From assembly GCA_016191085.1 (NCBI GenBank), contig JACPPJ010000004.1:1-43845 (forward strand): DNA of 43,845 nt. Reading direction: 5' to 3'. The position numbers and the translations under genes were made by a program. Below the pieces are notes generated by a model. The model saw only the letters and a program-made list of their open reading frames with translations, made no database searches and was not told the DNA's origin. Below, one piece after another: positions 1 through 43,845 of this stretch. Within the stretch, counting starts at the first letter, position 1, and every line of letters starts with the position of its first letter. Origin of the DNA: Acidobacteriota bacterium (GTDB lineage Bacteria; Acidobacteriota; Terriglobia; 2-12-FULL-54-10).

Positions 1-49
1 CCGGCAGGACTAAAGAGTGTGTGTGACAACCTGCAATGGCTGACCTCAG

Positions 50-102
50 CGGCTAAAGCCGAATTGATATTACGCGACTTACGGCACGACTGAAGTCGTG
101 CC
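50..102. repeat. Pair of short perfect palindromes downstream of trpE
   Basis: Positions 50-61 form CGGCT-AA-AGCCG, and positions 83-102 form a 9-bp perfect stem, GGCACGACT-GA-AGTCGTGCC. There is no T-run on either side, so neither looks like a classical intrinsic terminator, although they lie just past the 3' end of trpE on the minus strand. Pairs of such 'xGCTAAAGCx / GACTGAAGTC' palindromes look like dispersed intergenic repeats. Only one copy is visible here, so the repeat status is inference. Confidence 0.45.
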
Positions 103-193
103 CTTCCGTTTTCAAACTGACCCACCACGAGTGGAACGAAAGCGCTTGCTTCTTTCAAATGTTGAGCTTCTCTGCGCCTTGGTGTCACTGTGG

Positions 194-1771
194 CTAACGC
201 CCCTCCTGCGCGATTTCGATGGCCTTCAGCATTCCACGGCCTTTGTTGATGGTCTCTTCGTATTCCCGCTCCGGAACGGAGTCCGCAACGATGCCCGCTC
301 CCACCTGCACATAAGCCTTGCCGCCGGTCACAACGATGGAACGAATCGCGATGCAGGAGTTCAGATTGCCTGAGAAATCGAAGTACAACACCGTCCCGGC
401 GTACACGCCGCGGCGAGCAGGTTCCAGATCGGAGATGATTTGCATGGCGCGAACCTTGGGCGCGCCGCTGACTGTGCCGGCCGGAAAGCACGCCCACAGA
501 GTATCCCATGCGTCCAGCCCTTTGCGGAGCTTGCCACGGATGCTGGAGACCAGATGCATCACGTGCGAGTACCGCTCTACAAACATGAGATTCGATACCT
601 CGACGGTGCCAAAACGGCTGACGCGTCCCACGTCGTTTCGGCCCAAGTCCACCAGCATCACGTGCTCGGCACGCTCCTTCTCATCGGAGATCAACTCGCG
701 CTCGAGTTCCATATCGTGCTGCGGATCGTTGCCGCGCGCTCGCGTACCCGCGATGGGCCGGTACTCCACGTTATCGCCAGTCACCTTTACCAGCATCTCA
801 GGCGAGGACCCGAGAATGCAGTCCTCGCCAAAGCGGAAGAAGAACAAGTAAGGCGCAGGGTTCACCTGGCGGAGAGCGCGATAGATCTCAAATGCGTCCA
901 CGCGCGCAGATGTTTCGAGCCGCTGCGACAGCACCACTTGGAAGATGTCTCCAGCCAGGATGTGCTCTTTCGCTTTGCGCACCATAGCCAGGAAGCGCGG
1001 CTTGCTGACATTGGAGGTGAAGCGCAGCGGTTTTCTGTTCTGGCGCGTGGTCTTCGGTTGTTCGGGCAATGGCAGCGGCGCGTTCAGCTTCTTCTCGATG
1101 CGGCGAATTTCCCGAACCGCCTCATCGTAAGCAGTCTTGGCGTTGCGGGCCGCAAACGGGGGATCGCAGCGCACATTGCGAATGATGACAATTTGGTGTT
1201 TCACATGATCGAAGACGAGCAGCGTGGAAAAGAACATCAGGATGGCATCGGGCATCTGTCCCAGCCCGGGCCGCGGCGGCGGTGCGGGCGGCAATGGCAC
1301 CGGCTCGCGCAGGCTGATCAAATTGTAGGTCATGTAACCAACGGCCCCGGCGGAGAACGGTGGGAGACCCTCGGGCTTCACCGGGTGAAACTGTTGAATG
1401 AGGCGGCGGGCGATTTCGGCGATGTCGCCCTCCACACTTCGGGTGCGGTAGGCTTTTCCATGGCTGCTCTTTTCGGCAATTTCGGCAACGCCAGAAGCGG
1501 AGCCGTTACGATGCGTGGTCATACGATAGCGCAGGATCAGGAACGGATCAGATCCCATATAGGTGTAGCGCGCCACGTTCTCGCCGCCTTCCACGCTCTC
1601 CAGCAGAAACGAGTACCCACGACGGTTGTCTTGTCCGGAATGCGCGCCGCGCGTCAGATGCAAGTACGCCGATACGGGCGTGAGCAGGTCTGCGGGAACC
1701 GTAGTCCACACAGGGACCAGATTGTCGCTTCGCGACTGCCGCTCGAATTCTTTAAACGTGGGTAGGATCAT
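194..1771 (-). CDS. trpE: Anthranilate synthase component I (TrpE)
   Basis: Converts chorismate to anthranilate, the first step of tryptophan synthesis, with ammonia supplied by the glutamine amidotransferase TrpG. The 525-residue length is normal for TrpE. The N-terminal regulatory domain contains the LLES tryptophan-binding motif (residues 56-59), so feedback inhibition by tryptophan is expected. The C-terminal chorismate-binding domain shows DLGRNDVGRVS and, around residues 430-450, FPAGTVSGAPKVRAM. These favour TrpE over PabB or isochorismate synthase, although PabB is the nearest alternative. No trpG, trpD or trpC is visible in the window; those may lie before position 1, which is downstream on this strand. 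It is transcribed divergently from the acyl-CoA ligase, with about 160 bases between the two starts. Confidence 0.95.
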   Translation of the reverse strand: MILPTFKEFERQSRSDNLVPVWTTVPADLLTPVSAYLHLTRGAHSGQDNRRGYSFLLESVEGGENVARYTYMGSDPFLILRYRMTTHRNGSASGVAEIAEKSSHGKAYRTRSVEGDIAEIARRLIQQFHPVKPEGLPPFSAGAVGYMTYNLISLREPVPLPPAPPPRPGLGQMPDAILMFFSTLLVFDHVKHQIVIIRNVRCDPPFAARNAKTAYDEAVREIRRIEKKLNAPLPLPEQPKTTRQNRKPLRFTSNVSKPRFLAMVRKAKEHILAGDIFQVVLSQRLETSARVDAFEIYRALRQVNPAPYLFFFRFGEDCILGSSPEMLVKVTGDNVEYRPIAGTRARGNDPQHDMELERELISDEKERAEHVMLVDLGRNDVGRVSRFGTVEVSNLMFVERYSHVMHLVSSIRGKLRKGLDAWDTLWACFPAGTVSGAPKVRAMQIISDLEPARRGVYAGTVLYFDFSGNLNSCIAIRSIVVTGGKAYVQVGAGIVADSVPEREYEETINKGRGMLKAIEIAQEGR

Positions 1772-1933
1772 TGCCGAGTCGGATTATGAGATTCTGCGCC
1801 GCACTGAGGCGATACGAGGACAGCACAGCGTAATGCACATTGTCGCGCAATCCGGAGATGCCTGCAAACGATGCTGATTGCACGATTCCGCTCAGTTCTG
1901 GCATCATGCTTGTTCCGGCTAACAGAAAAAACA

Positions 1934-3469
1934 ATGAACAGCAATCTTTACGCGATCTTCCAGGCTCGTTTTCCAAATGACCTGGCCAGCACCTTTCTTG
2001 AAACAGAGGAGGGAGCGCATTACTCATACGGAGATCTGGAGCAGGAGACTGCGCGCTACACGGCGCTGCTGTCGAAGCTTGGAGCGCAACGCGGCGATCG
2101 CATCGCGGTGCAAGTGGACAAGTCGCCGCAAGCTCTGTTTCTGTACCTTGCTTGCGTACGGGCTGGTCTCGTTTACCTGCCGCTGAATCCCGCTTATCAC
2201 AAGGGCGAAATGGAGTACGTGCTCGCCGATGCCGAACCCAAGGTAATCGTGTGCCGGCCGGAATCGCTGTGCGATTGGACAGAGTTGGTAGCGCAACTCC
2301 CCGTCAGTGGCCGGCCCACCACCGAGATTATGGACGAGAATGGCGGCGGCAGTTTCTGCGAGAGAGCAGCGGGGGAGTCGCCGGTGTTCTCGACCGTGCG
2401 CTGTGAACCCGGCGAGACGGCTGCCATCCTATACACCTCCGGCACCACGGGAAAGCCCAAAGGCGCCATGATCACGCATCGCAACCTGGCAGCGAATGGC
2501 CAGGCGCTGCATGACTGCTGGCATTGGCAGCCGTCGGACGTTCTGCTGCATGCGTTGCCGCTCTTCCATGTGCATGGTCTATTCGTCTCGTGCAGTTGTG
2601 TGTTGCTGAGCGGCACACGGATGATCTTCCTGCTTAAGTTTGACCCAGCCACCGTCACGCGATATTTGCCGCACACAACGGTCTTCATGGGTGTGCCCAC
2701 GTATTTCACGCGCCTGCTGGAATATCCGGATTTCACGCGCGAGGCGTGCAGGGGGATGCGATTGTTCATCTCCGGTTCGGCGCCGCTGTTGGAGCAAACC
2801 TTTGCGGCATTCAGGGACCGTACTGGGTTCGAGCTGGTCGATCGCTACGGCCTGACCGAGACGGGCATTAACAGTTCCCTCCCCGTGGACGGCGCTCGAA
2901 TTCCGGGCAGCGTCGGCCTGCCGCTTCCCGGCGTCACGATACGAGTCGCAGATGACCAGGGCGCGGAAGTTCCGCAGGGGCAGGTTGGGGAGATACAGAT
3001 CAAAGGCGACAATGTGCTCGCCGGATACTGGCGTAAACCGGCCGAGACAGCGGCGGCGTTCACTTCAGACGGGTTCTTCAAGACCGGGGACCTGGGCACC
3101 AAGACTGCTGAAGGATACCTGTCGATCGCAGGACGGTCTAAGGACCTGATTATCACCGGCGGATTGAACGTCTATCCTAAGGAGATTGAATCGGTCATAG
3201 ATCAGATGGAAGGAGTCGTTGAGTCAGCCGTTATCGGCGTTCCGCACTCCGATTTCGGCGAGGCTGTGGTCGCAGTAGTCGTCGTAGAGAATGGTAGGAA
3301 AGCCACTGTGACCGAGGACGCGCTCATCACAGAACTGAAGCAGAAATTGGCGAACTACAAAGTTCCCAAACGAGTCTTCTTCGCATCCGAACTGCCGCGG
3401 AACACGATGGGGAAGGTACAGAAGAAGGCGTTGCGCACGAACCCGGAGTACGCTTCGACGTTCCGGTAA
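1934..3469 (+). CDS. matB: Malonyl-CoA synthetase-like acyl-CoA ligase (MatB type)
   Basis: ANL-superfamily adenylating enzyme that activates a carboxylate with ATP and joins it to CoA. The closest recalled family is MatB, malonate to malonyl-CoA: the N-terminal NSNLYAIF region, VQVDKSPQALFLYLA, YLPLNPAY and the ALPLFHVHGLFV segment follow MatB closely. The P-loop YTSGTTGKPKG is near residue 170, RYGLTETG is the A5 motif, and KTGDLG and GRSKDLIITGGLNVYPKEIE mark the mobile C-terminal domain with the catalytic Lys near PRNTMGKVQKK. The start is placed at 1934 because homology begins at MNSNLY; an upstream in-frame ATG at 1871 would add 21 unlike residues. Length is 511 residues, full size. No malonate transporter or decarboxylase is adjacent, so a medium-chain acyl-CoA synthetase role remains possible. 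Confidence 0.85.
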   Translation: MNSNLYAIFQARFPNDLASTFLETEEGAHYSYGDLEQETARYTALLSKLGAQRGDRIAVQVDKSPQALFLYLACVRAGLVYLPLNPAYHKGEMEYVLADAEPKVIVCRPESLCDWTELVAQLPVSGRPTTEIMDENGGGSFCERAAGESPVFSTVRCEPGETAAILYTSGTTGKPKGAMITHRNLAANGQALHDCWHWQPSDVLLHALPLFHVHGLFVSCSCVLLSGTRMIFLLKFDPATVTRYLPHTTVFMGVPTYFTRLLEYPDFTREACRGMRLFISGSAPLLEQTFAAFRDRTGFELVDRYGLTETGINSSLPVDGARIPGSVGLPLPGVTIRVADDQGAEVPQGQVGEIQIKGDNVLAGYWRKPAETAAAFTSDGFFKTGDLGTKTAEGYLSIAGRSKDLIITGGLNVYPKEIESVIDQMEGVVESAVIGVPHSDFGEAVVAVVVVENGRKATVTEDALITELKQKLANYKVPKRVFFASELPRNTMGKVQKKALRTNPEYASTFR

Positions 3470-3518
3470 GTACAGACCGTCCGGCCTGCACCCCCGGACA
3501 GACGGGCCTGTCCGCACG

Positions 3519-3548
3519 TTGGGGCAATCCCGACCGCCGTGTTATACT
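3519..3548 (+). promoter_or_regulatory. Probable sigma-70 promoter of tRNA-Asp
   Basis: TTGGGG (3519-3524) and TATACT (3543-3548) are 18 bases apart and lie about 60 bases before the tRNA. Start of transcription would be near 3555. A short direct repeat, TTTGATCTG, lies just after the -10. Confidence 0.55.
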
Positions 3549-3606
3549 TTGATCTGCTTTGATCTGTCACTGCTGCTTCTCGTGGCGGAGTTTCCTTAGC
3601 CTCAGC

Positions 3607-3683
3607 GGGGCCGTAGTTCAGTTGGTTAGAACGCCTGCCTGTCACGCAGGAGGTCGCGAGTTCGAGTCTCGTCGGCCCCGCCA
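3607..3683 (+). tRNA. tRNA-Asp (GTC anticodon)
   Basis: The full cloverleaf is readable. The acceptor GGGGCCG (3607-3613) pairs with CGGCCCC (3673-3679). The anticodon arm CCTGTCACGCAGG has a GTC anticodon, the T arm is GTCGCGAGTTCGAGTCTC, the discriminator is G3680 and an encoded CCA ends at 3683. The 3' half (3638-3683) is the integration target of the neighbouring element. The crossover recreates an identical 3' half, so the tRNA stays intact. Confidence 0.97.
3638..3683 (+). repeat. Attachment site, tRNA-proximal copy
   Basis: This is the 46-bp core identical to 12574-12619. It starts in the anticodon arm (CCTGTCACGCAGG) and ends with the encoded CCA. The sequences differ on both sides of the core (G versus A before it, A versus T after it), which fixes the repeat ends. 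Confidence 0.93.
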
Positions 3684-4739
3684 ATAGTTTCTGTGAGTTA
3701 GCCAGCCTGTCTTTTCCCGCAATTCCCGATTGTGCCCAATTCTGTGCCCCATGTGCCTTACAAAGCGATTTGGAAATGGCATCGAGTGCCGTTCGCTTGG
3801 CTTGCATCCTGATATGCGAATAATGCTCCAACATGCGGCGGGAGACGTGTCCCGCGATGCTCATAATGGTTTGGTCGCTGGCTAGGGTCTCTGCAAGCTT
3901 CGTAATAGCCGTGTGCCTCAGATCGTGGAATCGAAGGCCGCTCACTCCCGCCTTTGATGCCGCATTCCTCCAAGCCGTTCGGAAGCTCTTAATTGGTTTA
4001 TTGGGGGAGATGACGTGATTCTCACAAGCCGGAAAAACGAAGTGCTCAGGACCGGAATACGGGTTCCGACAGCGCCAGTAATCGAGAACGGCCAACGCTG
4101 CTTGATTGAGCGGGATGACCCGCCCTGTGCCTGCCTCTGTCTTGGATTGCCCAACGGTAATACAGCCGTGCTGCAAGTCAATCTGCGACCATCGAAGCAT
4201 TCCGAATAGCGCCTATCTGCGGCGGCTTCGAGTAACCGCATCTCTTCCTCTGGGCTGATTGCCCGTCCTACGTCTCTCCGCTCTCTCAGGAACTCAACGC
4301 CATCGGATATCAAGCCCCATAGCCGATGTTTCTTGAGCACAGCACGGAGTACCCCTATTTCCATATTGACGGTTCGTCCGGCTGCTCCCTGTGCCGTTCT
4401 TCGTGCCTGATACTGCCCAATGTCTTCTGCGGAAATATTCGATAGCAGAACGCCGCTAAACGCTTTCTTCAGATGCGAGAGGGCGAGTTTGTATAGTTCG
4501 ACTGTTTTTGGCGCTACATGCGGCTTTCTGGAATCCAGCCACGCATCTGCGGCATTGTCGAACATGATTACACGGTCAATGCGAGTAATGCCGTTATAGC
4601 CCTCTTCCAACTGTTTGCGCCTTGCACGCTCTGCCTCTCTCGCCAAAGGCTTTGACGGTGTTTTAGTGGATTCTCTTACCACCTGTCCGCAGAATCGGAA
4701 TTTATACCACCATACGTCACCCCTCTTGAATAGACTCAT
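3684..4739 (-). pseudogene. Tyrosine-recombinase integrase with internal frameshifting deletion
   Basis: The N-terminal half (4739 to about 4210) has the SAM-like core-binding domain, for example WLDSRKPHVAPKTVELY and a Zn-free N-terminal arm starting MSLFKRGDVWWYKFRF. The catalytic half reads on in another frame from about 4200, starting LRWSQIDLQHG, with the beta-hairpin Lys in QSKTEAGTGRVIPL, the box-II HDLRHT, GHVS and the nucleophile Tyr in MLEHYSHI. The two halves join directly at AADRRYSE / MLRWSQID. The roughly 20-30 residues that normally lie between them, including the TGMRxGE box with the first catalytic Arg, are missing. That is a deletion, not a point slip, so the protein should be inactive. 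After the catalytic domain the frame stays open antisense through the tRNA to 3355, so the true C-terminus cannot be set. Confidence 0.85.
3731..3757. repeat. TGTGCCC direct repeats near the integrase end
   Basis: TGTGCCC at 3731, TGTGCCCC at 3743 and TGTGCC at 3752 lie about 50-75 bases inside the attachment core. The first two are 12 bases apart, and the same pair with the same spacing recurs at 12435/12447 near the other end. They could be arm-type integrase-binding sites. They also fall inside the integrase reading frame (GAQNWAQS on the minus strand), so part of the similarity could be coding. Confidence 0.4.
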
Positions 4740-4801
4740 TTGTTCCTCGCTTCTTCACTGCTGGTCTCGGCTTCCGTCCCTTCGGCCCCTACCGCCACCC
4801 G

Positions 4802-5641
4802 TCAGTTCTTCCGCTTCAACGGCGGGCGCAGCGGTTTAAACTTTGCTCGCCGTCGTTCCGTTCCTTCTAGAAGCATCAACTCTTGTTCGGATGCGGCGCT
4901 GATGCGGCCATGTTTCTTGTGCCAATACCGCAATTGCGCCGCTCTTCTGGCAGGCTGTGCGCAGGCGGGAGAGCAATACAATTGGTGCCGCTTCTTCAAG
5001 AAAAAATAAGGCTTGGAACACCTTGGGTTCCGACAATACCCGAGCGAATCCCTTGCCCGAAGGCATACTTGAGCGAGCGTGGCTGGCAAACACTTGGGAT
5101 GAACACCGATAATTTTTCTGTCCTTCTCCCAAATGACGCGCCACCACATAGTTTCCAATTTCAACCAGTGCTCGCAAATGGCTTTGTCTAGGGTGGTCAG
5201 ATTCCTCTCGCCGTATTCAATCTCTAGGTCATAACGGGATGACCAATTCTTATACAGCTTGTTCGCCCGCTTCGGAACGTGGGGGCGGATGGCTGTCGGG
5301 TGCTCAGCGTACCACTCATTCTCCGCTTTTCGCCGCTCCAAGTGCGCGAGGCGACTTTCTTCCTTCGATGGACGATATTCATTATCACCGTCTTCCCAAA
5401 ACTCAAACCGTTCCGGGGGGTATTCCCAAAGGCGGTACCTCCAGAAAAGCCGAAGTTCATCCCGCCGCGACAAAATATCCTCATCTGTGTAGCGCGAATA
5501 CCCTTGACCATATTTTCTGCGGAACTGCGAGATTCCCTTATCCGGCAAATTGGCCAGTTCAATTAATCCTTCGTTGGAGGCAAATAATTTACTCGACAGT
5601 GTTGTTCTATGTTTACGATTCACTTGGCTTCTTGACTGCAT
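4802..5641 (-). CDS. Hypothetical protein with C-terminal CGNR-like zinc finger
   Basis: About 279 residues, highly basic and rich in Arg, Trp and Tyr. Near the C-terminus, RNPRCSKPYFFLKKRHQLYC and SPACAQPARRAAQLRYWHKKHG give a C-x4-C-x14-C-x3-C pattern with a basic tail. This resembles the CGNR zinc-finger domain of stress- or DNA-associated proteins, so nucleic-acid binding is plausible. The N-terminal two thirds match nothing I recognise. The start is uncertain: ATG at 5641 gives MQSRSQVNRK, ATG at 5659 is also possible, and the longest frame (5719) would overlap the divergent gene at 5707. It lies between the integrase remnant and a divergently read accessory operon, with only about 65 bases for both promoters. 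Confidence 0.6.
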   Translation of the reverse strand: MQSRSQVNRKHRTTLSSKLFASNEGLIELANLPDKGISQFRRKYGQGYSRYTDEDILSRRDELRLFWRYRLWEYPPERFEFWEDGDNEYRPSKEESRLAHLERRKAENEWYAEHPTAIRPHVPKRANKLYKNWSSRYDLEIEYGERNLTTLDKAICEHWLKLETMWWRVIWEKDRKIIGVHPKCLPATLAQVCLRARDSLGYCRNPRCSKPYFFLKKRHQLYCSPACAQPARRAAQLRYWHKKHGRISAASEQELMLLEGTERRRAKFKPLRPPLKRKN

Positions 5642-5706
5642 GAAATAAGTATATATCATCGTGGTTGTTAGCGCAGTAAAAAACAAACGGACAAGAAAGG
5701 AACTTA

Positions 5707-6030
5707 ATGTTCGCCACAACTGAAGAACAGAAACAATTTGCCTGCATGGAATGCGGGCGGGGCGTCAGCACATCCGCTTCCTATCATTACGAAGTAGACT
5801 GGTTCCGCAATAGCGATTCATTTGAACCGATGCGTTTCCACACGTTCGGCAACCTACAGCAAGCCGGTCTTTGCCAAGTGTGTAAGGAGCACCAAGCGGG
5901 GGTGCATCTAACGGGCTTTCAATCAAATTGTCTAGCGTGCCAGATCGAAAAGAGGCAACTTGCCCGAACAGTAGCCGATAGGCTCACTGCCGCAGAGAGT
6001 GACACCACGACAAAGGAGTTGTTGAAATGA
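5707..6030 (+). CDS. Small Cys-rich (zinc-ribbon-like) hypothetical protein
   Basis: A 107-residue protein with paired cysteines: CMECGRG near residue 14, CQVCKEH near residue 57 and a further NCLACQIEK pair near residue 76. This is suggestive of one or two treble-clef/zinc-ribbon units. AAGAAAGGAA lies a few bases before the ATG and supports the start. The stop overlaps the start of the next gene (ATGA at 6027-6030), so the two are translationally coupled. Function is unknown; by position it is probably a regulator or an accessory factor of the ATPase encoded two genes on. Confidence 0.6.
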   Translation: MFATTEEQKQFACMECGRGVSTSASYHYEVDWFRNSDSFEPMRFHTFGNLQQAGLCQVCKEHQAGVHLTGFQSNCLACQIEKRQLARTVADRLTAAESDTTTKELLK

Positions 6031-6230
6031 ATCAGATCACACCGACAAAATGGGGAGAGTTCCCCGACACCATCAAGCAGTTGTCTCGTTCGACCGGATT
6101 CCCACCTCAGGCCATCGTTGATTTTGCTGATCGCGGCCTCTTGCCGGGTGTGGATCATACAGACGATGCCCAAAAGGTCTTTGATGGCCTTTCATTGTTG
6201 CGGTATCTGGAGGGCATCAATAATGGCTAA
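6027..6230 (+). CDS. Small MerR/excisionase-like hypothetical protein
   Basis: A 67-residue protein. LSRSTGFPPQAIVDFADRGL followed by LLRYLEGI resembles a winged-helix MerR/Xis-type DNA-binding fold: a 'sTGfp..aI..fadrGLLPG' helix-turn-helix and then a short helix. The match is by eye and modest. It overlaps the preceding gene by 4 bases and the next by 8. In an integrative element an excisionase or a replication regulator would be the natural guesses, but neither is shown. Confidence 0.55.
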   Translation: MNQITPTKWGEFPDTIKQLSRSTGFPPQAIVDFADRGLLPGVDHTDDAQKVFDGLSLLRYLEGINNG

Positions 6231-7476
6231 CGACACGCCGTCTCTATTGTGTGAGCTTGAGCTGCTCATATTGGAGAACTACAGCCCGGAACTGTGGATG
6301 GCCTTGAAGGCCGCGTTAGGCGTAACCGCGTCTCTCTCGTTGAAAAACAGAGCGCACCCCCTGCCTCTGATATTTGAGGGGGCATCAGGCAGGGGCAAGT
6401 CTTGGGTGATTAACTGCTGTATGCCTGATCGGGAGGAAACGAAAGGCATTCTCTACCGCTTGGATTCGTTCACGCCAAAGGCCTTCGTGTCCCACGCTGC
6501 GAATGTCTCTGCGAAGGACCTCGACCGGATAGACCTGTTGCCCAAGCTGCGCGGAAAGGTTCTGCTGACAAAAGAACTCGCTCCTCTATTCAGGGGGAAG
6601 ACGGAAGACCTGCGGGCGAATTTCGCTACACTCACAGCGGTTCTTGACGGCAAGGGGCATGTGTCGGCGACGGGTGCGCAAGGGACGAGGGGATATTCGG
6701 AGGTGTGCGTGTTTAATTGGCTTGGAGGCACCACTCCCATCCCCGCTGGTACGGATGCGATCATGGCGCAGTTGGGAAATCGGCTGCTGCGGTATGAGAT
6801 CGTCGGGCAGGAGCAATCAGAGGAGGACCTTATCGCGTTTGTTGAAAACTACGCCGCCACCACAATTGAGGAGGAATGCAGATCGAGAACGAACTTGTGC
6901 ATTGTGGCGCACTTCAATGCGCATCCGCTGAACAGTGTTGATCCTGAGTCCGTTTCCATCCCAAGAAAAAGCGCCCTACAGATTGCACGGCTGGCTAAAC
7001 TCATCGCTTCCGGCCGTGTTGAGGTTCACGGTGTGGACGGTGGTGATGCGTGCTTCGTCGCTGGGGAGCCGGAGGGTCCTCACCGGGTAATACTGCTGCT
7101 GAGAACCTTCGCTCAGGGACTGGCCTTGATATGCGGCGGTGGTTGCGTCGGAGAGGATGAAATTGCCATGCTGCGACACGTGGCTTTCTCTTCCATCCCA
7201 CGGCACCGGAGGACTATCTTACGAGCCGTGTTGACCTCTGGAGGCGACATCTCCTCCACTCGCGCCGAGAAGCAACTGGGGATTTCGAGGCCCAGCGTTC
7301 GCGGCTGGATGCGGGAACTAGCCGCGACTGGCATTGTTGAATTTGAAGAAGGTTGCGGTAACGGTGCCGACAGGGTAATCCTCAACCCTAAATGGCGTTG
7401 GCTGTTAGAAGGGGAACCCGTTGCTGAAAGCGAAAAGGGAGTGTGTGAGGAGGGAATAGCTGCAACTCAACAGTAG
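6223..7476 (+). CDS. P-loop ATPase with C-terminal winged helix
   Basis: A 417-residue protein from the ATG at 6223, chosen because GGAGGG lies 8 bases upstream and because the longer frame from 6118 would overlap its neighbour by over 100 bases. It has a Walker A GASGRGKS at residues 53-60, an acidic segment after KVLLTKELAPLF typical of a sensor/Walker B region, and GGTTPIPAGTDAIMAQLGNR, reminiscent of AAA+ or primase-helicase arginine-finger regions of phage and plasmid proteins. The C-terminal 100 residues contain a winged helix (STRAEKQLGISRPSVRGWMR, then LAATGIVEFEEG). Likely roles are replication initiation or helicase loading for the element, or an NTP-dependent regulator. It is the last gene of a three-gene overlapping operon. 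Confidence 0.72.
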   Translation: MANDTPSLLCELELLILENYSPELWMALKAALGVTASLSLKNRAHPLPLIFEGASGRGKSWVINCCMPDREETKGILYRLDSFTPKAFVSHAANVSAKDLDRIDLLPKLRGKVLLTKELAPLFRGKTEDLRANFATLTAVLDGKGHVSATGAQGTRGYSEVCVFNWLGGTTPIPAGTDAIMAQLGNRLLRYEIVGQEQSEEDLIAFVENYAATTIEEECRSRTNLCIVAHFNAHPLNSVDPESVSIPRKSALQIARLAKLIASGRVEVHGVDGGDACFVAGEPEGPHRVILLLRTFAQGLALICGGGCVGEDEIAMLRHVAFSSIPRHRRTILRAVLTSGGDISSTRAEKQLGISRPSVRGWMRELAATGIVEFEEGCGNGADRVILNPKWRWLLEGEPVAESEKGVCEEGIAATQQ

Positions 7477-8090
7477 ATAAAACGTGCAATTAAAAAAGAG
7501 AGAGAGGGGGTGTTGTCGGGTGACGCGCACACAGGTCCGGATTGCTTTCAGCAACGGGGGTTATCGCAGGATCACCGCCACGCGCGTCTGGGCTAATGCA
7601 ACAGAGTGAACCTGTCCAGACGGCACCGGAGACGATGCAGAGGGGGGTGACAAGTAACGCAATCCCCACTGGGGTCGGTTGCCCTTGGCGCACAGTAATT
7701 GATTTGGCGTGAGGCGCGAGACGGGAATCTGCAAAATAGTTGCGATTGGCTCTGCCAAGACGTGAACAAGGCAACTCGTTCATCATAGGGAGATTGAGGA
7801 CGAATCAGACCGGCGGAAAAACCCCATGACGCAATAAGGTTCCTCGCGTACAGCAAAAGACGCTAAATTCGCGGGTCCCAGCGGTGCTCCCATTGCAAGT
7901 TGTTGCACAATAAGGGGCAGAACAAACGCACCTCGCGTAATGTAGCTACGCTATCGAGAGGTAAGAGTTTGCGGTACATAAAGGCGAGTTGCGAATCAGG
8001 TACAATTTCGTCGTTCGAGACTTGGATTTTCCATTATGCAAAGGAAACGGGAGAATGCGTGTAACAGTCGGCGGCTTGCCGCGCTACTCC
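7477..8090. other. 614-base stretch without a convincing gene
   Basis: It begins with a purine run (AAAAAAGAGAGAGAGGGGG, about 7491-7509). Overlapping short frames on the minus strand (7490-7856) lack ribosome-binding sites, recognisable motifs and conserved starts, and I treat them as chance. Near 7920-7990 the sequence is A/T-rich and may hold promoters. I see no RNA gene, array or long repeat. Confidence 0.5.
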
Positions 8091-8306
8091 TCAAATGCGT
8101 GCGAATAACTGTGACAGCGAGAGACCGAAGCCGTTTGCAATGATTTCCAAGTTTACGAGCGAGATGTTTCGTTTGCCCCTCTCCACATCCGCCAGATAGC
8201 TCCGATCCAACCCGAGCCTCTCGGCCAAAACAACCTGCGTCCAACCGTGCTTGCGGCGGAGGTTGCGGAGCCGGATTCCGAATCGAGCGCGAATGTCGCG
8301 GGGCAT
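8091..8306 (-). CDS. XRE-family helix-turn-helix regulator
   Basis: A 71-residue protein that is essentially one Cro/C1-type HTH domain: IRLRNLRRKHGWTQVVLAER, then LGLDRSYLADVERGKRNIS and a helix ending LSQLFARI. It should bind DNA as a dimer, as controller proteins of mobile elements do. It is divergent from the PEP-CTERM gene, with about 130 bases between starts, so the shared intergenic stretch is a natural place for its operator. No clear Shine-Dalgarno is visible. Lacking a second domain, it cannot be matched to a specific regulon. Confidence 0.85.
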   Translation of the reverse strand: MPRDIRARFGIRLRNLRRKHGWTQVVLAERLGLDRSYLADVERGKRNISLVNLEIIANGFGLSLSQLFARI

Positions 8307-8436
8307 GAACCGCGATCATAGGCTGTCGGCTTCGAGCAACAAATCGGAAATGAGCAACATTTGCATTGACACAGGACCGGCTGAAGTTCAGAATAGTGCG
8401 CGCAGATCGCAGTCATCCTCAGGAGCAGAAGCGACC

Positions 8437-9459
8437 ATGATCCTCAAGACTGCACGTCGAATATTCTCACTCGCATTTGCCATCGTTTTTTGGGGCACCT
8501 GGGCCAGCGCGGACGGCATTCTATTCACGGTCACAGACCTCGGGAGCTTAACGACTCCGCTTGGACCAAACAAGACGCAGGCATTCGGCATAAACAACAG
8601 CGGTCAAGTCGTGGGTTGGTCCAACGGTCACGCCTTTGTGTGGACCAACGGCGTCATGACTGATCTGGGCACGCTTGGGGCAGATACGAGCCAAGCATAC
8701 GACATCAACGACCACGGACAAGTGGCAGGCTGGTCAGGCAGTCGGGCCTTCATCTGGGACGCTGTGAACGGGATGGTTGATCTCGGAATCTCCAACATAG
8801 CGCCGCCGTTCTTCGGCATTAACAATTCGGGACAGGTAGTCGGAGCCGGTGAAGCTCCATCAGGTGCCAAGAGTCCGTTCCTGTGGCAAAACGGCAGCAC
8901 TACTTTTCTCGGGAATCTGAACGGGATTTGTTGCAATGAAGCTCGCGCCATCAATGAATCCGGTCAGATCGTCGGTGACGGTTTCATCTGGCAAAACGGT
9001 GTAATGAGCGCATTGGGAATCAACAGCGCATTTGATATCAACAACGCGGGTCAGGCAGTCGGGTATCAGAAGGTGTCTGGAAAGTCACATGCCGTGCTGT
9101 GGAATGGGTTCGGGAACATCCTCGATTTGGGAACCCTTGGAGGCGCGGAGAGCAACGCTTACGGCATCAATGGGACCGGACAAGTGGTCGGCTATGCGAC
9201 AATTCCCACCGGCGAAATACATGCCTTCTTATGGGATGCCCAGATCGGGTTAACAGATGTTAACCCTTCAGGATGGCGAAACACCTACGCCCAATCCATC
9301 AATGATACGGGGCAGATCGTTGGTTGGGGTACCAATCCGAACGGAGAAGAAGGAGCCTTTCTCTTAACGCCCGTTCAACCTGTGCCGGAACCGGGAATGC
9401 TTGTACTGCTCGTTTCAGGACTTGTGGGAGTCGGTTCCTTTATCCGCAAATCGCTGTAA
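8437..9459 (+). CDS. HAF-repeat exported protein with PEP-CTERM anchor
   Basis: A 340-residue protein. The start at 8437 is set by AGGAG 11 bases upstream and by an immediate signal peptide ending near WASADG. The mature part is about seven copies of a repeat with the core INxxGQxVG followed by HAFxW and a DLGTLG motif (HAF/YncE-like repeat), probably a small beta-propeller. The C-terminus has VPEPG, a hydrophobic stretch and a final basic RKSL, which is the PEP-CTERM sorting signal recognised by an exosortase. No exosortase gene is in the window, so sorting relies on a host enzyme elsewhere or fails. It lies alone as cargo of the island. Confidence 0.85.
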   Translation: MILKTARRIFSLAFAIVFWGTWASADGILFTVTDLGSLTTPLGPNKTQAFGINNSGQVVGWSNGHAFVWTNGVMTDLGTLGADTSQAYDINDHGQVAGWSGSRAFIWDAVNGMVDLGISNIAPPFFGINNSGQVVGAGEAPSGAKSPFLWQNGSTTFLGNLNGICCNEARAINESGQIVGDGFIWQNGVMSALGINSAFDINNAGQAVGYQKVSGKSHAVLWNGFGNILDLGTLGGAESNAYGINGTGQVVGYATIPTGEIHAFLWDAQIGLTDVNPSGWRNTYAQSINDTGQIVGWGTNPNGEEGAFLLTPVQPVPEPGMLVLLVSGLVGVGSFIRKSL

Positions 9460-9582
9460 ACGGAAATACTGCTGGAATAGTTAGCTGCTGACCTGCTTCA
9501 CCAGTCTTGTTGAACCGGATAGCAGGCGGTGTTAGAATCGCCCCGCATCGCCGTAAGCCCACAGGCGCGATGTAGAGGGCTC

Positions 9583-9783
9583 ATGTTGCATTCGTGGAAG
9601 CTGGCCTCAGTGGGTTGCCTCTTGATTGCCGCACCGCTATTCGCTCAGTCCACGAAACCCGTCACCATCCCCTATGTAATCCCAGATGCTCCGAGCGGGA
9701 CTGAAAGAATCCCCAAATTCCGAACGCCGTCGAACCAAAACGAGGTGGTCAGTTTCGACCGCATGACCACGTTTGCTGACTAG
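9583..9783 (+). CDS. Short exported hypothetical protein
   Basis: A 66-residue protein from ATG 9583 (AGAGGG just upstream). Residues 1-22 form a signal peptide ending at PLFAQ. The remaining 44 residues are Pro-rich and polar (VTIPYVIPDAPSG). An earlier in-frame start at 9529 would put 18 residues in front of the signal sequence and is less likely. It ends 9 bases before the next gene, so it is probably co-transcribed with the matrixin. Function unknown. Confidence 0.55.
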   Translation: MLHSWKLASVGCLLIAAPLFAQSTKPVTIPYVIPDAPSGTERIPKFRTPSNQNEVVSFDRMTTFAD

Positions 9784-9792
9784 AGGAACCAA

Positions 9793-10416
9793 ATGAGCAC
9801 TTCTCTTCGATTTCGGACACTCTTGGCACTCATATTTCTTTCCGAATGGCTAATTGGAGGAGCGTTGGCCTCCAGCGTTCGGCAGGTAACGATGCGGGAA
9901 ATGATAGAGCGCTCCGAGTTTGTGTTTGAAGGAAAAGTTATCAAAGCAGAGTCGCGCCTTTCTCCCGACCGGAGCAAAATAAACACCTTTTTCACTTTTG
10001 AGATTGCGGAAATCATCAAGGGCAGCTATCCAGCCGACACGATCGAATTATCCTTTCTCGGCGGGACTGTTGGCGATCTCAGTTTAGTCGTTTCAGATAT
10101 GCATTTCCCGGAATCAGGAGAGGCTGGAATTTATTTTGTAGAGAACTTGAGCCGCCGACAAGTGCACCCGTTTTACGGTTGGGATCAAGGGCATTTCTTA
10201 ATCAGGCGCGAATCGGGCGGTGCGGACGTTGTGTTGACGCGGAGTGGGCGTAAAATCACCGCGATAGACTCCGGCGTCTCAAAGCAGGAGATGGGGTTGA
10301 CCACAGGCATTGCTCTGGGTGTTTCGATAAATGACCGCCGTGAGAAAGGATTAACGCCAGGAGAATTCAAACGGAAATTACGGGAGGTGCTAAGGGAAAC
10401 TGGAGGTGCTCAGTGA
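9793..10416 (+). CDS. Exported hypothetical protein upstream of the matrixin
   Basis: A 207-residue protein with a signal peptide (cleavage likely after GGALAS) and a GAGGA Shine-Dalgarno. The mature region is a single beta-rich domain (VFEGKVIKAESRLS, TFFTFEIAEIIKGSYPADTI, GEAGIYFVENLSR). This 'protein secreted with metalloprotease' layout, with the segment following 'seyvFeGkV', is common but unnamed as far as I know. Its stop overlaps the GTG start of the matrixin (GTGA at 10413-10416), so the two are translationally coupled. A role as partner, inhibitor or substrate of the protease is inference only. Confidence 0.68.
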   Translation: MSTSLRFRTLLALIFLSEWLIGGALASSVRQVTMREMIERSEFVFEGKVIKAESRLSPDRSKINTFFTFEIAEIIKGSYPADTIELSFLGGTVGDLSLVVSDMHFPESGEAGIYFVENLSRRQVHPFYGWDQGHFLIRRESGGADVVLTRSGRKITAIDSGVSKQEMGLTTGIALGVSINDRREKGLTPGEFKRKLREVLRETGGAQ

Positions 10417-12143
10417 AAAAGTTCCTCCATGGGTTGACGAGCCTGACATTGCTTGCGCTCTTGGGTGGCGAGGCTGTCGCCTATAAGCTTGTCGGCGCAA
10501 AGTGGGCAGACGCAACGACCACATTTTATGTGGACATCCCCGAATTGGGAGGTGAAAAGGAGAAATGGAACAATGCATTTGAAAGTGCAATGGCCTCATG
10601 GAACACGAGAACTGTATTTAGTTTCAGAATCGTGAGAGCTGTTTATGCTGACCCTTGTTCGTCGCCAGAGATCGGTCCGAGGAACGGTGTCAAATTTGAT
10701 GCGACTGTTTGCGGCGATTCATGGGGAGAGACGACACTCGCCGTGACCAAAATGTTTTTTAGCCGAAGTGGAGCTTTTGTCCAAGCTGGGGTTCTGTTTA
10801 ACGCGGAACGCAGTTGGGATGTGTACGCCGATCCCCGGCAAAACACTACCTTTGACTTCCGTCGAGTTGCTGTGCATGAATTGGGGCACGCCCTTGGGCT
10901 AGCCCACGAGGACAACGTCCCCGCGATTATGTCAACATTCGTAGGGAATGTTACGGACCCCCAACCCGACGACATTGAAGCAACAAACATGCTCTACGGC
11001 TCGGTGCTCATGGCTTCGCCGAGCCCTTGCACTATTGTGTTTGGCAGCACTTGTGCGACCACGATCAGTTGGATAACACCGAATTTCGATGCTGTTCAGG
11101 TATGGGTACAACAGGTCGGCGTCGCAGGCGGTCCAGTTCCCTTCGCGAACGGCTCATCCAAGGAAGGTGCCGCTACTTGGATCCAAGCTCCTCCAAACCG
11201 ATATGTATTCTTGCTGTACCCTGCTGATGATGTTCTTGATCCAGAGTCTTTGCGGCGCGGCTTACGACCGCTCTTGTCTTCCGTTACGGTCACAGCAATT
11301 GTCCCGTCCGGGACGATTTCCGCAAATCCGAATCCCTGCACTATTCCGTCGGGTGGCAGCACTTGTGCGGCAAACATTACTTGGACCACACAGAACGTCA
11401 ACTCTGCTGAGGTATGGCTACGGATTAATGGGGGAGCGGAGGTCCTATTTGCCCGCGACACCTCGGGTTCGGAATTAGTCCGTTGGATTTCTGGGGGAAA
11501 CAATCGATACGAATTCCTCCTTTACAACACCTCTGGCACGAGGACCGCTCTTGCGACCGTAACGGTAATTGCCACTGTGCAACAACCGCCACCTACAACG
11601 CGGACAATAACACTGATAGTCACCAATCGGCTGGTGTATCCCATCAACCTATTCGCGAACGGAGCAGCGATCGGAAGTGTGCCTGGGAGTGCAACAAGAA
11701 CCGCAAGCGCGCAGGTTCCGACTGTCGCGCTTTCGCTTTCCTGGGTGCTGGTGCGGCCCAGAGTTGGCGGAACCGGCCCGGAAATAGGAGAGCAGATGTC
11801 AGGCACCTTTCAGATTGCTAATCCGAAGGATACGGAAGTGCTTATAGTGGACAATATAGTTGGGGATCAATGGTATTTTGTCCCCTTTATCAATAATCGA
11901 ACCAGCAGTGATCTCTTAATGGAGGTCAATGGGGGCCTGCAATCTCAAAACAGGTGCAATTGCGTAGCTCCTGCTTTCACGGATGTCGCAATTGGTTACT
12001 ATCGCTTGTTTAGCACCAGCAATGTGCGCGCCTATCGAGCGGACAGTAATTACACTGGACGATATACATATTTCGACAACTTTGTTCCTTTTGTGGAGAA
12101 TCAAACCGGTATCTTGCGCCTGCCTTTCTCGAATGTCCCGTAG
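10413..12143 (+). CDS. Exported matrixin-type (M10) zinc metalloprotease with two Cys-paired beta domains
   Basis: A 576-residue protein with a GTG start and GGAGG 6 bases upstream. The signal peptide covers residues 1-23. The catalytic domain carries the metzincin zinc site HELGHALGLAH (His155, Glu156, His159, His165) and the Met-turn AIMS near residue 173. There is no obvious pro-domain cysteine switch, which fits the short bacterial matrixin family. Two related beta modules follow (near residues 205-290 and 305-385), each with a CTI...CA disulfide pair and a W-rich core, then an unassigned C-terminal domain. It probably digests or binds extracellular protein. It is the third gene of a coupled exported trio and the likely functional cargo of the island. 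Confidence 0.87.
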   Translation: MKKFLHGLTSLTLLALLGGEAVAYKLVGAKWADATTTFYVDIPELGGEKEKWNNAFESAMASWNTRTVFSFRIVRAVYADPCSSPEIGPRNGVKFDATVCGDSWGETTLAVTKMFFSRSGAFVQAGVLFNAERSWDVYADPRQNTTFDFRRVAVHELGHALGLAHEDNVPAIMSTFVGNVTDPQPDDIEATNMLYGSVLMASPSPCTIVFGSTCATTISWITPNFDAVQVWVQQVGVAGGPVPFANGSSKEGAATWIQAPPNRYVFLLYPADDVLDPESLRRGLRPLLSSVTVTAIVPSGTISANPNPCTIPSGGSTCAANITWTTQNVNSAEVWLRINGGAEVLFARDTSGSELVRWISGGNNRYEFLLYNTSGTRTALATVTVIATVQQPPPTTRTITLIVTNRLVYPINLFANGAAIGSVPGSATRTASAQVPTVALSLSWVLVRPRVGGTGPEIGEQMSGTFQIANPKDTEVLIVDNIVGDQWYFVPFINNRTSSDLLMEVNGGLQSQNRCNCVAPAFTDVAIGYYRLFSTSNVRAYRADSNYTGRYTYFDNFVPFVENQTGILRLPFSNVP

Positions 12144-12147
12144 TCGA

Positions 12148-12252
12148 GTTGACGTGCAGGCAGTCAAGAACCCACCCAGCGGAAACGCCGTCCCGGTTGT
12201 GCTCACAATCGGCGGCGTGGCATCGAACACCGTCACAATCGCGGTGCAGTAA
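12148..12252 (+). pseudogene. Fragment of a TIGR03437-like C-terminal domain
   Basis: The last 34 codons before a TAA read PPSGNAVPVVLTIGGVASN and then TVTIAVQ. This matches the end of the Ig-like C-terminal domain seen repeatedly in Solibacter-type proteins. No start or upstream domain is present; the matrixin stop is 5 bases before it. It is a leftover tail of a larger gene, perhaps from an earlier insertion or deletion at this end of the island. Confidence 0.55.
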
Positions 12253-12573
12253 CGCCAAAGATCGCTTAATGAAATCGAGTCTCCCATTCCGTGAGTGTGC
12301 CGGTCCTAAATTCCAAATTTCAATTCGAGGCAGGCTAAGGGTCCCATCGCACCTCCCGCAATTTTCCTGAGCGGGAAGCCTCGTCACTCCGGCTGTGTGG
12401 CGGTATTCTGGTCTCCGCGCCATGCGATACGGACTGTGCCCTATTCTGTGCCCCGGGCATTTGGTAAAAGCTCCAATTTGCCAATTGGGGCACAGTCTGA
12501 CCGGGGCGCTTAGTCCCCTGATTTGCTTACACAAAGCGGGCATTTGCAGTCTTCCGTGGTCCCCTCGGGACCA
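12253..12573. other. Distal end of the island, no gene seen
   Basis: This 321-base stretch lies between the TIGR03437-like fragment and the distal attachment site. It contains the TGTGCCC repeat cluster noted separately. Short antisense frames here simply read through the tRNA half-copy and have no recognisable product. Confidence 0.5.
12435..12494. repeat. TGTGCCC repeats near the distal attachment site
   Basis: TGTGCCC at 12435 and TGTGCCCC at 12447 are spaced 12 bases apart with an intervening TATTC. This mirrors 3731/3743 (AATTC between), and an inverted GGGGCACA lies at 12487-12494. Location 80-140 bases inside the core and symmetry between the two ends fit arm-type integrase or excisionase sites. 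Confidence 0.45.
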
Positions 12574-12619
12574 CCTGTCACGCAGGAGGTCGCGAGTTCG
12601 AGTCTCGTCGGCCCCGCCA
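12574..12619 (+). repeat. Attachment site, distal copy (tRNA-Asp 3' half)
   Basis: Identical over 46 bases to 3638-3683, including the encoded CCA, but without the 5' half of the tRNA, so it cannot fold as a tRNA. It marks the right boundary of the island and should not be annotated as a tRNA gene. Confidence 0.93.
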
Positions 12620-12649
12620 TGATCTCGCAACAATTAATTTCGGATAGCT

Positions 12650-13268
12650 TCACTGATGTCCGGCTGAGACGGCAGCGATTTTGCTGCGATCGGTGTTCTG
12701 TGCTCTGAACGCAGTCACCTCGGCTTGCAACTGCCAAGTGTCGGCTGCGAGTTGCGCAATCTGTTCCTTCAGAGCTTCGATCTGCTCATCCTTCTGGCGG
12801 CTGATTTCTCTTGACTGTATTTGCTGTTCCTTGACCGCCTCGATGAGCACGGCCGTCAGGCGAGCGTAGTCCAAACCTCGTACATCCTTGCCATTCTCTG
12901 TAGGTGACCACTTCAGGAACGACATCGCGAACTTCCTCCGCAATCAACCCGATGTCGTGCTTGCCGGTCTCCTCCCAGTTGAAGATGACGCCGCGCAGCC
13001 GCTCGACCTTTTCCAACGCGCCTGCCATGGTCTGGATATTGGTCTTGAAGCGCCGGGAACTAGAACAACTGATATTGCTGCCGCACACAGCCCCACCTGC
13101 CAGGATATACCCACTTCCCCTGATATCGCCGTTCACGAACAGCCTTTCAAGGGAGGAGACGGTTACGGACGTGACGCGGCGCCGATCATCATTCCAGCAG
13201 AGGAGTGCTGCACAAATTTTGATTTTCAATGGAAAGTATCCGAAATCCAAAGCGATTATGTTGCCCAC
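12650..13268 (-). pseudogene. Remnant of an S74-type tail-fibre/intramolecular chaperone protein
   Basis: The first frame holds VNGDIRGSGYILAGGAVCG, then CSSSRRFKTNIQTM and LIAEEVRDVVPEVVTYRE. A second frame resumes at NGKDVRGLDYARLTAVLIEA and ends with a long coiled coil (EIEALKEQ-type heptads). Together they are the endosialidase-chaperone (peptidase S74) domain, in which a Ser/Lys dyad releases the trimerised fibre. The frames meet near 12905, where one missing base in 'gagaatggc' would restore TYRENGKDV. The N-terminal fibre part is also missing beyond about 13200. Such domains are common on acidobacterial surface proteins as well as phage fibres. It lies just outside the island boundary. 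Confidence 0.72.
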
Positions 13269-13290
13269 GAAGAGCAGGAGTAGAGTTCGG

Positions 13291-13734
13291 TTACTCCACG
13301 CAACCGGGGAACAGGTAGGAAGTCGGCTGGCTGCGCATGGCGACGATCTGAAACATTTTGGAAAAGGCGGTTTGCAGGTCTGTATCGAACTTGTTCGTGT
13401 CCAGCACGCGCGGGCTGATCACAACCGTGTAACCCCAAGGGGAAGGCGATAAGGAGCCGGTGGTCTGTACCACCGACCATTCCACCTCGCGCCGGCACTC
13501 TGCGGTCGTGGCATAGAACGGAGCGACCATTACGCGGGTGCTGCTGGGAATCAGGTTGACGGTCCATGACCACAGCGGATCGTTTTTCCACGGCTCGGCG
13601 GCTTTATCGAACGCTTCGTCGAAAGCCGCCAGCCGAACCACGTGTCCGAAGTGTATCACTTCGATCCCGTGTCCCGGAGTCATGAATCCCATGGGGTTGA
13701 ACAAAAACCCGAACCCCAGAATGACCTCCAGCAT
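13291..13734 (-). CDS. Hypothetical protein
   Basis: 147 residues from ATG 13734, chosen because GGAGGG lies about 5 bases before it; the frame is open further upstream to 13821. It starts MLEVILGFGFLFNPMGFM and continues with aromatic-rich segments (EPWKNDPLWSWTVNLIPSS, EWSVVQTTGSLSPSPWGYTV). There is no signal peptide, membrane helix of standard length or motif I recognise. It follows the S74 remnant's strand but is about 20 bases upstream of it, so it might be a cargo or accessory domain of the same locus. Moderate confidence that it is a real gene. Confidence 0.45.
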   Translation of the reverse strand: MLEVILGFGFLFNPMGFMTPGHGIEVIHFGHVVRLAAFDEAFDKAAEPWKNDPLWSWTVNLIPSSTRVMVAPFYATTAECRREVEWSVVQTTGSLSPSPWGYTVVISPRVLDTNKFDTDLQTAFSKMFQIVAMRSQPTSYLFPGCVE

Positions 13735-14156
13735 GCATCCCTCCGACGTCACGATTTCTGCAAGGGATCTGGTCGGTTTCAAGACGGCCGTCTTTATCTG
13801 GGGTAGCAACTGTGGTGCCATTCACGAGTAGCCGCCTAATCTCGTGGATCGGCATCAAACAGTTGGCGCATGTGCCGCTCGCGACGCCTCTGGACCGCGT
13901 ATATGTTGAACACTGACGGAACGCTGCTACTGAACCTCGGAACAATCCTTCTCCCGTATTCCAAGTACAAGTGAATTCAACTGCACAGATGGCGGCGCTC
14001 TTCCCGCGACCAACTCTAAATAGATCATGGGTTACGCAACTTTTCTGCGTCGCGGCGTTCGCGCGGACCCCTGGAACTTGGCATGCTGGATACGTGGCTG
14101 ACCCGGGTACCTGCGCAGAGTTGTCCAACCTCCCTGCAGCAGAAAAGGAAAACCGG
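13735..14156. other. Intergenic stretch before the phosphotransferase
   Basis: 422 bases between divergent genes. The phosphotransferase frame is open back to 13971, but this part lacks homology-like features and the better ribosome-binding site is at 14144. I see no repeat, RNA or terminator here. Confidence 0.45.
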
Positions 14157-15161
14157 ATGGAAGACGGCGCCACCCGTGCGATGGCGGAGACCCTTCAGGA
14201 GGGCCTGTCACAACTGCGGGGAAGAGCGTTGCGGATTGTGGAGTTGGTCCGCCATCCCCTCGAAAAGCCATCCAGCTTCCACTGTGAGCGACTCCGGGTT
14301 CTGCTGGGCGGAGGAGAGCAACTGCCGGTCTTCTTCAAGGATTTGAACCCGCAGAATCAATCGGAGGAGACGCGCAGAATCCGGCGTGCGGACATTAGCC
14401 TAAGCCGCCGCGAATTGCTGATGTACCGGTCGGTGTTCGCCCGCGAGCGCTTTGGCACTCCACAGCTATACGCATTCCGATGGGAACCCAGCCGTGCCAT
14501 CCTCTGGCTGTTTCTGGAAGATGCCGGCCTCCTCACGTTGAACAACTCTGGGGATTTCACCCACTGGGTCGAAACTGCCAAATGGGCAGCGCGGTTCCAT
14601 GCTGCTGTCCGGCATTTTCCCACCTCTCGCATCGGCTTTCTTCCTCAATTTGACCGATCGCATTACTGGGATTGCGTGAAGCGAGTACAAAGCAAACTAC
14701 CTGAACTAAGCTCGGACGACCGCGCGTTCGTTTATCAATCGCTCGAAGACTACATTCCCTTAATCGAGTGGCTAAGTGGATTGCCCCGGACCTTGATACA
14801 TGGAGAGATGTTTCCATCCAATATCGTTCTCCGGGCCGGAGCGCACGAGCGGCTCATCGCTGCAGTGGACTGGGAATCGGCTGCGATTGGACCTCACATG
14901 CTTGACGTGGTGAGTCTCACGTCCGGGATGTGGAATGTCGAACAGCGGCGGATCCTGTGGCGCAATTACTTCGACCAGTACCAGCTTGCGACGGGAGTAG
15001 AACTGGACTGGGATGCTTTTACGCGCGAACTCGGCGGCATCGCGCTGTACCACGCGCTGAGCTGGATCGCCCGATGGCCCGGCCGCAACTTCGCACCGCA
15101 GCTACAAGGATGGATCGCTGAGTTGAAATCTGTAATGAAATACTACTTTCTCGCCGGTTAA
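14157..15161 (+). CDS. Aminoglycoside-phosphotransferase-family kinase
   Basis: A 334-residue protein with the protein-kinase-like APH fold. In the C-terminal lobe, TLIHGEMFPSNIV is the catalytic loop (Brenner-type HGDxxxxN, here HGE, as in the 'HGEFYPSN' subfamily). AAVDWESAAIGPHMLDVVSL is the metal-binding DxE segment followed by the expected aspartate. The substrate is unknown; small alcohols, choline or sugars are as likely as antibiotics, and nothing nearby suggests resistance. The start is ATG 14157 with AAGGA upstream. The gene stands alone, about 105 bases before the glutamate dehydrogenase. Confidence 0.8.
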   Translation: MEDGATRAMAETLQEGLSQLRGRALRIVELVRHPLEKPSSFHCERLRVLLGGGEQLPVFFKDLNPQNQSEETRRIRRADISLSRRELLMYRSVFARERFGTPQLYAFRWEPSRAILWLFLEDAGLLTLNNSGDFTHWVETAKWAARFHAAVRHFPTSRIGFLPQFDRSHYWDCVKRVQSKLPELSSDDRAFVYQSLEDYIPLIEWLSGLPRTLIHGEMFPSNIVLRAGAHERLIAAVDWESAAIGPHMLDVVSLTSGMWNVEQRRILWRNYFDQYQLATGVELDWDAFTRELGGIALYHALSWIARWPGRNFAPQLQGWIAELKSVMKYYFLAG

Positions 15162-15266
15162 TCCGCTGGTACTGTTCCCCGCTGCATTCGTTTCGAGTTG
15201 AATCCGCACCCGACCGAGGCGTATTCTTCTCCTCTGTATGAATCCCACGCCAAAGGCCCCACAAAC

Positions 15267-16547
15267 ATGACTCCTGCCGCACCTGCGACTGAGCCTCAAC
15301 CTGCTCCTGCGCCGATCGAGAATCCACGCGACATCACCGCGTACAACTTTCGTGTCGCGGCGGACCGGTTAGGTCTCGACACGGAGATGCGTATGCTGCT
15401 AAGCACGCCCTTCCGCGAACTACGTGTCGAGGTTCCTGTGCGGCTGGACGATGGCTCGCTGAAAGTGTTCCTAGGTTACCGGATTCAGCACAACGGTGGG
15501 CGAGGTCCGGCGAAAGGCGGCATCCGTTACCATCCGGCCGTTACTGTGGACGAGGTCCGCGCGCTCGCTGAGGCCATGACATGGAAGACGGCCTTGGTCA
15601 ACATCCCATTCGGCGGCGCCAAGGGAGGGATCGTCTGCGATCCACTAACGATGAGCCAGCGCGAGCTCGAGCGCCTGACGCGCCGCTACACTTCGCGCAT
15701 TCAGGTAATTCTGGGACCCTTCCGCGATATCCCCGCTCCGGATATGAATACCAATGCGCAGGTGATGACGTGGATATTTGATGAATACAGTGCTCACCAC
15801 GGCTACACGCCCGCATGTGTCACGGGCAAGCCGGTGGAGCTCGGGGGATCGCTGGGACGCGAACAGGCCACCGGAAACGGCGTCTCGATCGTAGTGCGCG
15901 AGATCATGCGGGAGTTGGGTAGGCCTGTTGAAGGCGCCACAGTAGCGATTCAGGGTTTCGGCAACGTAGGCAGTAACGCTGCCGTCGCGCTGAACCGCAT
16001 GGGCGGGCGGATCATCGGTATCAGTGATGTCTATGGAGGGATCTTCTCAGCGAAAGGGATCAGCCTGGACGAACTCGACGTGCATCGTAAAGCGACGGGA
16101 AAGATTCAGGGATTCGCCGGAACCCAGCCGATCTCGAACGAAGATCTGCTGGAGCTGAAATGCGATGTGCTGATACCTGCAGCCCTGGAATGCGTGATTC
16201 ATCGCAGGAATGCTGAACGCGTTCAGGCCAGCGTGATCGCCGAGGCCGCCAATCTCCCCACCACGGCTGAAGCGGGAGAAATCCTCGACCGGCGGGGCGT
16301 GGTGGTCGTCCCTGATGTGCTGACCAACGCCGGCGGCGTCACTGTTTCATACTTCGAATGGACGCAAAACCTGCAACAGCTCTTCTGGGAAGAGAGCCGC
16401 GTCAATGCGGAGATGGAAAAGATCATGGTGAACGCGTTCCGCAATGTCTTGACGCGCTCGCGGTCGGAAAAGATCTCCATGCGCGCAGCCGCCTACGCCA
16501 TCGCCATCGAACGCGTCGCACGAGCCGAAAAGCTGCGCGGTATCTGA
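15267..16547 (+). CDS. gdhA: Glu/Leu/Phe/Val dehydrogenase, probably glutamate dehydrogenase
   Basis: Interconverts glutamate and 2-oxoglutarate plus ammonia with NAD(P). It is 426 residues, the usual length of the hexameric small form. The substrate domain has GYRIQHNGGRGPAKGGIRYH and the catalytic segment TWKTALVNIPFGGAKGGI, with the catalytic Lys in PFGGAKGG. DMNTNAQVMTWIFDEY follows. The Rossmann domain begins TVAIQGFGNVGSNAAV, and an acidic or polar residue choice after it would decide NAD versus NADP, which I cannot settle. NAGGVTVSYFEWTQNL near the end is family-typical. ATG 15267 begins a Pro/Ala-rich arm (TPAAPATEPQPAPAP); a TTG at 15198 is in frame but less likely. Confidence 0.93.
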   Translation: MTPAAPATEPQPAPAPIENPRDITAYNFRVAADRLGLDTEMRMLLSTPFRELRVEVPVRLDDGSLKVFLGYRIQHNGGRGPAKGGIRYHPAVTVDEVRALAEAMTWKTALVNIPFGGAKGGIVCDPLTMSQRELERLTRRYTSRIQVILGPFRDIPAPDMNTNAQVMTWIFDEYSAHHGYTPACVTGKPVELGGSLGREQATGNGVSIVVREIMRELGRPVEGATVAIQGFGNVGSNAAVALNRMGGRIIGISDVYGGIFSAKGISLDELDVHRKATGKIQGFAGTQPISNEDLLELKCDVLIPAALECVIHRRNAERVQASVIAEAANLPTTAEAGEILDRRGVVVVPDVLTNAGGVTVSYFEWTQNLQQLFWEESRVNAEMEKIMVNAFRNVLTRSRSEKISMRAAAYAIAIERVARAEKLRGI

Positions 16548-16852
16548 ACGCGTCGCCGGCACTCGAATCGCCCAGCCGCTTTGTCGTAAGACGAGCAGTC
16601 CTCCTTTCACTACATGAGCGCCGGGAAAGATTTTCCAATCCGCGACAGCACATGGGATAGTTTCCTCGCCCCCGCGCTCCACTGATCCTGCTAACCCCTT
16701 GTATCTCGTTGGTGAGACGCCACACATATTGGCAAAGCACTTGCGCTCGACTCCTGTAAGTGGTGTCGCATCCTTGTTGATCGGCCCGAAGGGTATACAC
16801 ATATTCAACGTTGAGTGATTGGGCCGTTCAGCAATACGAACCAGGAGGGTTT
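16548..16852. other. Intergenic region after gdhA
   Basis: About 305 bases. Minus-strand frames here overlap the gdhA end in antisense and have no recognisable product. The AGGAGGG for the next gene lies at 16842-16848. Nothing else stands out. Confidence 0.45.
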
Positions 16853-17590
16853 ATGAAATCTTTAGGAATTCTGGCCATCAGTGCGGCGACTTTGGCGCTC
16901 GGGCCGGGGTCGGTGTACGGGCAGAATTGGCCAGGCCCGAACGACGACTCCCGCTACCAACATACTTGGCGGGGCAGCCGGGCATATGAGGCAGGCGTGA
17001 GAGACGGAAGGGCCGACGCGCAACGGAACCGCCGCGCTGATCCGCGCAGCAACCAATTTGAAAATTATGAAGATCAGCGCGACTACGAGGTCGGCTACCA
17101 CCGTGGGTACGACGACGCAATGGCCCGTTCCCAGGACAACCGAGGCGACGTGAGAAACAGCACGGCTTTTGAGGAAGGCATGCGGGCGGGACAGTGGGAC
17201 GCGCAGCACAACCGCCAGCCTCGGCCTCGCGACGACAAGTGGAGCAACCAGCGGGATCGGAGTGACTTTGAAGCTGGCTACAACCGCGGGTATCAAGATG
17301 CTGTAGCCGGATACGGTCAGGGCATGGAGCCTTACGGGCAATACGGCACGCCGGGATATGGCGAAAGCCGCGTCAAGATCAACCGCGATAACACCGTCTC
17401 GTGGCAAGCACCGGGGTTGAACCGCGCGCGAGTATTCCTGCAGGTGGACAATCAGCCAGTTAAGCTCTTCGCCGAAGGGAAATCAGGAAGGCAGGAGGCC
17501 GCGTGGATGAAACACGGCCACGTTTACACCTTCATCCTGCGCGACATTGATGGGACGGAGTTAGCGCGCGATCAGGTAGATTTACGGTAA
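16853..17590 (+). CDS. Exported protein with internal duplicated YRxGYxDA repeat
   Basis: 245 residues with a strong AGGAGGG ribosome-binding site and a signal peptide ending at SVYGQ. Two related units of about 60 residues follow: GVRDGRADAQRNR...YHRGYDDA and GMRAGQWDAQHNR...YNRGYQDA, rich in Arg, Asp, Asn, Gly and Tyr. The last third is a beta-rich domain (VFLQVDNQPVKLFAEG, WMKHGHVYTFILRDIDG). It may be a surface or periplasmic protein; the function is unknown. A strong terminator follows immediately. Confidence 0.72.
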   Translation: MKSLGILAISAATLALGPGSVYGQNWPGPNDDSRYQHTWRGSRAYEAGVRDGRADAQRNRRADPRSNQFENYEDQRDYEVGYHRGYDDAMARSQDNRGDVRNSTAFEEGMRAGQWDAQHNRQPRPRDDKWSNQRDRSDFEAGYNRGYQDAVAGYGQGMEPYGQYGTPGYGESRVKINRDNTVSWQAPGLNRARVFLQVDNQPVKLFAEGKSGRQEAAWMKHGHVYTFILRDIDGTELARDQVDLR

Positions 17591-17615
17591 ACTGTTCGGC
17601 TTGTCAATGAGCAAG

Positions 17616-17643
17616 AGCCCCCGCTACTGGGGGCTTTTGTTTT
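17616..17643 (+). terminator. Intrinsic terminator
   Basis: A 7-bp stem, AGCCCCC / GGGGGCT, with loop GCTACT is followed by TTTGTTTT. It ends the repeat-protein transcript and separates it from the convergent MFS gene. The opposite strand lacks a U-run, so it works in one direction. Confidence 0.9.
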
Positions 17644-17655
17644 GCACCAATGCGT

Positions 17656-18915
17656 TCACGATGGTCGCGCGGACCTTCCGAATGCTACACCTTTAGCTTC
17701 AGGGCCGAGCGCTATTACGACCGCCCCTACTATCAACACCGCTATTGCCAGAATTCCCATGGCGGCTGCGTAACCCATGGTCTCTCCCAAAACGGCCTCA
17801 ATGTATACTATCGTGGATGAGATCAAAACGCCGATTTGATAAGCAAATCCTGGGAAGAACCCGCGCAGTTCGTTGGGTGAAAGTTCGTTGATGTGCGCCG
17901 GGATTACTCCCCAGGCGCCCTGCACCACAAACTGCATCGCGAATGCGCCCGCCATGATCAAGCCGGTACTGGGCGCGAAGATCCAGATAGGTACAAGCAG
18001 CACCCCCAGCACGACGGCGATGATCATCGCACGGCGGCGACCGATGCGATCGGAATAAAGTCCGAATGTGAGACCGCCGAAGATAGCGCCAATCATGGAG
18101 ATGATGGTGGTGGTCGCTCTCATGTTGGGGGTAAAGTGCCGGGCCTGCTCCAGGAAGGTCGGATACATATCCTGAGTGCCGTGTGCGATGAAGCTCATCA
18201 TAGACATCAGCATTACCAGATAGCCGAAGAGCTTCCAGTGTTTCAGGATCGATCTCCGGTATACAGCCCAATTGGCGCTGCGGGTTTCTTTCCACGCCTC
18301 CGGCTCCTGCACCTTGGCGCGAATGAAGAGCGCCAACAGGGCAGGCAATCCGCCCAGAAAGAACAGGGCGCGCCAGCCCCAGTGCGGGAAGACGGCGTAG
18401 TAGGCTATGGCGGCCAGCAGATATCCCAGCGCATAGCCTTCCTGTAGCAATCCCGAAACGACTCCGCGCCACTTGGGCGAGACGGACTCCATGACCAGCG
18501 ACGCGCCCACTCCCCACTCCCCGCCCATGCCGATTCCGTAGAGCAATCGCAGCACGAAGAACGTAGTGTAGTTGGGAGCAAAGCCGGACAAGACTTGCAC
18601 CAGGGAGTAAAAGATTATAACCATCATGAGCGGCAAACGCCGGCCGTAGCGATCCGCCATCGACCCGAAGATCAGGGCGCCCACGGGACGCATGGCCAAG
18701 CTGGCCGTAAGCGTCAGCGCTATCTGCGGCCGGGTGACCTGAAAAGCGGTGGCAACTTCGGTGAGCACGAATGTGAGCACGAAGAAATCAAATGCATCGA
18801 GGGTCCATCCCAGAAATCCGGCGATGAGCGCATTGCGGGCATTCGTTTTTCGTTCAGCGGCTACAGCATCAGTTGTCGCAGTTGCGACGCCGTAAGGCGT
18901 CCCAGTGTTGGCCAT
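17656..18915 (-). CDS. MFS transporter, probable SHS/JEN-type carboxylate:proton symporter
   Basis: A 419-residue polytopic inner-membrane protein with 12 predicted helices. The A-motif GSMADRYGRRLPL lies between helices 2 and 3. GWTLDAFDFFVLTFVLTEVA in helix 1 and LLYGIGMGGEWGVGASL in helix 4 are typical of the sialate/lactate:H+ symporter (SHS) group (JEN1-like). The likely substrates are therefore lactate or related monocarboxylates. A second A-like motif, GLYSDRIGRRRAM, starts the C-terminal half. The N-terminus is cytoplasmic and polar. It is convergent with the repeat-protein gene and divergent from the OmpA-family gene. Confidence 0.85.
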   Translation of the reverse strand: MANTGTPYGVATATTDAVAAERKTNARNALIAGFLGWTLDAFDFFVLTFVLTEVATAFQVTRPQIALTLTASLAMRPVGALIFGSMADRYGRRLPLMMVIIFYSLVQVLSGFAPNYTTFFVLRLLYGIGMGGEWGVGASLVMESVSPKWRGVVSGLLQEGYALGYLLAAIAYYAVFPHWGWRALFFLGGLPALLALFIRAKVQEPEAWKETRSANWAVYRRSILKHWKLFGYLVMLMSMMSFIAHGTQDMYPTFLEQARHFTPNMRATTTIISMIGAIFGGLTFGLYSDRIGRRRAMIIAVVLGVLLVPIWIFAPSTGLIMAGAFAMQFVVQGAWGVIPAHINELSPNELRGFFPGFAYQIGVLISSTIVYIEAVLGETMGYAAAMGILAIAVLIVGAVVIALGPEAKGVAFGRSARPS

Positions 18916-19321
18916 GATTTTCCTTTCATCGTCACCATTCAGCTGCGGCGCTTCAGTTACGGTGCACCGGCGCGCGACCTCGCCGAATGATGGGATTGGA
19001 AATCATAGAATAGGCAACACTTGTACGCAACAGGAAATATCACGCAGTACCATTCTGTTCCGTGCCTCTGCGCCGGATGTTTAGCTCGAACATTCTGAAC
19101 TTTGCAACAACGTTGAACAGTATTTGCGATCGCAGTATCATGAGACAGTCGTCTACATAGCGAGGCTGTCACAGTCTAGGCTCCCGTCATTTGTTTGGTC
19201 CATAGCGCCGCAGACCAATAATTTCGGCGCAAGCAAAATTCAATCTGCTATCCTGAAGTTTAGACCGCTTTTCTAGGATTAGGGAAATTGTCGGTTCCAA
19301 TTACAGTTGAGGAGGTACTCC
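18916..19321. other. Divergent promoter region
   Basis: 406 bases between the MFS gene and the OmpA-family gene. It is A/T-richer than its surroundings and should hold both promoters. TATCCT near 19251 could be a -10 for the rightward gene, but I find no convincing -35. No gene or stable repeat seen. Confidence 0.45.
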
Positions 19322-21496
19322 ATGCTCAGGAGCGGCACACGAACCCTGTTTCGCCTTACTTTAATCATATGTGCTCTGATAGCAGCACGGGCGCAAGCTC
19401 AAGACGATCAGCCGTCTCATCCGCCTAGTTCTACGATTTACGGCAACACTGGCCTTTGGAAAGTTTTCAGCGCCCCAAACCTGCCGAAAGGGCAGGTATC
19501 GTTTTCGGCTTGGTACGATCGCATCAACCGCAACCCCGGGTTTCTGACTATCAGCACCGTCGGGCCGTCCGGCGCAGTAGGTCTGACTGATTGGCTGGAG
19601 TTGGGAATCAACTTCGAAATTAATAAGCGCATACTGGCGCGCCGACAGGATCAATTAAGCTTCGGGCAGCAGGCGCTCGGATTCTACGGCGATGGAACGC
19701 CTTTCTCTCCTCCAACGCCGCTCGAACTGATGCCGGGCGCGATCATACCGCAGTTGAAGTTCCCGCCCAACCGGTTCGGCAGAGTCAATGGCACTGCCGG
19801 TTATTTTAATCAATTGCCATGGGTGGGAAGCAAGCTCCAGGGCAATGGCGTCGGAACCGCTACGATGGGCCTCAAGCTGAACCCGTTGAGCGAAGAGCAA
19901 GGAGCCGCGCTGGGGTTGTCCTTCCGTGCCTATGCCGCTATCCCGACGCACCGCTCCGTCGAGTTCCTGCTCAACCGGCCCACGCAAACCGGCGATTGGG
20001 TCTACGGGTCCGATGTCATTCTGACCAAGTACGCCGGCGACTTCGCGGAGTTAAACTTCAACGCGGGTTTCCGTGCTTACCAGAGCCCCGGTGACGGCCG
20101 ACACATGGTGCTCTCCGATGAGGTGCCGCTGGGCTTTGGTTTCACCATTCCGCGTAAAACGCGCTTGCAGCTCATGGGCGAAATCACCGCTGACATATTT
20201 GTGGGAGCCCATACCCCAGTGACTACGTACGACGCGCGTGATCCTGTTGATGGCACGATCGGCTTCCGCGCCTGGCTCACCCGTTCGTTGGCCATCAGCG
20301 GCGGTTATCGTCGTCCGTTTAACCACTTCGGCGGCGACAAGAACGGTTTCATCGCCGATATCACTTTCAGCACGGCAGTACAGGAGAAGGCACCGCCAAC
20401 ACCGCCCAGCCTGACCTGTTCGGCCGACCCGACCGAAATCAACGCCGGGCAGCAGGTCAGCCTCTCGGCTCAAGCCGTTTCCGCCACAGGTAAAGCGATT
20501 ACGTATGACTGGACGACAACCGGAGGAACAATTGACGGCAGCGGCCCCACAGTCACATTGCGCACCGACAATCTGGCGCCTGGCTCATACACCGCCACCG
20601 TGCGCGCAACCGAAACACAGGGACTCACGGCCGATTGCTCGACTTCCGTAACAGTCCGTGAGCCGCCTCCGCCGCAGCCGCCGACTGTTTCCTGCTCTGC
20701 CGATAGGCCCAGCGTTCAGGTAGGCGAAATCGTCAACCTCTCGGCCGATGCGCGCAGCCCGGAGGATCGTCCGTTGACTTATGCCTGGACCACCACAGGC
20801 GGACGCGTCGAGGGCACCGGAGCGCGTGTGCGCTTCGATACCACCGGCTTGCAGCCCGGTAACTATACGATCAGCGTTCGGGTGACCGATGACAACAACC
20901 AGAGCGCCGAGTGCAACGTGCAGGTGACGGTGACTGCTCCCCCGCCTCCGCCACCGCCGCCACCGCCGCCGCAGGCGTCCAAGCTGAACGATTGCGCCTT
21001 CACGCTCAACTCGCCCAGGGTGGACAACGTCTGCAAGGCCAAGCTGGACGATGTTGCTCTGCGGTTGAGGAGCGAACCCGATGCGTCTGTGACAATCGTT
21101 GGCTACGCCGATTCGCGCGAGCGAAACGTCAACCGTCTCGCTGATTCCCGAGCCAACAACACCAAGACGTATCTGGTTACGGAGAAGGGAATCGCCGAAA
21201 GCCGCGTGCAGGTCCGGCGCGGTGAGGCGGCTCGCGGCCCCGAGAACCGCAGGGTGGATATCCACCTGGTGCCTCGCGGCGCCACCTTCAACGTGGGTAC
21301 CGAGGTCACCACTCCGGCTGCGCCCGTGCGGCGCAGAACGAGCGCAGTTCGTACGCTCGCGACGCAGAGTGCTCAAAACAGTACGGCAATACAGGGAGGC
21401 GACCACGTCTCCTCAGTTCGCCCGAATCCGCGCCCGTCTGCTGCTCATCAGCCGGAGACTGGCCCCAAGCGGATTATCATAGCTAGTATGAGGTAG
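19322..21496 (+). CDS. OmpA-family outer-membrane protein with two Ig/PKD-like domains
   Basis: 724 residues; GGAGG lies 6 bases before ATG 19322, and a TTG at 19307 is in frame. The signal peptide ends at RAQAQD. Domain order: an N-terminal beta-barrel-like region of about 330 residues (LTDWLELGINFEI, FTIPRKTRLQLMGEITAD); two tandem PKD/Ig-like domains (SCSADPTEINAGQQVSLSAQ, SCSADRPSVQVGEIVNLSAD), each with YxWTTTGG; a linker of about ten prolines; and a C-terminal OmpA domain (VTIVGYADSRERNVNRLADS) that binds peptidoglycan through a conserved Asp and Arg. The tail is basic and unstructured. It likely tethers the outer membrane to the wall and exposes the Ig domains to the periplasm. Confidence 0.88.
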   Translation: MLRSGTRTLFRLTLIICALIAARAQAQDDQPSHPPSSTIYGNTGLWKVFSAPNLPKGQVSFSAWYDRINRNPGFLTISTVGPSGAVGLTDWLELGINFEINKRILARRQDQLSFGQQALGFYGDGTPFSPPTPLELMPGAIIPQLKFPPNRFGRVNGTAGYFNQLPWVGSKLQGNGVGTATMGLKLNPLSEEQGAALGLSFRAYAAIPTHRSVEFLLNRPTQTGDWVYGSDVILTKYAGDFAELNFNAGFRAYQSPGDGRHMVLSDEVPLGFGFTIPRKTRLQLMGEITADIFVGAHTPVTTYDARDPVDGTIGFRAWLTRSLAISGGYRRPFNHFGGDKNGFIADITFSTAVQEKAPPTPPSLTCSADPTEINAGQQVSLSAQAVSATGKAITYDWTTTGGTIDGSGPTVTLRTDNLAPGSYTATVRATETQGLTADCSTSVTVREPPPPQPPTVSCSADRPSVQVGEIVNLSADARSPEDRPLTYAWTTTGGRVEGTGARVRFDTTGLQPGNYTISVRVTDDNNQSAECNVQVTVTAPPPPPPPPPPPQASKLNDCAFTLNSPRVDNVCKAKLDDVALRLRSEPDASVTIVGYADSRERNVNRLADSRANNTKTYLVTEKGIAESRVQVRRGEAARGPENRRVDIHLVPRGATFNVGTEVTTPAAPVRRRTSAVRTLATQSAQNSTAIQGGDHVSSVRPNPRPSAAHQPETGPKRIIIASMR

Positions 21497-21642
21497 GCTG
21501 TACACGAACTCTGAGGTAGCTGCGGCGAACGGTTTTCTTCGCCGTGGGCACGGTCCGGCTCACCACCGGAACGTAAAGCCCACGACAAGAAAGAACACTC
21601 GCCGTGGCTACCATGTCTCAATTGTTGATGCTTTGGTTTGCA

Positions 21643-23664
21643 ATGAAATCTGTTTTGGCATGCCGCGATAAATTCCCCTTCTTCGTCCTTGCCTTTCTGT
21701 TACTCATAGCTGTTTCAAGCGCGCGCGCTGAGTGGACGCTGGTTGGTCCATTTGGCGGAGACGTGCGTTCGCTGACAGCCGATCCGCAAGAACCTGATCG
21801 CCTCTACCTCGGCACGCGAACGGGACAGATCTTCGTCAGCCAGGATGCAGGCCGCTCCTGGAACCGGCTGATTACGATGAATGCACCGCCGGACTGGGTG
21901 GTGGACAGTCTTGTTATTGATCCGTCAAATCCCGCCATCCTGTATGCCGGAATGTGGAGCGTCAACGCCGAGGCAGGCGGCATTTATAAAAGCACCGACG
22001 GCGGCGCGTCGTGGAAAGAACTGGATGCAATGCGCGGCGAGTCCATTCGGGCTCTGGTTATGGCGCCCAGCTCCTCGAAGACGTTGGTAGCGGGAAGTCT
22101 GCAAGGTGTTTTCCGCAGCGATGACGAGGGCGCAACGTGGCGGCGAATCTCACCGGTTGGACACCCCGAAATTCGAAACGTGCATTCGGTCGCAATTGAC
22201 CCTCAGCGGCCGGACATAATCTATGTCGGGACTTGGCATCTTCCTTGGAAGACAGTGGATGGCGGCGCACATTGGACTTCGATCAAAAAAGGCATCATTG
22301 ATGACTCCGATGTGTTCAGCATCATTATTGATCCCAAGAACCCGCGCACTCTCTACTTGAGCGCTTGCAGCGGCATCTATCGAACTGATTCGTCCGGTGA
22401 GCAGTGGCGCAAAATACAAGGCATTCCGTACAGTTCCCGCCGCACGCGAGTGATGGCCATGGATCCACGCGACTCGTCTACCGTTTACGCCGGCACCACA
22501 GAAGGACTGTGGCGAACCAGGAACGGCGGCGCGAGCTGGACGCGCCTAACAAATCCAACGTGGATCATCAATGACATCGTTATTGGCTCTAAGAACCCCA
22601 CGCATGTGTATTTGGGCATGGACCATTCCGGCGTCGTAGAGAGCCGGGATGATGGCGCCAGCTTCCAGGCGGCGAACCAGGGCTTCGCGCAACGCCAGGT
22701 CTCTAGCGTGATCGCTGATCCCGCCCATCAGGGCCGCTTCTATGCGGCATTGATGGGCGACGGTCAATTCGGCTCCGTGTTGGTCACGGATGACAACGGC
22801 GCGAACTGGCGAAATACAGCTCCGGGTTTGGAGAACCGCGACGTGCTGAGCCTGCTAGTGTTGACCGAGCCCAAATGGAAGCTGCTGGCCGCTACTCCCG
22901 AAGGTATCTACGAATACTCCCAGGAACAGGCCTCCTGGCGGATGAGCAACGTGCAGCTAGGTGCTTCCGCCAAGGGCGTTGCGCCCAAGCACACGAGCGT
23001 TTGGGAACTGTACCAACGTAGCAGCGGCGACACGATTTACGCCGCGAGCTCGGCAGGATTGCTCGCCAGCAAAGACGGAATCACCTGGACACGCCTACCC
23101 TTGAACGTGTCAGGCTCCGGTATTTCGACGGTGGCGGCAGGCGGCGATGATGGTAAAGTAATCATCACGGCAGGTTCCGCGGGGCTCAGCATCTCGCGGG
23201 ATGGCGGCCAGAGTTGGGGAGCGCTGCACGTCGATGGCGATTCTCACTTCTTCGGACATAAGGTGACCTCCGACCATGCCCGCCCGAATGTATTCTACGT
23301 TGCCGGGAGCACGGGTCTGTATCGCTCGACCGACGCTGGCCGGACATGGAAAAAGTTCGGGCACGGACTGCCGTACTCCATTGTTCGTGAAGTGATGGTG
23401 TCGCCCAACAACCCGTCACACGTTCTGGTGGCTAGCAGCGCAGGTATTTTCGAGTCCACCGATGGTGGCGCATATTACACCCGAATCGACGTAAGCCCCG
23501 CAATGGAGAATCTTCCCATCCAACTGTTGGCAGCGCATCCACTGAGCAGCCTGCCAATCCTGGCGGGATCCTCACACAACGGCCTTTTTCAGTACAACGG
23601 GAAAGAACCCGCCCAGCCATCGCTCGCCTCGGCGGCGGACAAACAGCCCGACACGAACCCTTGA
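21643..23664 (+). CDS. Exported BNR/VPS10-type beta-propeller protein
   Basis: About 673 residues from ATG 21643, where the signal peptide begins (hydrophobic FFVLAFLLLIAVSSARA); GTG 21604 and ATG 21613 are in-frame alternatives with no better ribosome-binding site. The mature protein is a long series of BNR/sortilin-type repeats: ISVDPxNPxxxYxGTxxGxxxSxDGGxxW, for example FVSQDAGRSWNRL, YKSTDGGASWKEL, YRSTDAGRTWKKFG. Ten or more repeats suggest two propellers as in VPS10 or Ycf48-like proteins. Such proteins act as exported sialidase-like or binding scaffolds; no catalytic FRIP motif is visible, so binding is the likelier role. Confidence 0.85.
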   Translation: MKSVLACRDKFPFFVLAFLLLIAVSSARAEWTLVGPFGGDVRSLTADPQEPDRLYLGTRTGQIFVSQDAGRSWNRLITMNAPPDWVVDSLVIDPSNPAILYAGMWSVNAEAGGIYKSTDGGASWKELDAMRGESIRALVMAPSSSKTLVAGSLQGVFRSDDEGATWRRISPVGHPEIRNVHSVAIDPQRPDIIYVGTWHLPWKTVDGGAHWTSIKKGIIDDSDVFSIIIDPKNPRTLYLSACSGIYRTDSSGEQWRKIQGIPYSSRRTRVMAMDPRDSSTVYAGTTEGLWRTRNGGASWTRLTNPTWIINDIVIGSKNPTHVYLGMDHSGVVESRDDGASFQAANQGFAQRQVSSVIADPAHQGRFYAALMGDGQFGSVLVTDDNGANWRNTAPGLENRDVLSLLVLTEPKWKLLAATPEGIYEYSQEQASWRMSNVQLGASAKGVAPKHTSVWELYQRSSGDTIYAASSAGLLASKDGITWTRLPLNVSGSGISTVAAGGDDGKVIITAGSAGLSISRDGGQSWGALHVDGDSHFFGHKVTSDHARPNVFYVAGSTGLYRSTDAGRTWKKFGHGLPYSIVREVMVSPNNPSHVLVASSAGIFESTDGGAYYTRIDVSPAMENLPIQLLAAHPLSSLPILAGSSHNGLFQYNGKEPAQPSLASAADKQPDTNP

Positions 23665-23819
23665 TGTCCACCACGGCCGCAGGGTAGTTGTAGTCAGCAA
23701 ACGTCGATCAACGTGAAACCCGTCCGTGCTTGAGATCTCTCCTGGTCCTTACTTCTTGTTCCGCTTCAGCTTAAAATAGATATTCAGGCATCTTCTTGCG
23801 TTAATATTTCCCAGACGCC

Positions 23820-26096
23820 ATGAGTATATTGGATAAGTTGAACCCGCAGCAGCGCGAGGCCGTGGAGACGACCGACGGGCCCATGCTGATCCTCGCTGGG
23901 GCGGGCAGCGGCAAAACGCGCGTGATCACGTACCGCATCGTATGGCTCATGGACTACTGCGGCGTCGCGCCTGGCAATATGCTGGCGGTGACGTTCACGA
24001 ATAAGGCCGCCGAAGAGATGCGCAGCCGCGTCGAAAGCCTCGTCACGACGCCGTTGATGGGTCGCGCGTGGATTTCAACCTTCCATTCGTTTTGCGTGCG
24101 CCTGCTGCGATCCGACGGCCACCGCATCGGTTTGCCGCGCGACTTTTCCATTTACGATGAGCACGACCAGCTCTCGGTAGTGAAAGCGTGCCTGCGGCAT
24201 CTGGGCCTTTCCGAACGCGAGGTGAAGAGCCGCGCCGTTCTGACCCGCATCAGTCACGCTAAAAACCACGGCCGGTCACCGGAGGCGTTTTACGAGCATG
24301 CCGCCGATCCGCTGGCCGAAAAGATCGCCACTGTTTACGATCTTTACAACAAAGCGCTGCGGCAGGCGAATGCGGTGGACTTCGACGACCTGCTGCTGGA
24401 AGCGGTGCGCCTGCTTTCCCAAGACGCCTACACAGCTTTGAAAAACAACCAGCGGTTTCATTACATTCTGGTTGACGAATACCAGGACACCAACCGCTCG
24501 CAGTATGATCTGGTCCGGCTGCTGACGCAGACGCGGCAGAATCTATGCGTGGTGGGCGACGAGGATCAGTCCATCTACTCCTGGCGCGGCGCCGACGTCC
24601 GCAACATCGTGGAATTTGAGCGCGACTATCCCAACGCCCGCATCATCCGCCTGGAGGAGAACTACCGCTCCACGCAGACAATATTGGACGCGGCCACGGC
24701 GGTTGTCTCCAACAACGTCTACCGCAAGGGCAAGAAGCTGTGGACCTCGCGCAAGGGCGGAGACAAGGTCTTCTCCTACGAGGCGCCTGACGCCGAGAAC
24801 GAAAGCCTGTTTACGGCCGATTGGATCATGAAGAGGCTGCGCGAGAGGCCGGGCGAGAAGATCGCCGTCCTATATCGCACAAACTCGCAGTCGCGCCTCT
24901 ATGAAGAAGCGATGCGCCGCTACGGCCTGAAGTACAACCTGGTCGGCGGCTTCAGCTTCTATGAGCGGATGGAGATCAAGGACCTGCTCGCCTACGTAAA
25001 AGTGGCGTTGAACCCGCAGGACTCCATCAGCCTGCTGCGGATCATCAACTCTCCGGCGCGCGGCATCGGCGCAACCACGCTGAAGCGTCTGGAAGAGATC
25101 GCCCTCACCGGGAACATCTCGCTTTGGGACGCGCTCGAAAAGGCGTTGCGCGACGGCGAGTTCACCGGCCGCACCTCAGCCGCGATGGCGGCGTTTCGGG
25201 ATGTGATGAGCGAGTTGCAGGCAATGGCCGCGAGCGCCAGCGCACGTGTTTTGCTCGATGAGATTCTCAAGAAGACAAACTACCAGCAGCGTTGGGAACA
25301 GGAGGCAACGCCCGAATCCCTCGACCGCCTTGAGAACATTGAGGAGCTGCTGAACGCCGCTGCCGACAGCGTGGAGCGCGGCGAAACGCTCCAGCAGTTC
25401 CTCGACCATGCCGCACTCGTGAGCGATGCCGATACGTACGACGAGCAATCGCAGATCACGTTGATGACTCTGCACAGCGCCAAGGGCCTGGAATTCCCGG
25501 TGGTGTTTCTCGGCGGCATGGAAGAGGGGTTGCTGCCGCACAGCCGGTCGCTGCTGAGCCAGCAGGCGCTGGAAGAAGAACGCCGCCTCTGCTACGTGGG
25601 CATGACGCGCGCGCAGGACGTTCTGATCATTACCAGGGCCGAAACGCGCAGGCATTATGGCGATCAGATGATGGCGTCATCGCGCCCGTCGCGCTTCTGG
25701 AGCGAAATCCCGGCGCATCTGCTCCAGGACGTGTCAGGCAGGCCGCCGCGCCGCACCGACCCGGGCGAGCGATTTTATGAGTACGAGCCGGAAGAGCGCG
25801 ACGGTTACAGCTCGCGGCGCAACTCTATCAGTAACGTCCGCGAGTATTTTAAATTCAACAGCGATACTCGTAAGCCTCCTTACGACGCAGCCGAACTGCC
25901 GCCGCGGCCAGCGGCTGCACGTGGTGGTACGCCTGTTGGCTTGCCGCTGGGCTGCCGCGTGCGCCACTCCAAGTACGGTTATGGCACAATTGTCCGTCGC
26001 GAAGGCGAAGGCGACGAAGTTAAACTCACTGTCAGCTTCCCCGGTTACGGCGTCAAGAAGCTCATCGAGAAGTACGCCGGACTAGAGCGCGTCTGA
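23820..26096 (+). CDS. pcrA: PcrA/UvrD-type superfamily 1 DNA helicase
   Basis: 758 residues. An ATP-dependent 3'-5' helicase for nucleotide excision repair, replication restart and clearing of stalled RNA polymerase. Motifs in order: Walker A LAGAGSGKTR (about residue 26), TFTNKAAEEMR (Ia), DEYQDTNRSQY (II), VVGDEDQSIYSWRGAD (III), EENYRSTQ (IV), LMTLHSAKGLEFPVVF (V) and RRLCYVGMTRAQ (VI). The C-terminus has a Tudor-like RNA-polymerase-binding region (CRVRHSKYGYGTIV, then FPGYGVKKLI), as in PcrA. The TGA stop lies one base before the next ATG, so the lipoprotein gene is co-transcribed. Confidence 0.95.
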   Translation: MSILDKLNPQQREAVETTDGPMLILAGAGSGKTRVITYRIVWLMDYCGVAPGNMLAVTFTNKAAEEMRSRVESLVTTPLMGRAWISTFHSFCVRLLRSDGHRIGLPRDFSIYDEHDQLSVVKACLRHLGLSEREVKSRAVLTRISHAKNHGRSPEAFYEHAADPLAEKIATVYDLYNKALRQANAVDFDDLLLEAVRLLSQDAYTALKNNQRFHYILVDEYQDTNRSQYDLVRLLTQTRQNLCVVGDEDQSIYSWRGADVRNIVEFERDYPNARIIRLEENYRSTQTILDAATAVVSNNVYRKGKKLWTSRKGGDKVFSYEAPDAENESLFTADWIMKRLRERPGEKIAVLYRTNSQSRLYEEAMRRYGLKYNLVGGFSFYERMEIKDLLAYVKVALNPQDSISLLRIINSPARGIGATTLKRLEEIALTGNISLWDALEKALRDGEFTGRTSAAMAAFRDVMSELQAMAASASARVLLDEILKKTNYQQRWEQEATPESLDRLENIEELLNAAADSVERGETLQQFLDHAALVSDADTYDEQSQITLMTLHSAKGLEFPVVFLGGMEEGLLPHSRSLLSQQALEEERRLCYVGMTRAQDVLIITRAETRRHYGDQMMASSRPSRFWSEIPAHLLQDVSGRPPRRTDPGERFYEYEPEERDGYSSRRNSISNVREYFKFNSDTRKPPYDAAELPPRPAAARGGTPVGLPLGCRVRHSKYGYGTIVRREGEGDEVKLTVSFPGYGVKKLIEKYAGLERV

Positions 26097-26097
26097 T

Positions 26098-26556
26098 ATG
26101 TTCAAGTCCCTTCCGGATATCTTTTCCTCATATCGCAGTTATGAAGGTTTCGCCTGCGCGGCGCTGGCGCTTTTGCTACTAGGCTGCGGGCAAAAGCCCG
26201 GCACGCAACAAACCGCGAGTAGCTCTTCGGAAGAATCCCTTGCGTATGCTCCGCAGATCAGCTTTTCCGACCTGCACCTCAGCGCCGAGGAGAACTTCTT
26301 GAACCAGCAGCTCACCTATCTGGACGGGCAAATCTCCAACACGGGCACTAGAACGGTAGCTCAACTGAAAGTGAGGCTTTCGTTCCGCAACCTCTATAAC
26401 GAGGTAGTGCTGCGCGAGGAGTATGAAGCCATCGGAGCCGCACAACCGCTCGACGCCGGCAAGACCCGCCCCTTCCAAATCCGCTTCGACCAAGTCCCCG
26501 ATTCCTGGAACCAGGCAGTACCGGAGATGCAGATTGTTTTGTTGCGCGTGCAATAA
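26098..26556 (+). CDS. Putative lipoprotein, DUF2393-like
   Basis: 152 residues. The N-terminal signal sequence ends in a lipobox LLLLGC, giving a lipid-modified Cys at residue 30. The mature part is a single beta-sandwich-like domain with the pattern NQQLTYLDGQISNTGTRTV and RFDQVPDSWNQAVPEM, seen in acidobacterial conserved membrane or periplasmic proteins (FxxG/DUF2393-like, by eye). It starts one base after pcrA and has no ribosome-binding site of its own worth noting, so translation is probably coupled. Function unknown. Confidence 0.72.
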   Translation: MFKSLPDIFSSYRSYEGFACAALALLLLGCGQKPGTQQTASSSSEESLAYAPQISFSDLHLSAEENFLNQQLTYLDGQISNTGTRTVAQLKVRLSFRNLYNEVVLREEYEAIGAAQPLDAGKTRPFQIRFDQVPDSWNQAVPEMQIVLLRVQ

Positions 26557-26572
26557 GGCCGATCTCACCCCC

Positions 26573-27465
26573 TCACGGCTTCTTCGTACCTGCTGGAGGT
26601 CCGCCGGCTTTTTCCGAAGCTAACTGATATCGGAACTCGGTCTCGTAGTCGGCTATGTACTGGCGGTAGCCTTCGGGATCAATGAACGGATTCTGCTTGG
26701 CGCCCTGCTCTCTGCGTTTCAGCTTCTCTTCCATATTGAACATGTAGGCGTGCGAAGCCAGGAATACGTCGCACGCAAGGTCTTTAGCGCCTTGAACGCC
26801 TGTTCGAAGTCTTCCGCGATGCGGGGATACTTGGCGTTATTAATGAAGGGGACGCCGTCGTTTATCCGGTTGCTGCAGACAAAAACGACGTTGTACTTCT
26901 TGCCGTTTTCCTCCGCCACTGAGGTCCACGTAGTGCAGCCCTTGGTGTGACCGGCTGTGAGATGCGCGGTCATGGTTACGCCACCGAGCGTGACCTTCTC
27001 GCCATCATGGATCACCTTGTCAGCGCGGACGGGCGTCCAGATCACCTTGCCATTCCCGCGGAAATCGGTCTTGCCGCCGTCCGCGAGAACGGATTCGTCC
27101 TGCGCCATCACCAGCACTTTCCCAGCCGTGATCTCTTTCATCTTCGCGAGTCCGCCGACGTGATCGACGTGCGCATGCGCCTGCAAAAGGATTTTGATGT
27201 CCTTCAGCTTGAAGCCAAGCTCCTCAACCCCTTTTCGGACGACCGGCGCTTCGGGATCGGTCATGGTATCGAGAAGAATGTGTCCCTCGGGCGTGGTGAT
27301 CAGGAATGAGGTTTGGCTCTGCAACCCAACGTAGTAAATGTTGCCGATGATCCGAAACGGCTTCACCGGACCATTCGGGTAAGGCGGATTGCCAACAACG
27401 CTCCGGCGATTCGCTGAGAAGTTCCGTGAACATTCGTACGCCTGTCCTGTGCGTTCATAAGACAT
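26573..27465 (-). pseudogene. Subclass B3-type metallo-beta-lactamase, frameshifted
   Basis: Zinc-dependent hydrolase of the B3 type: QAHAHVDHVGG (His-x-His-x-Asp-His) supplies two metal sites and AGHTKGCTTW the third histidine. The opening VKPFRIIGNIYYVG and the pattern SFLITTPEGHILLDT fit B3 enzymes. At about 26780 the frame breaks: read one way it ends KTLRATYSW and soon stops; in the other frame it continues CDVFLASHAYMFNMEEK and on to GPPAGTKKP, stopping at 26573. The last metal His (DVFLASHAYMF) is in the second frame, so one inserted base would restore a full enzyme. The start is ATG 27465 (GGGAG upstream), and no signal peptide is visible, which is odd for an exported lactamase. Confidence 0.8.
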
Positions 27466-27557
27466 ATCTCCCGCCCTTAGGCAACTGACACGTACGTGCG
27501 TCGAGCGCGTAACCGTGCCGCACCTGATTTGCTGAAACAATTTTCCGCCAAACGCGT

Positions 27558-27634
27558 TAACCACGGCGACACCGAGATCACAGAGCTGTCGGTATTCTTC
27601 TTGTTCCCTGTGCTCTCTTTGTTGGCCGTGGTGA
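27558..27634. repeat. Imperfect long palindrome in the 27466-27875 gap
   Basis: CCACGGC (27561-27567) pairs with GCCGTGG (27625-27631). The inner arms match in part over about 18 more bases (GAGATCACAG against CTGTGCTCTC). It is the 'accacggagacacagag ... ctctgtg...ccgtggt' type of intergenic palindrome found dispersed in acidobacterial and planctomycete genomes; that origin is recalled, not tested here. The rest of this 410-base gap holds no convincing gene, and the frames that cross the palindrome encode nonsense. Confidence 0.5.
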
Positions 27635-27875
27635 GCTTCCCGGATGATAACAAAAGCGGCACGGGGAGCGCCACAACAATTCGCGTGCGAGTCCTGGCGC
27701 GGCCCCGTATCACGATGAGAAACGCTCCATCACGTAGAACCGCTTCCGGTCCACGCAGGCCGCACCCGCAAGCTGACGGCACAAATGCGTTATGCGGCTG
27801 CGTGCTGCTTGCGGAGTGAATCCACACCGCCGATAATCAATTCAGAAACAGATTCACTTTCACTGCGGGGGAGGA

Positions 27876-28289
27876 ATGGCATCTGCCGAGCGAGTGCTGG
27901 AAACCTGCTTGTACGTGAATGACCTTGCAACCGCCAAGCGCTTTTACCTTGACCTGTTTCATTTTCTCATCCTGTTCGAAGACGAACGGCTGTGCGCGCT
28001 GGACGCGGGCAGTGCAAGCGTGCTGCTGCTATTCGTAAAAGGGATGAGCACCGAGCCAATCCCGACACCGGGAGGTAACATCCCACCGCATGATGGAAGC
28101 GGCCCCGAGCACATTGCGCTAGCGATCAAGGCGGACCAGTACGATTCGTGGCTTAATGAACTCGCGGCCCACAATATCGTTATTGAAAGCGAAGTGCGCT
28201 GGCCGCGCGGAGGACGAAGCATCTACTTCCGCGATCCTGACGACCACCTGGTCGAGCTCGCAACGCCGGGCCTGTGGGCGACGTATTAG
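27876..28289 (+). CDS. Glyoxalase/bleomycin-resistance (VOC) family protein
   Basis: 137 residues with the paired beta-alpha-beta-beta-beta modules of vicinal-oxygen-chelate proteins. The N-terminal LETCLYVNDLATAKRFYLDL and the C-terminal RSIYFRDPDDHLVELATPG with the metal-binding Glu (VEL) are textbook. GPEHIALAI supplies the first metal His of the second module. The substrate is unknown. A purine-rich GGGGGAGGA runs almost to the ATG at 27876, a spacing shorter than usual. It stands alone. Confidence 0.85.
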   Translation: MASAERVLETCLYVNDLATAKRFYLDLFHFLILFEDERLCALDAGSASVLLLFVKGMSTEPIPTPGGNIPPHDGSGPEHIALAIKADQYDSWLNELAAHNIVIESEVRWPRGGRSIYFRDPDDHLVELATPGLWATY

Positions 28290-28440
28290 CCTTCTTTTAA
28301 CCCGCCGTTTCAATCCCATTCCGCAGGGTAAATTTTTCAGGGTCGTGATTTCGGGTCCCCGTGCTACAATCTGACTACTTTTCCAAGGCGCTGCGCAGAG
28401 GGCGCAGCAATTTTGTCCCAAAAACGCAAGGAGGCAACAC

Positions 28441-28770
28441 ATGGCAACGACTATGTACATGGAATGGCCCGGCGTCACGCAGGACCAATACAACCGCGTC
28501 TTGAGCTATCTGGAGATGGACGCCAACCCGCCCAAGGGCGGCATCTTTCATGTGGCGGGATTTTCAGGAGGGTCGCTCCGCGTGCTGGATATTTGGGAGT
28601 CGCAGCAGGATTTCGAGCGCTTTCAAAAGGACCGTCTTGCCGCGGCTGTGCAAAAGGCCGGAGTTACCACCCAACCAAAAGTCGAATTCTTCCCCACACA
28701 CAACATCTACACGCCGAACATTGAAGCTGTCAAACGCTTAGGCAGAACCTCACAACCAATCGCCGCATAA
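28441..28770 (+). CDS. Small conserved protein, ABM/dimeric alpha-beta-barrel type
   Basis: 109 residues, with a good AAGGAGG ribosome-binding site 6-8 bases upstream. The fold pattern is MYMEWPGVTQDQYNRVLSYL followed by GGIFHVAGFSGGSLRVLDIW and ESQQDFERFQKDRLAAAVQ. This is the ferredoxin-like dimeric barrel seen in antibiotic-biosynthesis monooxygenase and heme-degrading proteins, with no cofactor motif to settle the role. TACAAT at 28365-28370 could be its -10. Common in acidobacteria as an unnamed protein. Confidence 0.75.
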   Translation: MATTMYMEWPGVTQDQYNRVLSYLEMDANPPKGGIFHVAGFSGGSLRVLDIWESQQDFERFQKDRLAAAVQKAGVTTQPKVEFFPTHNIYTPNIEAVKRLGRTSQPIAA

Positions 28771-29113
28771 ACAAACACTCACAAACCTGGGGCGGGGCGA
28801 TTGTTAGGTAGGCGGAAAACGCTGCCATTGCCCCGCCCGCCGGATGGTTCGCCATCGACCAGCCTCACCGGCCCTTGGCTCTGCTTTTCTCTGACTTACC
28901 AGGCACCCTGGTTAAAGAATAACTCCAACTGGCGGTGCAATGTTCAAACGTGGCTGGGTCTGTGTCTCCTGATTTTCGTCGTGCCTTTAGCCTCTGGCGA
29001 AGTGGAGGCTGCGAACCAGCAAGCCAGCCAGTTGCTTCTCCTCTGACTAACACACTTCAACTCCACAGGGGGGGGGTACGAAGTGAATAGGCTATACCAT
29101 CAGCGGATTTTTC
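28771..29113. other. Gap before the riboswitch promoter
   Basis: About 340 bases. AGCCTCTGGCGAAGTGGAGG (28990 on) forms a short AGCCTC / GAGGCT inverted repeat. An 81-codon frame on the plus strand and a 62-codon frame on the minus strand have neither recognisable sequence nor a ribosome-binding site. I consider it non-coding. Confidence 0.4.
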
Positions 29114-29143
29114 TTGACACCGTCCTTAGCCGACACGTATGAT
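29114..29143 (+). promoter_or_regulatory. Sigma-70 promoter of the S-box operon
   Basis: A consensus TTGACA (29114-29119) and TATGAT (29138-29143), 18 bases apart. Transcription would begin near 29150, about 20 bases before the riboswitch aptamer, which is the expected arrangement. Confidence 0.82.
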
Positions 29144-29172
29144 TCTTCTTTAGACGATTCAGTTCCCCTGAA

Positions 29173-29280
29173 TCTTATCGAGAGTGGCTGAGGGACAGGC
29201 CCGAAGAAGCCACGACAACCGGCCCTGCGAAACGCGGGGCGCTGGTGCCAACTCCGACCCCGGATGGGGGGAGATGAGGT
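29173..29280 (+). promoter_or_regulatory. SAM-I (S-box) riboswitch
   Basis: Binds S-adenosylmethionine and ends transcription when it is plentiful. The conserved blocks are all in order: CTTATCGAGAG (P1 and kink-turn), GGGACAGGCCCGAAGAAGCC, then GACAACC, then GGTGCCAACTCC, and the closing GAGATGAG that pairs with CTTATC. The P3 arm (GCCCTGCG/CGCGGGGC) and a GC-rich P4 are readable. The intrinsic terminator follows at 29306. Controlled genes are the threonine-synthase-like gene and the CysO-like gene behind it. S-box RNAs normally control methionine or SAM synthesis or uptake, which is the main clue to what these genes do. Confidence 0.92.
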
Positions 29281-29305
29281 TAGGGGGAGGCGTTGAACTA
29301 TTAAC

Positions 29306-29337
29306 ACCTCTTCCTGTGGAAGAGGTTTTTTGTTTTT
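29306..29337 (+). terminator. Riboswitch expression-platform terminator
   Basis: A 9-bp stem, ACCTCTTCC / GGAAGAGGT, with loop TGT is followed by TTTTTGTTTTT. Upstream GGAGGCGTT (29287-29295) can pair in part with AACACCTC (29303-29310), a possible antiterminator. The first codon of the controlled gene is only 13 bases past the T-run. Confidence 0.92.
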
Positions 29338-29349
29338 AGGGAGGCTCAC

Positions 29350-30603
29350 TTGTCGTACGTAAAGGGACTGCGGTGCCGTGAGTGCGGCAAAGCCTATGCC
29401 GTCGCGCCCCGCGTGGTGTGCGATTGCCTGGCGCCGCTCGAAGTGGTTTATGACGTAGAGGGCTGGAAGAAGACGCTCACGCGGCAGAAGATCGAGTCGC
29501 GCGCGCCCAACATGTGGCGTTACCGCGAGATGTTCCCCCTGGACGGTGAGCCGGTGTGCAGCCGCTGGGTGGGATTCACGCCGCTGGTTGAGGCGCCACG
29601 TCTTGCTGAAGCACTCGGGGCACGTAAACTGTGGATCAAGAACGACGCCGTGAATTCTCCGACGCTCTCGTTCAAGGATCGCGTGGTGGCAGTCGCCATC
29701 AACAAAGCAATTGAGTTCGGTTTTAAGACAGTCGCCTGCGCCTCGACGGGCAATTTGGCAAACTCGGTTGCAGCGCACGCCGCGGCTGCTGGTCTGGACG
29801 CTTATGTCTTCATTCCCGAGGACCTGGAGGAGGCCAAGATTCTCGGGTCTGCCGTGTACGGCGCCAAGCTGATCAAGATTCGCGGCAATTATGACCAGGT
29901 GAACCGGCTCTGCTCTCAGATTGCCAACGATTACGGCTGGGGATTCGTCAACGTAAACCTGCGCGCATTCTACGGAGAAGGATCGAAATCGCTGGCTTAT
30001 GAAGTCGCGGAGCAGCTCGGGTGGCGATTGCCGCCGGCGATCGTTGTTCCCATGGCTGGCGGTTCGCTCATCACGCGCGTTGGAAAAGCATTTCAGGAGT
30101 TCATTGAGATCGGGCTGGTCCAGCCGGCGCCATTCAAATTGATTGGCGCTCAGGCCACCGGGTGCTCTCCCATCACGAGCGCGGTGAAGCGCGGCACCCC
30201 GGAGTATGAGCCGCAGAAACCTTCGACTATCGCACGATCGCTTGCCATCGGCAACCCTGCCGACGGGTACTACGCAGCGCGCTCGATTATGACCAGTGGC
30301 GGCGCCGGCGAAGACGTCACCGACGACGAAATCGTAGACGGCATGAAGCTGCTGGCCGAGACCGAAGGAATCTTTGGCGAAACGGCTGCGGGTGTCACGA
30401 TTGCAGTCACGCGCAAGCTGCTCCAGCACGGCAAAATCAGCCGTGATGATGAAACCGTCCTGTGCGTCACGGGCAACGGCCTCAAGACGCTTGACGCCCT
30501 GGAGGGTAAGCTGGATTTGGGCGTGTCGATCCGTCCGAGAATCGAAGAGTTTGAGGCGTTGGTCGCCCGAGCCGAGCAGCCGGCGGCAGCAAACGTAGGA
30601 TAG
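29350..30603 (+). CDS. thrC: Threonine synthase-like PLP enzyme under S-box control
   Basis: 417 residues, TTG start with GGGAGG 6 bases upstream. Fold-type-II PLP enzyme: an N-terminal zinc ribbon (Cys9, Cys12, Cys24, Cys26), the Schiff-base Lys109 in TLSFKDR, the phosphate/PLP-binding STGNLANSVAAHAA, GGSLITRVGKAF, and a C-terminal SGN-type TGNGLKTLD. All match the threonine synthase family, which converts O-phosphohomoserine to threonine. The S-box control and the CysO-like gene immediately downstream (20-base gap) argue for a sulfur reaction instead: O-phosphohomoserine plus a carrier thiocarboxylate to homocysteine, by analogy with CysM/CysO. That is inference; classical ThrC activity is the conservative call. 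Confidence 0.85.
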   Translation: MSYVKGLRCRECGKAYAVAPRVVCDCLAPLEVVYDVEGWKKTLTRQKIESRAPNMWRYREMFPLDGEPVCSRWVGFTPLVEAPRLAEALGARKLWIKNDAVNSPTLSFKDRVVAVAINKAIEFGFKTVACASTGNLANSVAAHAAAAGLDAYVFIPEDLEEAKILGSAVYGAKLIKIRGNYDQVNRLCSQIANDYGWGFVNVNLRAFYGEGSKSLAYEVAEQLGWRLPPAIVVPMAGGSLITRVGKAFQEFIEIGLVQPAPFKLIGAQATGCSPITSAVKRGTPEYEPQKPSTIARSLAIGNPADGYYAARSIMTSGGAGEDVTDDEIVDGMKLLAETEGIFGETAAGVTIAVTRKLLQHGKISRDDETVLCVTGNGLKTLDALEGKLDLGVSIRPRIEEFEALVARAEQPAAANVG

Positions 30604-30623
30604 GATCAGGAAGGACTCTTAAT

Positions 30624-30899
30624 ATGGCAATCAAGGTGAGAATCCCCGCCGTGATCGCACGCGGGAAAGTGGGCAGTGACACCGTAGAGCTTGCGGCCGG
30701 CGACCTCAAGGAACTGTTGAATGGCTTGGAAGTGCTGTATCCCGGAGTGAAGAAATCGATCTGCGATGATTCCGGCAAGCTCAACCGCTTCGTGAACGTG
30801 TACGTCAACGATGAAGATATTCGGTTCCTCGGTGGCGATCAATACCGGTTTCAGGACGGCGATGAAGTGCTCCTGATCCCCTCCATCGCCGGGGGCTAG
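30624..30899 (+). CDS. CysO-like MoaD/ThiS-family sulfur carrier
   Basis: 91 residues with a beta-grasp fold and a C-terminal Gly-Gly (IPSIAGG), the site that is adenylated and thiocarboxylated in ThiS/MoaD/CysO carriers. KLNRFVNVYVNDEDIRFLGG is strikingly like the corresponding part of mycobacterial CysO, more than MoaD. CysO delivers sulfur to the O-phosphoserine-dependent CysM. The gene is co-transcribed with the threonine-synthase-like gene behind an S-box. The activating E1-type enzyme (MoeZ/MoeB) and the Mec protease that would complete a CysO system are not in the window. Confidence 0.88.
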   Translation: MAIKVRIPAVIARGKVGSDTVELAAGDLKELLNGLEVLYPGVKKSICDDSGKLNRFVNVYVNDEDIRFLGGDQYRFQDGDEVLLIPSIAGG

Positions 30900-30988
30900 T
30901 ACGTCACTAGTACCCGTTTGCCCCCTCTGCCCCCGCTGATATTTGCTTGCAAGCGAGCGCTTTTTCAGCTTATCTTTGCTTCAACCAC

Positions 30989-31957
30989 ATGACGAAGACT
31001 GGAGTGTCCACGAGTACAGCTCGTTCGCACGCTTCCGAGCTGCCCGTGGATGGAAGCCCCATCACTTCTGAGCCGCAGGATCCGGCTGGCGCCGCGCGCC
31101 TGCGCGATGCCAATTTTGTCATTGTCACGGGCATGAGTGGTTCCGGAAAAGGCTCCGTGTTAAAGGCTTTCGAGGATCTTGGCTACTTCTGCGTGGACAA
31201 TCTGCCGGTGGATTTGATACCGAAGTTCGCCGAGTTGTGCCGGACGAGCGGAGAAATCTCGCGCGCCGCTCTGGTAGTGGACATTCGCGAAGGCGAGGCC
31301 TTGCGGCGCTTTCCTGCGATGTTTCGTCAGTTCCGCCAGGAGATGCCTGCCATACTGGTGTTCTTGCAGGCCAGCGATGAAGTGCTGGTCCGCCGATTCA
31401 GCGAGACTCGCCGCCCGCATCCTCTTGGCAGCAACCTGACACTGCGGCAAGGCATCGCGGCCGAGCGCAAGGCGCTGGCGGCTATCTGCAAATTGGCCGA
31501 TTTAGTGATTGATACCGGGCAATTCAACGTTCACGAGTTGAAGCATTTCATCGGCGAGCAATTCCATAGCGCGGCTGACGAGCGGTCCATGCTGATCTCT
31601 TGCGTCAGCTTCGGCTACCGTTACGGAGTGCCGCCCGATAGCGACCTCGTATTCGACGTTCGGTTCCTGCCGAATCCAAATTACATACCGAAGTTTAAGC
31701 ACCTCTCCGGAAAGCATGCGTCTGTCGCTCGTTACATCCGATCGTTTGAACAGACGCAGGAGTTCACGACGCGCATCACCGACCTTCTGTCATATCTAAT
31801 CCCGCACTATATTCGTGAAGGCAAGAGCTACCTGACCATCGCGTTCGGCTGCACCGGCGGCCGGCACAGATCAGTGATGATGGCTGAAACGATCTCCAAG
31901 AATCTGGGCGGCCGCGGCTTCATGACCAAAGTTCTCCACCGCGATGTGGGCAAGTAA
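30989..31957 (+). CDS. rapZ: RapZ/YvcJ-family RNase adapter
   Basis: 322 residues from ATG 30989 (a TTG at 30947 is in frame). P-loop GMSGSGKGS, then FCVDNLPVDLIPKF, the family-typical FLEAxDEVLVRRFSETRRPHPL-like stretch and, in the C-terminal domain, SFGYRYGVPPDSDLVFDVRF and GCTGGRHRSVMMAE. RapZ proteins bind small RNAs and GlcN6P in enterobacteria and nucleotides in Bacillus. There is no ptsN or hpf neighbour here, so a regulatory target cannot be named. The gene stands apart from the S-box operon (about 90 bases) and is tail-to-tail with galT. Confidence 0.92.
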   Translation: MTKTGVSTSTARSHASELPVDGSPITSEPQDPAGAARLRDANFVIVTGMSGSGKGSVLKAFEDLGYFCVDNLPVDLIPKFAELCRTSGEISRAALVVDIREGEALRRFPAMFRQFRQEMPAILVFLQASDEVLVRRFSETRRPHPLGSNLTLRQGIAAERKALAAICKLADLVIDTGQFNVHELKHFIGEQFHSAADERSMLISCVSFGYRYGVPPDSDLVFDVRFLPNPNYIPKFKHLSGKHASVARYIRSFEQTQEFTTRITDLLSYLIPHYIREGKSYLTIAFGCTGGRHRSVMMAETISKNLGGRGFMTKVLHRDVGK

Positions 31958-33001
31958 TCAGGTGCGAGGTGTCAGATGCAGCGCCGCGCCTATGACCTGT
32001 GGTTTCGGTATTTCCACCTTCCGCAAAAACTCGGCGTTCTCCTCCGGCAAAGTTATATTAATGTACATGCCGGAACCGAGTTCGAAACCCGCAATTTTGG
32101 TCAATCGAGGGATCAGGCTGACGTACCAGTGGTAGTACCGCGAATAGCGGGTCTCGCTGGGAGCGGATCGAAGGACATAATTGAAATCCGGATCGCCCAG
32201 ACCGTAGTAAAGTTTTGCCAGTACGGTTCGCAGGATACGCGAGAGGTCGCTGATCTCTTCCGCATGGATTTGCCCGAACGATGCCATATGTCTTCGCGGA
32301 AAAATCCACATGGAAAACGGAGACAGCGATGCATACGGGATAAAAGCTACAAAATGCTCTGTTTCATGTACTACGCGTACGGCATCCGCCAGCTCCTCAG
32401 CGAGCACCTTGCAGAATAGGCACTGGCCCTCGTCATCGTAGAATCTCATCGCGTCCTCCATACGGCGCCGAATCTCCGGAGAGATAATCGGAGTCGCGAT
32501 CAGTTGCGAGTGAGGGTGTTCTAAGGACGTGCCCGCCGCCGTGCCATGATTCTTGAAAATGGTGATCAGGTCAACGCGGGGATCGCGCGATATGGCTAGA
32601 TAACGCTCGTGATAGCACTGCAGAATCAGTTCGGCGTCATCTTCGTTCAACAGCGCGGTAGTGAGATGGTGCTGTGGCGTCTCGACGATCACCTCGTGAA
32701 TTCCGACTCCGCTGACGGTTCGCTTCAATCCGTCCGTCCGGCGGAATAGCTCTCCTTCAGAAGACAGAGCTGCAAACTTATTAGGAACCACGCGCACCTG
32801 CCATTGCCCCTCTCGCACAATTTGCATCGAAGCGGGCGGAGCCATCTGCTCATTTCCGGGGCAGAATGGGCAGTTGCTCGAATAGGAAGGTAGTTGCCTG
32901 CGATCATCTTTTTTGATCGCCAAGTCGTGCGGGCGCTTTGCGCGCTCACTGGCGACGATCACCCAATCCTTGCTCAATGGATTTTGGCGCAGCTCAGACA
33001 T
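31958..33001 (-). CDS. galT: Galactose-1-phosphate uridylyltransferase
   Basis: Leloir pathway: UDP-glucose plus galactose-1-phosphate to UDP-galactose and glucose-1-phosphate. The 347-residue length is correct. The active-site HPHSQ (in SLEHPHSQLIATP) has the nucleophilic histidine. CPFCPGNE near residue 50 is part of the metal site, and FSMWIFPRRHMASF is the C-terminal HIT-like repeat. Start at ATG 33001 (MSELRQNPLSKDW) fits homologues; an earlier ATG at 33040 is less likely. No galK, galE or galM is adjacent. The stop immediately abuts that of rapZ, and no terminator separates them. Confidence 0.92.
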   Translation of the reverse strand: MSELRQNPLSKDWVIVASERAKRPHDLAIKKDDRRQLPSYSSNCPFCPGNEQMAPPASMQIVREGQWQVRVVPNKFAALSSEGELFRRTDGLKRTVSGVGIHEVIVETPQHHLTTALLNEDDAELILQCYHERYLAISRDPRVDLITIFKNHGTAAGTSLEHPHSQLIATPIISPEIRRRMEDAMRFYDDEGQCLFCKVLAEELADAVRVVHETEHFVAFIPYASLSPFSMWIFPRRHMASFGQIHAEEISDLSRILRTVLAKLYYGLGDPDFNYVLRSAPSETRYSRYYHWYVSLIPRLTKIAGFELGSGMYINITLPEENAEFLRKVEIPKPQVIGAALHLTPRT

Positions 33002-33154
33002 GGCGGTAAATCGCTCCAGAACACAGAAAAGCGTTATCAATGCAAACAGGCTATAGTTTAAAGCGAGAGAAGCGGGAAAGTGCAGGAAAAAGATCGGAAT
33101 GGTGCACTTGACAAAGCAAGCGGGTAGATCGGGCGGAGCGGATCGGTAGGCAGG

Positions 33155-33364
33155 TTATTTCGACCGCCCGGTTTTAGGCTTTGCTGCCTTTGGCCTTTGC
33201 GGGTGCTTTCCATGCCGTGGCATGTCGGCTGTAGGCTTTACCTTCAATAACAGCCTCAAGGCCTCATCTTCGGGCAGCGGAATGCGGATGTTGTTTCCGG
33301 GTTTGGGCATGAAAAGATCATAGCTGTAATCACTAAGATTCTCAACATGGCATATGATAGCCAA
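33155..33364 (-). CDS. Small basic hypothetical protein, third gene of Ntn operon
   Basis: 69 residues with a TTG start 4 bases after the preceding stop. IRIPLPEDEALRLLLKVKPT in the middle and a Lys/Arg/Pro-rich tail (PKAAKPKTGRSK). No ribosome-binding site of its own is evident, so it depends on coupling to the gene before it. Function unknown. Confidence is moderate because of the short length and weak start. Confidence 0.5.
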   Translation of the reverse strand: MAIICHVENLSDYSYDLFMPKPGNNIRIPLPEDEALRLLLKVKPTADMPRHGKHPQRPKAAKPKTGRSK

Positions 33365-33368
33365 TGTC

Positions 33369-33701
33369 TCAACTTGAGATATTTTCTTCGTTCTGAGAAG
33401 TGGCCTCTCGGCGAATGATTAACTCGAATCCCTTGAATTTATTTGTAAGCATCTGTGATGCGACTAATGGCCAGACAAACAGGATTATAACGCACAATGA
33501 TGCTACTAAAGATATTGGTTCTGGAATCCCGAACAACTCTCCGATTAAATAGATCAGCACAGCGGCTAGAGAACCGATCAGCCAAGTCCGCCAAGAAAAG
33601 AACCACGCAATTCGAATTGCCTCATACCAAGATATTCCCTTTGGGGGATTCACGGTTTTGTCTCCATATTCGCAGAGTTGAAGGTGATTCTGTGGAGTCA
33701 C
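33369..33701 (-). CDS. Small membrane protein, two transmembrane helices
   Basis: 110 residues. A hydrophobic hairpin (WLIGSLAAVLIYLIGELFGI and ISLVASLCVIILFVWPLVAS) is flanked by a polar N-terminus and a basic tail (KFKGFELIIRREATSQ). Its ATG overlaps the stop of the Ntn-hydrolase-like gene by 4 bases, so they are translationally coupled. It could anchor or feed the enzyme at the membrane. No family recognised. Confidence 0.62.
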   Translation of the reverse strand: MTPQNHLQLCEYGDKTVNPPKGISWYEAIRIAWFFSWRTWLIGSLAAVLIYLIGELFGIPEPISLVASLCVIILFVWPLVASQMLTNKFKGFELIIRREATSQNEENISS

Positions 33702-34498
33702 GCTCCCGCTGGCTCAAAGCCAGGAACCCACCGAAATCCTCCCCTGGCAGTAATTGTCGCCATGTGGATGCGACCGCCAACCATTTTGAAACTTTCGTCC
33801 ATACCCAGAGCGGTGGGCGAGCAACAAGCTTGGACGAATCCCAGGACATATTGCTTTGCGTCTTCGAAAGATGATGGCAAGTTGAGGTCTTTAATGTATT
33901 GCGGAAACGGAGAATCATTCAGTGGCCTGCCGTTTTCACCATACATCGCATTTACGATTTTTTCTGGACCAAGAAGAAATGAACAGCTGGTGGGATGGGC
34001 CGTAATTAGGTATTCAGAATTGTTTCCATCCGAATGGTGAAATTCTGTATGAACAAAGCATGGCGCGGAGTTGAAGTAGCCTACAAAAAATATCCTAGCT
34101 ATGGTCCAGCCGCTACCGAATTCGAACTTACGGTTCTGTGGAAATTCTTCAATGATTCCTGCTTGCTTTGCCATATTGATTTCCTTGTTCAGATTTGCAG
34201 AGAGCCTCTTTACGTACTTTAGGCCATCTGGAAACCGACTTTCGGAAAGTAGAACTGCATGCTTCTTGGTTTCATCCCATAACCGGAACTTTAGATCATT
34301 GCTTGCAGCGACTCCGGTGATCGTAAACGCGATAGTTCCATCCGTCCTTTCGATCTGGAATATTTTCTGCGCCTCATCGGTTTCTAATGTGAGCATGGAC
34401 TTATCTGCTTTGAGCCTGGTTTCCTCATTGAATCTCATGCGGCCATCGGAGGCTATCGCAAATCCTGCCGATGTTCCGATAATCCCAATTGCGCTCAT
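33698..34498 (-). CDS. Proteasome-fold (Ntn-hydrolase-like) protein
   Basis: 266 residues from ATG 34498 (AGGGG 8 bases upstream; the longer frame to 34588 has no fold sense). The N-terminus MSAIGIIGTSAGFAIASDGR follows the proteasome beta/HslV start 'TTxxGixxxdGvvlaaDxR'. If the initiator Met is removed, Ser is residue 1, Asp is residue 17 and Arg residue 19, and a later QKIFQI aligns with 'KLFQI', where the catalytic Lys lies (at 44 here, against 33 in proteasomes). TIAFTITGVAASNDLKF resembles the following strand and helix. A Ser (rather than Thr) nucleophile would be unusual. It could instead be a non-catalytic relative. First gene of a three-gene operon. Confidence 0.6.
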   Translation of the reverse strand: MSAIGIIGTSAGFAIASDGRMRFNEETRLKADKSMLTLETDEAQKIFQIERTDGTIAFTITGVAASNDLKFRLWDETKKHAVLLSESRFPDGLKYVKRLSANLNKEINMAKQAGIIEEFPQNRKFEFGSGWTIARIFFVGYFNSAPCFVHTEFHHSDGNNSEYLITAHPTSCSFLLGPEKIVNAMYGENGRPLNDSPFPQYIKDLNLPSSFEDAKQYVLGFVQACCSPTALGMDESFKMVGGRIHMATITARGGFRWVPGFEPAGA

Positions 34499-34559
34499 GT
34501 CTATACCCCTGAAAACTACTCGCGGGTAGAAATGTAACTCGGCTGGCCATTCAAACATA

Positions 34560-34607
34560 TTCCCTTTCCGGGGAAGTTTGTGGTACACTTCCCCTAGCGA
34601 AAGGGAA
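34560..34607. repeat. Strong dyad upstream of the Ntn operon
   Basis: Outer arms TTCCCTTTC (34560-34568) and GAAAGGGAA (34599-34607) and inner arms GGGGAAGT (34570-34577) and ACTTCCCC (34587-34594) surround a 9-base centre. All 17 pairs are perfect. It lies 62 bases ahead of the operon start. It is too far upstream for a leader hairpin unless transcription begins at the transposase side, so an operator or an insertion-sequence end are both possible. Confidence 0.55.
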
Positions 34608-34661
34608 CGAGCGTTTTTCCAGCTTGGCCGCGTGGGTTCGCTTGTTGCCTAACCGAACGGT

Positions 34662-35633
34662 CTAATTCTGTTGTGCTGGCGACCTCAACATCAACCTCTT
34701 GCCGCCAGTCATCTTGAGGGCTATAACGGCCCGCTCCATATCGGGGAGCCGCCGTACGTTGTAACGCCAGTCAAACTCTCTCAAATACTGCCCCAAATAT
34801 TTCTTGCTCCAATGGTGGTACACACCATAGTTGCCGCGTTTCAGAATTGAGAAATAGCCTTCAATAGTGTTGGTGGTGATGCACTGGCCGTCTTCCATGC
34901 GGACGTACTCTTTTGCGCGATGGTTTACATGGGAGTGCTTCCGCTTGCTCCCCGCGCTTGCCAATACATTTGAACTGTCGGTCATCAGGTGCGCGTCCTT
35001 CGCAACCATTTCTTCCACAATTGGCCGGAGATTCGCGGCGGTGACGCGCTCCATGTATTGTGACCGCACACCCCCGCCACGTTGCAACACGGATACAACC
35101 GCTGCCTTTTGATCGAATGGTCCTGGAAAGTCGCGCGGCCTTTCACCGGGCTTGGTAGCACGCGAAACGGTATAGCGACGCTTTCCTCCGATGTAGGTTT
35201 CGTCCATCTCCACCACGCCATCAAGAGCCTCTTTGATTGGTTCTTGCGTTAGCGCCCAGCGAATGCGATGAGCCATGAACCATGCGGAGCGGTAACTTCC
35301 GATTTCGAGGTTTCGCATTAACTGGTGCGCGGAAATACCTTTCTTGGACGAGGCCATCAGATGAATCGCCAGCAGCCATTTGTGAAGCGGAATATGTGAA
35401 TCTTCAAAGATGGAGCCGATGGTAACAGTGAATTGCTTGCGGCATCCACGGCAGTTCCACACGCCCTTGCGGACGGCTTTATTGGAACCTGGACGTGGCT
35501 CTAGCTTGGTAGCTTCGTTGACCAATCCACAGTGCGGACACTCTGGACCGTCAGGCCAACGCTGCTTTTCGATGTGCTCTCTTGCGGCATCTTCATCGCG
35601 GAACTGTGGAGCAAGCAACCCTGGTTTCTTCAT
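34662..35633 (-). mobile_element. IS1595-family (ISXO2-like) insertion sequence, transposase
   Basis: 323-residue DDE transposase, apparently intact. An N-terminal zinc ribbon (CPHC...CRGC, then KQFTVTIGSIFEDSHIPLHK) marks the IS1595 group. Catalytic residues: Asp in MDETYIGGKRRYTV, Asp in HLMTDSSNVL and Glu in NTIEGYFSILKRGNYGVYHH. A promoter, TTGACA (complement of 35663-35668) with TTAAAG, lies just upstream. I could not find paired terminal inverted repeats in the flanks, so the ends of the element are not set. Confidence 0.88.
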
Positions 35634-35640
35634 GCTCCAA

Positions 35641-35668
35641 CTTTAACAGGATGCGATTAGTTTGTCAA
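35641..35668 (-). promoter_or_regulatory. Transposase promoter
   Basis: On the minus strand TTGACA is followed after 16 bases by TTAAAG, close to the transposase start at 35633. Together they make a reasonable sigma-70 site with little leader. Confidence 0.45.
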
Positions 35669-35765
35669 GTGCATAATTCCTAAAAAGATTCATTGCCACT
35701 GTTTCGTGCGCCTCACCAGGATATCATCGTAAACGATTGCCATCTCATGCCGATCTCATCCGCTT

Positions 35766-36362
35766 TCACGTCGCAATAACTTCCAAGCAGCAACCCACCG
35801 CCGCAACCATTTCATGCACAGTCATCTTAGAGCCTTTTCCATCCGTTCGCCCCCGCGCGGCCGGTACATGAATGAATCCGCACGGAATGCCCAGGCGCTC
35901 GGTTTCATGGCGGGCCACATAGAATACGTGATTACATACGTATGTTCCGGCGTGGTTGGAGATCTTCGCTTTGACGCCTTCGGCTTGCAACGCTTTCATC
36001 AGGGGCTTGAGGGGCAGCGTGGATTGATATGCTAGTGGTCCGTCGCGAACGATAGCGCTTCCGGCGCGGACATGGCCGGCGTTGTCCGGCGATGCTTCAT
36101 CATCCACGTTCAACGCGAATCGCTCCAGGCAGATCGCATCGCGCGTTGCTGCCACGCCCAAACAGATTACGGCGTCGGGTTTCACCAATCGAATCAGATT
36201 GCGGATTTTCTTCCCGGCGGTTCTGAATTCCGTGGGCAGGACTTCGGCAACAAGATCATAGCCGCGCCTCGCGGACTCGGATGCGATGCGTCTGACAATC
36301 AGTTCGGACGGGTTCGTTTTGGCGGCACCGAAAGGCTCGAAGCCGGTCAACAGAATCCTCAT
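35766..36362 (-). CDS. pcp: Pyrrolidone-carboxylate peptidase (pyroglutamyl peptidase I)
   Basis: 198 residues. Removes N-terminal pyroglutamate; cytosolic cysteine peptidase of family C15. The N-terminus ILLTGFEPFGAAKTNPSE is diagnostic. Catalytic residues: Glu in LERFALNVDD, Cys in SNHAGTYVCNHVFY and His in CGFIHVPA. Start at ATG 36362 gives MRILLTGFEPF; a longer frame to 36425 is less likely. It lies just beyond the tandem propeller genes, and the 110 bases between them suggest it might be co-transcribed with these. Confidence 0.93.
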   Translation of the reverse strand: MRILLTGFEPFGAAKTNPSELIVRRIASESARRGYDLVAEVLPTEFRTAGKKIRNLIRLVKPDAVICLGVAATRDAICLERFALNVDDEASPDNAGHVRAGSAIVRDGPLAYQSTLPLKPLMKALQAEGVKAKISNHAGTYVCNHVFYVARHETERLGIPCGFIHVPAARGRTDGKGSKMTVHEMVAAVGCCLEVIAT

Positions 36363-36471
36363 ATCAATTAACGCTGCCGAAAAGCGGCCGCAGCGGCTCA
36401 CGCATTGTGAATCGCTGCGCCCCATTCATGCAAACCGCTCCGTCAGAGGCCAGCTACACGGGGCTATCTCA

Positions 36472-38727
36472 TCATGGCTCTGCAGTAAACATCTCCGGCA
36501 GATAGAACGTCAGGACCGCATTAAGCCGCATGTCGGAGACGATGATTTCTTTGTGCTTGGGGTTGATGACTACACCGCGAGGCTTTTTCATTATGTTGGA
36601 TGGCTTGCCATCGATTCGCCAGCGCGGCGGCACATCGCCTTTGTCGTTAATGCTCCAGATACCGACGAATGTGCCTTGCGGCTCCGGATCGACGCCCGAG
36701 GTGATCTGGCTGACCACAACGTATCCACCCTGCGGATACATGGAAAGCTGGCGCGTGCCGATCAGTCCGGTCTTCGGTCCCGTGATGATCGCCTTGGGCT
36801 TGGCATCGCCCTGATCGGTGCGATTGAAGATCAGCAGGGCGGCTTGCTGCTTTCCATCGACTTCTATCCCGGCCGCATTCACCATCACATTGTGGATGGG
36901 ATCAACTGCGATGCCCCCCTGTCCTAGGCCTCCGCTGTAGCGCAATGTCCGCAGCGGCGCCACGTCGCCTTGCGCGCCAAGCTTAAACACGTGAACTGAA
37001 CCCGTGTCGGGGACAAAAATCTCGTTGTGAATCGTGTCTATTTCCAATACATCGGGAGTCTTCAATTGGGTGCGCGGCCCTTGAATAATCCGCACCGGCG
37101 CTTCCTCGCCACCCGCTGCTCCGCGGAAAGCAAGAACGGCCTGCGCGAAAGGATTAGTTACGTAGATCTCGTCGTGCACCGCATCGTACCGGATATCGTG
37201 CATAGTGCGTCCAAGCTTTGTCTTCTGCCCGGCAATGATCCTGCTCGGTGCCTCTCCTCCGTTCGCCAGCCTGGCGAACACCGCGATCTGCGGGTGGGCC
37301 ACTCAGTTGGGCACCAAAATCTGATCGCGTTTAGTGTCGTAGCCGACCGCGCCGGGGTTCCCGATATCCAGCGCCACCTTTCCTGCCGGAGCCGCGCGGA
37401 TCGTACGCAGGGGCGCTACGTCGCCATTCGCGGTCCGCGGATAAACCGTAGCCGAATGATTGCCCATATTGGCGACTACCAACTCGTTGTTCTTCTTATC
37501 CAGGAACACTCCCGTGGGGTTCTTGATCCCGGTCTTCGATCCCTTGATTACGCGTGTCGGCGCAACGTTCCCCTTATCGCCGCCCTTAAACACAAGTATT
37601 GAATCGCCTGTATCATTGGCGACGTACAGGTCGCTGTGTTCTTCGTCGAAGTAGATTTGCGCCGGCCAGTTGAGCTGCGTCTCGGGCCCTTCGATAACGC
37701 GCAGCGGCGCAACGTCGCCGACTCCGTTCATCGGGTACACAGTAATTGTGGGCGGGTGGTAGGCGCCGGAGCCCGGCACCATAACCTCGCGCCGTTCGCG
37801 TTCGTCAGGAATCTGCCAGCCGCCGCTGACCGACGGACGGCGAGTAAAATTCTTTCCGTCTTTGCTGGAGGCCACCGACCCGTGATTGGTAACGTACATT
37901 ACTTTATTCTTGGTATCGAGCGCGATGCCGTGCGGATCTGCCAACAGCGTCCGATTACCCTCGATGATGCGAATCGGTGCATCGTCGCCCTTCGCCATCT
38001 TGTGATACACCACAATTGCCGGCGGGTGCTCGACTGTCAAGAAAAGCTCCTGCGCTTCCTCATTCACCGCGATGCCAAAGGTTCGGTGTGGGGTGTGTAA
38101 GGCGCGAGTTGGAGGAACATTCCCCTTCGCCTCCCGCGAAAACACCGTCATGGTATCGATGGTGTCGTTATTGACAGAATAGATGTCACCGTTCTTGGGG
38201 TCCACATACAGCCCGCAATTGAATTCGACGTGCGTAGCGGGGCCACCAATGACGCGCTTCGGCTCGGTCATGGTCGCCGTGGGCGGGGTATTCGCCAGCC
38301 GATCGTAGGTCATGATCTGGAAAAGATTCTCATCTTGCAGGATGATTTCATTGTGAACCGAATCCACGACAACGGCGCTATAGGTGGGGTAAGGATCCCG
38401 AATCATGCGCACCGGAGGGCGGTCAATCGAGGTGCTGCCCTTGATGTCAGCCGCTGTACTCCTGGCCGCCGCTCGCTCCTCCTGAACGGCCGCGATCAGC
38501 CGCTGCTGGCTGCTGGCGGGCTGCCATTGGCAGCTCTCCCCCTCCATTTCAGGGAGCGGCTCGATTGAAACAAGTTGCGCTTCTCCGGTGGGCCGCAGCG
38601 ACCGCAAAGCCGCCTGGCTCCGGTCCGCCGGTTGTAACGCACCACCGCTAAGTAAAATGACAATAGCCGCAGTGACCGCCAGAGCTACGGTAACTCCTGC
38701 GCGATGTTCACGGATCTTGCGTGTCAT
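36472..38727 (-). CDS. Exported beta-propeller protein A, in-frame UGA (candidate selenoprotein)
   Basis: Read across the UGA at 37305-37303, this is one 751-codon protein. Residues 1-30 are a signal anchor. The rest is a series of repeats with the core GDVAPLRxIxGPxTxLxxPxGIxxDxxxxEiyVxN, a YncE/NHL-like beta-propeller fold. UGA is codon 475, directly after ILVPN and before VAHPQI; it splits one blade, and the second part alone has no signal peptide, so two separate proteins make little sense. The protein otherwise holds exactly two Cys (66 and 171), both conserved in paralogue B. An alternative is coupled termination and reinitiation at the GTG that follows the stop. No export or redox partner is adjacent; role unknown. 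Confidence 0.75.
37261..37305 (-). promoter_or_regulatory. Recoding site in gene A: UGA plus SECIS-like hairpin
   Basis: The UGA (37305-37303) is followed, 23 bases later, by a perfect 8-bp hairpin GTTCGCCA-GGC-TGGCGAAC (37279-37261). The apical loop begins with GG at +32 from the UGA, inside the 16-37 base window known for bacterial SECIS elements, which need a guanosine in a small apical loop. The hairpin is shorter than the E. coli fdhF element. Confidence 0.5.
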
Positions 38728-38820
38728 GTGTGATATCTCCCTCGCTTATACAGGCTCAGAGCAGCCTCATTAAACCCCGGTATTGCACCGCTGATGAAAG
38801 CTGATGGTGTGAGAAACCGA

Positions 38821-38867
38821 GCCGCCAGAAAACAATGGCGGCGATCCGGGGAGGACCCGAATCGCCG
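38821..38867. repeat. Overlapping hairpins between the two propeller genes
   Basis: GCCGCCA (38821-38827) pairs with TGGCGGC (38836-38842), and CGGCGAT (38839-38845) with ATCGCCG (38861-38867) around an inner CGGG/CCCG. The two stems share bases and are mutually exclusive. On the minus strand they lie just after gene B, so they may act as a terminator or attenuator before gene A, but no U-run is evident. Confidence 0.4.
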
Positions 38868-38914
38868 CTCTTACAAGCTTCGCCGTAAAGTCAGACTTAT
38901 ACCGCAGTATTCCC

Positions 38915-41113
38915 CTAGAAAATTTCAGGGAAGTAGTACGTCAACACGGCGTTCAGCCGCATGTCGGCGATGATCAGCTCTTTATGCTTCGGGTTGAGCA
39001 CCACACCGCGAGGTTTCTTCATCTCGCTTTTGGCGTTGGCGTTGATCCTCCACCGCGGCGGAACATCGCCGTTATCATCCATGTTCCAAATCCCGACGTA
39101 AGCGTTCTTCGGCTCCATGTCCTGGATAGGGCCGGGCTGGGTGGCCACTATCAGTTTGCGGGCGGGATTCAGCGCTATTTGATTGATGCGGGTGATCCCG
39201 GATTTTGGTCCCTTGATGACGGCGCGAGGCTTTACGTTTCCGTTATCGGTGCGATTGAAGATCAGGATCGCTCCGTTCGGCACCTCGCCTTCCTTTGATT
39301 CGCCGAAATTAGTGCCGCTGTTCAAACCTACCACCAAAAGATTGTTGACCGGATCGACGACTGCCGAAGTCGCCTGGCGCAGCATGGTATCCGGACCTTT
39401 AATCATGCGCAGCGGAGCAACGTCGCCGTTCGCCTCACGCGAGTAGACTCCGATTGAATCGCCCATCGGCACGATGATCTCATTGTGTACCGGATCTACA
39501 TCGAGGCGGTCGGATCCGCTCAACTGCGTTTTTGGCCCCTGGATAATGCGCTTCGGAGCAGCGTCGCCGTTGACGTCGCCGGCAAAGGTCAGCACAGCCT
39601 GCGCAAACGGGTTGGTTACTACGAATTCATCGTGAGCGGCATCGTACCGGATGTCATGCATGGTACGGCTGAGCTTTGTGGATTGTCCTGCTAGGAGCCT
39701 GACGGGCATGTCGCCGCCCTTCGCCAACCTGGCGAACATCGCAATCTGCGGATGGGCCACTCAGTTCGGAACCAGAATTTGCTCGCGCTTAGTATCGTAA
39801 CCGACTGCGCCCGGATTGCCGATCATGAGCGAAAGCTCGTTAGCCGGTCCGCCCCGGATGACGCGCTTCGGAGCCACGTTGCCGTTCGCGTTCAGCGCGA
39901 ACAAGGCGGCTGTGTGATTACCCATGCTGGCCACCCAGAGTTCCTGATTCTTCAGGTCCAGCGCGAGGCCTGTGGGATTCTTTATCTTGGTCTTGGATCC
40001 TTTGATAATCCGTGTCGGCGCAACGTCGCCGTTATCTGTGGTCTTGAAGACGACGATAGAATGATCCATATCGTTGGCGACATAAAGCTCTTCGCGTTCC
40101 TCATCGACGGCGATCTGCATGGGCCAATTCAGCGTGGTCTTGGGGCCGGAGATGACGCGCACCGGCGCGGTGTTCCCCTGGGCATCACGCGGATACACCG
40201 TGATGGACGGAGGATTCAACTTACCAGAACCGCGCACAAACCCGCGCCGGCTCGTGGATTCTTTCCCACGATAAGAAACGCTGCCGTGATTGGTGACGAA
40301 AATGAGGTTATTTCTCGAATCCAACGCGATCCCGTGGGGATCCTCCAGACGCGTGTCATCGCCCATCAGCTCGCGGAGCGGCTTGTCATGTCCGGAAGCG
40401 AACTTCGGATAGACGATAACCTCATTGTTGTGCTGAATGGTGAGGAAGAGTTCTTTGCGCGCGTCGTCAACAGCAATGCCGAACGTGCCGTGGGGGACGG
40501 CCAGCCACCGGTCGGGCGGCACGTTTCCGCGCGCGTCCTTCGAGAACACTGCAAGCCAGTCTTGCGTATCGTTGTTGACGATGTACGTATCCAGCGTCAC
40601 CGGATCAATGTAAACGCCGCACATCATCTCCGCTTTAGTGAGATGCCCGCCGATGATGCGCTTGGGCTCGGTCATCCTGGCGTTCGGAGGAGTATTGTCC
40701 AGGCGGCTGTACTCCAGGATTTGGAAGAGGTTCTCGTCCGTAACCACCAGCATGTTGCTATTCGGCTCAACGGCAATGGCGCTGAACGATGGATTCGGAT
40801 CACGTATGCTGCGTACAGGAGGACGATCAAGGTCGGTGGAGGGCGTATCCGCTGCCGCCATGGCGCTGAAGAGCGATCCAGTTATCGGCGAGGTTGCCGA
40901 TGCCGGCTGCCATTCGCACATCTCGCTCTCCACCTGCGGCAGTGGCGCCACAGAAAGCAGTTGCGGGGCGCCGGTGGGCCGCAGTCCGCGAGTTTTCTCC
41001 GCTGTTGTGCGGACTGGTTCGCCACCGCTGAGAAGTACCCAACCCGCTAGTACTGCGATGACGGCTAGCAGAATGACTGCATTTCTCGAGAGTTTCAGGG
41101 TAATTCGATTCAT
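38915..41113 (-). CDS. Exported beta-propeller protein B, in-frame UGA (candidate selenoprotein)
   Basis: Tandem paralogue of gene A, upstream of it on the same strand; GGAGG 5 bases before ATG 41113. 732 codons read across UGA (codon 451, 39763-39761), again between ILVPN and VAHPQI. It has a signal anchor (NAVILLAVIAVLAGWVLLSG) and the same repeats (DNGDVAPTRIIKGSKTKI and so on). Its only cysteines, 66 and 165, match those of gene A. Synonymous sites around the UGA differ between the copies (CAG/CAA, GTG/GTT, CCC/CCG before it; CAC/CAT, ATC/ATT after it) while the UGA itself is unchanged. Two independent nonsense mutations at one codon are improbable; preservation after duplication is the simplest reading. 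Confidence 0.75.
39720..39763 (-). promoter_or_regulatory. Recoding site in gene B: UGA plus SECIS-like hairpin
   Basis: The same arrangement as in gene A. UGA is at 39763-39761, and a 7-bp hairpin TTCGCCA-GGT-TGGCGAA lies at 39736-39720, with the loop GGU starting at +32. Only one loop base (C to T) differs from gene A across this 17-base stretch, and the stem is unchanged. Confidence 0.5.
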
Positions 41114-41433
41114 AAGTCCTCCGTCACGTCAACTCGTTAAATCGGGTCGGCACTGGTTCACCGCACAATCCCATTGGGGAACACGACAGCACCACGACCC
41201 GACGAATCAGCCATTTCATACTGACTGTTTGATCTTACGAATAATACCACAGCCGCGTCAGGCCAGATAAGTGCAATTTCTTCCGCGTGTGCATACCAGT
41301 ACACTCCGGGAGAATTCCATTACAGTATTAGGTGCGCTAGGGCATGTTTCATATCTCTGCAGGCAGATGTACGGCTTGGCCATCGAGTTGCCCATGAACG
41401 AGTTGCCCATGAAAAGGGCGGTTCTAAGGGGGC
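41114..41433. other. Intergenic region with a 15-bp tandem duplication
   Basis: 320 bases between divergent genes, A/T-rich in the middle. CGAGTTGCCCATGAA occurs twice in tandem at 41384-41398 and 41399-41413. A frame on the plus strand crosses it (MNELPMNELP) but has no support. A promoter for each neighbouring gene is expected here; none is clear-cut. Confidence 0.5.
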
Positions 41434-42330
41434 GTGTCGGCCGTGGATGTGATTCTCAGCAGCACGTGCAGCGGAGCGGTTGGCCGGAACAGCCAGATGA
41501 AGGACTGGGTCAAGAAGGTAGCGCCTGCGGTTATGCAACGCACATTACCTCTATGGCTGCGTATGCGTCTGGTGGTGTGGACTGGACGCCGGGGTTTTCG
41601 ATGGCATTTTCCACTTCCCACCGACCTGCTGCGCGAACTCGCCGACTCTGAACCAAACGCTTTTCACCGCTTTCTGTGGTCGAATCATCTCGCCTATGCG
41701 GCGGGATACGAGCTGTCGAGATTCGGATCAGAGAAGCTGGAGCCCTCGCGCAGAATGCTGCTCGACGATATGCAGCAGTACCTGAGAACTCAGGGCGTCG
41801 CGCCCGAATGCGAGGTGAACTCCGTTTTTGACGCGGGTTGCTCGCTCGGGCACGTGTTGCGGTTCGCTGAAACAGAGGTCTTCTGTTCGGCAACACGCCT
41901 GCGCGGTGTAGACGTTGACCGCTATGCCGTCGAGGCCGGTTCCGCTTACTTGAAGGAGGCTGGTTCGCGCATTGAGCTTATTACGGGAGACGTTGGGCAG
42001 ATAGAACGCTATATGGCTGGGGAAAAATTAGACGTGGTGCTATGTTGCGGCGTGCTGATGTATTTCGACCAGGCGATGGCGGCACGTGTGGTGAAAGCAT
42101 TGTTGACGCGCACCAAAGTAATCGCAGGTTTCATCTGCCTGGCGCACCCGGAAAAGGACAATGGGACGCTCGCAAGCTCCGCGATTCGACCGTTAGACTG
42201 TGGCTTTATACATAACATCGACGCCATGGTGCAATGTGCCGGTGGACGCGTGGTGTCACGGCGGTGGATACCCCGCCCGCTGGTCGCAGAAACCAGCCCG
42301 CCTTATATGATCCTTGCTAAACCTCAATGA
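41434..42330 (+). CDS. Class I SAM-dependent methyltransferase
   Basis: Up to 298 residues. The nucleotide-binding motif I is VFDAGCSLGHVLRF, with GVDVDRYAV as motif II, then ITGDVGQIERY and LDVVLCCGVLMYFD (post-II/III), the pattern of small-molecule or lipid methyltransferases. The N-terminal 100 residues (FPLPTDLLRELADSEPNAFH) may bind substrate. The start is not firm: GTG 41434 has AAGGGGG too close, GTG 41443 is better spaced to it, and ATG 41497 (MKDWVKKVAP) is also in frame. No neighbour points to a substrate. Confidence 0.78.
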   Translation: MSAVDVILSSTCSGAVGRNSQMKDWVKKVAPAVMQRTLPLWLRMRLVVWTGRRGFRWHFPLPTDLLRELADSEPNAFHRFLWSNHLAYAAGYELSRFGSEKLEPSRRMLLDDMQQYLRTQGVAPECEVNSVFDAGCSLGHVLRFAETEVFCSATRLRGVDVDRYAVEAGSAYLKEAGSRIELITGDVGQIERYMAGEKLDVVLCCGVLMYFDQAMAARVVKALLTRTKVIAGFICLAHPEKDNGTLASSAIRPLDCGFIHNIDAMVQCAGGRVVSRRWIPRPLVAETSPPYMILAKPQ

Positions 42331-42386
42331 CACCGCATCGCGCCATCAGGAGTTTCGTATTCAATTCTGTGGCATCGGCAGGGAAG

Positions 42387-42928
42387 TTAACCAGACCGCG
42401 AGGGATGCTCCGGAGCGTGAATCGGGACAGTGACGCGCACGGCTGTGCCGCGGCTGGTGGAGGACACTTGAAGACGACCGCCTAGCTGCCCCAAGCGCTC
42501 TTGCATTCCGGCGATACCGATTCCCGAATCAACTTCCGCATTCCGCGATGACTTTCGCCTGACGCCACGGCCGGAGTTCTTCACCTCCAGACAAACTTGC
42601 CCGGCCTCTCGCCAAATGCGCAGACTGGCTGACTTGCTGCCGGAATGCCGTTGGATGTTCGTCAGGCTCTCCTGCGCAACTCGGAAGAGAGCCAGCTCAG
42701 TATCTTGATCCAATCGCTGAATTGTTGCCGGAATATCCAAACGCACCCGAATCCCCGTGCCGTGAGCGAACTGCTGCACGTGCCCCTGAATTGCTCCGCA
42801 CAGTCCGGTCAACTCCAAGTGGGGCGGATGTAAAAGGTGCGACAGATCGCGTATCTCGCGGCTGGCCTGGTCGGCGAGCGCTTGCGTTTTTGCGATGAGT
42901 TGGTCCGTCTTGCCCCTGACCTTTTTAT
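42387..42928 (-). pseudogene. Remnant of a NarX/DegS-type sensor histidine kinase
   Basis: The C-terminal ATPase domain is readable: ALFRVAQESLTNIQRHSGSK (N box), the D-box region GVRRKSSRNAEVDSGIGI, GMQERLGQLGGRLQVSS and GTAVRVTVP. Before it, ADQASREIRDLSHLLHPPHL is the end of the HisKA_3 dimerisation domain. The phosphoacceptor histidine and all sensor domains are gone: the frame is closed by a stop just beyond 42930, where sequence of a different gene begins. It cannot signal alone. Confidence 0.7.
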
Positions 42929-42934
42929 CAAGCG

Positions 42935-43252
42935 ATCAAACTCGCCGGACACCTGGATCTCGCTGCGCTCCATGCGCACGTGATCCATGAAGAGCTTCTT
43001 GCGCGCTGTAAGTTGATTCAGATCGAAGCCGAGTGAGGCCAGGTTCTTGGCAAGCTCGTCAGAACTCTCTTCGAAGGTAATGAACACGCCCGGCTCGTTG
43101 AACTGTGTGGCGCCGCGAACCAGGAACTCACCTGCGAGCAGGGTCTTTTCGCAGCCCGGGCCGCCGCACACGATGCTGGGACGCCCGCGCGGTAAGCCGC
43201 CGAGCGTAATTTCATCGAGGCCCTGAATTCCCGTAGGACATTTCTCAATCCC
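42935..43252 (-). pseudogene. Remnant of a KaiC-family ATPase
   Basis: The first 105 or so residues of a KaiC/RadA-type protein: GIEKCPTGIQGLDEITLGG, then a P-loop CGGPGCEKTLLAGEFLV and GVFITFEESSDELAKN and ASLGFDLNQL. The P-loop has Glu where GxxGxGK needs Gly (GCEKT for GCGKT). It lacks an in-frame start (stop codon at its N-terminal edge) and joins the histidine kinase remnant at GEFD. Both remnants point the same way and look like the result of one deletion joining two genes of a KaiC-kinase locus. Confidence 0.72.
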
Positions 43253-43703
43253 GGGGGGATCTCATGGCTTGTGGAATTCCTCATGGGAATCACTGTCCAG
43301 ATGGTGTTTTTCGTTAACTGGCGAGGGAGCGTTCGGACCAGAACCGGAACGGGAAGCGCGACGGGGTGTGATACGACGCTGACCTCTGCGTGCGCTGGAA
43401 CGACACGCAGGCCTAACAACCTAGCCTATGTACGAGCGCCTGTTTGTGAGGTACCCGACATCAGCAACCCACCAACAAATTTTGTCAGAGGCGGCAGTTT
43501 TTTTTCAACCCGGAATCGCAGACGATATTTGCACTGGTAGCCAGGACGAACGTTTTTTCGTCGTGGGATTTTGCGCTGACCCGAGTACGAGCACACTGAT
43601 GCGGGGGCCGGCGCCGGGGCGGAACTCTCAACCCGCCCCATGCGCTAAGTCTCATGCGTCATAAGTATCTTGCATAAAGGCGGGGAATGGGTTATGGTGG
43701 TTC
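43253..43703. other. Gap before the terminal transposase
   Basis: About 450 bases. Short frames on both strands overlap each other and have no recognisable content. The start of the neighbouring transposase, and its terminal inverted repeat if any, should lie near 43640-43700 (ATAAGTATCTTGCATAAAGG), but only one end is visible, so the repeat cannot be paired. Confidence 0.4.
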
Positions 43704-43845
43704 ATGTCGAATCCAAGAGGACGTCCCAAGAAGCGAGAGCTGGTTGTGAGCCCAGAGCAGAAGGTAGCTTTGCGGCGTTTGCTCCAGCAACCGCGGAATT
43801 TCCGATCCCTTGCCTTTCGCGCTCGCATCATCTTGGAGTGCGATA
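43704..43845 (+). CDS. IS630-family transposase, 5' end only
   Basis: The window ends after 47 codons. MSNPRGRPKKRELVVSPEQK, then ALRRLLQQPRNFRSLAFRAR and IILEC match the N-terminal helix-turn-helix start of IS630-type transposases, in which 'RARIIL' opens the recognition helix. The catalytic DDE region would lie beyond 43845. Only the start and strand can be stated with confidence. Confidence 0.72.
   Translation, partial: MSNPRGRPKKRELVVSPEQKVALRRLLQQPRNFRSLAFRARIILECD

What the first reader, a model, noticed from the sequence alone, without database searches (positions are those of the whole stretch)
36472..41113. Tandem paralogues both carry an in-frame UGA at the same codon
Genes A and B each have one in-frame TGA between ILVPN and VAHPQI. 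In both, the frame stays open afterwards, the beta-propeller repeat continues mid-blade, and the second part has no signal peptide although the first is exported. Surrounding synonymous codons differ between the copies, but the UGA is kept. UGA is an ordinary stop in neighbouring genes (the pcrA-like gene, gdhA), so this is not a changed code. The simplest reading is selenocysteine insertion or another UGA recoding in a propeller family I do not know as a selenoprotein.
Basis: partly seen in the sequence, partly recalled or inferred. Interest (0 to 1): 0.93.

Follow-up and report, generated by a model that had tools for sequence, protein, structure and literature searches.

The report
Giant family of propeller selenoproteins
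Two neighbouring genes of an apparent acidobacterium, and 19 more copies found elsewhere in its genome, carry a UGA codon exactly where relatives have cysteine, followed by a conserved predicted RNA hairpin, so the UGA is likely read as selenocysteine, which would make this a so far unlisted selenoprotein family with unusually many copies per genome.

Summary
Genes A and B each have one in-frame TGA (37303-37305; 39761-39763, minus strand). Of 120 listed homologues, 85 have Cys there, 33 are entries ending exactly one residue before it, one has Trp, one a gap. All 21 copies found in the window's genome carry the TGA. Over 89 distinct TGA sites a hairpin UUCGCC-AGGNU-GGCGAA lies at one distance: all six pairs form in 83, against 17% after synonymous resampling; its loop Arg is AGG in 78 of 81, against 7% elsewhere in these genes. 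83 of 89 meet the published bacterial SECIS model. The genome has tRNA-Sec and selA; selB and selD were not found in this 88%-complete assembly, but occur in 12 and 13 of 15 genomes examined. UGA also ends gene A. The protein is predicted to be two six-bladed NHL propellers, Sec in the first blade of the second. Neither a 2026 inventory of 119 families nor NCBIfam holds it. Sec insertion is near-certain but chemically unproven; the enzymatic role is inferred and weak.

The parts
36472..38727 (-). Gene A: predicted double-propeller protein of about 750 residues, one internal TGA, terminator TGA
   Evidence: homology over both halves
37303..37305 (-). In-frame TGA of gene A (predicted Sec475)
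   Evidence: aligned with Cys in homologues
37262..37278 (-). Predicted bacterial SECIS hairpin of gene A: UUCGCC-AGGCU-GGCGAA
38915..41113 (-). Gene B: paralogue of 731 residues plus the TGA residue, one internal TGA, terminator TAG
39761..39763 (-). In-frame TGA of gene B (predicted Sec451)
   Evidence: aligned with Cys in homologues
39720..39736 (-). Predicted bacterial SECIS hairpin of gene B: UUCGCC-AGGUU-GGCGAA
36472..36474 (-). Terminator TGA of gene A, followed in frame by a second TGA: UGA as a stop of the same gene

Best explanation
Each of the two genes encodes one protein, predicted to be exported and to fold as a double beta-propeller, in which the internal UGA is likely read as selenocysteine under the direction of a predicted SECIS hairpin whose loop begins 30 nucleotides downstream. 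Shown: the TGA/Cys exchange, the silent-site conservation of the hairpin with a few compensatory changes, tRNA-Sec and selA in the genome, and 21 copies of the gene in it. Inferred: charged tRNA-Sec is delivered by SelB, which binds the hairpin, while UGA codons without a hairpin terminate. Inferred with low confidence: outside the cytoplasm Sec451, in a blade turn of the second propeller and probably on the same face as invariant His486, is a redox-active residue that pairs with the almost invariant Cys66 of the N-terminal tail and acts on a sulfur or thiol compound; the many copies would differ in substrate or partner. The confidence given is for selenocysteine insertion; for the redox pair it is about 0.35 and for sulfur compounds about 0.25.
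For: Cys in 85 of 120 listed homologues and truncation one residue before the site in 33. TGA at the site in 21 of 21 own copies and in 88 of 89 covering segments, some of them repeats of one gene. On a tree of 199 rows the Sec/Cys state changes at least 14 times, 10 forced by well-supported branches. Hairpin: 83 of 89 with all six pairs against 17% after synonymous resampling; pair 29-41 is U-A in place of C-G in 3 sites and pair 30-40 is C-G in place of G-C in 2; loop Arg AGG 78 of 81 against 7%. The same fixed-offset hairpin occurs at 6 of 37,700 other in-frame codons and at 0 of 85 terminal stops. tRNA-Sec 71.5 bits and selA 540 bits in the genome. In 15 distinct genomes (G000 and 14 others, one of these Cys-type): selB in 12, selD in 13. 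Propeller fold. Cys66 in 94 of 95 and 74 of 74 rows with a residue there, His486 in 165 of 165. SoxC-type gene plus cytochrome c at three own loci.
Against: No selB or selD over the curated cut-off in the window's own assembly (88% complete). Only two Cys-type genes were available as DNA, and one of them (L094) can also form all six pairs, the other five. The hairpin has one broken pair in 6 of 89, including 3 of 21 own copies. The six-pair core alone reaches -7.5 kcal/mol in only 45 of 83; the other sites that meet the model do so by a longer stem or a smaller loop. 6.6% of random in-frame codons (116 of 1753) also meet the general model. The genomes are drafts, so copy numbers could be inflated by mixed assembly. 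For the function: SoxC lies at only 4 of 81 loci and none of the neighbour probes hit the window, no coordinates were available to measure distances, and Cys66 lies in a low-confidence stretch.
Confidence: 0.95

Rival explanations
1. Two-gene reading: UGA is a true stop and the GUG right after it restarts translation, giving two half proteins.
For: GTG follows the TGA directly in both window genes and in 82 of 89 sites; a mechanical ORF list shows the halves as separate ORFs.
Against: 7 of 89 have GTC, GTA or GTT there, which are not usual start codons. 85 of 120 listed homologues are one polypeptide with Cys. The cut falls inside a predicted blade between two strands. I see no export signal at the start of the second half, though no program was run.
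Confidence: 0.02
2. UGA is read as Trp or another ordinary amino acid (changed code or leaky readthrough).
For: One of 120 listed homologues, P0008, has Trp, probably from a gene caller using code 4.
Against: UGA ends gene A, with a second TGA behind it, and ends 40 of 86 family genes. Cys, not Trp, alternates with UGA. The fixed hairpin follows the internal UGA and none of 85 terminal stops.
Confidence: 0.01
3. Sequencing or assembly error, or pseudogenes.
For: The genomes concerned are draft assemblies.
Against: The same TGA recurs in 21 of 21 own copies and across separately assembled genomes, with frames open on both sides and silent-site conservation.
Confidence: 0.01
4. Selenoprotein, but the Sec serves as a structural or metal ligand (for example with His486 and His454) and not as a redox pair with Cys66.
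For: His486 is kept in 165 of 165 full-length rows; His454 in 73 of 77 Sec-type and 73 of 87 Cys-type rows. Sec-metal ligation is known in formate dehydrogenase (PMC13188914, section 7 part 2, read).
Against: Cys66 is almost invariant, which a pure metal site would not need.
Confidence: 0.35

Closest known systems
Bacterial selenoproteins decoded by SelB and an in-frame SECIS (for example FdhA)
   Same: In-frame UGA exchanged with Cys; hairpin with G in the first two loop positions, 30 nt after the UGA; tRNA-Sec and selA present
   Different: No entry named as a propeller among the 119 families of the 2026 inventory (Table 1 of PMC13188914, all rows read); 6 to 39 TGA-bearing copies in each of five genomes (my count)
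NHL-repeat six-bladed propellers (TRIM2, TRIM3, Thin, Brat; peptidyl-alpha-hydroxyglycine lyase)
   Different: Two propellers in one chain, Sec or Cys in a blade turn, predicted bacterial export
YncE and 6-phosphogluconolactonase (PF10282)
   Same: Names given to many homologues by their sources; PF10282 over cut-off for A, below for B
   Different: NCBIfam YncE and Pgl models far below cut-off, at most 27 bits against 370-400
Selenium-binding protein SBP1 / methanethiol oxidase
   Same: A beta-propeller linked with selenium and with methanethiol oxidation (PMC10277263, abstract start and passages seen)
   Different: Contains no selenocysteine (same passages); its Pfam family did not appear in the scan

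Membership tests
Bacterial selenoprotein | In-frame UGA aligned with Cys in homologues | tested here: met
   85 of 120 listed homologues Cys, 33 truncated at the site, 1 Trp, 1 gap; 10-14 Sec/Cys changes on the tree
Bacterial selenoprotein | SECIS hairpin in the coding sequence downstream of the UGA, as in the published model | tested here: met
   83 of 89 sites by my own implementation; terminal stops 11 of 85; random in-frame codons 116 of 1753; model read
Bacterial selenoprotein | tRNA-Sec and selA in the genome | tested here: met
Bacterial selenoprotein | selB in the genome | tested here: inconclusive
   No hit over cut-off in the own 88%-complete assembly; present in 12 of 15 distinct genomes
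Bacterial selenoprotein | selD in the genome | tested here: inconclusive
   Best own hit 63.5 bits, below the 125-bit cut-off; present in 13 of 15
Bacterial selenoprotein | Selenium shown in the protein | not testable with these tools
   needs 75Se or mass spectrometry
NHL repeat propeller (PF01436) | Pfam gathering score | tested here: met
   30.5 and 36.9 against 20 bits
YncE (NF052280) / 6-phosphogluconolactonase (NF008258) | Curated cut-off | tested here: not met
   at most 17.1 against 400 and 27.3 against 370 bits for A and B
SBP / methanethiol oxidase | Sequence family match in Pfam | tested here: not met
   the scan gave only NHL, Lactonase and Arylesterase at E up to 0.001

The most novel reading that the evidence does not exclude
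Some Acidobacteria spend much of their selenium on one exported protein family: 6 to 39 paralogous double-propeller selenoproteins per genome, among the largest selenoproteomes known, forming a Sec-based periplasmic or surface redox array for sulfur compounds, with different copies tuned to different outer-membrane transporters and electron acceptors.
Probability: 0.3. Interest if true: 0.95.

Novelty: new member of a known kind. Interest (0 to 1): 0.82.

Why it matters
It adds a selenoprotein family with a fold that the 2026 inventory does not name, where the majority of characterized members are thioredoxin-like. It suggests that one such family can reach tens of copies in a genome, against 57 and 63 for the largest whole bacterial selenoproteomes quoted there. 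Protein databases cut these proteins at the UGA (33 of 120 listed entries, one of them from the window itself). Sec/Cys exchanges among related copies give a natural experiment on what selenium buys.

Tried and rejected
Rejected: changed genetic code, readthrough to Trp, split genes with restart at GUG, and assembly error (see rivals). Rfam at E up to 5 gave no SECIS family in 36400-41200; its best match, CcsR1, lies far below its gathering score and off the site. The link between Sec and Cys165 looked strong in raw counts (111 of 111 Sec-type against 17 of 87 Cys-type), but on the tree it rests on few independent changes (sign test median p 0.5), so I do not use it as evidence. A Cys-type probe over 396 phylum genomes (at most two candidates per genome scored) brought only TGA-type genes, so the Cys-type DNA control stayed at two sequences. 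A phylum sample found the family in 3 of 199 genomes (E up to 1e-100, at most five candidates per genome scored), against selA over cut-off in 129 of 199: the family is not a proxy for Sec use. The first site filter was mis-indexed and replaced; one search printed the window hairpins one codon off, corrected. One TGA site (L096), where homology ends a few residues after the TGA, was dropped before the counts on 89. Two rows (P0008, P0076) were left out of the tree. Foldseek's first list gave only whole-chain matches with low TM-scores. A sequence search of solved structures gave only weak NHL and designed-propeller matches.
Full report
OBSERVATION. Genes A (38727..36472, minus) and B (41113..38915, minus) are tandem paralogues, 55% identical. 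Each has a single in-frame TGA before its terminator, at 37303-37305 and 39761-39763, in the context ILVPN-TGA-VAHPQI. Gene A ends in TGA with a second TGA behind it, gene B in TAG. So UGA is both an internal codon and the terminator of one gene.

HOMOLOGUES. A protein search with gene A gave 3901 relatives at E up to 0.001 among 7998 scored candidates, of which 120 are listed. Aligned at the site: 85 Cys, 1 Trp (P0008, a JGI entry, probably a code-4 gene call), 1 gap (P0076), and 33 entries of 441-494 residues that end exactly at the Asn before the site (one of them, P0003, is gene A's own first half). None of the names shown calls it a selenoprotein.

COPIES. Of seven genomes of the same family, five carry the gene (E up to 1e-40). 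In the own genome G000 there are 21 matches, and 21 of 21 have a TGA at this codon. One frame (L137) holds a further TGA upstream, which is the terminator of the preceding creatininase-like gene. In G004, by my count of the rows, 39 matches carry a TGA, one that covers the site has none (C212, with Cys), and eight are N-terminal fragments that do not reach it. By the same count G005 (100% complete, 4% contamination) has 21 TGA matches, G006 14 and G001 6. For copies not fetched, that the TGA sits at this codon is assumed from the fetched ones; a few matches are partial genes at contig ends; the assemblies are drafts and could be mixed. A scan of GTDB species genomes gave 54 loci, all in records titled Acidobacteria or Acidobacteriota, Terriglobia, or Candidatus Sulfopaludibacter. 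Over loci L020-L103, 98 segments matched the family: 88 TGA, 1 Cys (L094), 9 not covering the site, with some genes held twice.

SECIS. I collected distinct 120-base contexts: 90 with TGA and 2 with Cys, dropped one TGA site (L096), and analysed 89. Counting from the U of UGA as 0, positions 27-32 (UUCGCC) pair with 38-43 (GGCGAA) around the loop AGGNU. All six pairs form in 83 of 89 (mean 5.93). Resampling synonymous codons by their use in these genes gives 4.80 +/- 0.08 pairs and 17% complete. Pairs slid by 1-3 bases form 2.1-3.9. Pair 29-41 is U-A instead of C-G in three sites and pair 30-40 is C-G instead of G-C in two, while 30-40 is broken in three. The loop Arg is AGG in 78 of 81, background 6.7%; G34 is invariant and 35 is G or U. 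The published bacterial model asks for a 3-9 nt loop, a stem of 4-16 bp, G in the first two loop positions, 16-37 nt from UGA to loop, and energy at or below -7.5 kcal/mol (PMC13188914, passages seen). By my implementation 83 of 89 meet it, against 6 of 40 terminal TGAs, 11 of 85 terminal stops and 116 of 1753 random in-frame codons; the six-pair core alone reaches -7.5 in 45 of 83. The exact hairpin at the exact offset occurs at 6 of 37,700 other in-frame codons and at 0 of 85 terminal stops. In the own genome 18 of 21 copies form all six pairs and 3 lack one. Against: of two Cys-type genes with DNA, L141 forms five pairs and L094 all six, so the hairpin alone does not separate Sec from Cys types. 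The 89 sites are related by descent; the resampling test keeps each protein sequence but not the tree.

MACHINERY. Own genome: tRNA-Sec with anticodon TCA, selA 540 bits, no selB and no selD over cut-off. The assembly is 88% complete. One search covered 19 handles; four repeat others by identical coordinates, leaving 15 distinct genomes: selB in 12, missing in G000, G006 and G215. selD over cut-off in 13 of 15, missing in G000 and G215, and 12 of those 13 selD genes themselves hold one TGA. tRNA-Sec scores over the cut-off in 12 of 15, and 65 bits or more in 11; G212 with 48.8 bits may be another tRNA. G215, the genome of the Cys-type gene L094, has none of the three over cut-off. SelA was searched only in G000 and the phylum sample, where G137 and G154 have it; not in the other relatives.

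EVOLUTION. On a FastTree of 199 rows from residues 95-450 (112 Sec-type, of which 33 are labelled so only because their entry stops at the site; 87 Cys-type), the state changes at least 14 times, 10 forced by well-supported branches. Repeated Sec/Cys exchange is a usual mark of selenoproteins (recalled).

NEIGHBOURS AND FUNCTION. At three own loci (L135, L136, L140) copies lie beside SoxC-type sulfite dehydrogenase genes (491 and 458 bits against a 420-bit cut-off for the two scanned) and a small cytochrome c. In 81 family loci, which differ in length and partly overlap, SoxC and the cytochrome occur in 4 and outer-membrane receptors of the OMP_b-brl_4/TonB kind in 27; the window itself matched none of the eleven neighbour probes. 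No background rate was measured. This suggests, weakly, redox or transport work on sulfur compounds outside the cytoplasm.

NOVELTY. The 2026 review (PMC13188914; Table 1 read in full, part of the reference list, otherwise passages) lists 119 families; none is named as a propeller, and the words propeller, NHL and lactonase do not occur in its text. It quotes 57 and 63 selenoprotein genes as the largest bacterial sets. deep-Sep (PMC12013277, passages seen) reports nine new families; the passages name no propeller. NCBIfam of June 2026 has no model over cut-off for the four proteins scanned. Literature searches showed no report of this family in the rows listed (20 of 170, 20 of 230, 15 of 23; all rows in the others). 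The library lacks preprints and most subscription journals; Haft and Tolstoy 2025 is not held (its families are in Table 1), and Deng 2026 was not looked up. So it is unreported only as far as these searches reach.

VERDICT. A new family of a known kind: bacterial selenoprotein, Sec insertion 0.95; redox pairing with Cys66 about 0.35; action on sulfur compounds about 0.25.

Noticed in passing
G001:C197:6211-8094 (L110) and G001:C17:10596-12518: This genome carries two full-length SelB genes over the cut-off (432.9 and 380.7 bits); two decoding factors could serve different SECIS classes.
   Followed up: no
window 37281-37302 and 39739-39760, and the same place in 89 sites: Codons 4 and 7 after the TGA are also frozen at silent sites (CCG 85 of 86, GCG 81 of 83) and could form a small hairpin CCGC-AGAUU-GCGG before the main one. 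The published model does not ask for it.
   Followed up: partly
G000:C34:4108-24418 (L128, L129): Five copies of the family lie within about 20 kb on one contig, partly alternating with TonB-type outer-membrane receptor genes.
   Followed up: partly
13 selD genes of relatives (L145-L149 and others): 12 of 13 selD genes contain one in-frame TGA, so SelD itself is likely a selenoprotein here.
   Followed up: no
G000:C26:84000-92000 (L139): One copy lies next to genes for a NrfD/polysulfide-reductase-like membrane subunit and an iron-sulfur subunit (QrcC-like, 300 bits, below its 400-bit cut-off).
   Followed up: no
window 34662-35633 (minus): ORF that looks like an IS1595-type transposase (by eye, recalled, no call) about 0.8 kb beyond the end of gene A.
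   Followed up: no
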